This document shows, in pieces, positions 1 to 64,000 of a stretch of DNA of 64,000 nucleotides. How positions within the stretch are numbered: the stretch's first letter is position 1; each line of letters opens with the position of its first letter. The stretch is from contig JAGQYI010000035.1 in NCBI GenBank assembly GCA_020436165.1, forward strand, positions 1-64,000, read 5' to 3'. The position numbers and the translations under genes were made by a program. The notes beneath the pieces are model-generated. The model was not told the origin of the DNA. It searched no databases and worked only from the letters and a program-made list of their open reading frames with translations. The DNA is from Cyclobacteriaceae bacterium. Lineage in GTDB: Bacteria; Bacteroidota; Bacteroidia; Cytophagales; Cyclobacteriaceae.

Positions 1-22
1 AACAAAAGTTCTTTAATAATTT

Positions 23-107
23 CTTATCCAGAAAGGTGGAGGGACTGGCCCTTTGAAGCCTTAGCAACCCTGACTCAGTCAGAAGGTGCTAATTCCAATC
101 AGATAAG
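23..107 (+). ncRNA. SAM-I (S-box) riboswitch
   Basis: The stretch carries the conserved S-box blocks in order: a P1 strand CTTATC (23-28), the AGGTGGAGGGACTGGCCC block, TGAAGCC, GCAACC, the GGTGCTAATTCCA block and the closing P1 strand GATAAG (102-107). This family binds S-adenosylmethionine and shuts off methionine biosynthesis genes when SAM is plentiful. It sits just upstream of metZ and metX, the expected targets. A terminator hairpin follows at once, so control is probably by transcription attenuation. Recognition rests on the conserved blocks read by eye, without a covariance-model score. Confidence 0.93.
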
Positions 108-123
108 TCGGAAGATATAACGC

Positions 124-164
124 AACCTCTTTTGACTGAATCGCAGTTGAACGAGGTTTTTTTA
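124..164 (+). terminator. Riboswitch expression-platform terminator
   Basis: AACCTC (124-129) pairs with GAGGTT (153-158), and the 3' arm runs into a T-tract ending at about 163. This rho-independent hairpin lies between the SAM-I aptamer and metZ. In the S-box mechanism it should form when SAM is bound and be replaced by an anti-terminator otherwise. I did not trace the anti-terminator pairing base by base. Confidence 0.8.
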
Positions 165-209
165 TGCCCTCTCCCTCCTGTTCCTGGTAAGAAACAAAAT
201 ACTATAAGA

Positions 210-1385
210 ATGGGAAAAATACATTTCGAAACACTGGCCATCAGAACACAATCTGAAAGAACACATCAGAAAGAGCATTCTGTACCTCTCTATTTAACCT
301 CAAGTTTCACCTTCGATAGTGCTGAAGAAGGCGCGGGCATTTTTAGCGAAGAAATTGAGGGCAACCTGTATTCGCGGTTTACCAATCCCAACTCGGATGA
401 ATTTGCTGAAAAACTTCGCTTACTGGAAGGTGCTGAAGCCGGAGTTGCCACTGCTACCGGAATGGCCGGTATTTATACCGTTTTTGCCGCTTTGCTAAAA
501 ACTGGCGATCATATTGTAGCCTCTTCTGCCATTTTCGGGAGTTCCAAAAAGGTGATAGACAGTATTTTACCCAATCATGGCATTGAATTTACGTTTGTAG
601 ATGTAGATGATACGGAAGGTTGGGAAAAAGCCATTCAGCCCAGCACCAAACTGCTGTTCGTGGAAACTCCTTCCAATCCAACGTTAAAAATTGCAGACCT
701 GGAATTTTTGAGCAACCTGTGCGTTCAAAATGAATTAATCTATGTGGTTGACAATTGCTTTGCCACGCCCTATTTGCAGCAGCCTATACAACATGGAGCC
801 GACCTGGTACTGCATTCTGCCACAAAATACATTGACGGACAAGGCAGGGTGCTGGGAGGTGCCATTCTGGGCAAAAAAAACTATGTGGACGCCTGTTATG
901 ATTTTATCCGAAAGACAGGCGCCAGCCTATCGCCTTTTAATGCGTGGGTGCTTTCCAAAAGCCTTGAAACATTGGCTGTGCGTATGGACAGGCATTGTTC
1001 CAATGCTGAAAAGATTTATCAATACCTCGAAAACCATGAGGAGGTAGAAAAGGTTATTTATCCTCATTCTCCCTCCCACCCACAATATGAGTTGGCTAAA
1101 AAGCAAATGAAATTTGGAGGCGGACTTGTAGGCTGCGAGCTCAAAGGCGGCAAAGAAAGGGGCGCTCGTTTCCTGAATGCGCTTAAGATCCATTCGCTTA
1201 CTGCCAACCTGGGCGATACACGTAGTATTGCCACGCATCCGGCATCAACCACCCATTCAAAACTGTCGGAAGCTGAACAATTGGAGGTTGGCATCACGCC
1301 AGGGTTCATCCGGTTTTCGGTAGGTCTGGAGCATGCAGATGATTTGATTGAGGACATTGAACAAGCATTAAAGGCATCAAAATGA
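210..1385 (+). CDS. metZ: O-acetylhomoserine / O-succinylhomoserine sulfhydrylase
   Basis: A PLP-dependent Cys/Met-metabolism enzyme that makes homocysteine directly from an acylated homoserine and sulfide. The Schiff-base lysine is K206 in HSATKYIDGQG, with the aspartate of VVDNCFATP upstream. The length (391 residues) fits the family. The frame is open back to a TTG at 132, but that would put the riboswitch terminator inside the gene. ATG 210 is therefore preferred; it starts the conserved GKIHFETLAIR segment. The stop overlaps the next ATG (ATGA), so it is probably translationally coupled to metX. Expression should follow SAM levels through the upstream riboswitch. The acyl group is most likely acetyl because the partner gene is a metX; this is inferred from context. 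Confidence 0.93.
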   Translation: MGKIHFETLAIRTQSERTHQKEHSVPLYLTSSFTFDSAEEGAGIFSEEIEGNLYSRFTNPNSDEFAEKLRLLEGAEAGVATATGMAGIYTVFAALLKTGDHIVASSAIFGSSKKVIDSILPNHGIEFTFVDVDDTEGWEKAIQPSTKLLFVETPSNPTLKIADLEFLSNLCVQNELIYVVDNCFATPYLQQPIQHGADLVLHSATKYIDGQGRVLGGAILGKKNYVDACYDFIRKTGASLSPFNAWVLSKSLETLAVRMDRHCSNAEKIYQYLENHEEVEKVIYPHSPSHPQYELAKKQMKFGGGLVGCELKGGKERGARFLNALKIHSLTANLGDTRSIATHPASTTHSKLSEAEQLEVGITPGFIRFSVGLEHADDLIEDIEQALKASK

Positions 1386-2692
1386 ATTCAGTAAAGGAGT
1401 TTAGAGTATTTGAATACAAAGAGCCATTCGAGCTGGAATCGGGTGAAATACTGGATGGCTTGAAAATAGCCTACCATACCTATGGCACACCCAACAGGGA
1501 AATAAGCAATGTGGTTTGGGCATTTCATGCGTTAACGGCCAACTCTGACGTTTTTGCCTGGTGGCCGGGCTTATTCGGCCCCAATGATTTCTTTAACTGC
1601 AAGGACAACTTCATTGTTTGCGTAAACGTTTTAGGCTCGCCTTATGGAAGCTCTACACCTGAAGATGTAAACTTCCCGCAATTTACAGTAAGAGATGTGG
1701 TAAACGCCCAACTTATTATTGCTGAAGAACTTAACATTAAAACCATAAAAGTAGCCATTGGGGGCTCGTTTGGGGGCAGTCAGGCATTAGAATTTGCCTA
1801 TGCCTTTAAAGGTAAAGTTGAAAACCTTATACTAATTGCCACCGGAGCGCTGGAGTCGGCATGGAGTATTGCTATACATGAATCGCAGCGATTGGCATTG
1901 CAGGCCGATCAAACATTTGGCCAGCCTGGAGGTGGCAAAGAGGGACTGAAAGCAGCACGGGCCATTGGTATGCTCACCTACCGTACAGCAGATGCATTTA
2001 TCGAAACACAAACAGATTTTGACGATCGAACGGACAACTTTAGAGTATCCTCTTACATACAGCATCAGGCCAATAAGCTGGAGAAAAGGTTTAATGCCCT
2101 CTCCTATTACTATCTCACCAAATGCCTTGATAGCCATAATATTGGCCGTGGCAGAGGCGGGCTAATTAAGGCTCTATCCTCCATTTCTGCCAGAACATTG
2201 GTTATAGGCATAGATTCCGACCAGCTGCTTCCCACGCAGCTTCAGAAATTCCTGGTTAATAATTTACAAAATGCTATTTATCATGAAGTTCATTCCGAAT
2301 ACGGTCATGACGGATTTCTCACGGAAACCGAAAAGCTCACAGACGTTATCCGCACATTTATTGTTGACAGAAAAGCGAAGAAGATAACTGTAGAAGACCT
2401 ATCGAGAATGATGAAAAAAAGCGAGGATTTTCAACTGATTGATGTGAGAGAGCCTTTTGAACGGGATATTGCCTCCATTGGAGGGCTAAACATTCCCTTA
2501 AAAGATATCCCCGAACATGCAGACAAAATATCCCCCGATAAAAAGATTGTGGTGTATTGCCGAAGCGGTAAAAGAAGCGCATCCGCCATTGAATATCTGC
2601 TTGAAACAAGAGGGCATAATAATCTATTCAACCTGGAAGGTGGAATATTGGACTGGTCGAAAAAGATAGACAGTTCGATTAAGGAGTATTGA
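1382..2692 (+). CDS. metX: Homoserine O-acetyltransferase fused to a C-terminal rhodanese domain
   Basis: Residues 1 to about 330 are an alpha/beta-hydrolase of the MetX family, which acetylates homoserine from acetyl-CoA. The visible catalytic elements are the nucleophile S129 in GGSFGGSQ, D280 in GIDSDQLLP and H309 in YGHDGFL. Residues about 335-430 are a single rhodanese domain with LIDVREPFE, IPL and the active-site loop VVYCRSGKRS (C393). A catalytic cysteine is present, so persulfide carriage is possible. A stand-alone MetX usually ends near residue 330-380, so the rhodanese is an added domain. It is the second gene of the riboswitch operon, overlapping metZ by 4 bases. The acetyltransferase call is firm. 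The role of the rhodanese, perhaps delivering sulfane sulfur to the adjacent sulfhydrylase, is inference. Confidence 0.92.
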   Translation: MNSVKEFRVFEYKEPFELESGEILDGLKIAYHTYGTPNREISNVVWAFHALTANSDVFAWWPGLFGPNDFFNCKDNFIVCVNVLGSPYGSSTPEDVNFPQFTVRDVVNAQLIIAEELNIKTIKVAIGGSFGGSQALEFAYAFKGKVENLILIATGALESAWSIAIHESQRLALQADQTFGQPGGGKEGLKAARAIGMLTYRTADAFIETQTDFDDRTDNFRVSSYIQHQANKLEKRFNALSYYYLTKCLDSHNIGRGRGGLIKALSSISARTLVIGIDSDQLLPTQLQKFLVNNLQNAIYHEVHSEYGHDGFLTETEKLTDVIRTFIVDRKAKKITVEDLSRMMKKSEDFQLIDVREPFERDIASIGGLNIPLKDIPEHADKISPDKKIVVYCRSGKRSASAIEYLLETRGHNNLFNLEGGILDWSKKIDSSIKEY

Positions 2693-2810
2693 TTAAAGCG
2701 TTGGTGTTATAAAGGTTGGGTTAAAGAACTAATAATTCAATTAGTATTTAATTGTCGGGGTAATATTAGGATGTTTGCATTCTATAAACTGGTAAAATAT
2801 TTACCTATGC

Positions 2811-3000
2811 TGGTGCTCGTTTACCTACTATGCTCGTGCGCGTTTATTAACGCGTGCCATTATACTAGCAATTTAAGCTGGTGCGCGTTTGCAACGCGTG
2901 CCACTATATAATCTCTTGCTGGTGCGCTTTTAATACTATGCTGGCACGCGTTTAACAATGGTTGGTGCGCGTTTGCAACGCGTGCCACTATATAATCCCA
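2811..3000. repeat. Cluster of diverged short palindromic repeats
   Basis: Several imperfect copies of a unit with the core GTGCGCGTTTNNNAACGCGTGCC lie in this gene-free stretch. Two copies are identical over 35 bases (2879-2913 and 2963-2997) and share the palindromic heart CGCGTT-TGC-AACGCG. Weaker copies occur around 2831-2859 and 2911-2955. Spacing is irregular and no cas genes are near. The rest of the gap 2693-3197 holds no gene I can support. The sequence resembles dispersed REP-type elements, although no transposase for them is in the window. Confidence 0.7.
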
Positions 3001-3111
3001 CTATACAATCTTTCTAAATCAGCAATTCAACTTCCAGTAAACCTTTCATACCTGCATAGTCTTTTACTGAAATATATCCGAAATATAGACCTTTTCAATC
3101 AAGTTGGTATA

Positions 3112-3190
3112 CTCTTGCTGACGCGCGTTTGCAACGCGAGTCTGTTTAGCTATTGCACGCGTTACGCAAGCTAAACGCGCACGAGCTGGG
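3112..3190. repeat. 79-bp repeat, copy A
   Basis: Identical over all 79 bases to 3799-3877 and in the same orientation. It contains the CGCGTT-TGC-AACGCG palindrome of the neighbouring short repeats plus a second inverted pair, TTTAGCT...AGCTAAA, that encloses ACGCGT. It lies 7 bases beyond the stop of the 144-residue gene on the minus strand and disrupts nothing obvious. Confidence 0.9.
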
Positions 3191-3197
3191 GAAGTAA

Positions 3198-3632
3198 TTA
3201 AAAGTCATCAAGTCTTAATCTATCATTCTCATTTAAAGCTTTTCTAACTTCATTCAACGTTTTTGCATCACCAACACTAATATTTTTTTTAATTACATAC
3301 GAACCATCTTCCTTTTTAAAAGTAATTACATGTTTATGATACCCAAAGCCTCCATGCTCATAAACTAAGATAAAGACACCATCGCAATTTGACCAAAAAA
3401 CTAATCTCCGCTCTTTTAATTTCCTACCACCTTTTACATCAGTTTCTTGAAAATTTTTATCAGGATTAACCATAACAAAGCGATGTTTATAAGTGACTTT
3501 AATTTCATGTTTTATTGCTTTTGGAATTTTCTGTACCTCAAAATGCTCGAAGCATTCATTGTCGTTAATAGTCTGTGCTTTTACAGCTACTGATCCAATT
3601 AATAGAATAAATAAAAAAATTCTCATATTCAT
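3198..3632 (-). CDS. Small secreted hypothetical protein
   Basis: A 144-residue protein of unknown family. It starts with a clear signal peptide (about residues 1-20, ending VAVKAQ), so it is probably exported to the periplasm or envelope. The mature part is rich in Lys, Asp and Glu and ends NDRLRLDDF; I see no catalytic motif. ATG 3632 overlaps the TGA of the upstream reading frame (ATGA), so it was probably translated together with the now broken gene at 3629-4181. The AT-rich composition and the flanking 79-bp repeats suggest a laterally gained pair. I do not recognise a function. Confidence 0.7.
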   Translation of the reverse strand: MNMRIFLFILLIGSVAVKAQTINDNECFEHFEVQKIPKAIKHEIKVTYKHRFVMVNPDKNFQETDVKGGRKLKERRLVFWSNCDGVFILVYEHGGFGYHKHVITFKKEDGSYVIKKNISVGDAKTLNEVRKALNENDRLRLDDF

Positions 3633-4181
3633 CTTTGATTTTTGTTTTTATTATCCTCTTTATCTTTATCAGGTGTACCTCCATCTAGTTTTGGGGGCAT
3701 TATTCTATCTAATTTTATTGGAGTTACGGATGTTGAACTATTTGTTGGGTATAATATAGCACTGTGATTTGTTCTAGTTCCATGATTTAATATAATTGCT
3801 CTTGCTGACGCGCGTTTGCAACGCGAGTCTGTTTAGCTATTGCACGCGTTACGCAAGCTAAACGCGCACGAGCTGGGTATTTTTAATATGATTAAGTTCA
3901 TAATCAGAACAAATAACCTCTAATAGTAAATTATGAGATGAATCAAAAAATCTAATTGTCATACTATTAGTTAGGTCGATTACGACTATTTTATTAAGAA
4001 TACCTTCAAATTTATGAATGATCCTTTTAAAGCCTTTTATTCCAATAATGGTTAAAGCGTCATTAGAAAATATCTTTCCATCTAATTCAAGTAGTCTATA
4101 ATTTAGAATTATTGATTTGCTCTCTTCATTTACTGAAGTATCAATAAATTCCATTTTTTTATCTTTCCATAGTTTCGTCAT
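3629..4181 (-). pseudogene. Small hypothetical gene interrupted by a 79-bp repeat
   Basis: The 5' part (4181 to about 3878) encodes 101 residues starting MTKLWKDKK. It then enters repeat copy B and stops at a TAG inside it (3858-3860), adding the foreign tail QLVRV. Beyond the repeat a second open frame runs from about 3798 to TGA 3629-3631, ending DKDKEDNKNKNQR. Its stop overlaps the ATG of the next gene. Removing exactly 3799-3877 puts both parts in one frame and gives an uninterrupted 157-residue protein across the junction ...HIKN-T-IILNHG. This is read directly from the codons. The protein family is unknown. The N-terminal fragment might still be made as a 107-residue protein, which would be the alternative annotation (3858-4181). 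Confidence 0.7.
3799..3877. repeat. 79-bp repeat, copy B (inside a gene)
   Basis: All 79 bases match copy A at 3112-3190. Here the element sits inside the small minus-strand gene at 3629-4181 and supplies an in-frame stop. I could not recognise a target-site duplication at the edges (left flank ...TATAATTG, right flank TATTTTTAAT...). The perfect identity suggests recent spread or gene conversion. Confidence 0.9.
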
Positions 4182-4211
4182 AACACTAAACTACTAACCA
4201 AATTTCATGAC

Positions 4212-4247
4212 AAAAAAAATAAGGCCGGGCGTTTAAACCCGACCTTA
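4212..4247 (-). terminator. Terminator after ccoS
   Basis: On the minus strand AAGGTCGGG (4247-4239) pairs with CCCGGCCTT (4230-4222) around an 8-base loop, followed by A and a run of T (4220-4212). This is a classic rho-independent terminator for the ccoI-ccoS transcript. It separates that operon from the accessory genes downstream. Confidence 0.85.
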
Positions 4248-4329
4248 AGATATAACAACCGCTATACTATGAAATGTTATTAGGCATGACAAACATACAG
4301 CTATATATACTATCGGATACTGATAAATG

Positions 4330-4503
4330 TCAGTCTTTCTTATGATTCTTTTCGGATTCGCTTTTTTTATCGTCAAAAAGCATTCGAACAGAAGGAGAAT
4401 AAGTGTCATCGTACTGTCCGGAGCGTACGGCCCAGAAAAAAGCCACCAAAAAACCACCTGCTACCAATATGCTGAATATGATCAAGATAATAATTACAGT
4501 CAT
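4330..4503 (-). CDS. ccoS: cbb3-type cytochrome oxidase assembly protein CcoS
   Basis: A 57-residue protein too short for most ORF filters. It begins MTVIIILIIFS, has one membrane helix (about residues 3-24), then the hallmark FFWAVRSGQYDD and the later SPSVRMLFDD, and ends in a charged tail. Members of this family help mature the cbb3 oxidase, probably with the CcoI copper pump in the cytoplasmic membrane. The ATG overlaps the TGA of ccoI by 4 bases, the standard ccoI-ccoS coupling, and a strong terminator follows. The ccoN/O/P genes are not in the window. Confidence 0.93.
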   Translation of the reverse strand: MTVIIILIIFSILVAGGFLVAFFWAVRSGQYDDTYSPSVRMLFDDKKSESEKNHKKD

Positions 4504-6905
4504 AGCAGTTTCAATCGTTTTGCGATCAAACGTACGGAAAATGTAGCAAATGCCACCACACTAATGCTACTTAATGGCATAAGTATAGCGGCAAACAAAG
4601 GTGTTATTTGAGCACTTACCGCTAGTGACAACCCGATAAAGTTGTAAATAAAGGAAATGGTAAAGCTCGCCAGTATCACTTTTTTGCTCAATCGGGCAAA
4701 CTTCAGATAATTAGAAAGTGCATTCAGGTTCTGACCGTATAAAATGGCATCACAGGCCGGTGTAAAGGCTGTTACATCTTCGGTAACCGCAAACCCTACA
4801 TTGGCCTGCATCAAGGCCCCTGCATCGTTCAAACCGTCTCCCAGCATAAGTACCTGCTCCCCATCCTGTTGTTTTTCGCGTATGTATGCCAGTTTTTGTT
4901 CCGGCTTTTGGTTGAACACAAAAGATGAATTTTCTGTGAAAATGGTTTTCAGGTTGGCCTCCTCCGATTGGTTATCGCCTGAAAGCACCAGCAATTTATA
5001 CTTGTTGGCAAGTGATTTCACCAAATCGCCAAGGCCTTTTCTATACGATGACTGAACACTGAAATAACCTCTATACTCCCCTATTTTAATATGCACAATG
5101 GAAGTTCCCACTGTGGCACCAACCTCCTGACCTCCCACAAAACCGGCAGACCCCAGCGCTACTTCCTTACCTAAGACAACACCGGAAACACCTTTTCCTT
5201 CCGCTTCTTTAAAACCGATTATCTGTTCACGGTTTCCAAAATCATGCAGGTGGCGTTGCAGGGCCCTGCTTAGCGGATGGGTGGAATTCGCGGCCAGACT
5301 TGCGATCATACTTTTTTGCTCGTTGGTCAATGGTTTTTCTCCAACAAACTTTATTCTGGCCCCATCCGTTCGGGTAAGCGTGCCTGTTTTATCAAAAATA
5401 ATGGTGGTGATGTTCCAAAGCTTTTCCAGCACGTTCATGTGCTTGAGGTAGAGCTTATGACCACCCAGGATAGTCATGGCATTACCAAGCGTAAAGGGTG
5501 TGGCAAGCGACAGCGCACACGGACAAGCCACTATAAGCACAGCTGTAAATGCATTGAGAATATGCGAGGGCCCTTCAAAATACCAAAAGGTAGCCGAGGC
5601 CAGCGCAATAAAAAGAACAGCCAGCGTAAAATACTTGCTTATTTTGTCTATCAGCGAATCGTAAGTGCTTTCTTCGTTGAACGCATCGTTGTTCCAAAGC
5701 TGGGTAAGGTAGCTTTGTGATACGGCTTTTTTTATTCGTAACTGAATGGTGTTCCCCACCTGCCTGCCTCCGGCATAAATGTAATCTCCTTCTTGTTTTT
5801 CAATGGTGTCAGCCTCACCCGTCACAAAGCTATAATCAATAGATGCCTCTGAGCTAATCAATTCCGAATCGGCAGGAATGATCTCCTGGTTTCGCACTTC
5901 TATTACATCGTTTTCCTTAAGCTCGGTTATTTGCACCATTTCGTGAGCATCATCTGTAATTCTGCTTACTGCCAAAGGGAAATACGACTTGTAATCACGA
6001 TCGAACGAGAGGCTTTCATAGGTGCGGCTTTGGAACCACTTGCCAATAAGTAAAAAGAAAATAAGTCCGGCCAGCGAATCCAGGTAGCCTGGTCCTGCTT
6101 CGCTCAGAATTTCATAGAGGCTGCGTACAAAAAGCGTTACAATACCAATGGTAATGGGCACATCTATGTTGATGTACTTTTGGCGCAACCCTTTATATGC
6201 AGAAATAAAATACGAACTGGCAGAGTAAAAAACGACAGGCAATGAAATTAATATGTTTATGTAGCTCATAAACATGCGCACACTGTGATCGAGCCCTTCA
6301 AAGCCAAAATATTCAGGAAAGCTTAGCAGCATAATGTTACCAAAACCAAACCCGGCTACACCTACCTGCAAATACAGTTTACGGCTCTCTTTTTTGGCCT
6401 TGGTGCGGGAAGCGTTTTGCAAGTTTATTTCTGGCTCATACCCCACTGTTGCCAGCAACTCTACTATGGTTTTAAGAGAAATAACCTCCGGATTATAATC
6501 TATGGAAACTTCTTTGCGCACAAAATTCACCCTCGATTGAATGATTCCTTCCCTTAATCTGTCGAGGTGCTCCAGCAACCAAATGCAGGAACTGCAGTGG
6601 ATGGCCGGCACAAAGAACACGATCTTGTTTAAATGATCGGAGGAAAAATTAAGTAGCTGATTTTGAATGTCCTGGTTGTCGAGGTAAGCAAATTTTTGCT
6701 CATAATTCCTGTTTCTCAGGTTTATGCCTGGTGTATTTTGCAGGTCGTAGTAGTTGCAGAGGTCATTCTCATTGAGAATTTCATATACCATTTTGCAACC
6801 ATTACAGCAAAATGGCTTGTCATCAAACTCCACCAATTCATCTTCACACAGCTCTCCGCAATGGTAGCATTTAACAGTCTCCGGTGCTAGTACTTTGTCA
6901 GACAT
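4500..6905 (-). CDS. ccoI: Copper-translocating P1B-type ATPase CcoI
   Basis: An inner-membrane heavy-metal P-type ATPase of 801 residues, needed in other bacteria to supply copper to cbb3 oxidase. The N-terminus has a cysteine-rich metal-binding segment (C13xxC16, C20, CCxxC at 33-37), then an HMA domain with C104-S-S-C107. The transmembrane metal site is C461-P-C463 in VACPCALS. The phosphorylation site is D505 in DKTGTLT, and the hinge GDGLNDAGAL lies near the C-terminus. The extra N-terminal cysteine domain and coupling to ccoS favour CcoI over a copper-export CopA. An Fnr-like site lies 37 bases upstream. Confidence 0.93.
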   Translation of the reverse strand: MSDKVLAPETVKCYHCGELCEDELVEFDDKPFCCNGCKMVYEILNENDLCNYYDLQNTPGINLRNRNYEQKFAYLDNQDIQNQLLNFSSDHLNKIVFFVPAIHCSSCIWLLEHLDRLREGIIQSRVNFVRKEVSIDYNPEVISLKTIVELLATVGYEPEINLQNASRTKAKKESRKLYLQVGVAGFGFGNIMLLSFPEYFGFEGLDHSVRMFMSYINILISLPVVFYSASSYFISAYKGLRQKYINIDVPITIGIVTLFVRSLYEILSEAGPGYLDSLAGLIFFLLIGKWFQSRTYESLSFDRDYKSYFPLAVSRITDDAHEMVQITELKENDVIEVRNQEIIPADSELISSEASIDYSFVTGEADTIEKQEGDYIYAGGRQVGNTIQLRIKKAVSQSYLTQLWNNDAFNEESTYDSLIDKISKYFTLAVLFIALASATFWYFEGPSHILNAFTAVLIVACPCALSLATPFTLGNAMTILGGHKLYLKHMNVLEKLWNITTIIFDKTGTLTRTDGARIKFVGEKPLTNEQKSMIASLAANSTHPLSRALQRHLHDFGNREQIIGFKEAEGKGVSGVVLGKEVALGSAGFVGGQEVGATVGTSIVHIKIGEYRGYFSVQSSYRKGLGDLVKSLANKYKLLVLSGDNQSEEANLKTIFTENSSFVFNQKPEQKLAYIREKQQDGEQVLMLGDGLNDAGALMQANVGFAVTEDVTAFTPACDAILYGQNLNALSNYLKFARLSKKVILASFTISFIYNFIGLSLAVSAQITPLFAAILMPLSSISVVAFATFSVRLIAKRLKLL

Positions 6906-6941
6906 CCCTACAAAAATGAGGTATTGAATATGGTTAGCAAA

Positions 6942-6953
6942 TGATCAAAATCA
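6942..6953. promoter_or_regulatory. Fnr/Crp-type box upstream of ccoI
   Basis: The core TGATCAAAATCA (TGAT-N4-ATCA on the minus strand) matches the central part of the Fnr/Crp consensus TTGAT-N4-ATCAA. It lies 37 bases before the ccoI start. Oxygen-responsive control of cbb3 maturation genes by Fnr-type regulators is well known elsewhere, which makes the match credible. It is a short motif and not proof. Confidence 0.45.
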
Positions 6954-6956
6954 CTT

Positions 6957-7003
6957 TAAAATAAAAGCCTGAACAAAGTAACAATAAAGCACTTTATTCA
7001 GGC
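6957..7003 (-). terminator. Terminator of the YceI-like gene
   Basis: GCCTGAA and TTCAGGC (6967-6973 and 6997-7003) form the outer stem, with an inner AAGT/ACTT pair. On the minus strand the hairpin is followed by TTTTATTTTAAA. It lies 25 bases beyond the stop of the YceI-like gene and borders the ccoI promoter region. Confidence 0.7.
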
Positions 7004-7027
7004 CTAAAACAAAAAGCATAAATTTAA

Positions 7028-7672
7028 TTATTTACACGCTTCGTTTAAAACGGTTGAGACCTCAATAGATACATCGGGCCAAAGCTTACTTACACCATCT
7101 TCTCCGGTATGTAAATCATGACATTCCTGGTTCAATGCATTTACAGCTTCCATGGCATCAAAGGTGTTCATATCTAATTTTGCGGTTAGAGTTACTTTAT
7201 TGCCTTCAACAGCCAAATGCCCAATCACATCCACGTGCCTGTCGTTCATTGTAACCAGTATGGAGGCTTCATTACCTTCGATCATGTTGATCCTGCCCGT
7301 AATCTTATCTGTATTGGCCATGCTGCCAAAAAAGTATTTTACCACTTTAGGGTCGCGTTCTTCGTTTCCTGAGTTAACACTAAAAGGATCAATCACAAAC
7401 TCGGCCCCTTTCAATACTTCTAATTTATTGTCAGAAGTTTTTGTGTCTTTCACTTCAATTCCATCAAAAGTACCACTTACACCTGCTCGGGTAGTGTACT
7501 TGTAAGCTGTCCATTTAAAAGTTGTTGAGTCTGCGTTATACGAATAGGTACAGGCTTGGGATGCAACTTCACCATTTTCGCTGTTTTCATCACCTGATTT
7601 TGTGTTCGTAGAACACGCAAAAAAAACGGATGAACTTAACATTGCCAGAAATAACATTCTTAGTAGTTTCAT
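7028..7672 (-). CDS. YceI-family lipoprotein
   Basis: A 214-residue predicted lipoprotein: a signal peptide with lipobox VFFAC, then an acidic Ser/Asn/Gly linker and a YceI-like lipocalin-type domain (about residues 40-214). Visible family features are TFKWTAYKYTTRAGVSGTF near the start of the domain, DPFSVNSGNEERD, and HVDVIGHLAVEGNKVTLTAKL. YceI proteins bind isoprenoid-like lipids in the periplasm; the natural ligand here cannot be told. It has its own terminator and is probably transcribed alone. Confidence 0.8.
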   Translation of the reverse strand: MKLLRMLFLAMLSSSVFFACSTNTKSGDENSENGEVASQACTYSYNADSTTFKWTAYKYTTRAGVSGTFDGIEVKDTKTSDNKLEVLKGAEFVIDPFSVNSGNEERDPKVVKYFFGSMANTDKITGRINMIEGNEASILVTMNDRHVDVIGHLAVEGNKVTLTAKLDMNTFDAMEAVNALNQECHDLHTGEDGVSKLWPDVSIEVSTVLNEACK

Positions 7673-7731
7673 AATTGTATAGTAAATTGTTAAACAATAA
7701 ATAAATCAAAAAAAGTAAATACACTTCAAAT

Positions 7732-9192
7732 TTACAGGATAGGTGCCAATAAGCGAGCAATTGATTCCAAAAGTCTTGTCCGAACAGGTCGTTGCTGCCA
7801 GCGACTTAGCTGTAGCGGAATGCAATGCCCCATATCCTGCTTAAACTGCCCTGCAAGCTGTTCATTAAATTCCTTATTGTAGATCATCGCATTGATTTCG
7901 TAGTTCTGATCAAAACTGCGAAAATCCATATTGGCAGTTCCTACGGAAGATAAGATATTATCAATTATCAGCGTTTTTGAGTGAATAAACCCTTTTGTAT
8001 ATAAATGCACCTTCACTCCCGACTCAAGCACCTCCTTCATATAGCTCATAGATGCCGCGTGCACCATTTTTGAATCCGGTTTGTAAGGAAAGATAATTTG
8101 CACATCAATACCGCTAAGAGAGGCTGTTTTGATAGCCGTTAAAACCGGTTCATTGGGAATAAAATAAGGAGTGGTAATCCATACTCTCTTTTTTGCGGAT
8201 GTTATGGCCATAAAGAAAGCCTGCATTATGCTTGCCCAGTCAGAATCAGGTCCGCTCCCTGCTATTTGAACACAATGGTTACCCATAGGTGGTATTTGCG
8301 GAAACAGATCTCTCTTAAACTCCATTGATTCATTGGAGGCATAAAACCAGTTGAGCAAAAAAGCAATTTGCAAAGCATGGACAGCATTCCCTTCAATTTT
8401 TAAATGAGTATCGCGCCAGTAGTTTCTACCTTGTTTGTTAATGTATCTGTCTGCAATGTTAATGCCTCCCACATACCCCAGTTTACCATCTATAACCACG
8501 ATTTTTCTGTGGTCACGATAGTTAGCCTTACTTAGTTTTGGAAAGTAAACAGGCATAATAGCAAAGGCCTTAACTCCTGCATCTTTGAAACGGGCCTTCA
8601 GTCTACGCGAAACCTTCGACCCTACATCGTCATAAATAAAACGAACATCAACTCCCTCCTTTGCCTTTCTAATAAGAATTTCCGCTATCTCATTACCAAT
8701 TTCGTCTTCTTCAAAAATGTAATATTCCAGGTGAATATTCCTTTCCGCTTTTTCAAGGTCTTTTCGTAAATGATCAAACTTAACTTCCCCGTTTACCAGC
8801 ATGGTAACCTTATTGTTGCGGGTTAAAAAAGCCCTGTCGCTGCTAAGCAAAAGCTGTATAACATTGATCTTATCCAGCACTCGTTCATCTTTAATAAGCT
8901 CATGCTGATAGGCCATATCCAATTGAGAATTAACTAAATCCTCAACAATGGTCTCGTCAATGGCCATTTTTCTCGAATAGAATTTATTCTTTCGATAGTC
9001 CTGTCCAAAAAAGAAGTAAATTAAAAGGCCCACAACCGGAACCAAAACCAAAATAAGCAGGTAGGAATAAGTCTTAAGTGGATTCTTGTTTTCAAGAAGT
9101 ATTTTAATAACCGCAAAAACCACCAGGGTATAATAAAGCACAACTATTGCCGGCCACATATACAGGTCAAAATGGGTGTGCAGCCAATCCAT
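7732..9192 (-). CDS. cls: Cardiolipin synthase (phospholipase D family)
   Basis: A membrane enzyme that condenses two phosphatidylglycerols to cardiolipin. Two N-terminal membrane helices (about residues 12-32 and 42-62) form the usual PLDc_N hairpin ending in YFFFGQDYRKNK. The two PLD catalytic motifs are HRKIVVID, starting at H228 and followed by GKLGYVGGINI, and HSKTLIID, starting at H404 and followed by SSVGTANMD. The length of 486 residues is standard for bacterial Cls. The next minus-strand gene upstream (doxX-like) is 12 bases away, so the two may share a transcript. Confidence 0.93.
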   Translation of the reverse strand: MDWLHTHFDLYMWPAIVVLYYTLVVFAVIKILLENKNPLKTYSYLLILVLVPVVGLLIYFFFGQDYRKNKFYSRKMAIDETIVEDLVNSQLDMAYQHELIKDERVLDKINVIQLLLSSDRAFLTRNNKVTMLVNGEVKFDHLRKDLEKAERNIHLEYYIFEEDEIGNEIAEILIRKAKEGVDVRFIYDDVGSKVSRRLKARFKDAGVKAFAIMPVYFPKLSKANYRDHRKIVVIDGKLGYVGGINIADRYINKQGRNYWRDTHLKIEGNAVHALQIAFLLNWFYASNESMEFKRDLFPQIPPMGNHCVQIAGSGPDSDWASIMQAFFMAITSAKKRVWITTPYFIPNEPVLTAIKTASLSGIDVQIIFPYKPDSKMVHAASMSYMKEVLESGVKVHLYTKGFIHSKTLIIDNILSSVGTANMDFRSFDQNYEINAMIYNKEFNEQLAGQFKQDMGHCIPLQLSRWQQRPVRTRLLESIARLLAPIL

Positions 9193-9204
9193 ATATTCCC
9201 TAAA

Positions 9205-9630
9205 CTAAATATTAAATTTCCGTCTTATCAATGTATCCACGCTATACCTTCCGGCTCCAATAATCATGAATACTGCACTTATAGCCAGGTACAAATATGC
9301 CTTTTCAGCTGCTCCAAAGGGGTCGGCAGCATGATTTACAAATGCAGCAAAAAACATGGTTACAAAAACAAAAAAACTCGCTGGCCTGGTAAAAAGACCA
9401 ATGGCCATAAACAATGCTCCTACATATTCAGATAAAGCAGCGGCCCAGGCAAAAAACACCGGTAGTGGAAACCCTATATCACCTACATGCTCAATAAATC
9501 CATCTGAAACAGGTATTTTTCGGGCTCCATGTGCAAGCAATAAACTTAAACCTGCAAAAACTCGCACCAAGGCCAGCATAAAATCAGTAGTCACAGGATT
9601 ATCAATATTTCCAAACAACAGTTTCTTCAT
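9205..9630 (-). CDS. DoxX-family membrane protein
   Basis: A 141-residue, four-helix inner-membrane protein of the DoxX type. It shows the typical RVFAGLSLLLAHGARKI opening, a middle AWAAALSEYVGALFMAIGLFTRPAS segment and a final helix ending GAGRYSVDTLI. DoxX proteins are linked to redox or quinone metabolism, but the exact role varies. The short gap to cls suggests co-transcription; the genes share no obvious pathway. Confidence 0.85.
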   Translation of the reverse strand: MKKLLFGNIDNPVTTDFMLALVRVFAGLSLLLAHGARKIPVSDGFIEHVGDIGFPLPVFFAWAAALSEYVGALFMAIGLFTRPASFFVFVTMFFAAFVNHAADPFGAAEKAYLYLAISAVFMIIGAGRYSVDTLIRRKFNI

Positions 9631-9691
9631 ATCCGTTAATCTTTGGTATCAAATATATAAATTGGTACCCTTATTGTATAATCGCTAAGCT

Positions 9692-10420
9692 ATGAAATCA
9701 TTTATTCTCTTCATTCTACTATGTACTACTAGTTTATTTGGCATAAGCCAAAAAGCATTTGATAAGGACACACTTACCTCACCTACCGGAAATGTTATTG
9801 TTATCTTTATCGGGCATGGTTCTTTGTTATTGGAATGGAATGGAAAATATATATACATGGACCCTTCCTCCAGAGAAGCAGATCTCTACCAATTCCCCAA
9901 AGCCGATATGATCTTTGTTACCCACCACCATGGCGACCATTGTGACGAAGCGGCATTGAAAGCATTAACCAAAGAAAAGACCAAAACATTTATGAGCAGC
10001 ATTGCGCATGAAAAATGGCATCAGGGTATGGTACTTTTCAACGACCAGCAATTAAGCATAGATGGTGTTGGTATAACTGTAGTACCTGCCTACAACCTGG
10101 AACACATGAACCCTGACGGACTCCCTTTTCACAAGAAAGGTGAGTGTAATGGGTATGTGCTTACTCTGGGCGACTTAAGGTTATATGTAGCTGGGGACAC
10201 TGAAAATACTCCTGAAATGAAGGAGTTAAAGAACATTGATGCTGCATTTATTCCCATGAACCTGCCTTACACCATGACCCCTGAAATGGTTGTTGATGCA
10301 GTAAAAGCTTTTAAACCAAAAGTTCTGTATCCGTATCATTACGACCGAAAGTTTCTACCCCAACTTGAAGAGGAAATGAAGACTGTAAACGGGGTAGAGC
10401 TTAGAATTAAAAAAAGCTAA
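9692..10420 (+). CDS. Secreted metallo-beta-lactamase-fold hydrolase
   Basis: A 242-residue protein with a signal peptide (about residues 1-19, ending FGISQ) and an MBL fold of the UlaG-like type. The metal ligands are H78, H80, D82 and H83 in THHHGDHCD. Further ligands are likely in PAYNLEHMNPDG, the aspartate of YVAGDTENTPEM, and the late histidine of YPYHYDRKF. The substrate is unknown; relatives act on phosphoesters, lactones or amides. It is followed after 5 bases by the GH114-like lipoprotein gene, so the two probably form an operon of exported hydrolases. Confidence 0.85.
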   Translation: MKSFILFILLCTTSLFGISQKAFDKDTLTSPTGNVIVIFIGHGSLLLEWNGKYIYMDPSSREADLYQFPKADMIFVTHHHGDHCDEAALKALTKEKTKTFMSSIAHEKWHQGMVLFNDQQLSIDGVGITVVPAYNLEHMNPDGLPFHKKGECNGYVLTLGDLRLYVAGDTENTPEMKELKNIDAAFIPMNLPYTMTPEMVVDAVKAFKPKVLYPYHYDRKFLPQLEEEMKTVNGVELRIKKS

Positions 10421-10425
10421 CTTGT

Positions 10426-11406
10426 ATGAAAATGAGAACGATCACCCTTGTTAGTGCCCTTGCCCTATTTGCAAACTGCGGAGGAGACGAGGAACCTTCT
10501 ATAAGTGGGGTTGACTTTAAACAAGAAATGCGCGACTTTGTGCAAGGCATAAGCCACTATGCCAAAACCAAGAACGGCAATTTTGTCATTATACCGCAAA
10601 ATGGACAGGAAATAATAACAACCAATGGCGAACCAGATGGCACTCCGGATGTAAACTATTTGTCGGCAATTGATGCTACCGGAAGAGAAGATCTCTTCTA
10701 TGGGTACGATGAAGACAATGTGGCTACTCCTGCCAGTGAAAGTGACTATCTAATTGATTTTCTGGACATAGCCAAGGACAATGGGGTGGCCGTTTTAACT
10801 ACAGACTACTGCTGGGACCACTCCAAGATGGACGATTCCTATGCTCAAAACAAAGCCAAAGGATACATTTCGTTTGCAGCACCAGACAGAGAGCTTAACA
10901 CAATTCCCGCCTATCCTGCCACCATAACAAATGAAAACACAAACGACATAACAGATATTTCGCAGGCTAAGAACTTCCTTTACTTGATCAACCCGGATCA
11001 GTTTGCCAATGTTGATGCATTTATTTCGGCCGTTCAGGCTACTAACTACGATGCACTTATAATCGATGCTTTTTTTAATGAGAAGATACTTAGCCAGGTT
11101 GAGGTTACCCAGCTTAAAACAAAAGCTAATGGTGGCAAACGTTTAGTAATTGCTTACATGAGTATTGGTGAAGCAGAGGATTACCGTTATTACTGGGAAT
11201 CCGGTTGGGGCACAGGTAACCCTTCTTTTATAAAAGCGGTTAACCCGGACTGGGCAGGTAATTACAAGGTTGCTTATTGGGAACCTGAATGGCAAGCCAT
11301 TATATACGGCAGCTCTGATGCCTACCTGGACAAACTACTCGCTTCCGGTTTTGATGGCGCTTACCTGGATATAATAGATGCATATGAATATTTCGAAGAA
11401 ATTTAA
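10426..11406 (+). CDS. TM1410/MJ1477-type (GH114-like) lipoprotein
   Basis: A 326-residue predicted lipoprotein (signal ending LFANC). The body resembles the TM1410 hypothetical-related/endo-alpha-1,4-polygalactosaminidase family: a TIM-barrel-like protein with ALIIDAFF, KRLVIAYMSIGEAEDYRYYW, the conserved NPDWAGNYKVAYWEPEWQ and GFDGAYLDIIDAYEYF. Acidic residues in SIGEAEDY and YLDIIDAYE are candidate catalytic groups. It may cut galactosaminogalactan-like sugars at the cell surface, but many members are uncharacterised. It overlaps the next small gene. Confidence 0.8.
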   Translation: MKMRTITLVSALALFANCGGDEEPSISGVDFKQEMRDFVQGISHYAKTKNGNFVIIPQNGQEIITTNGEPDGTPDVNYLSAIDATGREDLFYGYDEDNVATPASESDYLIDFLDIAKDNGVAVLTTDYCWDHSKMDDSYAQNKAKGYISFAAPDRELNTIPAYPATITNENTNDITDISQAKNFLYLINPDQFANVDAFISAVQATNYDALIIDAFFNEKILSQVEVTQLKTKANGGKRLVIAYMSIGEAEDYRYYWESGWGTGNPSFIKAVNPDWAGNYKVAYWEPEWQAIIYGSSDAYLDKLLASGFDGAYLDIIDAYEYFEEI

Positions 11407-11872
11407 TATTCAAAAGGTGAATAAAGCCTTAATTATTCTTTCATTATTAATTCTTAGCTGCAATTTTATTAATACTGATAGTAAAAGAATTGAACAAGCA
11501 AATAATTACAAGAGGTTTTTCTTTGAAAATAAAGAGCAGTTAGAACAGATAACGGAGAAAGTTCTTAGAAACAAAAAATTAATTTTAAAGTCTGGTCAAA
11601 ATATTGAAATTAAAGAATTAGATGAAAAAATTGAAGAGCAACTCAAAACGCTTAAAATTGAAAATATTGTAATAACCAAAAATAGCTGCGAGACTTTTGA
11701 GGTTGAGTATAGGACTTCTTGGACCAAATATCCCATTGGCACAATGTACTTAACAATGAATGTCTGCGAAAGCACAAAATACCCAAATGGGAGCTACGTT
11801 AATTTTGGGTTTATTGAGGTCTGGGGATTAGGAGAAGGTTGGATATTGTGGGTCGATAGTGATTTCATTTAA
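11378..11872 (+). CDS. Small hypothetical lipoprotein
   Basis: A protein of up to 164 residues with a lipobox LLILSC, followed by a charged helical part (residues about 35-90) and a beta-rich end with a VWGLGEGWILWVDSDF tail. The first ATG (11378) lies inside the upstream gene. A GTG at 11417, with an AAAGG just before it, would give the cleaner signal sequence VNKALIILSLLILSC and is a fair alternative. The composition is more AT-rich than the genes before and after it, so it may be a recent arrival. I do not recognise a family. Confidence 0.65.
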   Translation: MHMNISKKFNIQKVNKALIILSLLILSCNFINTDSKRIEQANNYKRFFFENKEQLEQITEKVLRNKKLILKSGQNIEIKELDEKIEEQLKTLKIENIVITKNSCETFEVEYRTSWTKYPIGTMYLTMNVCESTKYPNGSYVNFGFIEVWGLGEGWILWVDSDFI

Positions 11873-11965
11873 TAATCTTCAACTTTTAATTCTTAACTTT
11901 TAACTCAAAACTTTTTTCCAAACTTCCTGTAACTTTCAGTCAAGTCAGTCGTCTTGCTATTGATT

Positions 11966-12484
11966 ATGAGTTTAGAAGCCTTTAAATCACGTGTATTACC
12001 AGTAAAGGATAAGTTGTATCGCTTTACACTCAGGCTTCTGAAAAGCGAAGATGAGGCAAAGGATGTAGTACAGGAAACAATGATCAAAGTGTGGAATAAG
12101 CGAGACGAGATGGACACTTACCAAAACATGGAAGCATGGTGTATGCGTGTTGCCCGCAATTTGGCATTGGACAAGCTAAAATCCAAACACAACAAATCCG
12201 TTGAGCTGGATTCGGCCCGCGACCTGCACAGCAATAACCAAAGCCCCTACTCTTCGACCGAACAAAGCGATACCATGCATGCGGTGTACAACTACATTAA
12301 CCAATTGCCCGAAATGCAAAAGCAGGCAATTCAGTTGAGAGATGTTGAAGGATTTTCCTACCAGGAAATAAGCGAGATTCTGAACCAGAACATTAATACC
12401 GTAAAAGTAAACCTGTTCAGGGCCAGAAAATATGTGCGGGAACAATTAATAAATGTAAATGCGTATGGACTCAAAGCGAATTGA
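11966..12484 (+). CDS. ECF RNA polymerase sigma factor
   Basis: A 172-residue sigma-70 family ECF factor. Region 2 is visible in LYRFTLRLLKSEDEAKDVVQETMIKVW with the following MEAWCMRVARNLALDKLK. Region 4 is PEMQKQAIQLRDVEGFSYQEISEILNQNINTVKVNLFRARKYVRE, a helix-turn-helix for the -35 element. The start is ATG 11966; an upstream TTG at 11954 is less likely. The stop overlaps the next gene, which sits in the anti-sigma position, and three DUF4252 genes follow. The DUF4252 genes are therefore candidate members of the regulon. Confidence 0.93.
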   Translation: MSLEAFKSRVLPVKDKLYRFTLRLLKSEDEAKDVVQETMIKVWNKRDEMDTYQNMEAWCMRVARNLALDKLKSKHNKSVELDSARDLHSNNQSPYSSTEQSDTMHAVYNYINQLPEMQKQAIQLRDVEGFSYQEISEILNQNINTVKVNLFRARKYVREQLINVNAYGLKAN

Positions 12485-12986
12485 ATTATTACTTGAGCGC
12501 TATTGGAACTGTGTTTCAACACTCGAGGAAGAAGCGGAACTGAAAGAGTATTTTACTACCACTCAGGAAATACCAGAGCATTTAAAGCAAGCTGCCCCGT
12601 TGTTTCAATACTTTGATAAAGAAGCTGAAGTTTCTTTAAACGACTCCTCCTTTGAAGAAAAGCTTCTAAAAGAGGTGAGATCTCACCAGCAACCCACCGG
12701 TAAAGTGAGAAGATTGGAACAAAATTTTCAGAATTACATGAAAGTTGCGGCCGCCATTGTAATTGTTATAGCCACCTCTTTCATTTTTCGAATGGAAATA
12801 TGGAAGGGAGATAAGCCGGAATTACTACTGGCTGAAGATACCTACAAGAATCCCGAACAAGCCTATGCCGAAACAAAAAAAGCACTTATGCTAATTGCCA
12901 GCAAAATGAATTCTGGTAAGAAAGAAGTGGAAAAAATATCAATCCTAAGCAAAGCAGAATCAAAAGTTAAAGGAGAAAAACAGTAA
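12465..12986 (+). CDS. Membrane protein in the anti-sigma position
   Basis: A 173-residue protein (from ATG 12465; ATG 12459 is 2 codons earlier) with a cytoplasmic N-terminal part of about 90 residues, one membrane helix (VAAAIVIVIATSFIF, around residues 90-105) and a basic C-terminal tail. The N-terminal KRIELLLERYWNCVSTLEEEAELKEYF resembles the start of Bacteroidota anti-sigma-like proteins. Overlap with the sigma factor gene supports a partner that holds the factor at the membrane. I see no zinc-binding HxxxCxxC motif, so the call rests on layout and topology. Confidence 0.65.
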   Translation: MDSKRIELLLERYWNCVSTLEEEAELKEYFTTTQEIPEHLKQAAPLFQYFDKEAEVSLNDSSFEEKLLKEVRSHQQPTGKVRRLEQNFQNYMKVAAAIVIVIATSFIFRMEIWKGDKPELLLAEDTYKNPEQAYAETKKALMLIASKMNSGKKEVEKISILSKAESKVKGEKQ

Positions 12987-12990
12987 GATC

Positions 12991-13518
12991 ATGAAAAAGA
13001 TACTCGTAGTTACCATATTATTAATAGGCACACTGGCTGCAAATGCTCAGGATGATGCCATAAGCAAGTTCTTTTCGAAGTATGAAAATGACGACTCATT
13101 CACGCAAGTGGTTGTAACCGCCCGTATGTTTGGCCTTTTTGCCAACCTGGATACTGATAAGCCCGAAGACCAGGAAGTAATTGATGCGGTAAGCAAAATA
13201 AAAGGGCTAAGAATACTTACCAAAGACAACATTGACAATGGTAAAGAGCTTTACAATGAAGCTTTTAAGCTGATCGACCCCAAGCAGTATGAAGAACTAA
13301 TGACTGTAAAAGACAAAGACAATGACATGAAGTTCCTCATCAAGGAAAAAGGAGGCACCATAAACGAACTTTTGATGGTTCTTGGCGGAGAGCATGAGTT
13401 CCTGCTCCTGAGTCTTGTGGGTGATATAGACCTTAAACAAATATCCAAGTTATCAAAATCGATGGATATTGATGGATTTCAAAACCTAGAAAAATTAGAC
13501 AAAAACAACAAAAACTAA
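12991..13518 (+). CDS. DUF4252-family secreted protein (first copy)
   Basis: A 175-residue exported protein with a signal peptide ending AANAQ. The mature part has the DUF4252 pattern: DAISKFFSKYENDDSFTQVVVTARMF, a middle KIKGLRILT strand, a helix leading to YEELMTVKDKDNDMKFLIKE, and a C-terminal LLLSLVGDIDLKQISKLSK. The function is not established for the family. It lies 4 bases after the anti-sigma-like gene and 25 bases before a paralogue, so it is part of the sigma-factor operon. Confidence 0.88.
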   Translation: MKKILVVTILLIGTLAANAQDDAISKFFSKYENDDSFTQVVVTARMFGLFANLDTDKPEDQEVIDAVSKIKGLRILTKDNIDNGKELYNEAFKLIDPKQYEELMTVKDKDNDMKFLIKEKGGTINELLMVLGGEHEFLLLSLVGDIDLKQISKLSKSMDIDGFQNLEKLDKNNKN

Positions 13519-13543
13519 ATCAACAATCAAAAACTCAAAAACA

Positions 13544-14047
13544 ATGAAAAAAGTAGCAACATTATTGATCGCAATAGCTCTGGTGCCTGCATTGGCATTC
13601 TCACAATCAAAGTCAATTGCAGAATTCCATGCCAAGTACCGCAATATGGACAAGACCACCTTCGTAGATATCAGTGGTTCCATGTTCAACTTTGTTTCCA
13701 AAATTGCTGAATACAGCGAGGAAGACGATGAAGAAACAAAAGCTGCAGGCCGCGTTTTAAGTGCAATAAAAGCCATGCAGGTGCTTGAGGTACCCTACAG
13801 AATTATTGATAAAACAGATGTAGAAAAACTAAGAAGCAGCCTTGCCAAAGAAAAATTTGAAGAACTGATGACGGTAAAGGAAGACGACTCCAATGTGAAA
13901 ATAATGGCCCAGGGAAGTGGCTCTAAATTAGAGAACGTAACCATGCTGGTAGATGATGACAATAGCTTTGTTCTCATCACGGTTCAAGGTACCATCTCAA
14001 TGGAGGACCTCTCCTATTTTGCCAAACACCAGGACAACTGGCATTAA
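13544..14047 (+). CDS. DUF4252-family secreted protein (second copy)
   Basis: A 167-residue paralogue of the preceding gene with a signal peptide ending LAFSQ. It keeps the same layout: FHAKYRNMDKTTFVDISGSMFN, a run of acidic residues (EEDDEETKAAG), IKAMQVLEVPYR, FEELMTVKEDDSNVKIMAQ and LITVQGTISMEDLSYFAKH. Similarity between copies is strongest around EELMTVK, which I take as the family core. A terminator follows at about 14074. The function is unknown; the acidic composition and export suggest an envelope role. Confidence 0.88.
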   Translation: MKKVATLLIAIALVPALAFSQSKSIAEFHAKYRNMDKTTFVDISGSMFNFVSKIAEYSEEDDEETKAAGRVLSAIKAMQVLEVPYRIIDKTDVEKLRSSLAKEKFEELMTVKEDDSNVKIMAQGSGSKLENVTMLVDDDNSFVLITVQGTISMEDLSYFAKHQDNWH

Positions 14048-14073
14048 TTTGTTCCACAAGCAAAAAAATAGTA

Positions 14074-14099
14074 CCCCGGACAAAATCCGGGGTTTCCTT
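14074..14099 (+). terminator. Terminator between DUF4252 genes 2 and 3
   Basis: CCCCGGA (14074-14080) pairs with TCCGGGG (14086-14092) around a 5-base loop, followed by TTTCCTT. It ends the sigma-factor operon before the third DUF4252 gene, or may lower expression into it. Confidence 0.75.
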
Positions 14100-14169
14100 A
14101 TTATAACACCTTTATGATTTTTAAGGAGATGATCAATTTTTCTTACTTTTACTTAATCCATTAATCCAA

Positions 14170-14622
14170 ATGAAAAAAATAGCAATTGCAGTTCTTCTTT
14201 TGATAAGCCAATTTGCTTGGGCACAGAGCAAGGTTATGAAGGATCTGTCGGAGGAATATCCTGACGCTACCACTTTTATGATCTACCACAGCAACCTGAC
14301 CATGCTCAATCAAAACGATGATCCGGAATTGGCTGAGCTGGCCGCAGCCATAGATAAGATAAAGGTGCTGACCATTGCCGATTTTACCAAAGAGGCCAAA
14401 AATAGACTGATTAAAAAGCTTGAATCACAAGGTTTTGAGACACTAATGATTATTAAGCACAAAGGCTCCGATGTTTTGGTATACATAGATGGCGATGAAG
14501 ATGATGTAGACGGGTATTTCCTGCTCGTTCAATCAGAAGAAAACACCATGGCAATTGATGTTAGAGGCAGCCCTACCGCCAACCAAATTGGTAAAATTAT
14601 TGACACCGTAAAAAACAGATAA
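14170..14622 (+). CDS. DUF4252-family secreted protein (third copy)
   Basis: A 150-residue, shorter DUF4252 relative with a signal peptide ending FAWAQ. Matching landmarks are LSEEYPDATTFMIYHSNLTML, AAIDKIKVLTIADF, FETLMIIKHKGSDVLVYID and FLLVQSEENTMAIDVRG. It sits behind a terminator and only 4 bases before the ABC ATPase gene, so it may be transcribed with the exporter and not with the sigma factor. It is the most diverged of the three copies. Confidence 0.8.
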   Translation: MKKIAIAVLLLISQFAWAQSKVMKDLSEEYPDATTFMIYHSNLTMLNQNDDPELAELAAAIDKIKVLTIADFTKEAKNRLIKKLESQGFETLMIIKHKGSDVLVYIDGDEDDVDGYFLLVQSEENTMAIDVRGSPTANQIGKIIDTVKNR

Positions 14623-14626
14623 TATT

Positions 14627-15520
14627 TTGGAAACCGTACTATCCACCCACCAGTTGTCCAAGCAATATGGAAGATTAAAAGCTGTTGATAAACTGGATCT
14701 ATCCGTCCCCAAAGGGTCAGTTTTTGGCATTTTAGGGCCCAACGGAAGTGGTAAAACCACTACTTTGGGTATGCTACTGGATGTTATTCAACCTACCGGA
14801 GGAAGCTATGACTGGTTTGGCAAACCAGGCTCCAAAGAACAACGAAAAAAAATAGGGGCTATTCTGGAAACTCCTATTTTTTACCCGTATCTGTCAGCGG
14901 TCAAAAATCTCGAAGTAGTTGCACTCATAAAAGAAGTTAGTAAAGACCGAATACCGCAAGTAATTGAGCAGGTAGGTTTGAGTGAACGCCAGCACGATAA
15001 GTACCGCACTTATTCTCTTGGAATGAAACAAAGGCTGTCCATTGCCTCTGCCCTTTTGTGCGATCCTGAAGTAATGATATTGGACGAACCCACCAACGGA
15101 CTGGACCCACAGGGTATAGCCGATATTCGCCAGCTCATTATAAATATTGCCAACGAAGGAAAAACAATTGTGCTTGCGAGCCATTTACTGGACGAAGTTC
15201 AGAAAGTTTGCACGGATTTCGCTGTGCTGAAAAACGGTACGTTGATATACACAGGCAAGGTAGAAGACGTTGAAAAAGGTGAGTCCAAAGTTATTGTGAA
15301 GGCAGAGGAAAATCTGGAAAATACCCTTGCCAATTGCCCACTTGTACAGGGTCACATCCCATCAACTAATGGTCGATTTGAAGTAACAATGGTTACAGGA
15401 AAAACATCAGCCGATCTAAACAAATACCTATTTGACAAGCAGGTTATTGTCAGTCATTTGGAAACACAAACCAAATCGCTAGAAAAACAATTCCTGGAAT
15501 TATTAAACGAAAACAAATGA
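14627..15520 (+). CDS. ABC transporter ATP-binding protein
   Basis: A 297-residue ATPase of the BcrA/DrrA-like ABC-2 export class. Walker A is GPNGSGKTT (about residues 38-46), the signature is YSLGMKQRLSIA, and Walker B with D-loop is VMILDEPTNGLDPQG, followed by the switch ASHLLDE. The C-terminal 80 residues are the usual variable regulatory part. The start is a TTG 5 bases after the preceding gene; no ATG precedes the conserved HQLSKQYGRLKAVD. The stop overlaps the start of the permease gene (ATGA), so the two form one transporter. The substrate is unknown. Confidence 0.9.
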   Translation: METVLSTHQLSKQYGRLKAVDKLDLSVPKGSVFGILGPNGSGKTTTLGMLLDVIQPTGGSYDWFGKPGSKEQRKKIGAILETPIFYPYLSAVKNLEVVALIKEVSKDRIPQVIEQVGLSERQHDKYRTYSLGMKQRLSIASALLCDPEVMILDEPTNGLDPQGIADIRQLIINIANEGKTIVLASHLLDEVQKVCTDFAVLKNGTLIYTGKVEDVEKGESKVIVKAEENLENTLANCPLVQGHIPSTNGRFEVTMVTGKTSADLNKYLFDKQVIVSHLETQTKSLEKQFLELLNENK

Positions 15521-16320
15521 ACCGATTACTGAAAATTGAATTTTCCAAATTACTGAGCTACAGAACATTCTGGATTCTGATCGGGATTTATTTTGTCGTA
15601 ATGGGAATAACCACTATGAGCGGTATGGAATTCCTTAAATGGCTGGCCGAAAAAGGCGCCCAATTTGGTGAAGTTAACATAATGAAAGTGCCCCTGTATC
15701 ATTTCCCTGATATTTGGCAAAACCTAACCTATGTGGCTCAATATTTCAGATTGCTGCTTGGCATTTTTGTTATCATATCAATTACCAATGAGTTTTCTTA
15801 CAAAACCATCCGACAAAATGTAATTGACGGGCTTAGCAGAGCCGATTTCATTGCTTCGAAAGTGTTAATAATTTTAGGTATTTCTATCGTATCTACCGTG
15901 TTCGTATTTCTGATAGGCATTTTAATGGGCTCCATTTATTCACCGGAATCTGAAATGCGGTTTATGTTCAAGCACATCGATTTTATTCCTGCATTTTTCC
16001 TTGCCACTTTCAACTACCTTCTTCTGGTTATGGTTATTGCCTTAATTGTAAAACGGGCTGGTCTTTCTATCGTGATCGTTTTGGTGTATCCTGCAATCGA
16101 ATTTATGATCGAGGTGATCCTTCCGGGTCCTTTGGAATTTCTTACAAACTACCTGCCCTACCATGCATTATCCAACCTAATCGATGTTCCATTTGGCAGG
16201 TATATATTCTTGGAAATACGGGACTCTGTGGCATTTTCTGATATTGCGCTTAACTTGCTCTATATACCCATATTGATTTGGGCTGGGTACCAAACCATTG
16301 CCAAGAAGAACCTTAGCTGA
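15517..16320 (+). CDS. ABC-2 type permease
   Basis: A 267-residue polytopic membrane protein with about six predicted helices. It starts with the charged MNRLLKIEFSKLLSYRTFWIL typical of ABC-2 permeases and has SYKTIRQNVIDGLSRADFIASK, a motif common in this class (fixed by the NEFSYKT context). It overlaps its ATPase gene by 4 bases. It probably exports a drug, lipid or peptide, or acts in membrane protein assembly; the sequence does not say which. Confidence 0.88.
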   Translation: MNRLLKIEFSKLLSYRTFWILIGIYFVVMGITTMSGMEFLKWLAEKGAQFGEVNIMKVPLYHFPDIWQNLTYVAQYFRLLLGIFVIISITNEFSYKTIRQNVIDGLSRADFIASKVLIILGISIVSTVFVFLIGILMGSIYSPESEMRFMFKHIDFIPAFFLATFNYLLLVMVIALIVKRAGLSIVIVLVYPAIEFMIEVILPGPLEFLTNYLPYHALSNLIDVPFGRYIFLEIRDSVAFSDIALNLLYIPILIWAGYQTIAKKNLS

Positions 16321-16386
16321 TTGTATTACGTAAATTTGACCAATACCTCTATTTAACTACATTTAAGTAGTATATTGGTGGCTCAA

Positions 16387-17568
16387 ATGGTCGAGATGAG
16401 ATTAGCTAAACTTTTAACAATTCTTTTTTTTGTTGGCTCTCAGGCTGTAGGACAAAATTTGGACAGCCTTAACCATGTAGCCTCACAAAAGGACACCTCA
16501 GCAGTTAAAGCCAATAACCTACTGTACAACCATTACATTAACTCTGACCCGAAAAAAGCGCTGGACTACACCTTAAAAGCACTTGACCTGGCGCTAAAGC
16601 TCAATTACAAAAAAGGCATTGCAGCCAGTTACAATAATATTGGCGTTTTTTATAAGAATCATGGTGTTATTGATAAAGCCATGAATTACCATCTTCAGTC
16701 GCTTCAACTCAATAAAGAGATAAACAATACAAAAGGTATTGCCTATAGCTTAAACAACATAGGAACGATTTATTCATTGAAAGGCAGGCCTAAAGAAGCA
16801 TTAAATTACTTCCTTCAGTCGTATTGGCTGTTAGATTCGTTGAAAGATGAAAAAAACATGGTAGGAGCACTCAATAACCTGGGCAATACGTACCTGGCAA
16901 TGGGTGAAGACTACAGGGCAATTGGCTTTTATAAAAAAGCCTTAAAAATATACGATAAGATTGACCACAGCGAATTTGACCCATACGCGAATATTGGGAA
17001 TGCCTACTTTAAGCGTGAGGAATACAAGAGGGCTCAGCAATACTATGAACTGTCTATGGAGACAAGCAACGAACGTAAGGACGTGCTTGGTCAGGCGTAT
17101 GCATTGCATAATCTAAGTGCAATTAGTTCCAAACTTGGCAACAAAAAAGAAGCACTTAGGCAGGAACTGGACGCATTAGCCCTAGCCCAAAGCATGATCA
17201 ACAAACCGCTGTTAAAAGATATACACCTGGCTTTGGCTAAACTTTACTACGAAGCCGGAGATCTTGAAAATGCCTATGATAACAGGGTTTTATACGATGC
17301 ATATAAGGACGATATCATTAATGAAGCAAGCAATAAAAAGCTTTCTGAACTGGAATTAACATTTCAAATGCTTGAAAAAGAAAAGCAGCTTGCCATTCTC
17401 AAGAAAGAAAATGAGGTTAATAAGCTCAAGGTTTCAAACACCAAAACATATGTTATCATCACCATTATGGGCGTAATAATTCTGCTTGGTGGTTTACTAA
17501 TCATAATTTCGCTTAAACGGGGAAATAAGCTCAGCCTGTTGGACCCCAGATGGAAGGTTCACAGATAA
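16387..17568 (+). CDS. TPR-repeat membrane protein without an output domain
   Basis: A 393-residue protein: signal or anchor segment (ending QAVGQN), about six tetratricopeptide repeats (roughly residues 40-310, with repeated NNIG and GDLENAYDN-type turns), a coiled coil (ELTFQMLEKEKQLAILKKENEVNKLK) and one membrane helix (TYVIITIMGVIILLGGLLIIISL). It ends after only about 20 more residues. In Bacteroidota this architecture normally continues into a histidine kinase or LuxR-type DNA-binding domain, which is absent. The stop is 2 bases from that of the convergent PorP/SprF gene. Start choice: ATG 16387 or 16396; a TTG at 16375 is less likely. Confidence 0.8.
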   Translation: MVEMRLAKLLTILFFVGSQAVGQNLDSLNHVASQKDTSAVKANNLLYNHYINSDPKKALDYTLKALDLALKLNYKKGIAASYNNIGVFYKNHGVIDKAMNYHLQSLQLNKEINNTKGIAYSLNNIGTIYSLKGRPKEALNYFLQSYWLLDSLKDEKNMVGALNNLGNTYLAMGEDYRAIGFYKKALKIYDKIDHSEFDPYANIGNAYFKREEYKRAQQYYELSMETSNERKDVLGQAYALHNLSAISSKLGNKKEALRQELDALALAQSMINKPLLKDIHLALAKLYYEAGDLENAYDNRVLYDAYKDDIINEASNKKLSELELTFQMLEKEKQLAILKKENEVNKLKVSNTKTYVIITIMGVIILLGGLLIIISLKRGNKLSLLDPRWKVHR

Positions 17569-17570
17569 TC

Positions 17571-18620
17571 CTAAATATCAGGGCAGGGAATCAAACGGAC
17601 ATTTTTGGGTGGTTTACGTGGATCACCGGTAAACCAGGCATAAGAAATAGAAAACTCATGCGCTCCTCCGCTGGAAGTTCCTAATCTGGAAATAGTTACA
17701 TCATAGCTGTATCCTACTCTAAAAATGCTGTCTCTTGTTTTTACACTATATCCTACCAAAACAACAACCGATTCGTTATTCACAATATTATCAACGTTTT
17801 TAAATGGAACACCCCGATACCATAACCCCAGTATCATAGGTTCATAGGTTAGATACATTCCCAGATCCATTTGGCTGAATTTGCCTTGTTGTTTGTATTG
17901 GAAAGTGGGTGTCAGGCTCCTTTCCTGCGGATGCGCGTACATCCCATCACCCGTAACTCCTGACTTAAAATAGAACTTATAACCTCCATGCACTGAAAAC
18001 TTCATTGGCAACCGATCGTCCTCTCCTATCAACGACTGATTTGGTTTGTTTAAATGATCAACCGCAAGCCCGAGCCACACATCGTCCGAATAAAGCAAGG
18101 CTCCGGTTCCCAAATTAAAAAAGCTCTTATTAGCTCCGGTATCAAACTGCTCTGCAGTTGTCGGACTTATGAATATACCATTGGCATCAAATTGATCGCC
18201 AAAAGTTAAATTAGAAAAATTTATATCTCTTAAAAAGTAACCGGCATTTAATCCAGCACGTACCGTAAACTTCTCTGAAACAGGTAACTGGTAGGCATAT
18301 GTTCCGGTAAAACTGGTTGAACGAAGCCCGGCCAAACCTTCCTTATCAGTTTGTATTAAAATTCCGATGCCACTGTTTTTATCATCAAGATAATGATCGG
18401 CATAAGCAGCTAACGTAACAAAATTGGCCTGTAAGGCTGGCCATTGCGTGCGGTAATTACTACCAACCCTTGTTAATTGTGTGGCACCGGTAAAAGCGGG
18501 GTTCAGGTACAGGGGCGCTGAATAAAATTGTGAGAATTGAACGTCCTGTCCTAAAGCTAAGGAGCTACTAAAAAATATAAGTACTGCTAAGGCAGAGTAT
18601 TTACGCATATTCAAATTCAA
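17571..18620 (-). CDS. PorP/SprF-family T9SS outer-membrane protein
   Basis: A 349-residue beta-barrel protein with a signal peptide ending ALGQD and the family opening VQFSQFYSAPLYLNPAFTGA. Repeated aromatic beta-strands run to a final SISYAWF and a short proline/lysine tail. Members of this family are partners of large type IX secretion cargos that carry type B C-terminal domains, helping attach them at the cell surface. The divergent neighbour at 18893 is exactly such a cargo. A second methionine four codons in (18608) could be the start. Confidence 0.92.
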   Translation of the reverse strand: MNLNMRKYSALAVLIFFSSSLALGQDVQFSQFYSAPLYLNPAFTGATQLTRVGSNYRTQWPALQANFVTLAAYADHYLDDKNSGIGILIQTDKEGLAGLRSTSFTGTYAYQLPVSEKFTVRAGLNAGYFLRDINFSNLTFGDQFDANGIFISPTTAEQFDTGANKSFFNLGTGALLYSDDVWLGLAVDHLNKPNQSLIGEDDRLPMKFSVHGGYKFYFKSGVTGDGMYAHPQERSLTPTFQYKQQGKFSQMDLGMYLTYEPMILGLWYRGVPFKNVDNIVNNESVVVLVGYSVKTRDSIFRVGYSYDVTISRLGTSSGGAHEFSISYAWFTGDPRKPPKNVRLIPCPDI

Positions 18621-18813
18621 CTATCGAGGTGGCAAAGTAGAAAATTTAAAGCTAATAAGTAAAACTTAAACTCTGTAAACTTACGGAGGATATATCAAAT
18701 TGTTCGAAAAACTTAATATATCATTCTGTTTCGTAAACTATTAATCGCATTCAATCGTTTTAAAGTCAATATTCAACAAATTATAACTTAGATTAGTGAT
18801 TTTGTTTTGGATG

Positions 18814-18836
18814 TGGTCACCTGCATTGGTTGACCA
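18814..18836. promoter_or_regulatory. Inverted repeat in the divergent sprF / type B cargo region
   Basis: TGGTCA (18814-18819) and TGACCA (18831-18836) form perfect 6-base arms 11 bases apart, 57 bases before the cargo gene start. It could be an operator shared by the two divergent genes. The rest of the 272-base gap shows nothing else I can support. Confidence 0.25.
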
Positions 18837-18892
18837 TGTATCCAGATACGATAAACCAACGTTACATACAATAATTTAGTATCTGTCAACAT

Positions 18893-21800
18893 ATGCCTGT
18901 ACGTCTTCGGAACTTACTTTTTAGTCTTGGCTTGTTAAGTTTAACCTTGTTTGCAGGTCCTGCCTTGTCGCAAGATTTTTCTGACCAGCACTGGTATTTT
19001 GGTAATAACAATATTGCCATTGAGTTTGCCCGACCTTTAAACGTACCGGAGCTGATAACCGATCACAAACTCCCACCTTTTAATACCAGAGGAAATGCTA
19101 CTGCCAATAAACCGGAAACAGGTGACCTGTTGTTTTATACCGATGGCTTTAATGTGTTTGATGCTACCTACGGCACTATGGATGGCATTTCCCTGGTAGA
19201 TAAACTAGATGCGGACATCAATAAAAATCAAAGCGTAGCCATTTGTCCTGCTCCGGGGAATAACGACCTGTATTACATTTTCACAAACACACCTTCAGGT
19301 GCAATTCATCTCTCGCAGGTGGATATGACCTCCAACGGTAATGCCATTGCACTTCAACCACCATTAGGCAGAGTTCTTTCTCCGTTAAATCAAAATATTA
19401 CCAACAGCACTGCTAATGCCTCTGACGCCATGCTCATTGTTCCCAACGATACGCAAACAGGTTATTGGTTGATAACACTGGATCAGGGAACAAATAATTA
19501 TAAGGTTCTGGGAATTGATAGTTCTTCGCCAGCTACCTGGGTTGAAAATACGTATTCCATAGGTCCGGCAATGGATGCCGCGCATCTGGCTTTTAACAAT
19601 GACTCTCTTAAAATAGCCGTTGCTCCAAAAGATCAAAACATTAACATTCAAATTCTGAATATTGATCTGACAACAGGGGTATTATCGCAACCTGTTCCAC
19701 CAGAAAGAGATCAAATTTTAAACTCTGGAAATACTGATTTTGCTTCAGAAGCTGTATTTGATGTGGAGTGGTCCGCTGATGGATCAAAACTATACTATTC
19801 CCGTTATGGGGACCAGACAGCAAGTAATTTAGGAAACCTGATGCAGGTGGACATGAGCGCACCTCCAACAGCTTCTCCAGTTTCGGTACTACCTGCAACT
19901 GTTTTTGGTAGCTATGGATTACAACTTGGCCCTGATAATAACCTGTACCATCTGTACCAGGAAACCAATGGAGGGCCGTTTTTGATTGGTCGTTTGCTGG
20001 ATGCAGATTCCATTGCCAGCCTTACCACCTATGAACCTGCCATTGAGAACAGTCAAAACTTTAATTCATTTCAGTTTCCAGCGTTCTTACCTCCACGGGA
20101 TCCACAACTATCTGTGGATTTTACCTTTGCAGGAACCTGTGCCAATGCACCCACCGCTTTCTTCCCGCAAATAACCCCAGCACCATCGTTTGTGCAATGG
20201 GATTTTGGAGACGGAAATACATCAACAGATCTGGCCCCTTTTAACACATACACAGCAGGGAGTACATACAATGTAACATTAACAGCCATATTGAATGGAC
20301 AACCCTTGCAAATAAGCAAACCAGTTACCATTACAGATTTTCAGGTACAGCTTACTTTGCCCTCAGACACGGTTGCCTGCCAATGTGAATTACCTAAATA
20401 TGGTACTACTTGCGATCCATTCAGTGTAACAGTACAGGCGCAAAACGATCCGGGAACCCTTACCTACACATGGTCAACCGGAGAAACAGGAATGACCTTA
20501 CATCCGGATTCTGCCGGCTATTATTATGTAGTTGCATCTGATGGTATTTGTTCAACCTATGCAGGAGTTTATGTGCAGGAGTACGACACAACCATTCCTG
20601 GAATAGCACCAGATCAAAGGGCAAATGTCTGGTATTTTGGAGATAAGGCTGGTATTGACTTTAATCCACCAGGGGCAAATGCCATTACGGATGGGCAAAT
20701 GGACGCTTTTGAAGGTTGTACTGCCATTTCTGACCGAAATGGACAGATTGTGTTTTATACCGATGGAGATGTCATATTTGATAGAACGCATACCCAGATC
20801 GATTCCGGATTGGGTGGAACTCCTAATGCTGTTGGACCTGCGGCTCAATCGGTTATTGCCGTGCCCGTGCCTAACGATGAGACCTTATTTTACATTTTTA
20901 CCAATCAAAACACGGATCCCTCATCTCCCAACTATGAGTTCAATTATTCACTGTTTGACTTAAAAGAGAACAATGGATTGGGAGCCGTAATAGAAAAAAA
21001 CATTACTCTCTTCACCAAAAGCACAGAACGTCTGGCAGCAACGCCCAATTGGGTGGTTATTCATGAATATGGAAACAACAACTTCAGAGCGTACCCCATC
21101 ACCCCTGCCGGCATTGGTTCTCCTGTAGTCTCAAGTATTGGTGAAGATTATAGCATCCTTACCGCAGACAATGGAAAAGGATATATGAAATTCTCGCAGG
21201 GAGCAACTAAGCTGGCCGTGGCAGTAATTGAAAATGATGGTGTTAATCCTCCTCATAATTACCTTGACCTGTTTGATTTTGACAATACCACTGGCACTTT
21301 CACTGATTTTGGAAGAGCCGACCTTGATGCGGATGGAGCAAGCGGTTCTGCTTATGGGGTTGAGTTCTCTCCCGGAGGCAACAAAGTATATGTAACTGTA
21401 AAAAGCGGAGCCGGTTCACAAATTATGGAATACCGCGCCAATTATGTAGACAGTATGCATGTGTATATCCCTATTATGACCGATGGAGGTGAGTTGGGGG
21501 CCATTCAATTAGGCCCTGACGGACAGATGTATGTAGCCAGTGATGGCGTTGCTTCACTTAGCACCATAAATGTGCAGGAAGATACCCTGCAAACTTCTTC
21601 CTTAAATGCCAATAGTTTCGATCTGGCTGGTAGAAACAGCCATTTAGGATTACCCAATTTTATTCAGCAAACAGGAACGGCAGGATTTAGTCCCGGAATA
21701 TCAGTTTCTTCACCGGTATGTGTTGGGCAGGAAGTATTCCTAGCTGCAAATGTTACATCAAGCATTGATTCCGCTGATTGGCAGATCACAGATCCTACAG

Positions 21801-24187
21801 GAGCTATCATTTTTACTTCGCAACAACTTGCTGACACCGTAATATTGAATACACCGGGCGACCATATTGTATCATTATTGCTTCATAACAGATGTTTGAA
21901 CCCCATTGGGCAATACAATCAAATTGTGACGGTTAATCCACCTCCACAAAATTCTGATCTACCTATTTCTACGTTTTTATGTGGAACCAGTACTACCTTA
22001 CCGGTTTACTCTACTCCTCCTTCTAATATAGCAGATTTAGATTTTCTTTGGTCTCCCAACGGGGAGACAACCTCCAGTATTGATGTAACTATACCAGGAG
22101 ATTATTCCGTAACTATAACTGACAGAACAAGTGGTTGTACCACTTCTGCCGATGTTTTTGTAGGCCCTCCTATCCCAATTGACCTTGGACCTGACCAAAC
22201 TATTTGTGAAAACGATGCACTTACTCTAGACTCTCAGGTAAATGCGGACACTTATGTATGGACGGTGGATGGAACACCACAGCCAGGAACGCGCTTCTTT
22301 GATTTTGGTGCACTTGGTTTAGCGCCAGGAAATCATAATGTTCGTGTAGATGCCACCATCGATCTTGGGGGTTCAATCAACCTGTGTACAGTGGTAGATT
22401 CAGTTCAAATTGACATTAACCCAGCCCCTGTATTTACGGCTATTGAAGGCGCCCCGGCATCTTGCGGTGCCACAGACGGCACTATTTTGCTGGATGTTCC
22501 TGGCAATGAGAGCTATAATTATGCAGTTGCCTCAGAATCAGGAACTGTAACAGCTCCTATTACCGGTTTCGTAATTAACAATATCCCTCCAGGAGTTAAT
22601 GCCTTAACACTTACCAATACAGTTACAGGCTGCTCTCAGACTTTAAACGTAACCGTAACAACACCCGCAACTTTTTCAATTGATGCTGCCATTCCAAACG
22701 ATGAAACCTGTTCTGGCAATGACGGTTCAATTGATTATACGGTAACAGTTAATTCCGGAACATTAGGTTCGTTTGTTGCCACGGCTATTGATGCGAATAA
22801 TTCCAGCAATACGTTTACCGCAACGGGATCAGGAGGTGGAAATTTTAGTATATCGGGTATTCCTGCCGGAGATTATACATTGCAAATTCAGGAAGATGCG
22901 GCCCCCAATTGTACAGCTATTTGGATTGGATTCCCGGCTTCAGCACCTCCTGTTGCCGAAATACTAACCATTGGAAGTCCACCCCTATCAGATTTGCAGG
23001 TAAATGAAAATCCTGTTTTAGAATGCGGAACTTCAACTGATCTTTCTTTACATGGTATTTCAAGTGCGGATGTAACACCTGAGTGGAGCCTGGATGGCAT
23101 TAATTTTAATTCAATAAGTACACTTTTCACAACTCTTGGAAGCAATACGGTAACTATTCGTGCTCCAGAAACAGGCATACCCACTTGCGAAACCTCCCAA
23201 GATATAACTGTAATAGTTACACCAACTCCTGACGTTTCCATTACAACTGATGAGTCTGATATATGCAATGGGTTTGTTACTTTAACAGCTACAGGCAATG
23301 GTAATTATACTGGAGCTGTACTTGGCTACCGATGGAGCAATGGAGCAACCACACCCAGTATAACTGTTAGTCAATCAGGTACATATACAGTAAATACCTA
23401 CCATACCATTAACCAAAGTTGTTTTACAGAAGCAAGTGAAACTGTAACAATACCCACACCTTTTACGGTTACGCTCTCCTCTACTCTGGTTTGCGATGAT
23501 GGCCAGCCCTTCACACTTACGGCTACTCCCAACGGACAAACAAATAATAATTTAAAATGGATATGGAATTTAAATGGCTCAGAGCTTGGTTTTACTACGT
23601 CTAGTATTGTTGGTTTGGATGAAGGGCTTTATGAGGTGATCGCAGAGGATCAAAGTGGTTGTACAGCGAATGCAACCTTAAGAATTACAAGAATACCATT
23701 GACACCTACCAACCTTTCCAGCGCACCGGTTTTCTGCCCGGATGATGGCTCATTAACACTTGATGCAGGGCCTAATTTTGTAAGCTATCTATGGAGCGAT
23801 GGAAGCATCAATCAAACACTGGAAGTATTCTCCGGAGGCTTATACTCCATTGAAGCGACCAATAGTTTTGGATGCGTTACTACTGATCAATCTGAGGTAG
23901 TGGAAGACTGTATCCCAAAAGTGAGTGGGCCGAATGCATTCCGCCCCGGAGGTTTAAACAGCACCTACTCCTTGTTTACCCAGTACATAGATACCTTTGA
24001 AATTTTCATTTTTGATCAGTGGGGCGAGATGGTCTACCATTCTGACGACAAGAATTTTGCATGGGACGGAGTGTATAACGGTGCGCTATTACCTGCAGGC
24101 CAATATAGCTGGGTAGTTCGTTACACCAGCTCATTCAGAGACAGAGGCACCATTGAAGAATATGGAGGCGTTGTGCTTCTCAAATAA
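18893..24187 (+). CDS. Giant secreted protein with gliding-motility type B sorting domain
   Basis: A 1764-residue exported protein with a signal peptide ending ALSQ. Two homologous N-terminal propeller-like sections begin with WYFGNNNIAIEF and, some 600 residues later, VWYFGDKAGIDFN; each contains a LLFYTDGFNVFD or IVFYTDGDVIFD strand. A PKD-type domain lies between, with WDFGDGN at 436-442. Several Cys-containing Ig-like repeats follow (TWSTGETG, LWSDGSINQTL patterns). The last 85 residues are the gliding-motility-associated C-terminal domain (GPNAFRPGG ... FEIFIFDQWGEMVYHS ... GGVVLLK), the type B T9SS signal. It is probably a surface adhesin or matrix protein attached by the neighbouring PorP/SprF protein. 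Confidence 0.92.
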   Translation: MPVRLRNLLFSLGLLSLTLFAGPALSQDFSDQHWYFGNNNIAIEFARPLNVPELITDHKLPPFNTRGNATANKPETGDLLFYTDGFNVFDATYGTMDGISLVDKLDADINKNQSVAICPAPGNNDLYYIFTNTPSGAIHLSQVDMTSNGNAIALQPPLGRVLSPLNQNITNSTANASDAMLIVPNDTQTGYWLITLDQGTNNYKVLGIDSSSPATWVENTYSIGPAMDAAHLAFNNDSLKIAVAPKDQNINIQILNIDLTTGVLSQPVPPERDQILNSGNTDFASEAVFDVEWSADGSKLYYSRYGDQTASNLGNLMQVDMSAPPTASPVSVLPATVFGSYGLQLGPDNNLYHLYQETNGGPFLIGRLLDADSIASLTTYEPAIENSQNFNSFQFPAFLPPRDPQLSVDFTFAGTCANAPTAFFPQITPAPSFVQWDFGDGNTSTDLAPFNTYTAGSTYNVTLTAILNGQPLQISKPVTITDFQVQLTLPSDTVACQCELPKYGTTCDPFSVTVQAQNDPGTLTYTWSTGETGMTLHPDSAGYYYVVASDGICSTYAGVYVQEYDTTIPGIAPDQRANVWYFGDKAGIDFNPPGANAITDGQMDAFEGCTAISDRNGQIVFYTDGDVIFDRTHTQIDSGLGGTPNAVGPAAQSVIAVPVPNDETLFYIFTNQNTDPSSPNYEFNYSLFDLKENNGLGAVIEKNITLFTKSTERLAATPNWVVIHEYGNNNFRAYPITPAGIGSPVVSSIGEDYSILTADNGKGYMKFSQGATKLAVAVIENDGVNPPHNYLDLFDFDNTTGTFTDFGRADLDADGASGSAYGVEFSPGGNKVYVTVKSGAGSQIMEYRANYVDSMHVYIPIMTDGGELGAIQLGPDGQMYVASDGVASLSTINVQEDTLQTSSLNANSFDLAGRNSHLGLPNFIQQTGTAGFSPGISVSSPVCVGQEVFLAANVTSSIDSADWQITDPTGAIIFTSQQLADTVILNTPGDHIVSLLLHNRCLNPIGQYNQIVTVNPPPQNSDLPISTFLCGTSTTLPVYSTPPSNIADLDFLWSPNGETTSSIDVTIPGDYSVTITDRTSGCTTSADVFVGPPIPIDLGPDQTICENDALTLDSQVNADTYVWTVDGTPQPGTRFFDFGALGLAPGNHNVRVDATIDLGGSINLCTVVDSVQIDINPAPVFTAIEGAPASCGATDGTILLDVPGNESYNYAVASESGTVTAPITGFVINNIPPGVNALTLTNTVTGCSQTLNVTVTTPATFSIDAAIPNDETCSGNDGSIDYTVTVNSGTLGSFVATAIDANNSSNTFTATGSGGGNFSISGIPAGDYTLQIQEDAAPNCTAIWIGFPASAPPVAEILTIGSPPLSDLQVNENPVLECGTSTDLSLHGISSADVTPEWSLDGINFNSISTLFTTLGSNTVTIRAPETGIPTCETSQDITVIVTPTPDVSITTDESDICNGFVTLTATGNGNYTGAVLGYRWSNGATTPSITVSQSGTYTVNTYHTINQSCFTEASETVTIPTPFTVTLSSTLVCDDGQPFTLTATPNGQTNNNLKWIWNLNGSELGFTTSSIVGLDEGLYEVIAEDQSGCTANATLRITRIPLTPTNLSSAPVFCPDDGSLTLDAGPNFVSYLWSDGSINQTLEVFSGGLYSIEATNSFGCVTTDQSEVVEDCIPKVSGPNAFRPGGLNSTYSLFTQYIDTFEIFIFDQWGEMVYHSDDKNFAWDGVYNGALLPAGQYSWVVRYTSSFRDRGTIEEYGGVVLLK

Positions 24188-24306
24188 CCGATTTAAGCGT
24201 GCTTCATAGGCTGTCTATTGCAATTTGATGAGAACCCGTTAATTTTGCCAAAAATTATCCGGTTAGCTTTTCAATTAAAGTAAACCCGGGATCAAACTAA
24301 ATATTT

Positions 24307-24651
24307 ATGAAACCAGTTATTGGATTAGCACTAGTATTTATACTAAGTTCTTTTATTGTAAAGCCTTTGCCAACTTCGCTTAAGATCACCACTTTAAACG
24401 AGCTTGGTAATATAGAAGATAGTGTAAAAGTTACCTTGTTTAAAAGCATTGAAGATTACAGGAAAGAAGCAAACCCTGTGATGGAATCACAATATACCGA
24501 TAAAAAAGGGCGCACTACCTTTAAGGGGTTGGACGCCACCAAGTATTACATTCTTGCTGAAAAAGGTGACAAGAACAACGATGGAGCCGGAGTTGAAACA
24601 GACGCGTTAGAAGAAGGCAAAATCAATAAGCTTACCATAATTATCGAATAA
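24307..24651 (+). CDS. Small secreted hypothetical protein
   Basis: A 114-residue exported protein with a signal segment (MKPVIGLALVFILSSFIVKP). The mature part has the order of a small beta-sandwich such as a prealbumin-like or CNA-B domain: SLKITTLNELGNIEDSVKVTLF, YTDKKGRTTFKGLDATKYYILAEKGD, then a final KLTIIIE strand. This similarity is in pattern only. It is 4 bases before the oxidoreductase gene and may share its transcript. Confidence 0.65.
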   Translation: MKPVIGLALVFILSSFIVKPLPTSLKITTLNELGNIEDSVKVTLFKSIEDYRKEANPVMESQYTDKKGRTTFKGLDATKYYILAEKGDKNNDGAGVETDALEEGKINKLTIIIE

Positions 24652-24655
24652 GTCG

Positions 24656-25708
24656 TTGGACAATTTTTTTATTTACGGGGCGTACGGTTATACCGGTCGC
24701 CTTATAACGGATTATGCAATTCGTCAGGGTTTCCAGCCCGTCCTGGGCGGTAGAAACGCAGCTAAGGTCAAAGCATTGGCCGAGGTCAACGGACTCGAGT
24801 ATTATGTTCTTGAAGCAAATGACAAAGCAAAATGGGACATTGTCCTGGAGGATGTTTCTCTTGTACTTAACTGTGCAGGCCCTTTTGCACTAACTGTAAA
24901 AGACATTGTTCCTGCATGCATTGAGCATGGCGTTCATTATTTGGACATTACAGGCGAAATCGAAGTTTTTCAGTTTATTCAGAGTCAGCATGAAATTGCA
25001 AAGGAAAAGGGCATTGCATTAATGCCCGGTGTTGGCTTTGATGTGGTTCCTACCGATTGTCTGGCGGCTCAACTTAGCAATAAGCTGCCATCAGCCACAC
25101 ACCTGGAGTTAGCTTTTCAGGGCACTTCTGGCGTTTCCAGGGGAACTGCATTGTCCATGGCGCGCAGATACCATAATGGCGGCACCATGCGAATAGATGG
25201 TAACTTGGTCTCTGTTCCATTGGCCCATGAGGTAAAAATGGTTCACTTTGGCGAAAAAGACAGGTTATGTGTTTCTATCCCCTGGGGCGATGTGTTTACT
25301 GCGTATTATACCACCGGAATTGAGAATATTAAGGTGTTTACCGGCATTTCCATGAAGACCCTTAAATCGCTTAGGCTTTACAGAAAATTTAAAGCCATTG
25401 CCAAAACCAAATTGGTGCAATGGGTACTGCAACAAATCATTAGAAGTAAAATAGACGGCCCCTCTGCCATTAAACGAGCTACTTGTGTAACACATATTTG
25501 GGGAAAGGCTACCGACTCTGCCACAGGTAAGTCGGTTGAAGCTGAATTGATAACTCCTGAATCTTATTATCTTACTTCTTTGACGGCAATAGAATCAGTA
25601 AAACGTGTTTTAAAAGGCAAATTCAATAAAGGATACCAAACACCTGCTATGGCTTTTGGAAAAGACTTCATCCTATCGTTTGACAAAGTAAAATTGAATT
25701 TTAATTAA
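24656..25708 (+). CDS. Saccharopine-dehydrogenase-like NAD(P)-binding oxidoreductase
   Basis: A 350-residue protein with an N-terminal Rossmann motif GAYGYTGRLI (residues about 8-17), then VLNCAGPFAL, GVHYLDITGE and MPGVGFDVVPTDCLA. This pattern is typical of the saccharopine dehydrogenase-like / trans-acting enoyl reductase family. Substrates in this family range from amino acids to lipids, so the reaction is open. The start is a TTG 4 bases after the preceding stop, with no better start before the conserved N-terminus. It overlaps the thioesterase gene that follows by one base, and this pairing hints at acyl-chain metabolism. Confidence 0.8.
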   Translation: MDNFFIYGAYGYTGRLITDYAIRQGFQPVLGGRNAAKVKALAEVNGLEYYVLEANDKAKWDIVLEDVSLVLNCAGPFALTVKDIVPACIEHGVHYLDITGEIEVFQFIQSQHEIAKEKGIALMPGVGFDVVPTDCLAAQLSNKLPSATHLELAFQGTSGVSRGTALSMARRYHNGGTMRIDGNLVSVPLAHEVKMVHFGEKDRLCVSIPWGDVFTAYYTTGIENIKVFTGISMKTLKSLRLYRKFKAIAKTKLVQWVLQQIIRSKIDGPSAIKRATCVTHIWGKATDSATGKSVEAELITPESYYLTSLTAIESVKRVLKGKFNKGYQTPAMAFGKDFILSFDKVKLNFN

Positions 25709-26112
25709 TGGAGGGATATACATTCAAGCTTCCCATTCAACTGAGATATTCCGATTTTGATATGCTCGGGCACATGAACAGTGCTCAGTATGCTACCTTG
25801 ATCGAATTGGGAAGACTCAGGTATTTTATGCATATAAAGTGGGATTTGAGTGAAGTAAGTAATGTGGTTGCTTCCTTTAAAATAGATTATTTAAAGCAAA
25901 TAATTCCTGCGGATGAAGTAGTTGTTTATGTTAAAGTATCTTCTTTGGGGACAAAGAGCTTCAAAATGGAATACTTACTTGCATCACCTGATGACAAAAC
26001 TATGTTCGCAAAGGCCGAAACTGTTCAGGTATGTATTTTAAAGAAAGGTAATGTTTCCACGGCAATCCCTGAATCAATACGTGCGGCAATAAAATCGTAC
26101 GAAAACCTGTAA
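25708..26112 (+). CDS. Acyl-CoA thioesterase, 4HBT hot-dog fold
   Basis: A 134-residue single hot-dog domain protein. The family signature is YSDFDMLGHMNSAQYATLIELGRLRYF: the aspartate before the glycine-His-Met-Asn turn and the helix glutamate are the usual catalytic residues. A later VVASFKIDYLKQIIPADEVVVYVKV strand pair completes the core. It probably hydrolyses a medium- or long-chain acyl-CoA. The ATG overlaps the upstream TAA by one base (TAATG), so translation is probably coupled. Confidence 0.88.
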   Translation: MEGYTFKLPIQLRYSDFDMLGHMNSAQYATLIELGRLRYFMHIKWDLSEVSNVVASFKIDYLKQIIPADEVVVYVKVSSLGTKSFKMEYLLASPDDKTMFAKAETVQVCILKKGNVSTAIPESIRAAIKSYENL

Positions 26113-26175
26113 GAAAAGGGCTTCCAAATTGGCTCTACGGCCATTTCTTTGTAATTTAACGCTTCACTAAGAGTT

Positions 26176-27621
26176 ATGATTACATCTGAAATTTATTCCC
26201 AGTTAGAAGCGTCTGAAATCAATAAACAAGAAGCAGATCGCCAGTACAAATTACTTATTTCCGGAGCTCATTTTATGGTGCTCGACAGAACAGCCACGAT
26301 CAATGACGGAATTAAGCGGTTAAACGAATTGGAAGCAAATGCCTATGCAAAGGCTTACGATGACCAGAAGAATAACCTGCTTGTAGAGAAGTTTGTTCCT
26401 GCTTCAGGGGCTGCATCCCGAATGTTTAAAGATCTGGTGAATTTTGAGGCCGATGGTAAAATTTCAAAGCCTATAGAATCGCTTTTTGCATCCAAAGAAA
26501 AGCTGGCTTTTTATACTCTTTTGCCTAAAAATGCCTCTGATAAAGAACTGGCTCATTTTATTCTTTATAAACTGGGATACGAATCTACTCCAAAAGGGCT
26601 TATCCCCTTTCATGCGTACGAATCAGGCTACCGAACCCCATTTGAAGAACACTGGCTCGAGGGTATTAAGTACGCTGAATCAAACGGAAAAATAAAGATT
26701 CACTTCACTATTTCAGAAGATCATCAGGAAGCTTTTCAAGCACTGCTTAAACAAAACAAACAGGAGTTTGAGAAAAAATATGGAGCTAATCTTCATATCA
26801 GCTTTTCCTTTCAAAAAAAGTCCACGGATACCATTGCCGTGGATAATGCAGGCAACATTGTTATGGACGACAATAGCAAAGTTTTATTACGCCCCGGTGG
26901 ACATGGAGCTTTGATTCAAAACCTTAATTCCATAGATGCTGAGCTGATCTTTGTTAAAAATATCGACAATGTTACTCACGAAAGTCGCCTGGTTCCTACC
27001 ATTCTCTACAAAAAAGCCCTTGCAGGTGTTTTGCTGGAGCTCAAGGATAAAGTATTCAGGCTTCTGAGAACACTGGATAGCGGAAAAGCAAGCCTTGAAG
27101 AATTGGAGAAAATGGGACCTGAGCTCATGATGGAAACACCCCAGGACTATGCTCAAATGAACGATGCTGATAAGCTTAGTTTCTGGAAGAATAAGCTTAA
27201 CAGGCCTCTTCGCGTTTGTGGAATGGTAAAAAATGAAGGAGAACCCGGAGGAGGTCCTTTCTGGGTAAAAGAAAGAAATGGAGCATCGCTTCAAATAGTT
27301 GAATCAGCGCAGATTGACAGGGAAAATGAAGAGCAGGAAACAATACTTCAAAACTCCACACATTTCAATCCTGTTGATCTTGTTTGCTATGTGAAAGATT
27401 ATCAGGGCCATAAGTTCGATCTGACCAATTTTGTAGATCAATCAGCTGCTTTCATCACATCTAAGTCGTTTAACGGAAAAGACATTACCGTACTGGAAAG
27501 ACCAGGCTTATGGAATGGTGCAATGGCTTATTGGAATACCATTTTTGTAGAAGTTCCTATAGAAACATTTAACCCAGTAAAAACGATCAACGATTTGCTC
27601 AAAAAAGGTCATCAACCTTAA
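26176..27621 (+). CDS. DUF4301-family protein
   Basis: A 481-residue cytoplasmic protein of the Bacteroidota family DUF4301. It has no signal peptide. Conserved-looking segments are FVPASGAASRMFKDL, GLIPFHAYESGYRTPFEEHW, VLLRPGGHGALIQNLNSID, FVKNIDNVTHESRL and MVKNEGEPGGGPFWV. The GAASRMFKDL and GGHGAL elements look like a phosphate- or nucleotide-binding fold related to sugar-1-phosphate nucleotidyltransferases, but that is a reading of the pattern. The function is unknown. It stands alone between the thioesterase and the glycerol operon. Confidence 0.85.
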   Translation: MITSEIYSQLEASEINKQEADRQYKLLISGAHFMVLDRTATINDGIKRLNELEANAYAKAYDDQKNNLLVEKFVPASGAASRMFKDLVNFEADGKISKPIESLFASKEKLAFYTLLPKNASDKELAHFILYKLGYESTPKGLIPFHAYESGYRTPFEEHWLEGIKYAESNGKIKIHFTISEDHQEAFQALLKQNKQEFEKKYGANLHISFSFQKKSTDTIAVDNAGNIVMDDNSKVLLRPGGHGALIQNLNSIDAELIFVKNIDNVTHESRLVPTILYKKALAGVLLELKDKVFRLLRTLDSGKASLEELEKMGPELMMETPQDYAQMNDADKLSFWKNKLNRPLRVCGMVKNEGEPGGGPFWVKERNGASLQIVESAQIDRENEEQETILQNSTHFNPVDLVCYVKDYQGHKFDLTNFVDQSAAFITSKSFNGKDITVLERPGLWNGAMAYWNTIFVEVPIETFNPVKTINDLLKKGHQP

Positions 27622-27652
27622 GGTATTTATTGAAGAGTAAAATGGTGACAAT

Positions 27653-27674
27653 TTGTATATTTACCTGTATACAA
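27653..27674. promoter_or_regulatory. Candidate operator of the glycerol operon
   Basis: TTGTATA (27653-27659) and TATACAA (27668-27674) form perfect 7-base arms around 8 bases, ending 10 bases before the glpK ATG. A symmetric site at this place suits a repressor or activator of the operon, or overlap with the core promoter. No glycerol regulator gene is in the window. Confidence 0.4.
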
Positions 27675-27684
27675 GTTATCACCC

Positions 27685-29181
27685 ATGCCAAAATACATTC
27701 TGGCCCTTGATCAGGGCACAACCAGCTCGAGAGCAATTATCTACAATCAGGACGCCACTCCCATTGCTATGGCGCAAAAGGAGTTTGAGCAGATTTTTCC
27801 TAAACCCGGATGGGTCGAGCACGACCCGGAAGAAATCTGGGAATCTCAATTGGAAGTAGCCAGAAAAGTGATACAATCTGCCAAGATCAATGGTGAAGAA
27901 ATTGCAGGAATAGGTATTACCAATCAGCGGGAAACAACTGTTGTTTGGAACAGAACAACTGGAAAGCCCATTTATAATGCCATTGTTTGGCAGGACAGAC
28001 GCACTAGTGGTTTTTGTAAAGAGTTGATAGAATCGGGCAGGGAAAAAACCTTTACTGACAAAACAGGGCTACTGATAGATGCTTACTTCTCTGGTACCAA
28101 GATCAATTGGATACTAAAAAACGTTAAAGGTGCCGGTGAACTGGCTAAAAAAGGAGAATTAGCATTTGGTACTATTGACACCTGGTTGATATGGAAACTA
28201 ACCAATGGAAAGTCCCACATTACCGATGTTACCAATGCCAGTAGAACCTTACTATTCAATATTCATACCCTTGAATGGGATGAGGAACTGTTGAAATTGC
28301 TGAACGTAAATAAATCAATGCTTCCTGAAGTGCAAGAATCGTCCGGCATATTGGCCGATTCGGATTCCGGCATTCTGGGAACTTCCATACCAATAGCGGG
28401 TATTGCAGGCGATCAGCAGGCGGCACTCTTTGGGCAAATGTGCATCGAGCCAGGAATGGCAAAATGCACGTATGGAACAGGCTGTTTTCTTATGATGAAT
28501 ATTGGAAATAAGCCTACTCCTTCCAAAAATCGGCTGCTTACAACCATTGGATGGAAAATAAATGGTGAAACTACCTATGCGCTGGAAGGCAGTGTATTTA
28601 TTGGCGGAGCTATTGTTCAATGGTTGCGTGACGGACTCGAATTTTTCAAAGACTCCAAAGAAAGCGAAGGGTTGGCTAAAACTGTAGAAAGCTCCGATGG
28701 TGTGGTTTTTGTTCCGGCTCTGGCCGGTTTGGGAGCACCTCACTGGGACTCAAGTGCCCGGGGAGCCATTTTAGGCATAACACGAGGTACCACAAAAGCA
28801 CATATAACCCGTGCAGCTTTGGAAAGTATCTGCTTTCAGGTTGAAGACGTGCTAAGTACGATGGCAAAAGATAAGGGGAAAGCTCTCACGCAACTGCGTA
28901 TTGATGGAGGTGCCACGGCCAATGACTTTATGGTACAGTTCCAATCTGATATATCTCAAATAGAGGTAGTAAGACCCACCAACCTGGAAACAACCGCACT
29001 GGGAGCAGCTTATCTTGCCGGATTGGGGTCAGGTGTCTGGACACTTAATGAATTGAAAACCAAATGGCAACAGGATCGTTCCTTTAGTCCTGTTTTACAA
29101 GCTTCAGAAGCTGAAGAAAGAACAAAACAATGGTTAAAAGGGGTTGAAAGATCTAAAAACTGGGTAGAAGATGAAGCGTGA
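27685..29181 (+). CDS. glpK: Glycerol kinase
   Basis: A 498-residue FGGY-family kinase that turns glycerol into glycerol-3-phosphate with ATP. It shows the N-terminal [13 protein letters not shown] phosphate-binding loop, [24 protein letters not shown], the catalytic-region [13 protein letters not shown] and the C-terminal [19 protein letters not shown]. The length is that of standard GlpK. It is the first gene of a four-gene glycerol operon, and its end overlaps glpD by 11 bases. Confidence 0.96.
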
Positions 29182-30736
29182 AACCGGCATAAAGAAACTT
29201 AGCGACCCGGACAAAACCTGGGATGTAGTTGTAATTGGAGGTGGTGCTTCTGGACTTGGAGCTGCAGTTGATGCAGCCACAAGGGGATACAGCACGCTAC
29301 TACTGGAAAAATATGACTTTGCAAAAGGCACCTCCAGCAGAAGTACAAAGCTAATCCACGGAGGTGTTCGGTACCTTGCACAAGGCGACATTGCTCTTGT
29401 GATGGAAGCACTTAAAGAGCGTGGCCTGCTCCTGCAAAATGCTCCGCATTTAGTAAAAAATCTAAAATTCGTGATACCAACCTACAAATGGTGGGCAAGG
29501 CCCTTTTATACCGTTGGGTTAAAGGTGTACGATATGATGTCTGGGAAATTGGGACTTGGACCCTCGGTACTGCTTTCAAAAGAAGAAACGCTCAAGGCCT
29601 TGCCTACCATACAGGAAGATCAGTTGGAAGGCGGGGTAATCTACCATGACGGACAATTTGACGATTCAAGATTAGCCGTTTGCCTGGCCCAAACGCTGAT
29701 TGAAAATGGAGGTGCAGCTATAAATTATTGTGGGGTAACCGATCTCATTAAAAACGAAAAGGGCAGCGTTTGCGGAGTGAAATGTACTGATCTCGAAACA
29801 GGAAATTCGTATGAGGTTAAAGCCAGGGTTGTAATTAATGCTACAGGGGTATTTACGGACGAGATTCTTGCCATGGATGAACCTGGCAAACGAAAAACAG
29901 TGGTTCCCAGCCAGGGAATACACATTGTTTTGGATCGATCGTTCCTGCAAAGTGAGGATGCCATAATGATACCGCGAACAAGTGACGGAAGGGTCCTTTT
30001 TGCTGTACCATGGCATGGTAAGGTGATCGTAGGCACCACGGATCATTTGGTTGATAAGCCAAATATTGAACCCAGAGCGGAAGAAGAAGAGATTGATTTT
30101 GTTCTAAATACGGCCGCTCAATACCTGGTAAAGGCCCCTACAAGAAAAGATGTATTAAGCATTTTTGCTGGCTTACGACCATTGGCCGCCACAGATGGAG
30201 AAGTAGAAAAAACAAAAGAAATTTCAAGAAGCCATAAAGTGCTTGTCTCGGAGTCTGGCCTGGTTAGTATTACCGGTGGAAAATGGACAACGTATCGTTC
30301 TATGGGTGAAGATGTGATGAATAAGGCTTCGCTTTTAGGCGGGCTTAAAGAGAAAGCTTGTGTTACACACAATATGCCATTGCATGGGTACGTGAAAAAT
30401 GTAAATCGAAAAGATCATTTGTATGTGTATGGTGCCGATATTCCAAAGATCAAAAATCTTGTGGAACACGACCCTGAGTTGGGCCAACGCCTGCACGACA
30501 GACTGCCCTACCTTAAGGCTGAAGTAGTTTGGGCCGTTCGGGAGGAAATGGCGCGAACCCTTGACGATGTATTAAGCAGGAGACTAAGGGCAACCTTCCT
30601 GGATGCCCGCGCAAGTATTGAAATGGCTCCCCAGGTAGCTGATATTATGGCTGCTGAAATGCGGAAAAAATACAGCTGGTCACAAGAGCAGATCAGGGAA
30701 TTTACTAAAAATGCTGAAGGGTATCTATTAAAATAA
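29171..30736 (+). CDS. glpD: FAD-dependent glycerol-3-phosphate dehydrogenase
   Basis: A 521-residue membrane-associated flavoprotein that oxidises glycerol-3-phosphate to dihydroxyacetone phosphate and feeds electrons to quinone. The FAD-binding Rossmann motif is [20 protein letters not shown] (residues about 18-37), followed by [15 protein letters not shown], the usual GlpA/GlpD signature. Later come [24 protein letters not shown] and a C-terminal helical DAO_C domain. The start at 29171 overlaps glpK. The TAA shares bases with the ATG of the phosphodiesterase (TAATG). Confidence 0.94.
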
Positions 30737-31722
30737 TGAACTCAAGTAAATTTTTATATAACTTATTGATAATAAGTATATTATTATGTTTTAATAAAGC
30801 TTTAAGTCAAGATAAAAGTGAATTTCAAAATGTAAAAAATACTGTAATTGCTCATCGTGGAATGCCCAGACATGCACCTGAAGAAACCGCCCCCTCCTAT
30901 TGGCTCGCCAAAAAGCTGGGAGCTGACTACCTGGAGGCTGATCTGCAAAGAACAAAAGATAGTGTGCTCATTTGCCTGCATGATTCCAACCTTAAAAGAA
31001 CGACTAATATCCTTGAGCTATTTCCGGACAGAGCTGACTCTCCTGTAAGCGATTTTACATTGGATGAGCTCAAACAACTTGATGCCGGCTCATGGTTTAA
31101 CAAAGAAAATCCTGACAAGGCAAGGGACGCATTTAAAGGGCAACGTATTTTAACCTTGGAAGAGCTTATTGAAATTGCTGAATCCGGAGGCCAGGTTACC
31201 GGACTATATCTCGAGACCAAAAAGCCAGAGCTTTTCCCCGGAATAGAAAAAGACCTTTACAAACTGCTTGAACAAAAGAGCTGGGTTAATAATCCCAACA
31301 AAAAACTCATTTTACAGACCTTTTCTACAAAAAGCCTGGTGTTACTGAACCAATATTTTGCAGATACCCCAAAGTGCATGCTTTTATGGAATGACGAAGA
31401 ATTCCTAACTGGAGGCGCTACACCCGATAAGTTAAAGCAGGCACTTGCCTTTGGTAAAGCCAATGGAGCAACCATTGTTGGTCCAAGCTTTAAGGGTGAA
31501 ATGAACGACTACTATAATCTGATGAAAAAATGGATGGTGAAAATGTATCATAAAGAAGGCTATTTGATCCATCCTTATACATTCGATACTAAGAAAGATG
31601 AAAAGGAATATGTCCCTTTATCAGATGGGCAATTCACTAACAGAACAGATTTGCTTTTAGATTACTATAAGCGCTCACATGAAACAGTAAATGCTATTTT
31701 AAACGAATTAGGATATGAATGA
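30736..31722 (+). CDS. glpQ: Glycerophosphodiester phosphodiesterase
   Basis: A 328-residue secreted GDPD-family enzyme with a signal peptide (about residues 1-24, ending NKALSQ). It cleaves glycerophosphodiesters to glycerol-3-phosphate and an alcohol. The active-site elements are VIAHRGMPRHAPEET, the metal-binding LEADLQRTKDSVLICLHDSNLKRTT, and the later GLYLETKKPELFPG. In the operon it supplies substrate from phospholipid head groups in the periplasm to the kinase and dehydrogenase. It overlaps glpF by 8 bases. Confidence 0.92.
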   Translation: MNSSKFLYNLLIISILLCFNKALSQDKSEFQNVKNTVIAHRGMPRHAPEETAPSYWLAKKLGADYLEADLQRTKDSVLICLHDSNLKRTTNILELFPDRADSPVSDFTLDELKQLDAGSWFNKENPDKARDAFKGQRILTLEELIEIAESGGQVTGLYLETKKPELFPGIEKDLYKLLEQKSWVNNPNKKLILQTFSTKSLVLLNQYFADTPKCMLLWNDEEFLTGGATPDKLKQALAFGKANGATIVGPSFKGEMNDYYNLMKKWMVKMYHKEGYLIHPYTFDTKKDEKEYVPLSDGQFTNRTDLLLDYYKRSHETVNAILNELGYE

Positions 31723-32449
31723 ATTACTTGCAGAATTTATTGGAACTGGCCTTTTAATGCTTCTGGGAACAGGCATTAACGCAAACAATACACTATCCAA
31801 GGCGTATGCTCAAAATACCGGATGGGTTTTTATAACACTAGGTTGGGGACTGGCTGTTTTCGTGGGAGTTGCAGTTGCAGGTCCTTACAGTGGGGCGCAT
31901 ATCAATCCGGCTGTGTCCATAGGATTAGCAGTGGCTGGAAAATTTGCATGGTCCAAAGTTCCCGGTTTTGTACTGGCTCAGCTTGCGGGTGCTTTTACCG
32001 GTAGTTTTCTGGCCTGGCTTTCGTATTCTGCTCATTACAACGAAACAACCGACTCAGGAAGTATTTTAGGTACCTTTTCTACCGGACCGGCCATAAGCAA
32101 TAAGCTTCAAAATGTGTTCAACGAGCTTATTGGAACCTTCGTTCTCGTGTTTGTGGTTCTTTATTTATCAGGAGCAAGTATTACCGCCAACAATCTTCCC
32201 GATGCCAAGATTGGTTTGGGCTCGTTAGGAGCCCTACCTGTAGCACTGCTTGTAGTGGTAATAGGAATGGCATTGGGTGGAACCACCGGCTATGCCATCA
32301 ATCCGGCTCGTGACCTCAGCCCAAGAATTGTTCATGCACTTGTGCCTATCAAACATAAAGGTTCGAGTAACTGGCAGTATGCCTGGATACCAATAGTCGG
32401 ACCCATTCTGGGGGCGATTATTGCAGCATTGGCATTTAATGCCATTTAA
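31715..32449 (+). CDS. glpF: Glycerol facilitator (aquaglyceroporin)
   Basis: A 244-residue MIP-family channel with six membrane helices and both half-helix motifs: HINPAVSIG and INPARDLSPR. The aspartate right after the second NPAR is the mark of glycerol-conducting members, against plain water channels. It closes the glycerol operon, so the cell can take up glycerol, phosphorylate it, oxidise it, and also recover it from glycerophosphodiesters. A perfect 22-base palindrome begins 13 bases after the stop. Confidence 0.94.
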   Translation: MNELLAEFIGTGLLMLLGTGINANNTLSKAYAQNTGWVFITLGWGLAVFVGVAVAGPYSGAHINPAVSIGLAVAGKFAWSKVPGFVLAQLAGAFTGSFLAWLSYSAHYNETTDSGSILGTFSTGPAISNKLQNVFNELIGTFVLVFVVLYLSGASITANNLPDAKIGLGSLGALPVALLVVVIGMALGGTTGYAINPARDLSPRIVHALVPIKHKGSSNWQYAWIPIVGPILGAIIAALAFNAI

Positions 32450-32462
32450 ACACATTTATGGG

Positions 32463-32484
32463 GGATTTTACACGTGTAAAATCC
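32463..32484. other. Perfect 22-bp palindrome after glpF
   Basis: The 22 bases GGATTTTACA-CGTGTAAAATCC read the same on both strands with no loop. They are followed by CTACTTTTC and then a second CACGTG. Its place after glpF suggests a terminator, but a loopless palindrome with a poor T-tract is also what a dimeric-regulator operator for the next gene (32562) would look like. Confidence 0.6.
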
Positions 32485-32561
32485 TACTTTTCACGTGATT
32501 TTATTCGCCCATTTTCATGGTAGTATTATGTTGTCAAAACTCAACATAAACTATAACAACC

Positions 32562-33560
32562 ATGAAACCGAAACAGTATGTAACGCCTATCACCCTGTTT
32601 ATTGGGCTAGTCCTGCTTTGTGCTTCATTTACAACACGTGCCAAAACCGATAATCTGGCTGGTTTCCAGTTTGAGGAAGGTAAATACCAATCTTCATTTC
32701 GCTTTGAACTGGCCGGCAACCTTATCATTTTACCTGTAATTATTGAAGGGAAAAAGCTCAATTTGATTTTTGATACAGGCATGAACTCTATCATGATCTT
32801 TAATAAAAAGCATTTTGATAACTGGGGATCGCTCGAAAAACACCCGGTTAAATTCAGCGGCTTAGGAAAGGGAAGATATATTTCAGGTAAAAGATTAGAT
32901 GGCATAAGCGTTAAAATGCCCAATATCAAAGGAAAGGGCCTCAGCATAGTAGTAACTCCCTGGATCAGGTTTCCTGATAAAAAAGAAGGTATACAAATAG
33001 ACGGTGTTTTTGGATACCAGCTTCTGGCCAAATTTATTGTGCAAATTGACTACGGACGAAAACTGATTACACTCACAGACCCTGAGTACTTTACCAAACC
33101 TTTAATGGCTTCTCAACTTGATTTACAGATCACGAATACGAAACCCTATGTACAGTGCCCGGTTTCTGTGAATCAGAAAGAGTACCTGCTAAATCTATTA
33201 GTAGATACAGGCGCTGAAGCTGAGTTGTTAATCAATGCGCAAGCAATTGAAAAAAGAACAAACGATGGGTATGCCCACCCCATTGGACAAGGACTGGCAG
33301 GAACTTTAATGGGGTATAAAACGACCATAGATCGCCTTGCTTTGGGAGACAGGTACGAGACTACTCATGTTGAGGCGTTGTTGCCGACCTCCTACTCCTT
33401 TCCAAATGAGAGCAAAATGTTAATCAGAGATGGTACCATTGGTGGCGAAACCCTGAAAAGGTTCATCGTTACATTTGATTATTTCAATAACAAGCTCTAT
33501 CTGGAAAACAGGTATACGTCTTCAGTAGTGAACGATAAAAAGCTTACTATTAAAAACTAG
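32562..33560 (+). CDS. Retropepsin-like aspartyl protease, two domains
   Basis: A 332-residue exported protein with a signal peptide ending TTRAK. It has two retropepsin-type half-sites in one chain: LIFDTGMNSIMIF in the first lobe and LLVDTGAEAELLI in the second, each followed by a hydrophobic-Gly flap region (FGYQLL; IGGETLKRF). This duplicated bacterial clan AA arrangement is common in Bacteroidota and is probably periplasmic. The substrate is unknown. The stop is 1 base from that of the convergent PorU2-like gene. Confidence 0.87.
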   Translation: MKPKQYVTPITLFIGLVLLCASFTTRAKTDNLAGFQFEEGKYQSSFRFELAGNLIILPVIIEGKKLNLIFDTGMNSIMIFNKKHFDNWGSLEKHPVKFSGLGKGRYISGKRLDGISVKMPNIKGKGLSIVVTPWIRFPDKKEGIQIDGVFGYQLLAKFIVQIDYGRKLITLTDPEYFTKPLMASQLDLQITNTKPYVQCPVSVNQKEYLLNLLVDTGAEAELLINAQAIEKRTNDGYAHPIGQGLAGTLMGYKTTIDRLALGDRYETTHVEALLPTSYSFPNESKMLIRDGTIGGETLKRFIVTFDYFNNKLYLENRYTSSVVNDKKLTIKN

Positions 33561-33561
33561 A

Positions 33562-36500
33562 TCAGCGGAGCAAGTAAAGCTTGCCATAGCCGTTTTTAAA
33601 ACCTTTATCGCCTGCCGAAGGGCGCAGATCCACTTTTTGCCCGTTGATTTCGAGTGTAACCTTGTATAAGTAAACACCATTGGCCAAAATGTCACCGTAT
33701 TCATCCCTGCCATCCCAGGCATATTCCGTTTGGTTGTTACCAATATGAACAGGTCCTATTTCCTCTTGCGTGATAGTTCGTACTACCCTGCCGGAAACAG
33801 TAAAAATACGGATCATTATTCCATCAGGAATTTCATTGCCCGTGAGCGTAAAGACAAAACGCACACTGGTAGAAAACGGATTGGGGTACGGATAAAAATT
33901 TGTTACCGAAGCTTCATTTATTACTTCAAAATGGATCGAATACGGTTCCGCTCCTGCCTTATTACCACTTGCATCTTCCGCCTGAACGGTTAGTGTATAC
34001 AAACCATCATCCAACTGACCCGGACTATAATTTATCTCAAAGGTCTTATCTTTTGAGGCAGGTGTCCATTTGCCAGCTAAACTAATGCGCTCTTGCGAGC
34101 AGGTTTCGCAAGGAGCCGTGAGGTACACATTAACGCCTGTGGTATCTGTTTTAAACAAAAGAGGATTCTTATCTAAAATCCTGATCTTGATGGCTGGGTT
34201 CGGAGATACGATATCCCCATCAAAAATATAGCGTCCGTCAAAAGACACATCCAGCAAGGGATTGGTGGCATCTTTGACAACCGAAATATAATCCGTTAAG
34301 GAAATGCTATTGTTTACATACAGTTGCTCCGGCTCAATCATATTATTCACATTTACCGAAAGATTATTTACCCCTACCCGTCCTGTTGTGTTGATGGGAA
34401 TACTGAATCGGGTTGTATCGCCAGGTTGAGGAGCTAGTATTTTTATGGAACCAATAAGCGAAGTGCGGCTGGATTCATTGAAAAAAGTATAGTCAACTAC
34501 AAGGGAATCCTGGAACAACTTATCGCTTGCGTTAAAAAATCCAAATTCTGTGGAAAGGGAATCACCTTCCTGTAATTCTACCTGAAGCTGATTGTTGTGA
34601 CTATTACCTAAAAAAGTAAGAACACCCTCGGCAGCAGGTGTAAAGGTTACAATCCACTTTCTCAATTGAACTGGTGTTTTATCCACGTTGTCAGACACAT
34701 TAAACTTTAGCTGAAGATATGGATATTGTGAGGCGTTCACATTGTTGAGACTAAATTGCTGAAGTTGAATGCCGGTGTATAAAGTAGCTTCTTCGCCTTC
34801 CAGTGTACGTCCAATAATGTCCACCCCAAACTGATCGTTTGCATCCGGGGCATCAGCAGAAAGAAAAAAATTGCTCCAGGAAAACGAAGGTCCCAAAAGA
34901 ACGCTTGTCATAGTACCTGAGCCTTTTATTCCCATCACCTGTCCCTGATAAGATATTTCCTGCTCGTCACCTGGTGTTGCACTAAAAGGATCAGCTACCA
35001 ATTCTACAAATGCATTGCCGGCTCCTGCCCCATTTTTACCATACAAAATGTATGGTTCGTTGGCTGCTTTTGCACCTATTACGGAAATGTCTGCACCTAA
35101 ATCTTCGAGTTTAGCCAATGCGGAAGGTGGCAAATTATTGAAATCGAAAGAACCAATTGTAAAAACCAGCACATAATCATTTGTGTTTACTGCATCCAGC
35201 ACTTCTTCAAGGGTTTTTCCACTTTCGGCAGCCTCCCCAACACTATTGATTACCTGAGGCGATCTCCCGCAAGTCCACGCGTCAACCTGACCACCGAATA
35301 TTGGTGCATAAGGAGCCGATGTTTCGTTATCGAACGCTACAATAGCCAAACGGTTATTGGCACAGCTTTGATAGGTGGTTCCGAAAATAAAAGCCTGGCC
35401 ATCAATTAATAACTCCACATCCTGATAGGTAAAAGTTGGATGATTAGCGCCAAATGTTTTGACTTCAATATCCAAAGGCGTTTCTTCAAACCTGAGAGGT
35501 TTTGAGGCGTTATTGAATTTAAGACCATCAAGAGAATTGTCCAGCAATTGATAATACGCAATCTGCGCCCATCCCTCATCTCCATCTTTTATATACGTAA
35601 AGGACGATTCGTCCCAAACATCAGCCTCACTTGGTTGCAAATTCGCATATTGCGTTCTCCAGTAAAAAGCTGTTGAATCAAGATCAGGTAATACAGGTTG
35701 CCACTGCGTGATCAATGAACTACTTGCCTCTCCTGTTTGCGCAAAACCACTGGGTGACTCAAACTGACGCGTTGAATCCAATTCGTACAAAATAGTACGT
35801 TCATCAGAAGGCTGCTGGCTAACCTGAGAGCTCAGAGTTACCGGTAAAGAACGAACAATGCTGTACTTTAAAGGATATATATTCAGAGATCCTGATATGG
35901 GCACCTTGTACTTAAAAATTGCTTCATTATTCGTTTCATTCAGTTCCGTAGTTTTATTACCCGGATCCAAAAGGATATCAAAAGTGTTTATACCTGCATT
36001 GTTTGCATAATTATTGTCAATAACATAGATCAATGTATCCAGGTATCGGGCAGGCGCAAAACGCATCGTATCGTAATCAATGATGGTGGTGTTATCCGGT
36101 AAAGTTCTGCGAACTGCTACTTCCAGGGAATCGTCTGTGAAGGCAGCAAAATTCCGTACGCCTAAATGGAGGGCAAAAGAATCAGCTTCTGCTGTTACTC
36201 CCAAGCTGGTAAGACCAACTGCCTCCACATTGGCATTCGAAATCTCATAATCCGGCAACTGCGTTCCAAATAATTTAACAGCAGGATCTCCATGCAATCC
36301 CATTTGCTGAATCTGAGTAATGTAATAATAATTAACGGCTCCCCCTAGTGATTCAGACATTTGCTTCCCTACCTCCTGCATGACCTCTCCAATTGATTTA
36401 TCCATATAGCTCAGGTCGCCATATCCCAGAGAATAGAACAGATCTGTCCATACATTCAGAAAATTGCTATAGCCATAGGAAGAATGCGCAATAACATCTG

Positions 36501-38577
36501 TAGATCCTTTATCAGGTGTTAAAACCCAATCTTCACCAAAAATGTAGCTATCTCCATAAATGTTTCCGGCATTGCAGCCATTCATAACCACCAATGGGTA
36601 TCTTCCTTTGTTATCGTACCCATTAACAGGGTCTGACACAAATCCAATGTCAATATCCGTAACATTGGGGGCTGAATGCCCGAAGAACGTTATTTGATTA
36701 AGGCCGTTGTTTACCTCTTCACTTACATTTATCACCTCCACCGGAGCAGCCGTTGTTTTGGATTGAGTAACAACCTCGCCTCCTAGATAGTGGCCTTCTG
36801 CGGTGTTCTTGTAGCCATTTACATACCCCCTGAAAGTAGATAGTTCCAATTCGTTATTCCCCCCACTTAAATGAAGTAGTCTCTTTCTCCACAAAGCATC
36901 AAACGGAGTTGATTCCTTTTCAATTACTTTATTAAGATAATCGATAACCTCCTGGGGAGTTGATGCTCCCAGCCTTCCTGTAGGAACTGCTGCCTGGTAC
37001 AAAGCACCTCCAATACCGGCACTGAAGGCAAGGTCAGAACCTGGGTCCCCGGCTGTTGGCACAAGATCATAAAAAGTGAAATCCGTTTTTGGCCTGCGGT
37101 AAAAATTGTCTCTAACAAGTAATGCTTTACCAATCAAAAACAGGTAAGAAGGGCTGCCGTTATCGACCATATAATGGATAAAATGATAAATAGCCAATGG
37201 GGTTATTTCTCCATAGCTAAATTGATCGTACAACTGCTGAATATCAACAACCAGGGTATCAAACCCACCACCTGCCGTTGATGTTCGATAGCCTGCATAT
37301 GCTCTTACGGCATCAGAAAAGCCAGCTGCCGGTTTCATTAAGGAGGAATGACTAATGATAAGGTAATTGGCGGAAGTATCCATAGTCCTGAATGAAACAG
37401 GCTCAATGGCAGGCTCAATTGGGGTTGTTCCGGTTACCCATAATTTGCGTGGAGCAGTGGCATTTTCAAAACCACATTTTACAATGTTAGGGTTTGACTC
37501 CGTATCCAGCACTCGTTTTACGTTGTAAGGATCGGTAACATCGTATGCCTTAGCATTGGCCGGTGTATTTACAATCTGAATGTTATCTCCACCACTCGAT
37601 TTCACTTCCAAAAAGTACTTTTTCGACCCAATACCATTCATATCAAAATCCTGGGCGAATACTAATTTGGCATAAGAAACAGAAATATTGCTATTAATGG
37701 CATCGTCTCCATTGTCATTTACGGTAATTCGGATGGTTAAATCACCGGCCCCGGAAATAGCTGACCAATTGATGGGTTCCTCGATCAATAAGTTATTGTA
37801 TTTCTCAAAAGTGTAGGTGTTAACTAAACTAAGAGAGCCGCTGGAAGGGCCTACTGAAACAGAAATCGCATGGCCCGTGTAATTCCTACCTACCAGCAAA
37901 AGCTGAAGCTTTGGCTGGGGCCCGGAAATAACCGTTTGGTCTATACCCGTAAGAACAATATCCTTCACAGGGTTCGTGTTTTCAATAATCCTGCTTCCTG
38001 TAAAGCCTTCACCAACATCAAAAGACGTAAGGCTGGTATAGTTGGAAAGAGTAGTTCCCAAAGAATACTCATTAGTAAACAATTCCAGTTGCTCATTTAA
38101 GTGATACGAATCGTTTGGCGGGCCTGTAAAAGGATTTGGAACGGTCATACGTTTGCCGGACGAACTCACCTGGTAATAGGTTAAAAAATAGGCTGTTGTA
38201 TCTGAGTAAAGATTGTAATACGAATGCGGCTGTACACTCGATGGTTGATACAGTTCACTATCCAACGTACCATCGTTAGGCTGGCCATAAAACTCTATGA
38301 AGTCCGAAGAATCAAAAACGGCATCTCCTTCACCCTCAATGTAAATGGCTACTTCCTGCCCCCTGTGAAAAAGCTGAATGCGCCTGGGATCAACCGCATC
38401 TACAGGAAAGCCAGCAGCACTTAGTTGAGTGTAGGTCAGTTTATAAATTCCCTCTGAACCTGTTTTGATCTTAAAATATTCCTGGGTCGGATTTATCCAT
38501 TCATTACCATAGACCTGGCTGAAAGCTTTGCCAATCAAAAAACCAAACAGTAGTATGGTAATTATCGCTCTTCTCAT
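33562..38577 (-). CDS. C25-family cysteine peptidase, PorU2-like T9SS sortase
   Basis: A 1671-residue exported protein (signal peptide ending KAFSQ). An N-terminal beta-rich part (about 25-370) with YFKIKTGSEGIYKLTY is followed by a gingipain-type C25 peptidase domain (about 375-760). The catalytic dyad is visible as H634 in ITFFGHSAPN and C668 in VMNGCNAGN. A long set of Ig-like domains follows, and a FlgD-like type A T9SS sorting tail with YPYPNPFSTSVRF, ENGVYLY-like NGVYLYKVTL and KLYLLR closes it. The length and pairing with a PorV-like gene match the PorU2 class better than classic PorU, which is shorter. It probably processes or anchors T9SS cargo at the surface. Confidence 0.85.
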   Translation of the reverse strand: MRRAIITILLFGFLIGKAFSQVYGNEWINPTQEYFKIKTGSEGIYKLTYTQLSAAGFPVDAVDPRRIQLFHRGQEVAIYIEGEGDAVFDSSDFIEFYGQPNDGTLDSELYQPSSVQPHSYYNLYSDTTAYFLTYYQVSSSGKRMTVPNPFTGPPNDSYHLNEQLELFTNEYSLGTTLSNYTSLTSFDVGEGFTGSRIIENTNPVKDIVLTGIDQTVISGPQPKLQLLLVGRNYTGHAISVSVGPSSGSLSLVNTYTFEKYNNLLIEEPINWSAISGAGDLTIRITVNDNGDDAINSNISVSYAKLVFAQDFDMNGIGSKKYFLEVKSSGGDNIQIVNTPANAKAYDVTDPYNVKRVLDTESNPNIVKCGFENATAPRKLWVTGTTPIEPAIEPVSFRTMDTSANYLIISHSSLMKPAAGFSDAVRAYAGYRTSTAGGGFDTLVVDIQQLYDQFSYGEITPLAIYHFIHYMVDNGSPSYLFLIGKALLVRDNFYRRPKTDFTFYDLVPTAGDPGSDLAFSAGIGGALYQAAVPTGRLGASTPQEVIDYLNKVIEKESTPFDALWRKRLLHLSGGNNELELSTFRGYVNGYKNTAEGHYLGGEVVTQSKTTAAPVEVINVSEEVNNGLNQITFFGHSAPNVTDIDIGFVSDPVNGYDNKGRYPLVVMNGCNAGNIYGDSYIFGEDWVLTPDKGSTDVIAHSSYGYSNFLNVWTDLFYSLGYGDLSYMDKSIGEVMQEVGKQMSESLGGAVNYYYITQIQQMGLHGDPAVKLFGTQLPDYEISNANVEAVGLTSLGVTAEADSFALHLGVRNFAAFTDDSLEVAVRRTLPDNTTIIDYDTMRFAPARYLDTLIYVIDNNYANNAGINTFDILLDPGNKTTELNETNNEAIFKYKVPISGSLNIYPLKYSIVRSLPVTLSSQVSQQPSDERTILYELDSTRQFESPSGFAQTGEASSSLITQWQPVLPDLDSTAFYWRTQYANLQPSEADVWDESSFTYIKDGDEGWAQIAYYQLLDNSLDGLKFNNASKPLRFEETPLDIEVKTFGANHPTFTYQDVELLIDGQAFIFGTTYQSCANNRLAIVAFDNETSAPYAPIFGGQVDAWTCGRSPQVINSVGEAAESGKTLEEVLDAVNTNDYVLVFTIGSFDFNNLPPSALAKLEDLGADISVIGAKAANEPYILYGKNGAGAGNAFVELVADPFSATPGDEQEISYQGQVMGIKGSGTMTSVLLGPSFSWSNFFLSADAPDANDQFGVDIIGRTLEGEEATLYTGIQLQQFSLNNVNASQYPYLQLKFNVSDNVDKTPVQLRKWIVTFTPAAEGVLTFLGNSHNNQLQVELQEGDSLSTEFGFFNASDKLFQDSLVVDYTFFNESSRTSLIGSIKILAPQPGDTTRFSIPINTTGRVGVNNLSVNVNNMIEPEQLYVNNSISLTDYISVVKDATNPLLDVSFDGRYIFDGDIVSPNPAIKIRILDKNPLLFKTDTTGVNVYLTAPCETCSQERISLAGKWTPASKDKTFEINYSPGQLDDGLYTLTVQAEDASGNKAGAEPYSIHFEVINEASVTNFYPYPNPFSTSVRFVFTLTGNEIPDGIMIRIFTVSGRVVRTITQEEIGPVHIGNNQTEYAWDGRDEYGDILANGVYLYKVTLEINGQKVDLRPSAGDKGFKNGYGKLYLLR

Positions 38578-39650
38578 TCCTTCTTATCCAAACTTACCAT
38601 TAATGAAAAAACGTGCGTGTAAACATCCTTGGTTTGTACACCTACCGAGTTTAATGCATAGTCCAGCGCAACACCATGATACGAGAACCCCAAACCAAAC
38701 GTGGGTTCGGCAACCAGGTAGGTTGAGCTGTCAAAGTTCTTAAGCTCTTGAAAATTCTTAATACCTACCCGCAAATAAGCAATGGAAGCATAACTAACCT
38801 CCAGACCAGCAGTTGGTTCGGCAGAAATCAGAGAAGACTTAAGCAAAGTATTTCGTTTGCCATCAAATGTGATGGTAAAATCAAGGGTTGGCAAAAAGCC
38901 AAATTTCTTATATGTGAAGTATCGGCCAGCTCCCAGCACCAAACGCGGTAAAGCTACTTCCAACGTACTGGACGGAATTGTATTTCCTGTTTGACTGTAC
39001 ACTGCAATCAAAGAGTCGGAATTGTGTGTCCATGCAGTAAATGTGCCTGTAACATCCCTGAACATAGCTCCAAACTGCCATTCTTTAAGCTTGTATTGGG
39101 CACCCACATCCAGGCCAAACCCCCATGCTGATGCAAACTGGCCTGCCTTTCTATGAATGATCTTGAAGCTACCTCCCAGTTGCAAGCCACCCAGCAAAGG
39201 TATTTTTCGTGCATAGGAAGTAAAGAAAGCATAATCAGCTGCTGAGAAAAACCGAACATTGTCATAATTTATAGCTCCGCTGGCATCGTACAAAAAACGT
39301 GTGTCGGGGATGTCATCTATCCCGAAACGGATGAGCGAAAAACCAAGCGCACTCAACGTATCAAGTGGCATGTTGAAAGCCGCATAATCGTATTTGGCAA
39401 TGCCCGAAAAGTATTCTGCATGCTGTAGAATACCACTGTAATCAGTTGTTTGCCGTAAAAGACCTGCCGGATTCCAATAACCTGCGGTTACATCATTTGC
39501 AATGGCTACATGGGCATTGCCAAGAGCAGCCGCTCTAGCTCCTACTCCAATGGCAAGGAACTCGTTCGCGTACTTCGGGGTGTTCACCTGAGCCATTCCT
39601 GATAAGCCCAAAAAGATGAAAAAAAATATACCGAAAGTTGCTTTACCCAT
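38574..39650 (-). CDS. PorV2-like T9SS outer-membrane protein
   Basis: A 358-residue outer-membrane barrel of the PorV/PorQ type. It has a signal peptide (ending SGMAQ) and the family opening KYANEFLAIGVGARAAALGNAHVA, then NDVTAGYWNPAGL and many amphipathic strands ending FSLMVSLDKKE. PorV carries type IX cargo to the PorU sortase, and this copy sits directly before a PorU2-like gene with a 4-base overlap. The start is set at 39650 because it opens the signal peptide; the frame extends ten codons further to 39680. Confidence 0.86.
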   Translation of the reverse strand: MGKATFGIFFFIFLGLSGMAQVNTPKYANEFLAIGVGARAAALGNAHVAIANDVTAGYWNPAGLLRQTTDYSGILQHAEYFSGIAKYDYAAFNMPLDTLSALGFSLIRFGIDDIPDTRFLYDASGAINYDNVRFFSAADYAFFTSYARKIPLLGGLQLGGSFKIIHRKAGQFASAWGFGLDVGAQYKLKEWQFGAMFRDVTGTFTAWTHNSDSLIAVYSQTGNTIPSSTLEVALPRLVLGAGRYFTYKKFGFLPTLDFTITFDGKRNTLLKSSLISAEPTAGLEVSYASIAYLRVGIKNFQELKNFDSSTYLVAEPTFGLGFSYHGVALDYALNSVGVQTKDVYTHVFSLMVSLDKKE

Positions 39651-39751
39651 ACTATCCGTAAAAATAGGTTTTTCCGCCAAGCGTACTAATTATTTGTGCA
39701 TATAAACTATGCCTTAATCTAAGCTGTTATGCCTTTTGTAACCTCAATCAC

Positions 39752-39766
39752 CGGGGTAAAACCCCG
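39752..39766 (+). other. Short GC-rich hairpin in the divergent gap
   Basis: CGGGGT and ACCCCG pair around AAA and are followed by CATATTTTTATC, 36 bases before the DUF3365 gene. It looks like a small terminator or 5' leader hairpin. The stem is only 6 bases, so support is modest. Nothing else stands out in the 152-base gap. Confidence 0.35.
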
Positions 39767-39802
39767 CATATTTTTATCTTTATAGTATTAAACTCACGAA
39801 TC

Positions 39803-40381
39803 ATGAAAAAAAGCATACTAGCCTTGCTGGCATTTGTATTATTACTTGGTTGCGGAAAAAAAACATCGCTAACCGAAGAAGAGATAACAACCTATACCGA
39901 AAAAGGTAAAGCCATTTCGCAGGCTACCTTTATGGCACTTAGCACGCAGCTAAAACAAGCTATGCAAAGCGGTGGTGTTGAGCAAGCAGCTCAATTCTGC
40001 AATATTGTAGCCTTACCACTTACAGATAGCCTTTCCAGGCAGCAGAACGCTGTAATTAAACGAACCAGCCTGAAGCTAAGAAACCCTTTAAATGCACCGG
40101 ACAGTATGGAGATTGTTATGCTCGAAATGTACGATATGATGTCGAAAATGCGCAATCCGGTATTGGTGCCTAAAATACTGGAAAAAAATGCTGATGAAAT
40201 ACAGTTCTTCGCTCCCATCCAGATCAAAAACGAAACCTGTTTGAAATGTCATGGTGTTTTGGGACAAACTATGAGTGAAGAAGACTATGCCTTTATTAAG
40301 CAGCATTACCCCAACGACCAGGCAACCGGCTATAAAATGGACGATGTGCGTGGAATGTGGAGCATTACATTGAAAAGATAA
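39803..40381 (+). CDS. DUF3365 haem-binding lipoprotein
   Basis: A 192-residue predicted lipoprotein with lipobox LLLGC. The rest is a DUF3365/Tll0287-like domain: a helical N-terminal part with FCNIVALPLTDSL, the NPLNAPDSMEIVMLEMY loop, and the c-type haem site CLKCHG near residue 148. It is probably a periplasmic redox sensor or electron carrier. The KGKAISQATFMALSTQLKQAMQ helix matches the family start. It stands alone between divergent and following genes. Confidence 0.85.
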   Translation: MKKSILALLAFVLLLGCGKKTSLTEEEITTYTEKGKAISQATFMALSTQLKQAMQSGGVEQAAQFCNIVALPLTDSLSRQQNAVIKRTSLKLRNPLNAPDSMEIVMLEMYDMMSKMRNPVLVPKILEKNADEIQFFAPIQIKNETCLKCHGVLGQTMSEEDYAFIKQHYPNDQATGYKMDDVRGMWSITLKR

Positions 40382-40425
40382 ATTACAATCACTTATAATC
40401 TCGAAAAGTTACATAGCTTTAAGCT

Positions 40426-42096
40426 ATGTCTAAACTATTTCTAACAACTCTACTTGCATTACTAATCACTTACAAAATATTTGGCCAGGCAGAAGTTAAT
40501 GAAAGTATAATTACCCTTACTAAGGTATATGGAGTTGCAAAGTATTACAATAATGAAAAAGATGATGCTCACCTCGACAGGCTTTTACTTGAAATATTAA
40601 AGAAACTTAAAACTCCAAATTATGGTCATACTCAATTAAATAATGATATTGAAGTCCTTTTATCTGAACAGTTGCAACAAAATTCAAACCTTGAACAACC
40701 AATTCCTTTTAACCAGTTTTCAAATGATCATTTTAATGTTGCTAACTTTTCCTGGATTGATAGCACCAACCTGCTAACTAACAAAAACAAAGCCCTTCTT
40801 CAGGCTCTAATACATTCGCACAAAAAAGTTTCCAATTCTAATATAACCAAGAAGGAAAAGGCAATTTATATTCATCATGAAGAAACGAGTTTAGAATCAG
40901 TTTCGAAATCGGAAGAATATATTTTGGGTATTATTAAATTCTGGAACGTAATAAATTACTTTTTCCCTTACAAGAATTTAATGGATGAAAACTGGAACTC
41001 CATTTTGGAAAAAAATATTGACAAAATAAAATCAATAACTTCTGATGAGAATTATGCGAGGGTTCTTAACAAATTAGGCGCCTCTTTAAAGGATTCTCAT
41101 GTAGACATAATAGATAGCCGAAGAGATGATTATGATGTTTCCAAGCTACCTTTTCAAATAATAAACGTGGGTGATAAAATGGTTGTTAAAAGTATTAATG
41201 ACTCCATTTCAAATTTATATTCCATAAAAACCGGAGACATCATTCTTAAACTTGACGAAAAAGATTACGAGGAATTATGGGATGAGTTTAGTGAGCAAGT
41301 TTCGTTTTCTACAATCCAATCGGGAAAAGAATATTTTCAAACGTATCTGTGGCATAGATTCAATTATAAGAATATATCCATTTCAGTGACTTTCAAAAGT
41401 CAAACTAAAATCCACAATGAAGTTGTACAAACAATTAAACTAGATGAGTTTCTGAAATACCGTCCATGGGTAGAACAAAAAGGAGGTTTTAAGAGCATTA
41501 ATATCAACATTGGATATATCAACTTTAGCAGTTTAAGTTATTCAGATTTGGGAAAAGCAATTCATGAATTGAAGAAGAAGGATTTTCTAATTATTGATTG
41601 CAGAGGTTACAATAGTGGTATAGTTGCCCTAAGATTTCTGAATTTTATCGGCAATACAAAAACCCCTTTTGCAAAAGCATACTTTCCGAATATCGAATAT
41701 CCAGGAGTATTTAATAATCCAACACTTATTAAATACAACTTTCTCCCAAAACTTAGCGCTACCTATAAAGGACAATTACTAGTCCTAATAAATGCAAAAG
41801 CTATTTCTGCTATGGAATCAACCCTAATGGCTATAAAAACCAGAAGGCCAAACACAATATTCATTGGCACGGCAACTGCGGGTACAGATGGTATAAAAAA
41901 TCTGGTTATTTTACCAGGCAATGTTAACGTATGGTTTACCGGCCTTGATTGGAGATACGCCAATGGAAAACAATTTCAAAGAATAGGCATCCAACCCAAT
42001 GTTTTAATACAGCCATCAATTGATGATATAAAAAATAGTAAAGACCCTGTACTTGAAAAAGCAATTGAGTATGCGAACGCATCATCTCTAAATTAA
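40426..42096 (+). CDS. S41-family peptidase
   Basis: A 556-residue exported protein with a signal segment ending KIFGQ. The N-terminal half is helical, with the GIIKFWNVINYFFPYKNLM box often seen in Bacteroidota S41 enzymes. A PDZ-like part (GDIILKLDEKDY) follows, then the S41 core: LIIDCRGYNSG and the likely nucleophile serine in NAKAISAMESTLMAI. The canonical SAxE is here SAMES, which keeps the serine and the glutamate. The AT-rich composition differs from the two neighbours, so it may have been acquired. The substrate is unknown. Confidence 0.8.
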   Translation: MSKLFLTTLLALLITYKIFGQAEVNESIITLTKVYGVAKYYNNEKDDAHLDRLLLEILKKLKTPNYGHTQLNNDIEVLLSEQLQQNSNLEQPIPFNQFSNDHFNVANFSWIDSTNLLTNKNKALLQALIHSHKKVSNSNITKKEKAIYIHHEETSLESVSKSEEYILGIIKFWNVINYFFPYKNLMDENWNSILEKNIDKIKSITSDENYARVLNKLGASLKDSHVDIIDSRRDDYDVSKLPFQIINVGDKMVVKSINDSISNLYSIKTGDIILKLDEKDYEELWDEFSEQVSFSTIQSGKEYFQTYLWHRFNYKNISISVTFKSQTKIHNEVVQTIKLDEFLKYRPWVEQKGGFKSININIGYINFSSLSYSDLGKAIHELKKKDFLIIDCRGYNSGIVALRFLNFIGNTKTPFAKAYFPNIEYPGVFNNPTLIKYNFLPKLSATYKGQLLVLINAKAISAMESTLMAIKTRRPNTIFIGTATAGTDGIKNLVILPGNVNVWFTGLDWRYANGKQFQRIGIQPNVLIQPSIDDIKNSKDPVLEKAIEYANASSLN

Positions 42097-42209
42097 ATTT
42101 ATCATATTACCCAAGTATAATAAGAAGTCGTCTATCAAAGTTGATCGAAATTTCTATTAATGGAGTCCCGGAAAAATATTCCAGGAATCTCCATTAACCT
42201 AACACTAAC

Positions 42210-44570
42210 CTAAAATAGAATCCTGTACTGAGGAATGATGAACAAACCTAACTGGTATCGCTTATCAATAGTTTCCGTTTGAGGATTGTAGTACTCTTCA
42301 AATATGTTTTCCCTGTTGAACACGTTCTGAAAATCGATCAGGAATTCCTGAGAAACACGTTTCATATTCATCCTGTAGCCAATCTTAAAATCTGTTCTGA
42401 AATACGGATCATACTGTAATGAAAAGGCTTCCGAATCCACATAAACAACCTCTCCTGATGCGATGGAAGCATTCAGATCGATGGGGGTATGAAACCTGCC
42501 GCCCGAAAAAGTAAGCTTCACATCCGTTGTTAATACCCCTGACTTACCAAGATGAAACTCTGAACCCCCCAACAAGTTGACAATATACTTGTTATTGAAG
42601 GCGGTGTTTCTCCAAACTCCATCACTGCCCTGGTATTTCGACTCAAACAGCGAAGTAGTAAGCAGGAAGTAGTAGTTTCTGCTGAAATATTTTTCAAGGG
42701 TCAACTCAACCCCATAATTCTTACCAAATCCTTCGTTTACCATATTGGGTTTAACCTCAAACCCAAAGGATGAACCAGAGTTTAATATCGAGTAGGAACT
42801 TGAGATGCTTTCTATAGGAACCTCAAACAAGTGCTGGTAATATCCCTCTACCTTGAAGTGAAAATTTTCACCAAAAAGTTGATCTATACCTGCAGAAAAA
42901 TGATGGCTCTTGGTAAACTCAATATCTGTATTATCAGATTCAGGATGGTCTCTGAATTCAAAATAATTCACTACCAATGGCTGTATTTGGCTGTGCAAAC
43001 CATACCCTAAGCTAATATTAGTTGAAGGAGTAGCCTGGTACAGCATGCCAAATCGAGGCTCAATTACAGACTGCTGAGTAAGTTCCAAATTTTGAAAATG
43101 CACCCCTCCTACCATTCTCAACTTCTCGTTTAGCTTCCATTGGTACTGCCCGTAGGCTTGTGATAAAAGTGTACCACCGATAACATCGGTTGCCCTGAAC
43201 CAGGAGTTTGTATTGGTAAAATATACACTGTCATGGTAATCAATAGTGTAATAGTTCAGATTCACTCCGAGCTCAAATTTGTTTTTGGCATTTATTTTAG
43301 ATACCCATTTGGAGATAAAAGAATATTTTGTTTGCGCCTGATTACCATGAAAATCATCAATCTGCTCATTCACCGGATTATTTTGCAATGAATCGATCAC
43401 CACATTGGAGTACTGGTAGCTCGCAGCCAGTGTTGTGGTTAAATAATTGTTGGGATTGAAATAATAGGTGTGTTTTAAACCTGTCACTCCTATTTTCGCG
43501 CTGTTCTCAAGATCTTCTGTTGAATACAAATTTCCCTGTCCATCCTTTTCTTCTACTGGCTCAAAATGAATGGTGCTTATACCTCCAATTCCAAAAAACT
43601 TAAAACTCCCCGCTTTTTCAGTGTTAAAATCAAGCGAAAAGGTCAAATCTTGGTACTGGGGCACGGCAGTACCTGTGCCAAAATCTACCCCAAGCGCTTT
43701 AAAAACTCCCAGTGTGGAATAGCGATAGTTAACCATAAACGAATTGGTTGACTTTTTAGAAAAAGGCCCTTCGGCACCTAACTCAAATCCATTGAATCCT
43801 ATTTGCCCGGTGTACTCACGTGTAAATCCATTTCCCTTTTTTAGTTCCAGATCAAAAACGCCCGACACCGTGTTTCCATAAGAAGCCGGGAAAGCCGAAG
43901 TAATAAAATCGGAATTTGCCAGGTTATTATTGTTCAGAATACTTACAGGCCCTCCTGTTGATCCCAGGGTATTGTAATGGTTAGGGCTGGGAATGTCAAC
44001 TCCATCCAATCGCCAAAGCAAACTAACCGGAGAATTACCCCTTATCACGATGTCGTTTCGTGAGTCGTCCGCATTGGAAACCCCTGCATAATTGCTCGCC
44101 ATGCGGGCAATATCGTTTCGGGAACCTGCATACCGCCTTGTTTCCTCCACATCAAACGTACGAACGCTGGCAACGGCAGCCTCGTTGTTAATAACATCCT
44201 CTGTTTGATCGGCCGATATAACCACCTCATCCATAGTGGTAATGTCTTCTTCCAAAGCTACATGTAGCACAAGCTCTTTTCCAATTTCCAGCAATTGCTG
44301 GTTCAGGTAGGCATCCTTGTAACCCACAAAACTAAATTTAAGATCTACCCTGCCTACGGGCACTTTTTGAATGGCAAACTGGCCATCGATATCGGTTACA
44401 GCGCCCAAAATAGGATCGGAGCCTACCACCACCACAGTTACTCCAACCATATGATAATGAGAGTCGGCATCTTTTACTGTTCCTCGTATCGTTTGTGTCT
44501 GTGCAAATGCTGCGTGTAAGCTAGCAGTCATTAAGATAATGTACAATGTAATTGTTTTAAGCATTTTCAT
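42210..44570 (-). CDS. TonB-dependent receptor with carboxypeptidase-like N-terminal domain
   Basis: A 786-residue outer-membrane receptor. After the signal peptide (ending AAFAQ) comes a carboxypeptidase regulatory-like domain (about 27-110; IRGTVKDADSH ... GAVTDIDGQFAIQKVPVG). Next is a plug domain (about 115-250) with DEVVISADQTEDV, DIVIRGNSPVSLLWRLDGVDIP and NNNNLANSDFITSAFPASYGN, then the beta-barrel ending in a terminal aromatic strand. The ligand is unknown, and it has no SusD partner nearby. The gap upstream holds phased direct repeats and then a LytTR regulator gene in the same direction, so that regulator may control it. Confidence 0.92.
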   Translation of the reverse strand: MKMLKTITLYIILMTASLHAAFAQTQTIRGTVKDADSHYHMVGVTVVVVGSDPILGAVTDIDGQFAIQKVPVGRVDLKFSFVGYKDAYLNQQLLEIGKELVLHVALEEDITTMDEVVISADQTEDVINNEAAVASVRTFDVEETRRYAGSRNDIARMASNYAGVSNADDSRNDIVIRGNSPVSLLWRLDGVDIPSPNHYNTLGSTGGPVSILNNNNLANSDFITSAFPASYGNTVSGVFDLELKKGNGFTREYTGQIGFNGFELGAEGPFSKKSTNSFMVNYRYSTLGVFKALGVDFGTGTAVPQYQDLTFSLDFNTEKAGSFKFFGIGGISTIHFEPVEEKDGQGNLYSTEDLENSAKIGVTGLKHTYYFNPNNYLTTTLAASYQYSNVVIDSLQNNPVNEQIDDFHGNQAQTKYSFISKWVSKINAKNKFELGVNLNYYTIDYHDSVYFTNTNSWFRATDVIGGTLLSQAYGQYQWKLNEKLRMVGGVHFQNLELTQQSVIEPRFGMLYQATPSTNISLGYGLHSQIQPLVVNYFEFRDHPESDNTDIEFTKSHHFSAGIDQLFGENFHFKVEGYYQHLFEVPIESISSSYSILNSGSSFGFEVKPNMVNEGFGKNYGVELTLEKYFSRNYYFLLTTSLFESKYQGSDGVWRNTAFNNKYIVNLLGGSEFHLGKSGVLTTDVKLTFSGGRFHTPIDLNASIASGEVVYVDSEAFSLQYDPYFRTDFKIGYRMNMKRVSQEFLIDFQNVFNRENIFEEYYNPQTETIDKRYQLGLFIIPQYRILF

Positions 44571-44633
44571 TTATTGGTTTGTCCGCTGCAATTCTACGGC
44601 TGTCTTAAAAGTGCTTACGAAAAATTGAAGACG

Positions 44634-44709
44634 AAGTGTTGAACTGGACGGATAAAGTGTTGAATTGGACGAAAAGTGACCAATGGGAAAGCGCAAGTGG
44701 TGAACGGGA
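44634..44709. repeat. Phased direct repeats upstream of the TonB receptor gene
   Basis: AAGTGTTGAACTGGACG (44634-44650) and AAGTGTTGAATTGGACG (44655-44671) differ by one base and are 21 bases apart. Looser copies start at 44674 (AAGTGACCAATGGGA) and 44695 (AAGTGGTGAACGGGA). The repeat spacing of 19-21 bases is close to two helical turns. The run lies 64-139 bases upstream of the receptor start. A GTTGAAA microrepeat follows at about 44727-44747. It is a candidate site for the LytTR protein encoded just upstream. Confidence 0.6.
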
Positions 44710-44760
44710 AACCCTGGGTGGTTAGAAGTTGAAAGTTGAAAGTTGAACGCTGAAGGTGGG

Positions 44761-45657
44761 TTATGCGGATTGAAGGTGGTATTTTTCTACCAATTCCCTG
44801 GGGAAGTTTCTTGAAACCGGAACTTCAAATTCAAGGCCTTCCAATAAAAGCACAAGCGTACGGGCATTACCAGACACCTCTTTAATAAACGTTCGGTTAA
44901 CAAGATACGATTTGTGGCACTGAAGGATGCTTTCGTCATTTTCAACTACTTCAAGCACATTTTTTAGCGTTATTCTCCAAAGTTTATTCTTAATCTCTGC
45001 CCCTTCTTTCCAGTAAACGGTAGCATAATTGCCACCTTCGGCCTTTACACAAATGAGCTGGCCACTGGAAACTATGGCTGCAGAACTTCCATCCATTGGT
45101 ATTTCCAATGCAATATGATCGTCTTTGACTTGCTTACTTGATTGCTCAAAGGAATGCTCGAGGTCATGGGCCAACCTGCGATTCTTTGTAAATAACTGTT
45201 TTTCAATAATATAATTTATGATCAGGATGGGAAAAATTCCTACGGAAACGGTCATCCACACATTCTGTAAAAATCCAATTGGTCTTTCTTCCATTTGAAG
45301 TATATACATTCTATACATAAGCAAACCATACACCCAGTTAAAAATCGATACCAGAAACGTAATCCAGATCATTAGTAAAATATTCTTAAAAATATTCCAG
45401 TTCGATTCATCAAAAAGCCTTGGGAAAACGGCCGGAAGTACCTGAATGGAAAAATAAATGCACCAAAAAGTTATCAAGCCATAGGCCGAGAGATGCAACA
45501 AAGGGTATTCATCTAGTTGTTCAATACCGAAAGGTTTGAACGTGTAAAGAAACAAAGTGACAAAAACACCTGCTATAAAACTTATATAAACCGATTGCTT
45601 ATACGATTGAACAAATGGGAAGGGTCGGGCTAACCAGTTTTTAACTTGAGTAAACAT
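44761..45657 (-). CDS. Membrane-bound LytTR-family transcription regulator
   Basis: A 298-residue protein with four predicted membrane helices in the first 155 residues and a C-terminal LytTR DNA-binding domain (about 195-295). In the latter, QLICVKAEGGNYATVYWKEG, ESILQCHKSYLVNRTFIKEVSG and FEVPVSRNFPRELVEKY are the family's conserved parts. This one-component, membrane-anchored form is frequent in Bacteroidota; no kinase gene is adjacent. It lies upstream of the TonB receptor on the same strand, separated by 190 bases containing phased repeats that could be its target. Confidence 0.9.
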   Translation of the reverse strand: MFTQVKNWLARPFPFVQSYKQSVYISFIAGVFVTLFLYTFKPFGIEQLDEYPLLHLSAYGLITFWCIYFSIQVLPAVFPRLFDESNWNIFKNILLMIWITFLVSIFNWVYGLLMYRMYILQMEERPIGFLQNVWMTVSVGIFPILIINYIIEKQLFTKNRRLAHDLEHSFEQSSKQVKDDHIALEIPMDGSSAAIVSSGQLICVKAEGGNYATVYWKEGAEIKNKLWRITLKNVLEVVENDESILQCHKSYLVNRTFIKEVSGNARTLVLLLEGLEFEVPVSRNFPRELVEKYHLQSA

Positions 45658-45755
45658 GTGCAGGTTTTGGTATCATTTTCAATTTGCCACTTCAATTTGA
45701 GAACAGGAGAAGCAATTCGGTTTGCCATTACTTCTCCCGGTTCAGAATGACTTCG

Positions 45756-46250
45756 TTACAAAGTTCTGAAATACTCTACAATTTCACGTGCCTGTTCCCT
45801 GGATAGCCCCTGGTTGGTCATTGGCACATTGTTGTATTCTTTCAGTAAGTTTTTGGCATACTCATTTTTCTCTAACATTTCCTGAGGGTTCAAAATCATA
45901 TTCATTACCCACTCAGGAGACCTGCGGTTCAATACACCTTTTTGCGCAGGACCAATAAACTTAACGTCCGGTTTGTGGCAGGCGGTGCATTGCTGATTGT
46001 ACAATTGCTCCCCTTTTTTTGCCATTTCCTCGTCAATGGTCGCTCCCAGATCCACCGATGTAACCGGGCCAATACCCTTGTCGGCCATAAAATCATCCGA
46101 AGCTGGAGCTTCTTCTTTTGCAACTTCGGTGGTTGTGGCTTCGGTTTCCGTAACCACTGCTTCTTCTTTTTGTTCTGAGCTTCCTCCACCTGAACACGCT
46201 GCAAACATGGACAGGCCTAGAACGCTTGCTAAAAATGCTACTTTTCTCAT
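45756..46250 (-). CDS. Cytochrome c lipoprotein
   Basis: A 164-residue predicted lipoprotein: signal with lipobox MFAAC, a Ser/Gly then Glu/Ala/Thr-rich linker (residues about 20-60) and a class I cytochrome c domain. The haem site is CTACH (in LYNQQCTACHKPD) and the probable axial methionine is in NVPMTNQGLS. The C-terminal helix REQAREIVEYFRTL is typical. It should carry electrons in the periplasm, possibly to a terminal oxidase; the sequence does not name the partner. Confidence 0.9.
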   Translation of the reverse strand: MRKVAFLASVLGLSMFAACSGGGSSEQKEEAVVTETEATTTEVAKEEAPASDDFMADKGIGPVTSVDLGATIDEEMAKKGEQLYNQQCTACHKPDVKFIGPAQKGVLNRRSPEWVMNMILNPQEMLEKNEYAKNLLKEYNNVPMTNQGLSREQAREIVEYFRTL

Positions 46251-46350
46251 ATCTGTTGACTTTTCTAATTTAAAACCTTAAAGGTAGCCGATAATCAGTG
46301 AATAGAAAATGGCAAATACCCATCTGCTTCCTAAAAAGATTCGTATTGAA

Positions 46351-47010
46351 CTACTTTTTAAACCGTAATTTCAGGTACTTGATCTTCTCACCTGCATCGC
46401 TAAATAACTTCTCGTATTTGGTCTTTATTCCAAAATGCTCTGCCTTGAGCGGAGAAGTGTACAAATCCTTGGTGAATTCGAGGTCCAGTATATCGTCTCG
46501 TTCAGCAAGCACCTCCAGGGTGTACTCAAAAAGCCCGGTGTTATCCGTTTTAAAACGGAACCAGCCTTCGGGCCTGAGCACAGTTTTATACATTTCCATA
46601 AAACGGGGATTGGTCAGCCTGCGCCTGATATCCCGATCGCGGGGACGGGGGTCCGGGAATGTAAGCCAAATCTCGGCTACTTCGTTTGGTTCAAAGAAGT
46701 TAAGCAGGTCATGAATTTGCGTACGCAAGAAAGCCACATGCTCAAGGCCCAGCTCTATGGCCTGCCCGCTCCCTTTCCAGATGCGGTCGCCTTTAAGATC
46801 GATACCGATAAAATTGGACGCGCTGGAATGCTGGGCCAGCCCAACCGTATATTCGCCCCTGCCGCAAGCCAGCTCCAGAGTAATTGGATTATCGTTCTTA
46901 AACTGGATTTTATTCCAGTTTCCCTTTATGGTTTCGTAAAGAGGCTTGCCGGGCTCAAGTACATTACTTCTCTGTGCATTTTCCGCAAAACGTGCCAGTT
47001 TCTTTCGCAT
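46351..47010 (-). CDS. trmB: tRNA (guanine-N7-)-methyltransferase
   Basis: A 219-residue SAM-dependent enzyme that methylates G46 of tRNA. The SAM-binding motif is ITLELACGRGEYTVGLA, followed by FIGIDLKGDRIWKG. The family's catalytic/tRNA-binding segment is WLTFPDPRPRDRDIRRRLTNPRF, and the later RPEGWFRFKTDNTGLFEYTLEVL matches TrmB. The usual TFPDPWPK reads TFPDPRPR here, a mild change. It is 4 bases downstream of folC in the same direction, so the two form an operon. Confidence 0.93.
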   Translation of the reverse strand: MRKKLARFAENAQRSNVLEPGKPLYETIKGNWNKIQFKNDNPITLELACGRGEYTVGLAQHSSASNFIGIDLKGDRIWKGSGQAIELGLEHVAFLRTQIHDLLNFFEPNEVAEIWLTFPDPRPRDRDIRRRLTNPRFMEMYKTVLRPEGWFRFKTDNTGLFEYTLEVLAERDDILDLEFTKDLYTSPLKAEHFGIKTKYEKLFSDAGEKIKYLKLRFKK

Positions 47011-47014
47011 GCTT

Positions 47015-48289
47015 CTATAAGTCTTCTATTTCGGCAACCACAAAGGTACTTCCTCCAATAAATACAACATCCTGATTATCAGCGTTCGAGCGTGCAGCAC
47101 GTATAGCTTCACCCACAGAAGCGTAAGACTCCCCTATCAATTTATAGGCAGCTGCTTTTTCCTTTAATTCGTTGGCCGGAAGCGCCCTGGGAATGTTGGC
47201 CGCACAAAAATAATACACTGCCGTTTTGGGAAGCAAGGTCAGCACCTCGTCAGCAGACTTGTCCTTTACCATACCCCACACAATGTGGAGTGTTTTGTAG
47301 GAAAGCCGTTGCAACTGCTCCACAATAAACCGAATTCCGTCCTGGTTGTGCCCGGTATCGCAAATAACGGTTGGCTTCTCTCCCAGCTGCTGCCATCGGC
47401 CCCTCAAACCTGTGTTTTCCATTACGTTTTCCAATCCGCTTCGGATTGCATCTTCCGATATCCTGAACCCCTTGAGCTTAGCAAGGGTTTGAAGCACGCC
47501 CGGCAGATTGTACCGTTGATAGGCACCTTGCAGATCGAGTTGAAGCCCTTCGTGAACGATTTCATTGTACCAGAATACGTTGAAGCGATCGGGACTCGCC
47601 TGCTCTAAACGGTACATATCCGAAGCAAAGGTTACAGAAGTTTGCTCTGCAGCCGCCTTTCGCTCAAATACTTTTGCTACTTCCGATTGCTTTTGGCTCA
47701 CCACTACCGGTACCCCTTTTTTAATAATGCCTGCTTTTTCAAACGCTATTTTGGGGAGGGTATCTCCCAAAAGTGCCTGATGGTCCCATCCAATATTGGT
47801 AATTACCGAAACCTCAGGAGTAATAATGTTCGTTGAGTCCAGACGACCGCCCAGACCTACTTCCACAACGGCAATATCTACCTGCTGGTTGGCAAAATAG
47901 TCGAATGCCATAGCAACGGTTATTTCGAAAAACGAGGGTTCAATCTTCTCGATAACAGGCCGAATACGCTCTACAAAATCAACCACCGCTGCTTCTTCTA
48001 TTGGTGCTCCGTTCACGCGAATACGCTCCGTAAACGATTTTAAATGAGGAGAGGTATATAGTCCCACTTTGTAACCCGCTTCCTGCAACACCGATGCCAG
48101 CATGTGCGAAACACTTCCTTTACCGTTAGTGCCTGCTACATGAATGGACTTGAATTTAGTATGAGGGTCTCCAATAGCCTTTACCAGCTCTATGGTATTT
48201 CCCAAATCCACCTTGTAGGCCACCGGCCCCAGGCGTTGGAACATGGGCAGCGCGCTGTATAGGTAATCAATGGTTTCCTGGTAGGTCAT
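47015..48289 (-). CDS. folC: Folylpolyglutamate / dihydrofolate synthase
   Basis: A 424-residue Mur-ligase-like enzyme that adds glutamate to folates (and dihydropteroate). The ATP-binding loop is VAGTNGKGSVSHML (residues about 50-63). Then come YTSPHLKSFTERIRVNG, VVEVGLGGRLDSTNI, NIGWDHQALLGDTLPKIAFEKAGI and CDTGHNQDGI, all standard for FolC. It is the first gene of a folC-trmB pair. The intergenic region upstream carries tandem 14-base repeats. Confidence 0.94.
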   Translation of the reverse strand: MTYQETIDYLYSALPMFQRLGPVAYKVDLGNTIELVKAIGDPHTKFKSIHVAGTNGKGSVSHMLASVLQEAGYKVGLYTSPHLKSFTERIRVNGAPIEEAAVVDFVERIRPVIEKIEPSFFEITVAMAFDYFANQQVDIAVVEVGLGGRLDSTNIITPEVSVITNIGWDHQALLGDTLPKIAFEKAGIIKKGVPVVVSQKQSEVAKVFERKAAAEQTSVTFASDMYRLEQASPDRFNVFWYNEIVHEGLQLDLQGAYQRYNLPGVLQTLAKLKGFRISEDAIRSGLENVMENTGLRGRWQQLGEKPTVICDTGHNQDGIRFIVEQLQRLSYKTLHIVWGMVKDKSADEVLTLLPKTAVYYFCAANIPRALPANELKEKAAAYKLIGESYASVGEAIRAARSNADNQDVVFIGGSTFVVAEIEDL

Positions 48290-48315
48290 TGGAGTTACAA
48301 AATACGAATTACTGA

Positions 48316-48349
48316 TTTAGAATTACGAGTTTAGAATTACGAGTTTAGA
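48316..48349. repeat. 14-bp tandem repeat before folC
   Basis: TTTAGAATTACGAG occurs twice in a row (48316-48329, 48330-48343) and a third copy starts (TTTAGA) at 48344. A looser AATTGCTAATTG-like repeat follows. It lies in the divergent gap between folC and an ABC gene. It has no clear function. Confidence 0.7.
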
Positions 48350-48457
48350 TTTTTGTTTTGCTACTTACCAATTGCTAATTGTTCATTACTAATTGCTATT
48401 GTTTTCTGCAAAACAAATATCTTTTTAGCCGATTACGATAGCGAAAGCGAAAAATAC

Positions 48458-49087
48458 ATGCTGCAACTCAAACATTTCAGTAAATCCTATGGGAGCACGC
48501 CCATTTTAGATATCGATGACTTTCAATTGGAAAAAGGCCTTTACTGGCTCCAGGGGCCCAATGGAACAGGAAAATCCACCTTTTTTAAGTGCATCAGCGG
48601 TATTATTTCCTTTGAAGGAGATTGCGTGCTGGAGGAAACCAATAGCAAAAAACACCCGGTCGCCTACCGCAAAAAAATAAGCTATTGCGAGGCCGAGCCG
48701 GAGTTCCCCGATTTTCTTACGCAAAAAGACCTGATCGGTTTTTTGGCAAAAGCCCGAAACGCAACCCAACAGCAAATAGAACACCTGCAGGAGGTGTTGG
48801 GCACTGACGGCTATACCACCCAACCGGTTGGCACCTATTCTTCGGGAATGTTGAAAAAAACAGGCCTTTTGCTTGCCCTGCTGGGCACACCCAAACTCAT
48901 TGTGCTGGACGAGCCCTTCACGGCCATTGACCACGGCTCGGTGGATAAGCTGGTGCAGTTGGTGGATGAATACCAACAAGCGTACGGCACCTCCTTTTTG
49001 GTGTCCTCACACATTGATTCGGGCCATTACCACCTGCCGTTCGATAAGGTGTATAAGATTGATAACAAAGCCATTATAGAAGCGTGA
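48458..49087 (+). CDS. ABC transporter ATP-binding protein
   Basis: A 209-residue compact ABC ATPase. Walker A is GPNGTGKST (about residues 34-42), the signature is TYSSGMLKKTGL, and Walker B is LIVLDEPFTAIDHG. The frame is open back to 48353, but that stretch is low-complexity repeat sequence. ATG 48458 directly precedes LQLKHFSKSYGSTPIL, the normal start of such proteins. It overlaps the following membrane-protein gene by 4 bases (GTGA), so the two form a transporter of unknown substrate. Confidence 0.9.
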   Translation: MLQLKHFSKSYGSTPILDIDDFQLEKGLYWLQGPNGTGKSTFFKCISGIISFEGDCVLEETNSKKHPVAYRKKISYCEAEPEFPDFLTQKDLIGFLAKARNATQQQIEHLQEVLGTDGYTTQPVGTYSSGMLKKTGLLLALLGTPKLIVLDEPFTAIDHGSVDKLVQLVDEYQQAYGTSFLVSSHIDSGHYHLPFDKVYKIDNKAIIEA

Positions 49088-50178
49088 CAAAACTGGTAAA
49101 CCTGTTAGCGCGTTCGTTTGTTCGCACCTTCTACGAAGCCAATATTGGCTTTTTCCTGGTGATGTTCTACCTCGCGTTTGGTTTAATGCGCTCTACCGAG
49201 CACATTGCCATAGCCACGGCTATTGCAGGCAGCTGGTCGCTTACCTTACTTACATTGTTGCTATGGCTGGCCTACGGGTTCAAGACCAACGCTTTTGTTT
49301 TTAAACAGCTGCAAACCAAACGCTACCGCCTGCTACGCGACCTGGCTTTTTATCCCGATAACATGCAATGGGCAGCTTTACTGGCTGTGCATTTAATGGT
49401 GCTGGCACCTATCTGGGCCTATGGCGTGTTTATTGGCTATTTTGCGGTTTTGCAAACGCATTACCTGCATTTGCTGGCCCTCATTGGTTTTCTTACAGTA
49501 CTAACCCTTGCCTCTTCCCTTGCAACCATTCAGCGGGTAAAGCACCCGGTACGCGAGGCCCAGCCGGGGCTCTGGTACCGATGGGTGAGCAAGCGATGGG
49601 CGTTGCCCCGGTTTTTATGGTACATACGCCACTCGTTTGTGCACGAGCCGCTTCCGGCTTTCTTTGCCAAACTGGGCGCGCTGCTTGTTCTTTCCGGCAC
49701 CTTTTACCTCTACCGCTCGGATACCTACGACTGGCGCCTTCTGGCCGTGGGTACCCTGTTTGCCTTTGCCTTCAATACCATGCTGGTGTACGGCCATTAC
49801 GACTTCAACCGGCAAAACGATTGGACCTTGCAGATGCCCCTTCGCAGGTCGGCTGTTTTTCTTACCACGCTTGCTACCTGGAGCACCCTGTTTGTTCCTG
49901 AAATGGTGGTTATTGCCTACAATTCAGCCTCCAGCATTTCGTTAGGTACCCTTCTTAACCTTTGCTTGTTTTTGGTGGCACTGGCCATTTTCTGGATGGG
50001 CATGCTAACCCGGTATGCACTCAACAGGGAGGACTATGGCAAGCGGAGCTTTTACCTGGTACTGGTAGTGGTGGTGGTACTTATGTATGCGGTTCCGCTG
50101 TTGGTTACCAATAGCTTGCTTATTGCGCTGGGAGGTTGGGGCATGTCTGGTATATACCTACTAAAAACAAATTCGTAA
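49084..50178 (+). CDS. Polytopic membrane protein, probable ABC permease partner
   Basis: A 364-residue membrane protein with about eight to ten helices and little soluble sequence. It starts with GTG overlapping the TGA of the ATPase gene; no upstream ATG is available before MTKLVNLLARSFVRTFYE. The pairing and the length suggest the permease half of the ABC system, though I do not see a clear family signature. Local G+C is higher than in the following accessory region. Confidence 0.7.
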   Translation: MTKLVNLLARSFVRTFYEANIGFFLVMFYLAFGLMRSTEHIAIATAIAGSWSLTLLTLLLWLAYGFKTNAFVFKQLQTKRYRLLRDLAFYPDNMQWAALLAVHLMVLAPIWAYGVFIGYFAVLQTHYLHLLALIGFLTVLTLASSLATIQRVKHPVREAQPGLWYRWVSKRWALPRFLWYIRHSFVHEPLPAFFAKLGALLVLSGTFYLYRSDTYDWRLLAVGTLFAFAFNTMLVYGHYDFNRQNDWTLQMPLRRSAVFLTTLATWSTLFVPEMVVIAYNSASSISLGTLLNLCLFLVALAIFWMGMLTRYALNREDYGKRSFYLVLVVVVVLMYAVPLLVTNSLLIALGGWGMSGIYLLKTNS

Positions 50179-50179
50179 T

Positions 50180-50279
50180 GTCATCCCTATGCAGGTCCGG
50201 AGGACTCCTATGGAGCAGGGATTTCTTCGACTTTAGCAGATTCCTGCCTTTCTGCCCGCCCGGAAGGCATGGGGATAAC
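50180..50279. repeat. Inverted-repeat-bounded element before the accessory segment
   Basis: The ends GTCATCCCTATGC (50180-50192) and GCATGGGGATAAC (50267-50279) are imperfect inverted repeats (11 of 13 positions). They start 1 base after the permease stop. The element runs directly into the 53-base repeat at 50278. It is too short to code for a protein and looks like a miniature dispersed element. Confidence 0.55.
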
Positions 50280-50330
50280 GGAATAAAATAGAGGAAACTT
50301 ATTTCAATAATTTCTTATTTTTATGCAAAT
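50278..50330 (+). repeat. 53-bp direct repeat, copy 1
   Basis: Matches 51052-51104 at 50 of 53 positions, in the same orientation. It begins ACGGAATAAAATAGAG and ends near the lipoprotein gene at 50392. The two copies bracket that gene. Confidence 0.85.
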
Positions 50331-50391
50331 TGTAGTTTTAAACATTGTTAACCATAAGTATCATTCACAGATTGAAAGGCAGCATTAAAAA

Positions 50392-50952
50392 ATGAAAAAC
50401 GTAGCTAAAATCAACATTCTACTTATTTGGATGATTTTTTCTTCATGTCAAAATGAAAGTAATGACAGTGGATACAATTCCAAAACTTTTTATGATGATT
50501 CAGGAAATTTAAGTTATCAGACACTTACAAACGATAGTGACTCATTAATTCTCTTTTATTTTCCTAATAAGATTATCAAAGAGATAAAATACTACTTACA
50601 AGACACTATTGTTTATTATAAAAAATTTAATGCTTCAGGAGACATTTTAGATTCGGTAATTAAACCCAGGTTTGAAATCAAAAAAGATGAATTAGTTATT
50701 AGTTTAAGGTATTTATATTACGATAAATCCTGTGTTGGTGTAATGTTTGGAGATAGTTCTCAGTCGAAAACGCTTGAAGAAATTACCCTTTCAAAACCAA
50801 TGATAAAATCCATTTCAATCCCCATATCGGAGTTACCAAAATATAATAGTAATAAAGTAAAGGGTCGCGTTATAGAATTGTATCCTCCGTCAGCCGTTTT
50901 AGGCTTTTATGATTTTGATATTGATTTGAATAAAGTTAAGGTTACAAATTGA
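50392..50952 (+). CDS. Hypothetical lipoprotein in an accessory segment
   Basis: A 186-residue protein with signal and lipobox IFSSC. The mature part opens SNDSGYNSKTFYDDSGNLSYQTL and is rich in Tyr, Lys and Asp, a MORN/beta-strand-like pattern around KEIKYYLQDTIVYYKKFNASGDI. I do not recognise a family. It is AT-rich and is bracketed by two nearly identical 53-base direct repeats, which suggests gain as a unit. Confidence 0.7.
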   Translation: MKNVAKINILLIWMIFSSCQNESNDSGYNSKTFYDDSGNLSYQTLTNDSDSLILFYFPNKIIKEIKYYLQDTIVYYKKFNASGDILDSVIKPRFEIKKDELVISLRYLYYDKSCVGVMFGDSSQSKTLEEITLSKPMIKSISIPISELPKYNSNKVKGRVIELYPPSAVLGFYDFDIDLNKVKVTN

Positions 50953-51029
50953 CAAAAAATTTATATTACTCTATCGATGCAATGACTAGAATTTAGTAAA
51001 ACAAATACTTGTCACCCAAAAAGCCTGAG

Positions 51030-51050
51030 ATTCTGAAACAAGTTCAGAAT
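51030..51050. repeat. Short hairpin before repeat copy 2
   Basis: ATTCTGAA (51030-51037) and TTCAGAAT (51043-51050) are perfect arms around ACAAG. The hairpin adjoins the second 53-base repeat, as the 100-base inverted-repeat element adjoins the first. This hints that both composite units share an origin. Confidence 0.7.
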
Positions 51051-51051
51051 G

Positions 51052-51104
51052 ACGGAATAAAATAGAGAAAACTTATTTCAATAATTTCTTATTTTTGTAC
51101 AAAT
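51052..51104 (+). repeat. 53-bp direct repeat, copy 2
   Basis: Differs from copy 1 (50278-50330) at three positions only. It ends 60 bases before the cassette-like leucine-rich repeat gene. Confidence 0.85.
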
Positions 51105-51161
51105 ACAAATGTTTATAATTGTTTGTAAGTATTTACAACAGTTAGTGCCGTTTATACACTA

Positions 51162-52191
51162 GTTATGCCTCATAATGCATTCATGAAGATTTTCAGCAGA
51201 AAAGAGAGATGGAAGAATTACAGTGGAAACGTCAACATAGTTGATGATATCTCGACCTCTGATATCCCTAGAATTTTTAATGAGAAGCACCTTCATTCTC
51301 TACAATTCTATGAATTTAAGAACCCAAATGAAAAGACTTGGGAAACCTTGAATGAGTTTTTCAAGCTTCACCCTGAAATTGGGATGAGAATTCTTTGGTA
51401 TGATGAAAACGACTTTTCATTCTTCAACAAGATCCCCAACATCAGGAGCATTACAATAGCATCATTTCTATCAAAAGATTTCTCACCATTTGGGCAAAAT
51501 AGAGACCTGAAGTATTTCGGAATAGAGGAAACCAAGTCTATAGCAACAGATATCTCGTTCATTGAAAACTTCCAACAATTGGAATCCTTGTATGTCGATG
51601 GAATGAAAAAGGGAATCGAAAGCGTTCGACATCTTAAAAAAATCAATAAACTAACACTTAGAGGTATCAAGAAAGAAAACCTAGACTTCCTTGATGGGCT
51701 AAGTGAGCTAGGTGAGTTGAATCTTCTATTCGGAAGCTATAAAAACCTTGAATCACTGACGAAGATTCAATCTTTGAAATCTATTGAATTCAGTAGAGTT
51801 CGGCAGATCCCCAGCTTCGATTTCCTGAACTCCCTTTCTAACTTAGAAATTCTTGAATTTGAAGGAATGTCTAAACTTGAAGGTATTCCACGTTTAGACA
51901 AACTTGAAAACCTAAAAAGACTGCATGTGCACAATAATGTTAGAATCAAAGATTTTCAAGAGGTCAATAGAATACCGAATTTGAAGGTGTTCCAAATCTC
52001 CTTTGCTGAAAATTCAAAGGTCTCTGAACGCAAGAATTTAATTGATCAAGCGGTTGACATTGTTCTTAACTCTTCAAGCATTGAGTACACTAACATCATG
52101 CATTGGACTGATGAGAACATCACTAAACAACTTGAAGAAAAAGGAATCAAGAAATGGGAATGGAATCAAGCGGTCTAATAAGAGGCATAAC
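51162..52191. repeat. 10-bp inverted repeats flanking the leucine-rich repeat gene
   Basis: GTTATGCCTC at 51162-51171 and GAGGCATAAC at 52182-52191 are perfect inverted copies that enclose the gene almost exactly. The GTTATGC / GCATAAC ends resemble integron attC core sites, and AGTTAGTGCCGTTTATACAC lies before the left copy. The feature spans both ends; only the terminal 10 bases are the repeats. No integrase gene is in the window. Confidence 0.5.
51183..52178 (+). CDS. Leucine-rich-repeat protein, cassette-like
   Basis: A 331-residue cytoplasmic protein (no signal peptide) made of about eight leucine-rich repeats of the SDS22/internalin type, around residues 60-270. Examples are LKYFGIEETKSIATDISFIENF, LNSLSNLEILEFEGMSKL and LDKLENLKRLHVHNN. 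It ends with a helical part, EEKGIKKWEWNQAV. ATG 51183 (MKIFSRKERW) is preferred because the in-frame ATG at 51165 lies inside the left inverted repeat. The role is unknown; such proteins usually bind another protein. The flanking repeats suggest it moved as a unit. Confidence 0.7.
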   Translation: MKIFSRKERWKNYSGNVNIVDDISTSDIPRIFNEKHLHSLQFYEFKNPNEKTWETLNEFFKLHPEIGMRILWYDENDFSFFNKIPNIRSITIASFLSKDFSPFGQNRDLKYFGIEETKSIATDISFIENFQQLESLYVDGMKKGIESVRHLKKINKLTLRGIKKENLDFLDGLSELGELNLLFGSYKNLESLTKIQSLKSIEFSRVRQIPSFDFLNSLSNLEILEFEGMSKLEGIPRLDKLENLKRLHVHNNVRIKDFQEVNRIPNLKVFQISFAENSKVSERKNLIDQAVDIVLNSSSIEYTNIMHWTDENITKQLEEKGIKKWEWNQAV

Positions 52192-52195
52192 AGGC

Positions 52196-52288
52196 GCTAA
52201 GCCCAATCAGCTTACTTAGTTACTTGCAAAGGGTATTTGGATAAGATACTTTTGAGATATTTAAAAGCTAAGCCGACTGTGCTTAGCT
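52196..52288. repeat. Paired GCTAAGCC stem units after the cassette gene
   Basis: Two related units, GCTAAGCC-N6-GCTTA at about 52196 and AGCTAAGC-N7-GCTTAGCT at 52266-52288, lie about 70 bases apart. The second is a perfect 8-base stem with a 7-base loop. Together with the GCATAAC end they could be the folded part of an attC-like site, but I could not find a matching R' core. Confidence 0.4.
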
Positions 52289-52346
52289 AGACGTTCAGAG
52301 CAAGTTGCTACGGTCCGTCTTTGGCGGGTTCAGCAGTTTGTTAGTA

Positions 52347-53039
52347 TCACTCTTTCAAGTTCCCATACAAATTAAGTACTGCACCTCGTACGGGCGCGGC
52401 TTTGTCCGAGCAAAGCCATAAAATGTTTTCGGCAATGGCCTCCGGGGTCACCCAATCCGAAAAGTCGGCATCGGGCATCGAGCGTCTGTTGGCCTGCGTA
52501 TCAATAATGCCGGGCACCACGGCATGGGTTACCACCTTGCCGGAGTTACCGGTGGCATTCAGCAGTTTGGCCAGTTCCAGTACCAACAATTTAGACAGTG
52601 CATAAGCCACCGAAGCCTTTCCGTCTTTGGCACTTTGTGCCGGTTTGCTTCCTACCACCACCAGGCGTCCCCCCTCCTTCTGTTGCTTCATTTTTTTATA
52701 CAAGGGCCGGGCACAGTGGTAGGCCGTAAAAAAGTTGAGATCGAACATCTTTTGCAACTGCTCGTGTTCGGTCTTTTCAATTCCGCCCATGGCAAAACCT
52801 CCCACCAACAGCAGTGCACAATCGATCGTTTCCTCAGCTATCTTGTCGAAAAAGGCATTCGTGTCCTCCTCATTGGTGAGGTCCACCTGCTCCACCTCCA
52901 CCTTTCCATGCACATCGTACCCCAGCAGTTTGCCGGGCGAAACGGTAGCAATTACCGCATAGCCACTGTTTAAAAATGCATTTACGCACGCCTGGCCCAG
53001 GTTACCCGAAGCGCCAGTTATCAGTACTGTCTTTTTCAT
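52347..53039 (-). CDS. SDR-family NAD(P)-dependent oxidoreductase
   Basis: A 230-residue short-chain dehydrogenase. The cofactor motif is LITGASGNLGQA (residues about 6-17), the central strand is CALLLVGGFAMGG, and the catalytic pair is in AYALSKLLVLELAK (Tyr-x-x-x-Lys). The SVAYALSK segment follows KPAQSAKDGKA. The cofactor-specificity region after the first strand is ATVSPGK, without a clear NADP arginine. The substrate is unknown. It borders the accessory segment. Confidence 0.88.
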   Translation of the reverse strand: MKKTVLITGASGNLGQACVNAFLNSGYAVIATVSPGKLLGYDVHGKVEVEQVDLTNEEDTNAFFDKIAEETIDCALLLVGGFAMGGIEKTEHEQLQKMFDLNFFTAYHCARPLYKKMKQQKEGGRLVVVGSKPAQSAKDGKASVAYALSKLLVLELAKLLNATGNSGKVVTHAVVPGIIDTQANRRSMPDADFSDWVTPEAIAENILWLCSDKAAPVRGAVLNLYGNLKE

Positions 53040-53192
53040 TCAATAAAATCTTTAAGTTATTACTAAACTAGTGAAAAGAAAACGCATGTTCCAGCGCCAT
53101 TATGCAAAGAAAAAAACGTCACTCTCCATAGGTCAATTTGACTCCTTCGGAGAGCACTATGGACTGAGCGATATGTAATAAGCGTAAAGTCT

Positions 53193-53236
53193 TTAAAAAG
53201 GAGATTCTGAACCGTTTATGAGCGGTTCAGAATCTC
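53193..53236 (-). terminator. Strong terminator of the tricorn-type protease gene
   Basis: GAGATTCTGAACCG (53201-53214) and CGGTTCAGAATCTC (53223-53236) are perfect 14-base arms with an 8-base loop. On the minus strand the hairpin is followed by CTTTTTAAAG. It begins 9 bases beyond the stop of the gene. Confidence 0.85.
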
Positions 53237-53244
53237 ATTACCAA

Positions 53245-56200
53245 TTACTTAATCTCTCCCATCAATGTCTCCACTGCTTTTTTCAGCTGCTCGTCCTCTC
53301 CTTTGGCTTTGCTGTCAGGGGCATTGTCCAGCACAATGTCGGGTACGGCAGGGATATTCTCCATGCTCTTGCCGGTTGCCAGCACGTACCAGGCCCGGAA
53401 AGGCAATCGCACATACGAACCATCGATCAGGCCCTGCCCTCCTGTTGAGATAACTGCTCCAAACGTAGGCGTACCTACCAGCTTGCCTCTGTTCAATGTT
53501 TTGAATGCATGTGAGAATATCTCCGCGTTGGAATAGCTGTTCTCGTTACACATGGCAATAGCCGGTTTGGTCCAGGCGGCCAGTGGCAAGCGCTCACCAT
53601 AAGGGTAATATTGCCTGAATTCCTTGTTGTGTTTGGCCAGATCGTCTGTAGCGCCACGTGGTATGGTGTACGCATGCTGACGCACATCCAGCACCGCCAT
53701 CAGGTAGTCGGTTGTCCAGCCACCTCCGTTGTAACGCACGTCAATCACCAGCCCTTTCTTTCCTTGTCCCGAAGCGGTGAGCTCGCGCTCAAACTCTTCA
53801 AAGCTGGTCCAGTTCATTCCTTGTATGTGAATGTAGCCCAGTTGGCCATTGGAATACTTGTCCACAAGTGCCCTGCGGTCTTCCACCCATTCCTCGTACA
53901 AAAGATTGCGCAGGCTGTTGGTGGGTCGAATAACCACTTCACGGGTGCTACCCGAAGGGCTTTTCACTTCAAGGATAACTTTTTCGCCTGCTTTGTTCAC
54001 CAATGGGGCGTACATATTATCGGTCGCACTCACTTTATCACCATTAATAGACGTGATCATATCTCCCACAACAAGGTTGCTGTTTTCCCTATCGGCCGGG
54101 CCGTTGGGCACTACCCTGGTTATCTTAACTCCATCCTTTTGCGGAGCAATATCTACTCCCAAAAAGCCGGTTCGCTCATTTTGCGTTTCCTGCCTGTCAG
54201 AGCCGTACAAACCCATGTGGCTGGCATTCAGCTGGCCAAGCATAAGGTTGAACACATATTGAAAATCGGTTTCGGTAGAGGCTGAGATAGCCCAGTCCTT
54301 GTATTTTTTCTTTAGCAGATCAAAGTTTTGGCCATGGAAACCGGGATCGTAAAAACCGGCATCCAGGGTACGCCATGCCTCTTCAAAAATCTGCGTTCGC
54401 TCCAGGGTATGGTTCACATCCATTTTAGCCATAAACGGTCTTGCTTCGGGCTTACCCTTGTCTGCATCCACTACAGAAAGTTTTCCTCTTTTTACATAGT
54501 AAAGCGATTTGCCATCGGGAGACAACCGAACACCGGAGGGCTCCGTATTGCCAGATGTAAGCTCCTTGGGCTTGGTGCCGTCCCACTTGATCTTGTACAG
54601 ATCGCGGTCGGCCTTGTAAGAAGAACGACCAGGACGATTGGTTACATAGAAAAAGTACTCCCCATCATCTGAGATATTCACGTCCGATTCGTTGCCCGGA
54701 AGCGAAGTTACCTGAGATAGGCGCTGGTAAATTTTGTCAAAATCGATCTGCACATCGGGTACCTTTTTATCTTTATCCTTACCCTTTCCATTATCTTTTT
54801 TAGGCTCGTCCTGTTCGTCCCAATCCTGCTTGGTCTTTTCCCAGTCGCTTTTCTTCAGCCATACAAACCAAACGTCTGCATCGCCATTGTTGCGCTGCGA
54901 AAGGAAGCCAAGCTTAGACCCATCTTTGCTCCAGAAAGGATCGTAATCGTTTTTAGGATGCATGGTTACATTTACCGGAGGTTTGCTGTTGTCAGCGGCA
55001 TGAATGTACACCTCTTCGTTAAAATCCAGGTCATCCAGTGAGTAGGCCAGCCATTTGGAGTCAGGGCTCCACGATACACCCGAAGGAGTAGCCCAGCCAT
55101 CCAGCAAGGTTACAGCCTTGGATAGTTTGCCGTCCTTATCAATGGAACTTACCACCAGTTTACCCCTTCCTACACGATACGCCACCTTTTCTCCATCAGG
55201 AGAAACTACAGGATTGTGAATATCTTCTTTGTCAGAAAATATTTTTTTACGCTCAATTTTTAGCGTTTTGAAAATACTGGTCTCGCTGGGATCAGAAGAC
55301 CTTGCCATAAACAGATCGAATTTTCCATCCCTGTCCGAAGTAAACAAAACAGTGGAGTCATTTAACCATGCGCCATCCTCATCCCGATACGGGTTATCCG
55401 TTACCTGGTTCGTTCTCGATTTCTCTTTATCGTTTTCGGAAACGAATAGCTCGCCTCTTACTTCCAGTAAAATAAGCTTTCCGTTGGGTGAAACGGCATA
55501 ATCACTTAAATGATCGGAGTAGGTTTTGTGTTCAATGGGGTCGAATCGATAATCAGCTCCCAGGTCTACTTTTAACTCTTTGGGAGCGCCACCGCTCACA
55601 GGAAGTGTGTAGAGCTTGTTGAATTGCTCAAAAGCAATGACTCCTCCATTCACATCCATACTCATTACTCCGTAATCCTTGAACTGGGTAAGTGGCTGAG
55701 GTGCGCCTGTGGCTTTGCCATCCGCAGTTATTCCCACTTTAAAAAGGTTGTATTTACCCGGGCTGGCACTTATATACACCAACGTGTTATCATCGGCCCA
55801 TTTTGGGTTCATGTCAGGGCCATCGTAGGTGGTTATTTGGTTGTATTGGTCCGTCTTAGAATCCCATATCCAGATATCGCGGTTCGCGGAGCCATGATAA
55901 GCCTCGCGGGCTGTTCGGGCCCATCCTCTGGCAAAAGCCACCAATCTCCCGTTGGGAGAAGGAATGGGTTCAAAACCCAGGCTTGTAAATGCACGCACAG
56001 GCGTACCTCCATCAGCAGAAACGCTCATCAGTTCGGAGTCTCTTTCAATCTGCTTAAACGCTCGTGAAGACTCAAACAGCAGTCCGTAGGCATCTGACCA
56101 GGACGAAACATTATCGGAATTGGAATAATAGGTAATGCGCCTTGGCATGCTGCCATTCGCATCGATCACGAATATGTCGTTGTTGCCAAAACGATCGCTT

Positions 56201-56448
56201 GAAAAGGCTATCTGTTTGCCATCCGGGCTCCAAACCGGTGAGGCATCGTACGCCTGGTGTATGGTTAGCCTTCTGGCCGAACCGCCTGCCAAGGGCATCG
56301 TCCAGATATCGCCCTGGTACACAAAAGCAAGGGTTTTGCCATCGGGACTTACTGCGGGGTTTCGCAAAAAAGGCGTTTGCGCAAAAGCTGAGGTTACGAC
56401 AACTGAAACAAAAAATAGGTATCCTAAAAGTTTAAGTTTATGTAGCAT
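53245..56448 (-). CDS. Tricorn-type S41 peptidase with WD40-like propeller
   Basis: A 1067-residue exported protein with a signal peptide (MLHKLKLLGYLFF, ending SAFAQ). The N-terminal two thirds have many TolB/PD40-type repeats with SPDGK turns, for example NPAVSPDGKTLAFVYQGDIW, SPVWSPDGKQIAFSSD and VRLSPDGKSLYYVKRG. A PDZ domain (around LGVDIAPQKDGVKITRV) and an S41 domain follow: VIDVRYNGGG and the nucleophile S973 in NENSYSNAEIF. ATG 56448 is chosen over an in-frame start 18 codons upstream because it opens the signal peptide. It is probably a periplasmic oligopeptide-degrading protease. A strong terminator follows. Confidence 0.9.
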   Translation of the reverse strand: MLHKLKLLGYLFFVSVVVTSAFAQTPFLRNPAVSPDGKTLAFVYQGDIWTMPLAGGSARRLTIHQAYDASPVWSPDGKQIAFSSDRFGNNDIFVIDANGSMPRRITYYSNSDNVSSWSDAYGLLFESSRAFKQIERDSELMSVSADGGTPVRAFTSLGFEPIPSPNGRLVAFARGWARTAREAYHGSANRDIWIWDSKTDQYNQITTYDGPDMNPKWADDNTLVYISASPGKYNLFKVGITADGKATGAPQPLTQFKDYGVMSMDVNGGVIAFEQFNKLYTLPVSGGAPKELKVDLGADYRFDPIEHKTYSDHLSDYAVSPNGKLILLEVRGELFVSENDKEKSRTNQVTDNPYRDEDGAWLNDSTVLFTSDRDGKFDLFMARSSDPSETSIFKTLKIERKKIFSDKEDIHNPVVSPDGEKVAYRVGRGKLVVSSIDKDGKLSKAVTLLDGWATPSGVSWSPDSKWLAYSLDDLDFNEEVYIHAADNSKPPVNVTMHPKNDYDPFWSKDGSKLGFLSQRNNGDADVWFVWLKKSDWEKTKQDWDEQDEPKKDNGKGKDKDKKVPDVQIDFDKIYQRLSQVTSLPGNESDVNISDDGEYFFYVTNRPGRSSYKADRDLYKIKWDGTKPKELTSGNTEPSGVRLSPDGKSLYYVKRGKLSVVDADKGKPEARPFMAKMDVNHTLERTQIFEEAWRTLDAGFYDPGFHGQNFDLLKKKYKDWAISASTETDFQYVFNLMLGQLNASHMGLYGSDRQETQNERTGFLGVDIAPQKDGVKITRVVPNGPADRENSNLVVGDMITSINGDKVSATDNMYAPLVNKAGEKVILEVKSPSGSTREVVIRPTNSLRNLLYEEWVEDRRALVDKYSNGQLGYIHIQGMNWTSFEEFERELTASGQGKKGLVIDVRYNGGGWTTDYLMAVLDVRQHAYTIPRGATDDLAKHNKEFRQYYPYGERLPLAAWTKPAIAMCNENSYSNAEIFSHAFKTLNRGKLVGTPTFGAVISTGGQGLIDGSYVRLPFRAWYVLATGKSMENIPAVPDIVLDNAPDSKAKGEDEQLKKAVETLMGEIK

Positions 56449-56674
56449 GATGTCAGATATTGTTAGATAATTGAAAGATACCCAAAAGGCAGGATATTTC
56501 ACACCCTGTTGATGCAGGTGCTGGTATTATTATATGAGTGGTGATCCTGAATTATGACAATTCATTTTAGATAAGAGCATAAAAGACAAATGGTATGGAT
56601 AAGTCGTTGTTTTCTACCAATATAAATCGATAAATAGCCGAGCGATTGACTTTAAAAAGGTGTATTTTTAAAAG

Positions 56675-57139
56675 GTGAAACAACGAATTTATATAGATAC
56701 ATCAGTTTTTGGTGGATTCTTTGATAAGGAGTTCGCTGAGCATACTATTCCGCTTTTTGAAAGGATAAAGAACAACGAGTTTACTTTGCTTTACTCAAAA
56801 GTTACTGAGGATGAGCTCGAAAATGCACCAAAAAAAGTCAAAGAATTAGTGAGAGGCCTAAGTGCTGAAGACACAGAATTTCTAGAAATTACAGAGGAAT
56901 CTATTGACCTTGCAAATGAGTACATTGCAGAAAAGGTTGTTGGTCAAACAAGTTTGGCCGATTGCCTGCATATCGCTTTGGCTACTATCAATCTTGCAGA
57001 TTTTTTAGTAAGCTGGAATTTTAAGCACATCGTAAACATTCAAAGGATAAGAGGATACAATTCAATTAATATTAAAAACGGATATAGACAATTAGAAATT
57101 CGTTCGCCAAGAGAATTCGAAAACTATGAAGACAATTGA
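56675..57139 (+). CDS. PIN-domain ribonuclease, probable toxin
   Basis: A 154-residue PIN domain protein starting at GTG 56675. Acidic residues of the PIN active site are visible in IYIDTSVFGGFF (D8), SKVTEDELENAPKK (the glutamate) and TSLADCLHIALATINLADFLVSWNFKHI (the two aspartates). PIN toxins cut RNA and are held by a partner protein. It overlaps a 49-residue gene by 14 bases, which is the natural antitoxin candidate, although the toxin comes first here. AT-rich and isolated from core operons. Confidence 0.85.
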   Translation: MKQRIYIDTSVFGGFFDKEFAEHTIPLFERIKNNEFTLLYSKVTEDELENAPKKVKELVRGLSAEDTEFLEITEESIDLANEYIAEKVVGQTSLADCLHIALATINLADFLVSWNFKHIVNIQRIRGYNSINIKNGYRQLEIRSPREFENYEDN

Positions 57140-57275
57140 AAAAACTTTTGATGCTGTAAAGTATATGCGTCAGCAAAGAGACAAATTAAGCAAGAAGTTA
57201 TCCCAAATGACCAAAGAAGAAATTTTGGAATACTTTAAGCATAAGTCAAAAACAGAGGTAAAACCCAGTTCATAA
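57126..57275 (+). CDS. Small partner of the PIN-domain protein, antitoxin candidate
   Basis: A 49-residue, highly charged protein that starts MKTIEKTFDAVKYMRQQRDK and ends YFKHKSKTEVKPSS. The sequence reads as a single helix pair with no export signal. It overlaps the PIN gene by 14 bases in another frame, so it is probably translated with it. I recall similar short partners of PIN proteins from other bacteria, but a database search is needed to place it. Confidence 0.7.
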   Translation: MKTIEKTFDAVKYMRQQRDKLSKKLSQMTKEEILEYFKHKSKTEVKPSS

Positions 57276-57311
57276 TTTTGCCTATCAAACCTTTAGTGTG
57301 CTTAGGAACCC

Positions 57312-58187
57312 TTACTTTGATTTAACTCTAAAAGTAATAGTACCTGTAGCAGAAGGAGTTACTGTAGTTCCAGATAAAGGTGAAAATGTAATCTTACGTA
57401 CAGCTTCTTTATATTCGTTTACAACTATTGGATTAATAGTTGTTCCTGGTTCTGTAGTTACCGATTGTACTATACCCTTACCATCAATCACAACTCTTAA
57501 AACTATTGTTCCACTTTCATTTGATTTTTCATCTACTATTGGCTCACTATTCCATTTCCATCCACCCATATCTAAGGTTGTTCCCCCTCCTCCTCCGGCA
57601 TTGCCGTACAGCGCACGCGAGTCTACCGTACCATCTTTATCTCCCTGATCGCCCACAGCGCCCGTTTTATCTCCCTGGTTGGCATTTTGCGCTTCCTTGG
57701 CATCGCCATCTTTACCACCGGAACCCGTTTTATTATTGGGATACAATACAGGCGGTAATTTAGGTGCTTCCTCCTTCACTTCCTCCTCTTTTTTCTCAAC
57801 CGGTTCTTCAACCTTCTTTTCAGGTTTTTCTTCCACCACATCGGGCGATTCCTGCTCTGTGGTAATTGGCGTTGGCTGTTCTACGGGTGTATTCACCACC
57901 TTGGGCTGCTCAGTTACTTCCTCCTCTACCGGTTCGTCCTTTCCATCCGGCTGAGCTTCTTCCTGGCTTTCTGTTTGAGCAGGATTAGTATTGGGTTCGG
58001 GCTGTATATCTCCGCTTCCGGCCTCATCCAATCCAAAATTCAGTTCAATGCCGTATTCCGGCAGTGGCGGGTCCGGAGCTCGCCAGGCAACCATAAAAAG
58101 GAAAAGAAGCAAAATAGCTACATGAGAGCCGATAGATACAATCGCTCCTATTTGCTTATTCTTCTTTTCCTTTTGTGCTTCCGACAT
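57312..58187 (-). CDS. TonB-like energy transducer
   Basis: A 291-residue protein with a short cytoplasmic end, one membrane helix (about residues 13-36), a Glu/Pro/Lys-rich periplasmic spacer (about 55-165), a Gly-rich linker (NAGGGGGTTLDMGGW) and a C-terminal TonB-like domain. The tail has TIVLRVVIDGKGIVQSVTTEPG and ATGTITFRVK. It overlaps exbD by one base, completing an ExbB-ExbD-TonB set. It should pass proton-motive energy to outer-membrane transporters. It lacks the classic YP motif at the end of E. coli TonB, so the partner could be a different outer-membrane protein. Confidence 0.87.
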   Translation of the reverse strand: MSEAQKEKKNKQIGAIVSIGSHVAILLLFLFMVAWRAPDPPLPEYGIELNFGLDEAGSGDIQPEPNTNPAQTESQEEAQPDGKDEPVEEEVTEQPKVVNTPVEQPTPITTEQESPDVVEEKPEKKVEEPVEKKEEEVKEEAPKLPPVLYPNNKTGSGGKDGDAKEAQNANQGDKTGAVGDQGDKDGTVDSRALYGNAGGGGGTTLDMGGWKWNSEPIVDEKSNESGTIVLRVVIDGKGIVQSVTTEPGTTINPIVVNEYKEAVRKITFSPLSGTTVTPSATGTITFRVKSK

Positions 58188-58579
58188 TACTTTCCGGGTT
58201 TGGTTGCCAGCGAAACCTTCGCATTCAACGAAGCAGCTATTCCAGCTACCTTTACCAGGTATTCCGTAGGAACAGACTTGTCCACATGCAATGTTACAAT
58301 GGCATCGCTTCCACTTATCTCTCTTGCCAGTTCACGTTCCAGGTTCGATTCAGATACCCTCTTGTTATTTATAAAATACTTTAAATCCTTGGTAATGGTT
58401 ACAGAAGTTTTCTGTAGCACGATCTTAGACTTTTTTGCCGTGGGCAGGTTAACGGGTAAACCAGAAGGTGTGATAAAGGAACTGGTAAGCATAAAAAAGA
58501 TCAATAACAGGAAGATCACATCCGTCATAGACGACAAACTAAAGCTTGTATCTATTTTATGTTTCGATTCCAGTGCCAT
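58187..58579 (-). CDS. exbD: ExbD/TolR-family proton-channel subunit
   Basis: A 130-residue inner-membrane protein: cytoplasmic N-terminus (MALESKHKIDTSFSL), one helix SSMTDVIFLLLIFFMLTSSF with the proton-carrying aspartate, and a periplasmic ExbD domain. It directly follows ExbB, separated by no spare base, and overlaps the TonB-like gene. It is part of the same proton-driven motor. Confidence 0.93.
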   Translation of the reverse strand: MALESKHKIDTSFSLSSMTDVIFLLLIFFMLTSSFITPSGLPVNLPTAKKSKIVLQKTSVTITKDLKYFINNKRVSESNLERELAREISGSDAIVTLHVDKSVPTEYLVKVAGIAASLNAKVSLATKPGK

Positions 58580-59266
58580 TTATTTAGGTTCTTGTAGCAG
58601 GTCTATAAATTCAATGGAAGAGTACTCCATGGCATGCACTGCTTTTTGCAGGCGCGTAACCAGGTAATTATACCCCAGGTAGGCAATAATGCCTACTACC
58701 AGACCGGCAGCAGTAGTTACCATAGCTTCGTAAATACCTGCTGAAAGCAGCTTAGGGCTTACCGCACCTTCTTCCTGGGCAATGGAAATAAATGCCTGTA
58801 TCATACCGGTAACGGTACCTAAAAAACCGAGCATGGGCGCAGCTCCTGAAACAGTTGCCAGAAGAGGTAAATTGCGTTCCAGTTTGTACAATTCAATCTT
58901 ACCCACATTTTCCACAGAAACTTCTATGTTCTTTAATGGGTGCCCAATACGATTCAATCCTTTTTCGATCATTCGGGCCACAGGAGTATCCACTTCAGCA
59001 CAAGCAAGCTTAGCACCGTTTAAATCGCCATTGGCTACAAGTGTCTTTACCTTGTTCATGAACCCATCGGGTGTTTTAAGGGCTTGTTTTAAAGTGCGCA
59101 TGCGTTCTACAAACACATAAACCGCCAATAGCGACAAAAGCACTATCGGGATCATCATAATTCCGCCCTTAAACAAAAGGTCGATTACCTGAACCGACCC
59201 TGTTGCGTCAGATGCAGCGGCTAGTGTATCCGCTGCACCTGTTGTAGTTATTTGACCTAAAATCAT
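58580..59266 (-). CDS. exbB: ExbB/TolQ/MotA-family proton-channel subunit
   Basis: A 228-residue protein with three membrane helices and the long cytoplasmic loop of the ExbB/TolQ family. Conserved parts are FKGGIMMIPIVLLSLLAVYVFVERM, then PLLATVSGAAPMLGFLGTVTGMIQAF and YEAMVTTAAGLVVGIIAYLGYNY. It forms the stator-like channel with ExbD. A SPOR protein gene precedes it by one base in the same operon. Confidence 0.93.
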   Translation of the reverse strand: MILGQITTTGAADTLAAASDATGSVQVIDLLFKGGIMMIPIVLLSLLAVYVFVERMRTLKQALKTPDGFMNKVKTLVANGDLNGAKLACAEVDTPVARMIEKGLNRIGHPLKNIEVSVENVGKIELYKLERNLPLLATVSGAAPMLGFLGTVTGMIQAFISIAQEEGAVSPKLLSAGIYEAMVTTAAGLVVGIIAYLGYNYLVTRLQKAVHAMEYSSIEFIDLLQEPK

Positions 59267-59267
59267 C

Positions 59268-60074
59268 TCAATATTTCAATATCCAGTTTCCTTTTGGTTT
59301 AACACCTTCGGGCATGGCACCGGAAAGAGCTCTCTGAGCTTCTTCCATGGTATCGTAACCTCCAATGGCAACGCGCTGTAGTTTCTTTTTAGAATACGGA
59401 GGTATCAAGAAACTTGGAGTTCCGTTTTTGGCCAGCATATTACCATAGTCTTTTGCAAGATCGCCATCTACAAAGCTGTTTACCACAATGTAGTAACGAC
59501 CTGTACGTTCTGTTATTGTTTGTACACCGGCTTTTGCTTTGGCTTCTGCTTCGGCTGCCAAACGTGCAGCTTCTGCTGCCAAGGCAGCCAACTGCTGTTT
59601 TTTCAACGCTTCAGCTTCGGCTTCTGCGGCTTTTTGTTTATCAATCAGTTCCTGCTTCATTCTGGCTTCTTCGGCCAGTTTATCCTGCTTTGGTTTGTAA
59701 AAGCCGAAATACCATATACCTGCAGCAATCACAAGTATGATTAAAATACCAATCAGTATTTTGGGGCCATTCGAACTGGTTTCTTCCATTTGGTAGCGTA
59801 ACTGAGGCTCTTCCCTGCGTTCTTCAAATGAGCTTTCAGACTCTTCATCTGAAACATATCCCATTTCACTCTCCTCCATTTCCTCCTCAGTGTGTTCGTT
59901 TTCTTCCGAAGTTTCGGTTGTCCCTTCTTCCTCCTCCTGAGCCTCAGGCTCATTTTCATCATCATCTAATGCCTTGTAGTCCAGATCTGGCAAGCCAAAA
60001 CTATCATCTGCATCATTAGCATCATCTTGTCCCTTTGGGTTCAACTCATCATCCTTTGGATCCTTATCTTCCAT
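59268..60074 (-). CDS. SPOR-domain membrane protein
   Basis: A 268-residue bitopic protein. The first 100 residues are very acidic with no structure signal. One membrane helix follows (PKILIGILIILVIAAGIWYFGFY, about 103-125), then an Ala/Glu/Lys coiled coil (about 130-185) and a SPOR domain (about 190-268; RYYIVVNSFVDGDLAKDYGNMLAKNG ... LQRVAIGGYDTMEEAQRAL). SPOR domains bind denuded peptidoglycan, often at division sites. The gene sits between a barrel gene and exbB, so it may anchor the envelope complex to the wall. Confidence 0.9.
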   Translation of the reverse strand: MEDKDPKDDELNPKGQDDANDADDSFGLPDLDYKALDDDENEPEAQEEEEGTTETSEENEHTEEEMEESEMGYVSDEESESSFEERREEPQLRYQMEETSSNGPKILIGILIILVIAAGIWYFGFYKPKQDKLAEEARMKQELIDKQKAAEAEAEALKKQQLAALAAEAARLAAEAEAKAKAGVQTITERTGRYYIVVNSFVDGDLAKDYGNMLAKNGTPSFLIPPYSKKKLQRVAIGGYDTMEEAQRALSGAMPEGVKPKGNWILKY

Positions 60075-60169
60075 TGTTTTTTGGGTTAATGGTTACTTAT
60101 ATAAAAATAAAAGTAGCAAAACTATGTTGAATAGTAAAACACCTGAACCAAAGGAATTTGTATTCCTTA

Positions 60170-61843
60170 TTAAAAAGTAAACCTGATACCACCTAAAACC
60201 TGGAATCCTTTGGAGGGATACATGTAATAGTACTGGTATTGATTACCAATAATATTCTCCATTTTAACAAACAGAGAAACCATACTATTGATCTTGTATT
60301 CTGCCCCTAAATTCAAGTCGAAAATTGGATTGAGCGTAACGGTTGTAGTTGAAGAAACAGTTGCCTCACGAGCTTCCAAACCATCAACATATGTTAGCCC
60401 TAACGTAATCTTCAGTTTGTCTTCAAGGCTAAATTGAGCCTTTAGCCCACTTTCCACTTTTGGAAGATGCAAGGGTGTGGCATTGTTATCAAAACTGTAC
60501 AAATAATAATTACCAAAAAGCCGTAAGGATAAATTCTTGCTCGTGGAGAAATCCAAACGTGCTGAAAGTGTATGAATTAAATTGTTCCCGGTTCCGTAAA
60601 TTATATCAAAGGTTGACGGATTTGCCTCGTTGGCAAATTGCCCGATTTGCTTATACAAAGAAGCATCGTACCCCAGCTTATAGGTTAGCTTCGGAATCAG
60701 TCTTCCTTCTGCATTCATAAAAAAATCAATGGGTTTAACGTCATTATTTACAACCGTATTTACACTCAGATAAGGATTTTCTTCAAATCTCATTCGGGCA
60801 GAATACCACTTTACATCGCCTGTGAGACCAGCAGAGAATACATGGCCATTATCGGTTTTGTACCTGGCAACTACGTGCGGAGTAATGTAAAACTTGTTGT
60901 TAAAGGAATTAATTGAATCTTTTGTTCCGAATACACCAAGCCCCAACTCAAATTCCAGCGGTGACATGCTATAGGTAACAACCGGCTTGATCTTGTAGTA
61001 TAATCGATTGGTAGTCAATGAAAAGTATTCTTTTTCCTGCTTTGAGGTATGCAGTTCACCATCCACTTTAACCCCAAGATCATCGGACAAACGATAAGAG
61101 GAAGAAACTCCCACATAAAAATCGTTTTCTTTCCAGGTCTGATCTTTTGCACTGAAAGATTCCAGCCCGGTTTTCAAGCTGTAACTGAAATCTTCGTTTT
61201 TATCATTATCTGCAAGGCTTGCTCCCAAAGAAAAGTTCGAGAGCCGCTGACGTATATCAGATGCTTCAGGAATGGGAAGTGAAAAATCACTTTCATACCC
61301 ATACAAATGATAGGTATTCCATTGGCCACCTACATGCCCACCCACTGTAGCCTTGTTAAGAAATAACTTACCATCTACAAAGGCATCATTCAGGCTTAGC
61401 CCCGAGTTGTCTTTATCAACAGGGCCATTTTTGGAAGAAAAATGCCTGAAATGTGCAGCAAGAGCATATTCATCACTTCTTTTGGTGGCCACATCGGCTT
61501 GCAGATAAGGAGAAATATAGCTTCCGTAACCCACTTTAAAAGTGCCCCAATAGGTTTTTTGAAGAGGCTCTTCCTTCATGGTCCTGGGTCTTAGCTTTAC
61601 AGGTATTTTGGGGATTGTCAGTTTCAAATCTACAGGAACCGAAACCACAGCAGTAGTATCGCGTTGAGGCAGATCAACCGTAATAGCTTCAAAGCGCCTT
61701 GAAATAACCGGTAGTGTTATCTGCTTGTCCTTTTCGATCACCACTTCTTCGTCTTTAATCGCTCCTTTTGGGTTTTCCCAATCTGCCTGAGCCAATCCAA
61801 CTAACGGAAATGCCAACCCGATGAACAATACTAATTTATTCAT
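60170..61843 (-). CDS. Outer-membrane beta-barrel protein of an envelope operon
   Basis: A 557-residue protein with a signal peptide (MNKLVLFIGLAF, ending VGLAQ). After a short N-terminal part with PRTMKEEPLQKTYWGTFKVGYG come many amphipathic beta-strands up to a terminal FQVLGGIRFTF, the usual end of an outer-membrane barrel. It resembles TonB-dependent-receptor barrels but has no plug domain. It overlaps the TPR gene upstream by 8 bases and is followed by a SPOR protein and an ExbBD/TonB set, so it is likely the outer-membrane piece of that system. ATG 61843 opens the signal peptide; the frame extends 13 codons upstream. Confidence 0.85.
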   Translation of the reverse strand: MNKLVLFIGLAFPLVGLAQADWENPKGAIKDEEVVIEKDKQITLPVISRRFEAITVDLPQRDTTAVVSVPVDLKLTIPKIPVKLRPRTMKEEPLQKTYWGTFKVGYGSYISPYLQADVATKRSDEYALAAHFRHFSSKNGPVDKDNSGLSLNDAFVDGKLFLNKATVGGHVGGQWNTYHLYGYESDFSLPIPEASDIRQRLSNFSLGASLADNDKNEDFSYSLKTGLESFSAKDQTWKENDFYVGVSSSYRLSDDLGVKVDGELHTSKQEKEYFSLTTNRLYYKIKPVVTYSMSPLEFELGLGVFGTKDSINSFNNKFYITPHVVARYKTDNGHVFSAGLTGDVKWYSARMRFEENPYLSVNTVVNNDVKPIDFFMNAEGRLIPKLTYKLGYDASLYKQIGQFANEANPSTFDIIYGTGNNLIHTLSARLDFSTSKNLSLRLFGNYYLYSFDNNATPLHLPKVESGLKAQFSLEDKLKITLGLTYVDGLEAREATVSSTTTVTLNPIFDLNLGAEYKINSMVSLFVKMENIIGNQYQYYYMYPSKGFQVLGGIRFTF

Positions 61844-64000
61844 GAGCCACTGTATCTTTAACTTCAACATGCAATGTGTCAATCACATTTTTCTCGTTTT
61901 CTTCTTTCTTAATCAACCAATCCAGTCGATTCTTTGCTTTGGACCTTGTCAAGTCTGAGGTGGTATTATCAATTATTGACTGAAGCGTAGCTTTTGCCTG
62001 AAAATACTCTCCTTTTCCAATAAAGTTGTCTGCAACCAGCAGGAAGGCTTTGTCCAGCCACTCTGAGTAGTTCGCATACTTCTCAGCTACTTTATAAAGT
62101 TCTTCGTTTGAGGCATCGTATTGTTTCTGAAGATTCTTTATTTCTCCTAACATATACTGTGCTTCTGCACCATTTTCATCTTGTGTAAGCTGAGTGGTTT
62201 TTATGAACAGGGTATCCGCCTTGTCATAATCGCCTTTTGCAAACCACGCTTTTGCTTTGAACATAGTGGCCGCCACAACAAACTCATTTCGGATACCATC
62301 GGCACCTAAAAGATTGTCCGCAAAATAAAGAGCAGAGTCATAGGAAGAATTGAAGTAATGCGACTTCATTAATCCCATTAAAGCTCGGTATTGCTGGTTT
62401 TTGCTGATGGCATTATTGCTGAGCTTATGGTAATAGGCAATAGCCTTACTGTAGTTCAAATTGGCATATTCAAGGTCAGCAATGCGTTCATACACTCTAT
62501 CCATAAGGTCATAGGTGCCTTCGTTTGCAATAGCATAATAAAGCTTGAGCGCCTCAGCATTCTTTTGCTGTCTGTAAAGCGATTCCGCCAGGATATACTT
62601 TCCTTCTGATACGCGCGGATCATCAGGATGGTTACTGATAAAACTTTTAAGTCCTTCCTCCGCTTTGGTATATAAGCCTTCATTGAAATATCCCTTCAAG
62701 GCATCAAACTCTACTCCCTCCAATCCTTTCACATCCGGGTTGGCATCTTTGAATTCGCGCAATGTCTTATTGAAATCGGTGGAGCGGCCATCCATTGCAT
62801 ACGCTTGCTGCAAGCCCAGCAGCACATTATTTACACTTGGGTGAGTCGGATAGCTTTTCAGGAAGAGTTCGTAATCTGCAATGGTCCTTGCATATTCTCT
62901 TTTATTGAAATTACTCAAGGCTCTCTTTTCCAGCGCATATGGCACATATTTACTTCTTGGTTTATCCGCAATCAATCGCGAAAATGCCGTAATTGCATTG
63001 CCGTATTCGCCCTGTTCCAGATACACGCTTCCTTTTTCAAAAAGAGCATCGTCCCAATAGGGCGAAGAAGGATAAACAGAGATCACCCTGTCAAGATTGG
63101 CAACAGCATCCTGGTACTTGCTCAGCAAGTGAAGAATTACCCCAACCTGATAGTAGGCATAGTCTTTTTCCTTAATAATCCCATTGATAGCCTGACGGTA
63201 GTGATCCAACGCTGCGGTATAATTCTTTTCAACATATTCGCAATCCGCCAATCGAACCAATGCATTACCATAATTGGGATTATCCTCGTTTGTCGTATTT
63301 ATGAAAGAACTAAACTGGGTCTTGGCTTCTTCGTACTTTTTTTGGTTGTAAAGACAATATCCAAGCCCAAAACGCGCCATTAGGTATTCCCTCGAAACTT
63401 TGCCGAGGCTACTGCGCAATACTTCCCGATAATGAGGTTCTGCCTCATCAAAACGCCTTCCCAACGAATATGCTTCAGCAATATACAAATGGGCTTTGGC
63501 CTGTAAATCTTTATCAATGGCATTATCAATCGACTTTGTAAAGTTTTCGACCGCCTTTCTGAACTGGCGATCGTTATACTCTTCCACTCCCAAATAAAAA
63601 GTAGCTTTCTGATAAGCAGTTTTAACCCTGTTGTTTTTTTGAGGGAGATTTTCCATGTAAGAAATGGCCGTTGCATAATCGCTTGTCTCAATAAAAGCAT
63701 TGGCCAACAACTCTCCTGCTTCTTCTGTATGAGAAGATGAGGGATATTTTTTAAGGAAGCCCTGCAAGCTTTCTATACTTTGAGTAGTTCTGCCCAGTGT
63801 GTAGGCAAGCTGCGAGGCTAGAAAGTGAGATTCTTCGGCTATTTGCTTGTTCTCAACGTTTTCTATCTGGATAAACGCTCCTAAAGCGTATAGCTTTTCA
63901 TTTTCTTTTACATACAATTGACCAAGGAGGTACGAAGCCGAGATCTCTGTTTCATCTTTTGTGCCCGCTATGGGTTTAAGCACTTCAATGGCCTGTAGAA
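61836..64000 (-). CDS. Tetratricopeptide-repeat protein (5' end beyond window)
   Basis: At least 721 codons of a protein made of TPR units: pairs of helices with repeated patterns such as YLGVEEYNDRQFRKAVENFTKSID, FGLGYCLYNQKKYEEAKTQFSSFI and YQVGVILHLLSKYQDAVANLDRVI. The frame is still open at base 64000, so its start lies outside. The last residues carry a charged helix (RLDWLIKKEENEKNV) with DTLHVEVKDTVAHE. It is probably a periplasmic protein that assists the outer-membrane barrel encoded after it, much as other TPR proteins do in outer-membrane complexes. Confidence 0.9.
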   Translation of the reverse strand, partial: LQAIEVLKPIAGTKDETEISASYLLGQLYVKENEKLYALGAFIQIENVENKQIAEESHFLASQLAYTLGRTTQSIESLQGFLKKYPSSSHTEEAGELLANAFIETSDYATAISYMENLPQKNNRVKTAYQKATFYLGVEEYNDRQFRKAVENFTKSIDNAIDKDLQAKAHLYIAEAYSLGRRFDEAEPHYREVLRSSLGKVSREYLMARFGLGYCLYNQKKYEEAKTQFSSFINTTNEDNPNYGNALVRLADCEYVEKNYTAALDHYRQAINGIIKEKDYAYYQVGVILHLLSKYQDAVANLDRVISVYPSSPYWDDALFEKGSVYLEQGEYGNAITAFSRLIADKPRSKYVPYALEKRALSNFNKREYARTIADYELFLKSYPTHPSVNNVLLGLQQAYAMDGRSTDFNKTLREFKDANPDVKGLEGVEFDALKGYFNEGLYTKAEEGLKSFISNHPDDPRVSEGKYILAESLYRQQKNAEALKLYYAIANEGTYDLMDRVYERIADLEYANLNYSKAIAYYHKLSNNAISKNQQYRALMGLMKSHYFNSSYDSALYFADNLLGADGIRNEFVVAATMFKAKAWFAKGDYDKADTLFIKTTQLTQDENGAEAQYMLGEIKNLQKQYDASNEELYKVAEKYANYSEWLDKAFLLVADNFIGKGEYFQAKATLQSIIDNTTSDLTRSKAKNRLDWLIKKEENEKNVIDTLHVEVKDTVAHE

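Follow-up and report, generated by a model that had tools for sequence, protein, structure and literature searches.

What is a 79-bp repeat doing inside a minus-strand reading frame of this genome, and did it arrive there recently? In the window, the whole stretch of 64,000 nucleotides analysed here, one copy of the repeat (copy B) coincides with the end of a reading frame, and open sequence continues beyond it in another frame. The reading that we favor, with a probability of roughly 78%, is that copy B is a REPIN that inserted without target-site duplication into a 157-codon orphan gene, its probable source being the neighboring copy A by a local hop. The features of the locus are as follows.

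2803..2989, plus strand: single REP units, arranged as an array, from the family to which copies A and B belong (2827-2861, 2872-2905, 2956-2989 and degraded pieces)
3112..3190, plus strand: REPIN copy A, identical to copy B at a distance of 687 bp and oriented alike; lies immediately beyond the stop of the downstream gene
3198..3632, minus strand: downstream gene encoding 144 aa that begin like a signal peptide; its start codon and the stop of the severed gene overlap as ATGA
3630..3798, minus strand: severed C-terminal tail of 55 codons plus stop; in the joined frame it is open and shows codon bias
3786..3797, plus strand: left member of an imperfect direct repeat, TTTAATATAATT, 1 bp from copy B
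3799..3877, plus strand: REPIN copy B, two inverted REP hairpins with arms at 3799-3832 (+) and 3839-3878 (-); interrupts the minus-strand gene
3858..4181, minus strand: truncated ORF, 107 aa, with ATG at 4181 and stop at 3858-3860 within copy B
3882..3893, plus strand: right member of the imperfect direct repeat, TTTAATATGATT, 4 bp from copy B

A minus-strand gene probably divided by copy B

The truncated ORF has about 101 native codons, and its final residues and stop are supplied by copy B, which introduces GTGCGCGTTTAG (read ...VRV*) into the minus-strand gene. On the split-gene reading, the last 55 residues are thereby cut off, and the stop of the severed gene is separated from the start of the downstream gene. 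Removal of 3799-3877 yields a single ORF, 4181..3630, of 157 codons with ACA (Thr) as the junction codon, and its TGA stop forms the ATGA overlap with the downstream ATG at 3632. The original prediction had described this division, with the N-terminal part stopping in the repeat, as well as the 157-residue product, the ACA junction, the overlap and an identical second copy nearby; recomputation gave the same result on each point, copy A matching copy B over all 79 bases. The lower bound of 3629 given there is one base too low. Its emphasis on exactly 79 bases holds in part: 79 does restore the frame, but so do other excisions of 1 mod 3 length near the ends of copy B (70, 73, 76, 82, 85, 88 and so on), so the frame points to a split gene without fixing the length at 79.

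Coding signal of the severed tail

Over the severed tail, the joined frame is the sole stop-free frame among six. The probability that a 55-codon frame is open by chance is 0.008-0.009 under a first-order model with the tail's own composition, and about 0.04 (3.8%) with the composition of the neighboring spacer. When position-specific base use is trained on the N-terminal part of the split gene together with the downstream gene, the joined frame scores 13 nats above the better one among the remaining forward frames. This codon-position bias is matched by 0.6% of open Markov sequences when measured against the better other frame, and by 0.05% when measured against the mean of the other frames. 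Global codon usage, taken from the long genes of the window, did not discriminate among the frames in this AT-rich stretch. Because an open frame of this length is rare and its codon-position bias is rarely matched, chance is a poor explanation for the tail. Inspection showed no start codon in the joined frame close to where the tail begins, which makes an independent small gene unlikely.

These results also bear on the idea that the repeat is old and native, a terminator-like or mRNA-stabilising REP that ends a genuine 107-aa gene, the tail being decayed or unrelated sequence. REPs are mostly found downstream of genes (PMC3733652), and the copies inspected elsewhere in this genome are intergenic, as such a role would have it. 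It would nevertheless leave a tail that is uniquely open, codon-biased in the very frame predicted by excision and terminated in ATGA, and since A and B do not differ at a single position, a recent copying event is the more plausible. We consider this explanation quite improbable.

The 79-bp element is a REPIN

The 79-mer comprises two imperfect palindromes in inverted arrangement, GCTGACGCGCGTTT-GC-AACGCGAGTC and, inverted, GCTCGTGCGCGTTTAGC..GTAACGCGTGC, with GCTG heads pointing outward, about 70 bp from head to head within the 79 bp shared by the two copies. Since it consists of two inverted imperfect hairpins with heads outward and belongs to a dispersed family, the element is a REPIN, that is, a REP doublet. 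The foot is mostly GCTG or GCTC, and the tetranucleotide GT[AG]G is not found at the 5' foot. In an alignment of 21 single units, the REP stem is paired in 95.7% of cells versus 91.3% in shuffled versions and at most 70.5% in slid versions, and three pairs are changed on both sides.

With the covariance model R1 and matches accepted at E<=0.5, the genome contains 25 REP matches versus 0-7 in four same-genus genomes of varying completeness. Six doublets were recognised, namely A and B (on contig C2), two on C36 and two on C33, each a plus unit followed by a minus unit, 74-83 bp long, with heads outward. The family is thus dispersed and mainly extragenic, with about 25 units of which those inspected are intergenic except for B; the strong copies inspected outside the window all lie between long ORFs (L003, L004 twice, L005, L014, L074, L090 and L092). 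Copies A and B are the only full-length 79-bp copies in the 3.8-Mb assembly, and their identity ends sharply on both sides.

A second identical copy might have arisen by gene conversion, recombination or assembly error instead of transposition, an origin that would be compatible with a split gene. The analysis worked from assembled sequence, in 87 contigs, and direct REP pairs bracket small genes at C36 and C71 too. The sharp ends of the A/B identity speak against such an origin, as do the dispersed, diverged doublets, which show that the unit spreads, and we regard it as unlikely.

In this genome, a small gene of 144-148 aa lies between two direct REP or REPIN copies, 590-693 bp apart, at three loci (L004 1497-2263, L074 1440-2130 and window 3112-3877). 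A duplication at C71 takes in the second REP and the 3' end of the upstream metalloprotease-like gene. At C36, the bracketed small gene and the second REPIN are absent from the sister species.

Direct repeats around copy B

Copy B is framed by direct repeats that match at 11 of 12 positions and lie within 1 and 4 bp of its ends; shuffled sequences reach this level in 1.8% of cases (P 0.018), and AT-rich controls in 0 of 74. These repeats raise the alternative that B inserted with a 12-bp target-site duplication (TTTAATATRATT) in a 96-bp event, in which case the gene ended at about 102 aa (...ELNHIKSWN*) and the tail was not its C-terminus. The repeats are imperfect and near to copy B, but they do not abut it as the target-site duplication of a classical MITE does. 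Copy A has merely a 7-bp direct match, further out, and nothing comparable to the repeats of B. Transposition of the RAYT and IS200/IS605 type leaves no target-site duplication. Moreover, removal of 96 bases does not restore the frame, and the open, codon-biased tail ending in ATGA would be left unexplained; the coding signal of the tail thus makes the 96-bp reading less likely, and we give it very little credence.

Homologues and empty sites

We searched for an uninterrupted homologue with the same neighbor, the check suggested by the original prediction, and found none for the joined 157-codon protein among 146 relatives. For the N-terminal part, 390 genomes of the order gave no convincing homologue. 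Searches of plasmids and viral contigs likewise yielded nothing convincing, and Pfam, NCBIfam and PHROG gave no match. The best matches to the split protein (E 0.004-0.1) are short, and the two loci examined (L050 and L051) do not contain the gene pair. On these searches, the interrupted gene is an orphan. Homologues of the downstream gene exist at L053, L054 and L055, and no recognisable homologue of the upstream gene stands beside them.

Across metX, the sister species G002 shows about 83% identity; in the window (1382-2692) this gene encodes a MetX-like homoserine O-acetyltransferase with a C-terminal rhodanese domain, a protein that is also present in that species. Between metX and the ccoS/ATPase genes, G002 carries a different gene, encoding a 247-aa coiled-coil-like protein, and lacks both the gene pair and the REP array; it therefore offers no empty site for copy B. 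The REP array and the two small genes occupy the interval that the sister species lacks, a stretch of about 1.5 kb from metX to ccoS (window 2693-4212). At C36, comparison with the sister species gave no clean empty site, the first site being a shared, decayed REPIN and the second unalignable.

As neither an uninterrupted homologue nor an empty site was found, we strongly infer, and do not observe, the insertion of copy B into the gene. The proposal of a split gene is supported in part, by the open, codon-biased tail, which lacks a start of its own close to where it begins, and by the ATGA coupling. The further claim that the element is mobile or recently spread fits a dispersed REPIN family linked to RAYT genes. 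The search for other 79-base copies, also proposed there, returned A and B as the only full-length ones, in addition to the diverged doublets.

The link to RAYT transposases

RAYT, or TnpA-REP, enzymes are HUH-Y1 relatives of the IS200/IS605 transposases. This genome has four clear RAYT genes and a weaker fifth, with a Y1_Tnp domain above the Pfam cut-off. Each of the four clear RAYTs has its own, different type of palindrome nearby (L006, L007, L008 and L009; for example TGGTCTTAGCGTCTCGCTGAGACCA and ATGGCGCGGAAGTTATTTCCGTGCCAT). Searches of this assembly, about 95% complete, found no RAYT cognate to the REP of copies A and B.

Such a RAYT occurs in three related genomes. The arrangement REP(+)-RAYT-REP(-) with this REP was found at L062 (UBA11987), and also at L124 and L123, which were located by seeking plus and minus REP units about 640-730 bp apart; the genome of L123 has 41 REP matches. 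In the same-genus genome G004 (L130), the RAYT between two such REPs has decayed to its C-terminal part, and one flanking REP, GCACGCGTTACGC..AAGCTAAACGCGC, is nearly the right arm of copy B. To judge from the same REPs flanking a RAYT at these three loci and at the remnant, the type of transposase cognate to this REP is known. Probably the cognate RAYT has been lost from this genome or is unassembled. Given its absence from the assembly and its decay in a same-genus genome, recent movement may have relied on a RAYT that has meanwhile been lost or is unassembled, or on one of the other RAYTs that are present.

The RAYTs at C44:1616, at C77 and of L123 contain all three motifs NH[LIV]H, WQ and YIH[QN]NP, while the cognate RAYT of L062 deviates with SHLH and YLHENP. 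A tree of ten RAYTs had no supported branch and was too weak to resolve clades. By their motifs, these RAYTs fall in or near TnpA-Y1 subclass 2.6 of the Bacteroidetes, equivalent to RAYT group 5 (PMC6006769), with which they share N/S-H-x-H, WQ and Y-[IL]-H-x-NP. Members of that subclass have been described with flanking palindromes of an atypical kind (PMC6006769), and the RAYTs here are similarly bordered by atypical palindromes that lack GTAG and recur elsewhere in the genome. The difference is that the search of this assembly found no RAYT for the present REP, although one is intact in other Bacteroidota and a remnant survives in the same-genus genome.

Proposed history of copy B

In the mechanism proposed for REPINs, RAYTs act on them in trans and move them as single-stranded DNA (PMC3116915). 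In the history that we propose, a non-autonomous REPIN would have landed in the 3' part of the 157-codon orphan gene, leaving no target-site duplication. The insertion would have brought in a stop, removed the last 55 residues and parted the stop of the gene from the start of the next. Its likely source would be the identical copy A, and the step may have been a local hop of the kind put forward for RAYT/TnpA-REP enzymes acting on single-stranded DNA. The A/B identity, the doublet family, the tail's coding signal and the linkage of this REP to a RAYT in related genomes are directly established; beyond these, we infer that B is the more recent arrival and was brought in by a RAYT through a local hop. 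B rather than A is taken as the newcomer solely because it breaks a reading frame. The local hop is suggested by the spacing of A and B, 687 bp in the same orientation, and by the two C36 doublets, which likewise share their orientation and are 693 bp apart. One might go further and suppose that the REPIN is still mobile through other RAYTs acting in trans, with copies landing within about 700 bp in the same orientation, as in single-strand hopping at the replication fork; this extension we hold to be doubtful.

Relation to known systems

Like the REPINs or BIMEs of Pseudomonas fluorescens SBW25 (PMC3116915), copy B consists of inverted REPs about 70-80 bp end to end with heads outward, and both families are dispersed, mostly intergenic and non-autonomous. 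They differ in the head, GCTG here and GTGG/GTAG in SBW25, and in number, about 25 units against hundreds; in addition, copy B disrupts a gene out of frame.

REPs and REP dimers within genes have been catalogued, in-frame ones included (PMC3733652), and copy B resembles these and the Rickettsia RPEs in being a REP dimer inside an ORF. REPs inside genes are thus already known, but in the catalogued cases REP-encoded residues lie within ORFs, whereas copy B brings a stop and a frame shift, and its truncation of a gene differs from the in-frame cases.

A GCTG-headed REP family of Bacteroidota is here tied to its RAYT in several genomes, in a group whose palindromes the literature consulted describes only as atypical (PMC6006769). 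With two identical copies, one of them interrupting a gene, the locus lends itself to a search for empty sites and excision in close strains. To our knowledge, the movement of REPINs has rarely been caught in the act.

At L005 (1448-1578), a REPIN follows and terminates an ORF of 20 codons with the look of a signal peptide (MKSFLAVVLVVSFNTVLVRV*); here a REP-family member may have cut a second gene. A match to the REP pattern also occurs in Aggregatibacter (L057).

Follow-up and report, generated by a model that had tools for sequence, protein, structure and literature searches.

Organization of the locus

Two genes on the minus strand frame the feature studied in the window, the 64,000-nucleotide stretch of Cyclobacteriaceae bacterium DNA that was analysed as a whole. 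In transcriptional order, they were a LytTR regulator gene (44761-45657), an array of repeated boxes and a receptor-like gene (42210-44570), with 190 bp between the genes. According to the ORF, Pfam and Kyte-Doolittle analyses, the first gene encodes a predicted membrane-anchored LytTR regulator of 298 aa, with four hydrophobic stretches at about residues 21-45, 53-79, 87-115 and 127-152 and a C-terminal LytTR domain (PF04397, E 5.7e-9, 36.5 bits against a cut-off of 22.6). PF04397 was the sole Pfam family given for this protein up to E 0.1, no receiver domain was matched at that threshold, and no MHYT domain was matched up to E 0.1 in the regulator and six relatives. The family profile matched the structures of AgrA and ComE across the LytTR part. 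A structure prediction from a three-row alignment was too poor to use (mean pLDDT 46.8), and PADLOC gave no match for the regulator or the receptor-like protein. As far as can be predicted from the sequence, the protein fits a one-component transmembrane transcription regulator, in which putative transmembrane segments and a DNA-binding domain are combined in a single chain.

The window regulator was one of 19 LytTR-domain places in the genome, and a relative with 78% identity was found in a Cyclobacteriaceae MAG (L055). A second member of the membrane LytTR family in the same genome (L019, G000:C70:5167-6021) was followed by two boxes of a type unlike the window's, an exact TATGTTTG 42 nt past the last box, with an acyltransferase-type gene next in line. 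The 17 other LytTR loci showed no box pair in their fetched DNA. The downstream gene of the window locus, the predicted target, encodes a 786-aa putative outer-membrane TonB-receptor-like protein, assigned by ORF, Pfam and BLASTP clustering. Its Pfam matches were to CarbopepD_reg_2/CarboxypepD_reg only, and it clustered by BLASTP with the target of locus L076, which has a Plug domain match.

The first-pass annotation had described four AAGTG-led units between these genes, and we confirmed them, with starts at 44634, 44655, 44674 and 44695 (spacing 21/19/21) and, as claimed, 16/17 identity between the first two 17-mers. Tandem Repeats Finder reported a period of 21 with 2.2 copies at 44634-44678. 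The best 17-base self-match at lags of 19-22 in the intergenic stretch (44571-44760) was 16, a value reached in 0 of 20,000 mononucleotide shuffles of the 190 bp (shuffle maximum 15), and no second site with a match of at least 15/17 at these lags was found in the 64 kb window. The paired pattern AAGTGNYNAA-N{9,13}-AAGTGNYNAA had three matches in the 3.8 Mb genome, all inside the window array, and the backward-read control pattern had none genome-wide. The units were not found widely at unrelated genes; the paired pattern was confined to this array.

Because the regulator and receptor genes both lie on the minus strand, the functional reading of the repeats is the complement, and the AAGTG units make up only the conserved 3' part of longer boxes, each about 16 bases in length. 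The boxes started 51, 72, 91 and 112 nt past the LytTR stop in this reading: box 1 (TCCCGTTCACCACTTG, 44694-44709), box 2 (TCCCATTGGTCACTTT, 44673-44688), box 3 (TCCAATTCAACACTTT, 44654-44669) and box 4 (TCCAGTTCAACACTTC, 44633-44648), the last being nearest the promoter. Boxes 3 and 4 were conserved in two congeners and, together with the -7 element described below, were among the best-kept intergenic parts in the comparison of the window with these two genomes. As a DNA arrangement (21/19/21), the array corresponds to the direct repeats of about 9 bp with gaps of 10-13 bp in a target promoter that characterize LytTR binding sites.

Beside the boxes, a heptamer AAGTTGA (CAACTTTCAACTTTCAAC on the minus strand) occurred in three tandem copies at 44726-44747; the 18-mer of this tract had a single occurrence in the genome and no counterpart in the two congeners. 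Elsewhere in the window, a TTG-started ABC-type ATPase frame opened, by eye, with an odd repetitive stretch at 48353-48450 (YLPIANCSLLIA), which is perhaps an intergenic short repeat read as coding.

Recurrence of the boxes in the regulator family

Members of the regulator family were found in 33 of 59 relatives (E up to 0.001), in at least 88 of 291 genomes of the order and in at least 55 of 395 genomes of the phylum (both with an E limit of 1e-20; scoring covered the top 8 or 6 first-look candidates of each genome). The members were drawn by E cut-offs and partly by rank; 40 further loci were fetched by place, and 115 members were left once loci sharing the same final 120 residues had been reduced. 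Without presupposing any motif, we compared the 110 nt downstream of the LytTR stop with themselves in these 115 loci and obtained a self-match peak at lags 19, 20 and 21 (110, 265 and 148 windows, against 16, 23 and 19 in shuffles) and a second peak at lags 39-41 (138, 96 and 55, against 20, 20 and 15). The excess near the same lags was much smaller in the control regions: 44 and 55 windows at lags 20 and 21 in the coding 3' end (shuffles 19 and 21), 61 and 57 at these lags upstream (shuffles 34 and 22), and, 400 nt further on, 62 at lag 21 (shuffles 21) and 58 at lag 39 (shuffles 11).

Expectation-maximisation started from random pieces of half the loci yielded the de novo motif TGCCATTCRTCCCAAA. 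In the held-out half, at least one box was detected in 51 of 58 loci and at least two in 44 of 58, mostly spaced by 19-21; the held-out controls (reverse complement, coding, upstream, far-downstream and shuffled) had a box in 2-8 of 56-58. Since the split was random over loci and relatives stand on both sides of it, we also counted by clusters at 40% protein identity: of 40 clusters, 32 contained a box and 19 contained a phased pair. A phased pair lay within 150 nt of the stop in 74 of the 115 loci, and the longest chain had two boxes in 47 loci, three in 19 and four in 8; 15 members had no box within 150 nt. Pairs were concentrated after the stop (85 in 22,911 nt) compared with the rest of the loci (14 in 839,771 nt), and the box cores recurred in other loci over diverged spacers and in a single orientation.

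These results bear on what had been proposed for the window from its sequence. The expectation of phased LytTR-type repeats was supported; the units amount to four boxes here and to two to four phased boxes in 74 of the 115 relatives, rather than to one pair. The placement of the repeats just after the regulator gene and before the receptor gene proved to be a layout that recurs in the family at a fixed distance from the -7 element. The suggested local control loop was unsupported, because no box pair precedes the LytTR gene at the window locus (L021). Across the family, a box occurred in the 110 nt before the LytTR frame in 11 of 113 members (4/57 and 7/56). Loci L098 and L100 had a box pair about 118 nt before the LytTR frame, and self-control may thus occur in a few relatives.

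Long proteins ending in LytTR after other transmembrane or repeat-like parts were noticed at L204:2217-4580, L205:271-2604 and L206:656-2401. The idea that very long LytTR frames are regulator-target fusions was rejected: in the three regions read of four fetched, the frames of 787, 777 and 581 aa seemed, by eye, to combine LytTR with other sensor or repeat segments.

Position of the array relative to the promoter

The -7 element of the phylum is TAnnTTTG, and one mismatch at most was allowed in our counts. Measured from the start of the last box, it lay at 42/43 nt in 56 of 99 box-bearing loci; 11 loci had it at 52/53, another 11 at 62/63, and 3 of 99 at all offsets from 44 to 51 together. 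Exact matches numbered 40 at 42/43, 4 at 52/53 and 5 at 62/63. Counted from any box, the element stood at 42/43/52/53 in 69 of the 99 loci, compared with 8 of 99 at the control offsets 45/46/49/50; per cluster at 40% identity, the figures were 19 of 40 and 4 of 40. No -7 element was found at the tested offsets in 30 of the 99 loci. The steps of about 10 nt suggest that one helical face must be kept, and the 62/63 class may partly consist of arrays whose last box scored below threshold.

In the window, the predicted -7 element is TAGAATTG (44589-44596, minus strand), which has one mismatch to TAnnTTTG and lies 52 nt after the start of box 4 and 164 nt past the LytTR stop. This assignment follows from the congeners and from the position rule in PMC9723704; loci L023 and L024 carried TAGAATTG and TAAAATTG at the corresponding place. 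The portion of that report available to us places TAnnTTTG at -12 to -5 in Flavobacterium psychrophilum, so the last box would lie near -54 to -39 in the 42/43 class and, in the window, near -64 to -49. Both places are upstream of -33, where an activator would be expected, and the transcript is predicted from the sequence to start near 44584. A TTG 23-25 nt before the TA was counted only 11 times in the 40 exact 42/43 cases; thus a strong -33 element was not seen. A scan of 44500-45800 with sigma-70 and terminator consensus sequences, which are uninformative for this phylum, gave three promoter-like sites (3.3 expected) and no terminator-like site (1.5 expected).

Predicted target genes and arrays away from the regulator

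A next frame on the same strand, defined as the longest ATG frame of at least 70 aa starting within 450 nt, was found in 107 of the 115 loci; where boxes are absent, this frame may differ from the true neighbour. These frames clustered into DUF2306-like membrane proteins (26), acyltransferase 3 (17), erythromycin-esterase-like proteins (11), an unnamed group (8), DUF2141 (7), TonB-like proteins (5, window included), four groups of 2-3 and 24 singletons. The family names rest on Pfam scans of representatives. The DUF2306 match was sub-threshold (28.6 against a cut-off of 31.6 bits), with a second representative giving no match, and of three proteins scanned in the hydrolase group, one had no match, one fell just under and one just over the cut-off. 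The gene beside the regulator encodes an outer-membrane TonB-like protein in the window and a DUF2306-like predicted membrane protein in 26 relatives.

We then ran a DNA-only array model, built from 36 two-box-plus-promoter stretches picked for exact -7 elements, on whole genomes and counted matches with E up to 0.01. Of 24 genomes in a mixed set, most of them with the regulator family, 15 gave matches, as did 7 of 12 genomes chosen for a LytTR without or nearly without a downstream array and 2 of 28 in which the family had no match. This general model missed the diverged array of the window itself. Of the 15 box-less members, 11 had their genomes searched in the 12-genome set, whose twelfth genome is G306 with a one-box member; the genomes of box-less L084 and L154 were in the 24-genome set, and those of L041 and L048 lay outside the model search.

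A family LytTR was present in the fetched flank for 14 of the 18 matches in the mixed set and for one of the 11 matches in the 12- and 28-genome sets. Among the 14 arrays without LytTR in the flank, 11 preceded a homologue of a linked target (6 DUF2306-like, 4 DUF2141 and 1 acyltransferase); for two of these, L190 and L191, a LytTR gene lay at a distance of about 1.5 and 2.1 kb. The matches counted as misses were L171, which by eye falls within a protease-like frame, L188 and L197, and L179 (E 0.0107, before a DUF2141-like gene) was left out of the counts though fitting. In genome G149, an array lay before a DUF2306-like gene, and the best of its two LytTR matches (L084) had no box after it. 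Since the arrays without LytTR in the flank mostly precede the same target families, the operator belongs to the promoter of the target. Promoters of these very families had served to train the model, and the result therefore shows that similar arrays stay with the target rather than that they arose independently. In genome G312, an array (L196, G312:C4:405412-405484) preceded an acyltransferase gene, and no full-length membrane LytTR was found, with partial LytTR matches only among all 45 candidates scored. This array is either an orphan operator or one with a missed regulator.

Possible covariation between a LytTR residue and a box base

Residue 266 (window numbering) separated G from C at box base 1. 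Among loci with a majority base, 54 of 57 with Q and 25 of 26 with R fitted (79 of 83 together), and no other column fitted this base as well. Path-independent tip pairs for this residue and base were few, three agreeing and one being the same. On either tree, none of 4000 runs with simulated box traits reached the association, and simulations of both traits reached it in 0 and 2 of 4000. In a more stringent comparison with the best of 524 residue indicators, p was 0.021 for C and 0.053 for G at base 1. As 22 base classes were tried and the signal was weak under strict correction, the covariation, although suggestive at the sequence level, is a lead rather than proof. An association of box base 11 with residues 246/247 was strong against plain shuffles, but was rejected at p 0.28-0.5 for the best residue on the tree. 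A Mantel-type partial correlation with box distance was weak for both the LytTR half (0.19, p 0.001) and the transmembrane half (0.12, p 0.005), so that it did not single out the DNA-binding domain.

Comparison with known LytTR systems

LytTR proteins bind direct repeats at intervals of 18-21 bp, as described in excerpts of PMC11347149. The same excerpts present CoxC, an MHYT-LytTR protein of Afipia carboxidovorans, and RcoM as one-component LytTR regulators that likewise use three short direct repeats at 18-21 bp, and CoxC as membrane-bound, like the predicted window regulator. Our system differs in that no MHYT or heme domain was found, up to four boxes are present, and the phylum and targets are others; where the CoxC/RcoM repeat is TTNNNGCN, the window boxes read TTCACCAC, TTGGTCAC, TTCAACAC and TTCAACAC. 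The response regulators of the AgrA/ComE type, whose LytTR part is matched by the family profile, bind paired direct repeats about two turns apart in that source, whereas the window regulator has no detected receiver domain, is predicted to be membrane-anchored and is accompanied by more boxes.

A precedent within the phylum is given by the LRS-like operons of Bacteroides thetaiotaomicron and B. ovatus, which, in the sections of PMC6193735 available to us, encode LytTR proteins with several transmembrane segments. There, 11-bp direct repeats 11 bp apart lie upstream of a TATCTTTG promoter, the last repeat starting about 45 nt before TATCTTTG as computed from printed lengths, and the pair precedes the regulator operon, with proposed self-activation and a co-encoded membrane partner. 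The array studied here, in contrast, comes after the regulator gene and ahead of a separate target, with two to four boxes, so that its novelty is limited to more boxes, a downstream target instead of self, and occurrence in many genera. Four-transmembrane LytTR proteins exist and act elsewhere: in the available part of PMC13384398, HigX of Caulobacter crescentus has four transmembrane helices followed by a LytTR domain, like the window regulator, but its reported motif is an imperfect inverted repeat without spacer, and many ChIP peaks are reported for it, unlike the direct repeats at 19-21 bp and the single array of this box type in our genome. Among the matches listed in a search of open-licence full-text literature, no description of operators of this membrane LytTR family was found, the nearest systems being CoxC and RcoM and the LRS-like operons.

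Proposed function and alternative explanations

From the boxes, their recurrence, their distance from the -7 element and the similar arrays that precede the same target families with no regulator gene beside them, we consider it probable that the adjacent membrane-anchored one-component LytTR regulator uses the four boxes as its operator, most likely activating the receptor gene. In the proposed mechanism, LytTR domains would be held at the inner membrane by the four-helix part and would bind side by side on one helix face, about two turns per step (21/19/21). The box nearest the gene would end upstream of the -33 region of a TAnnTTTG-type promoter, and from this position the bound protein most likely helps RNA polymerase. 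On sensing a signal, the membrane part would then cause the outer-membrane receptor gene to be switched on. That the protein binds directly, that it activates instead of repressing, and that there is a signal of some kind are the parts that we infer. The window promoter itself fits the operator interpretation less well, as its -7 element has one mismatch and lies at 52 rather than 42/43 nt from the last box. The 15 box-less members, the 30 loci with no -7 element at the tested offsets, the G312 array, the array of the window missed by the general model and the weakness of the covariation also count against it.

The same operator could work with the opposite sign, the LytTR protein keeping its target repressed and being released by a membrane signal. 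One such repressor, described in the excerpted text of PMC11347149, is CoxC, likewise a membrane LytTR protein and one that uses three phased repeats; its operator, however, overlaps the -35 box, whereas the boxes of the window family lie upstream of -33, and the same excerpts state that the majority of LytTR regulators binding upstream of -35 activate. We regard repression as unlikely. It is far less credible that some other DNA-binding protein binds the boxes and that the neighbouring LytTR gene is a bystander. The G312 array, found in a genome with no full-length regulator detected, would be consistent with such a protein, but the arrays were discovered by starting from the LytTR regulator family alone, model matches were much rarer in genomes without the family than in the sets mostly or wholly with it, and residue 266 shows a suggestive covariation with box base 1. 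Neutral tandem duplication, or a 3'-end feature of the LytTR gene such as a terminator, has next to no probability in our judgement, for despite the two copies with 16/17 identity and the adjoining heptamer array, the cores recur over diverged spacers in one orientation at a fixed -7 distance, similar arrays precede target genes away from LytTR, and the scan gave no terminator-like site.

Under the preferred reading of the array as an activating operator, the window locus may represent a wider class in Bacteroidota, consisting of undescribed membrane-anchored one-component LytTR activators. Each would recognize two to four phased boxes at a fixed distance from the -7 element, in front of a single envelope gene or a few of them (DUF2306-like, acyltransferase, DUF2141, TonB-like and others), and a specificity position, residue 266 paired with box base 1, would prevent cross-talk between regulator-operator pairs. 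We judge this broader proposal about as likely as not.

An enrichment of transmembrane transcription regulators in Bacteroidota is described in the available portion of PMC10269533, according to which their action on targets from the membrane is poorly understood. A recognizable operator with fixed promoter geometry would make targets predictable from sequence across the whole regulator family, and the box arrays supply many natural variants for a DNA-recognition code. The array could also serve to test how several boxes are occupied at once by a membrane-tethered protein.
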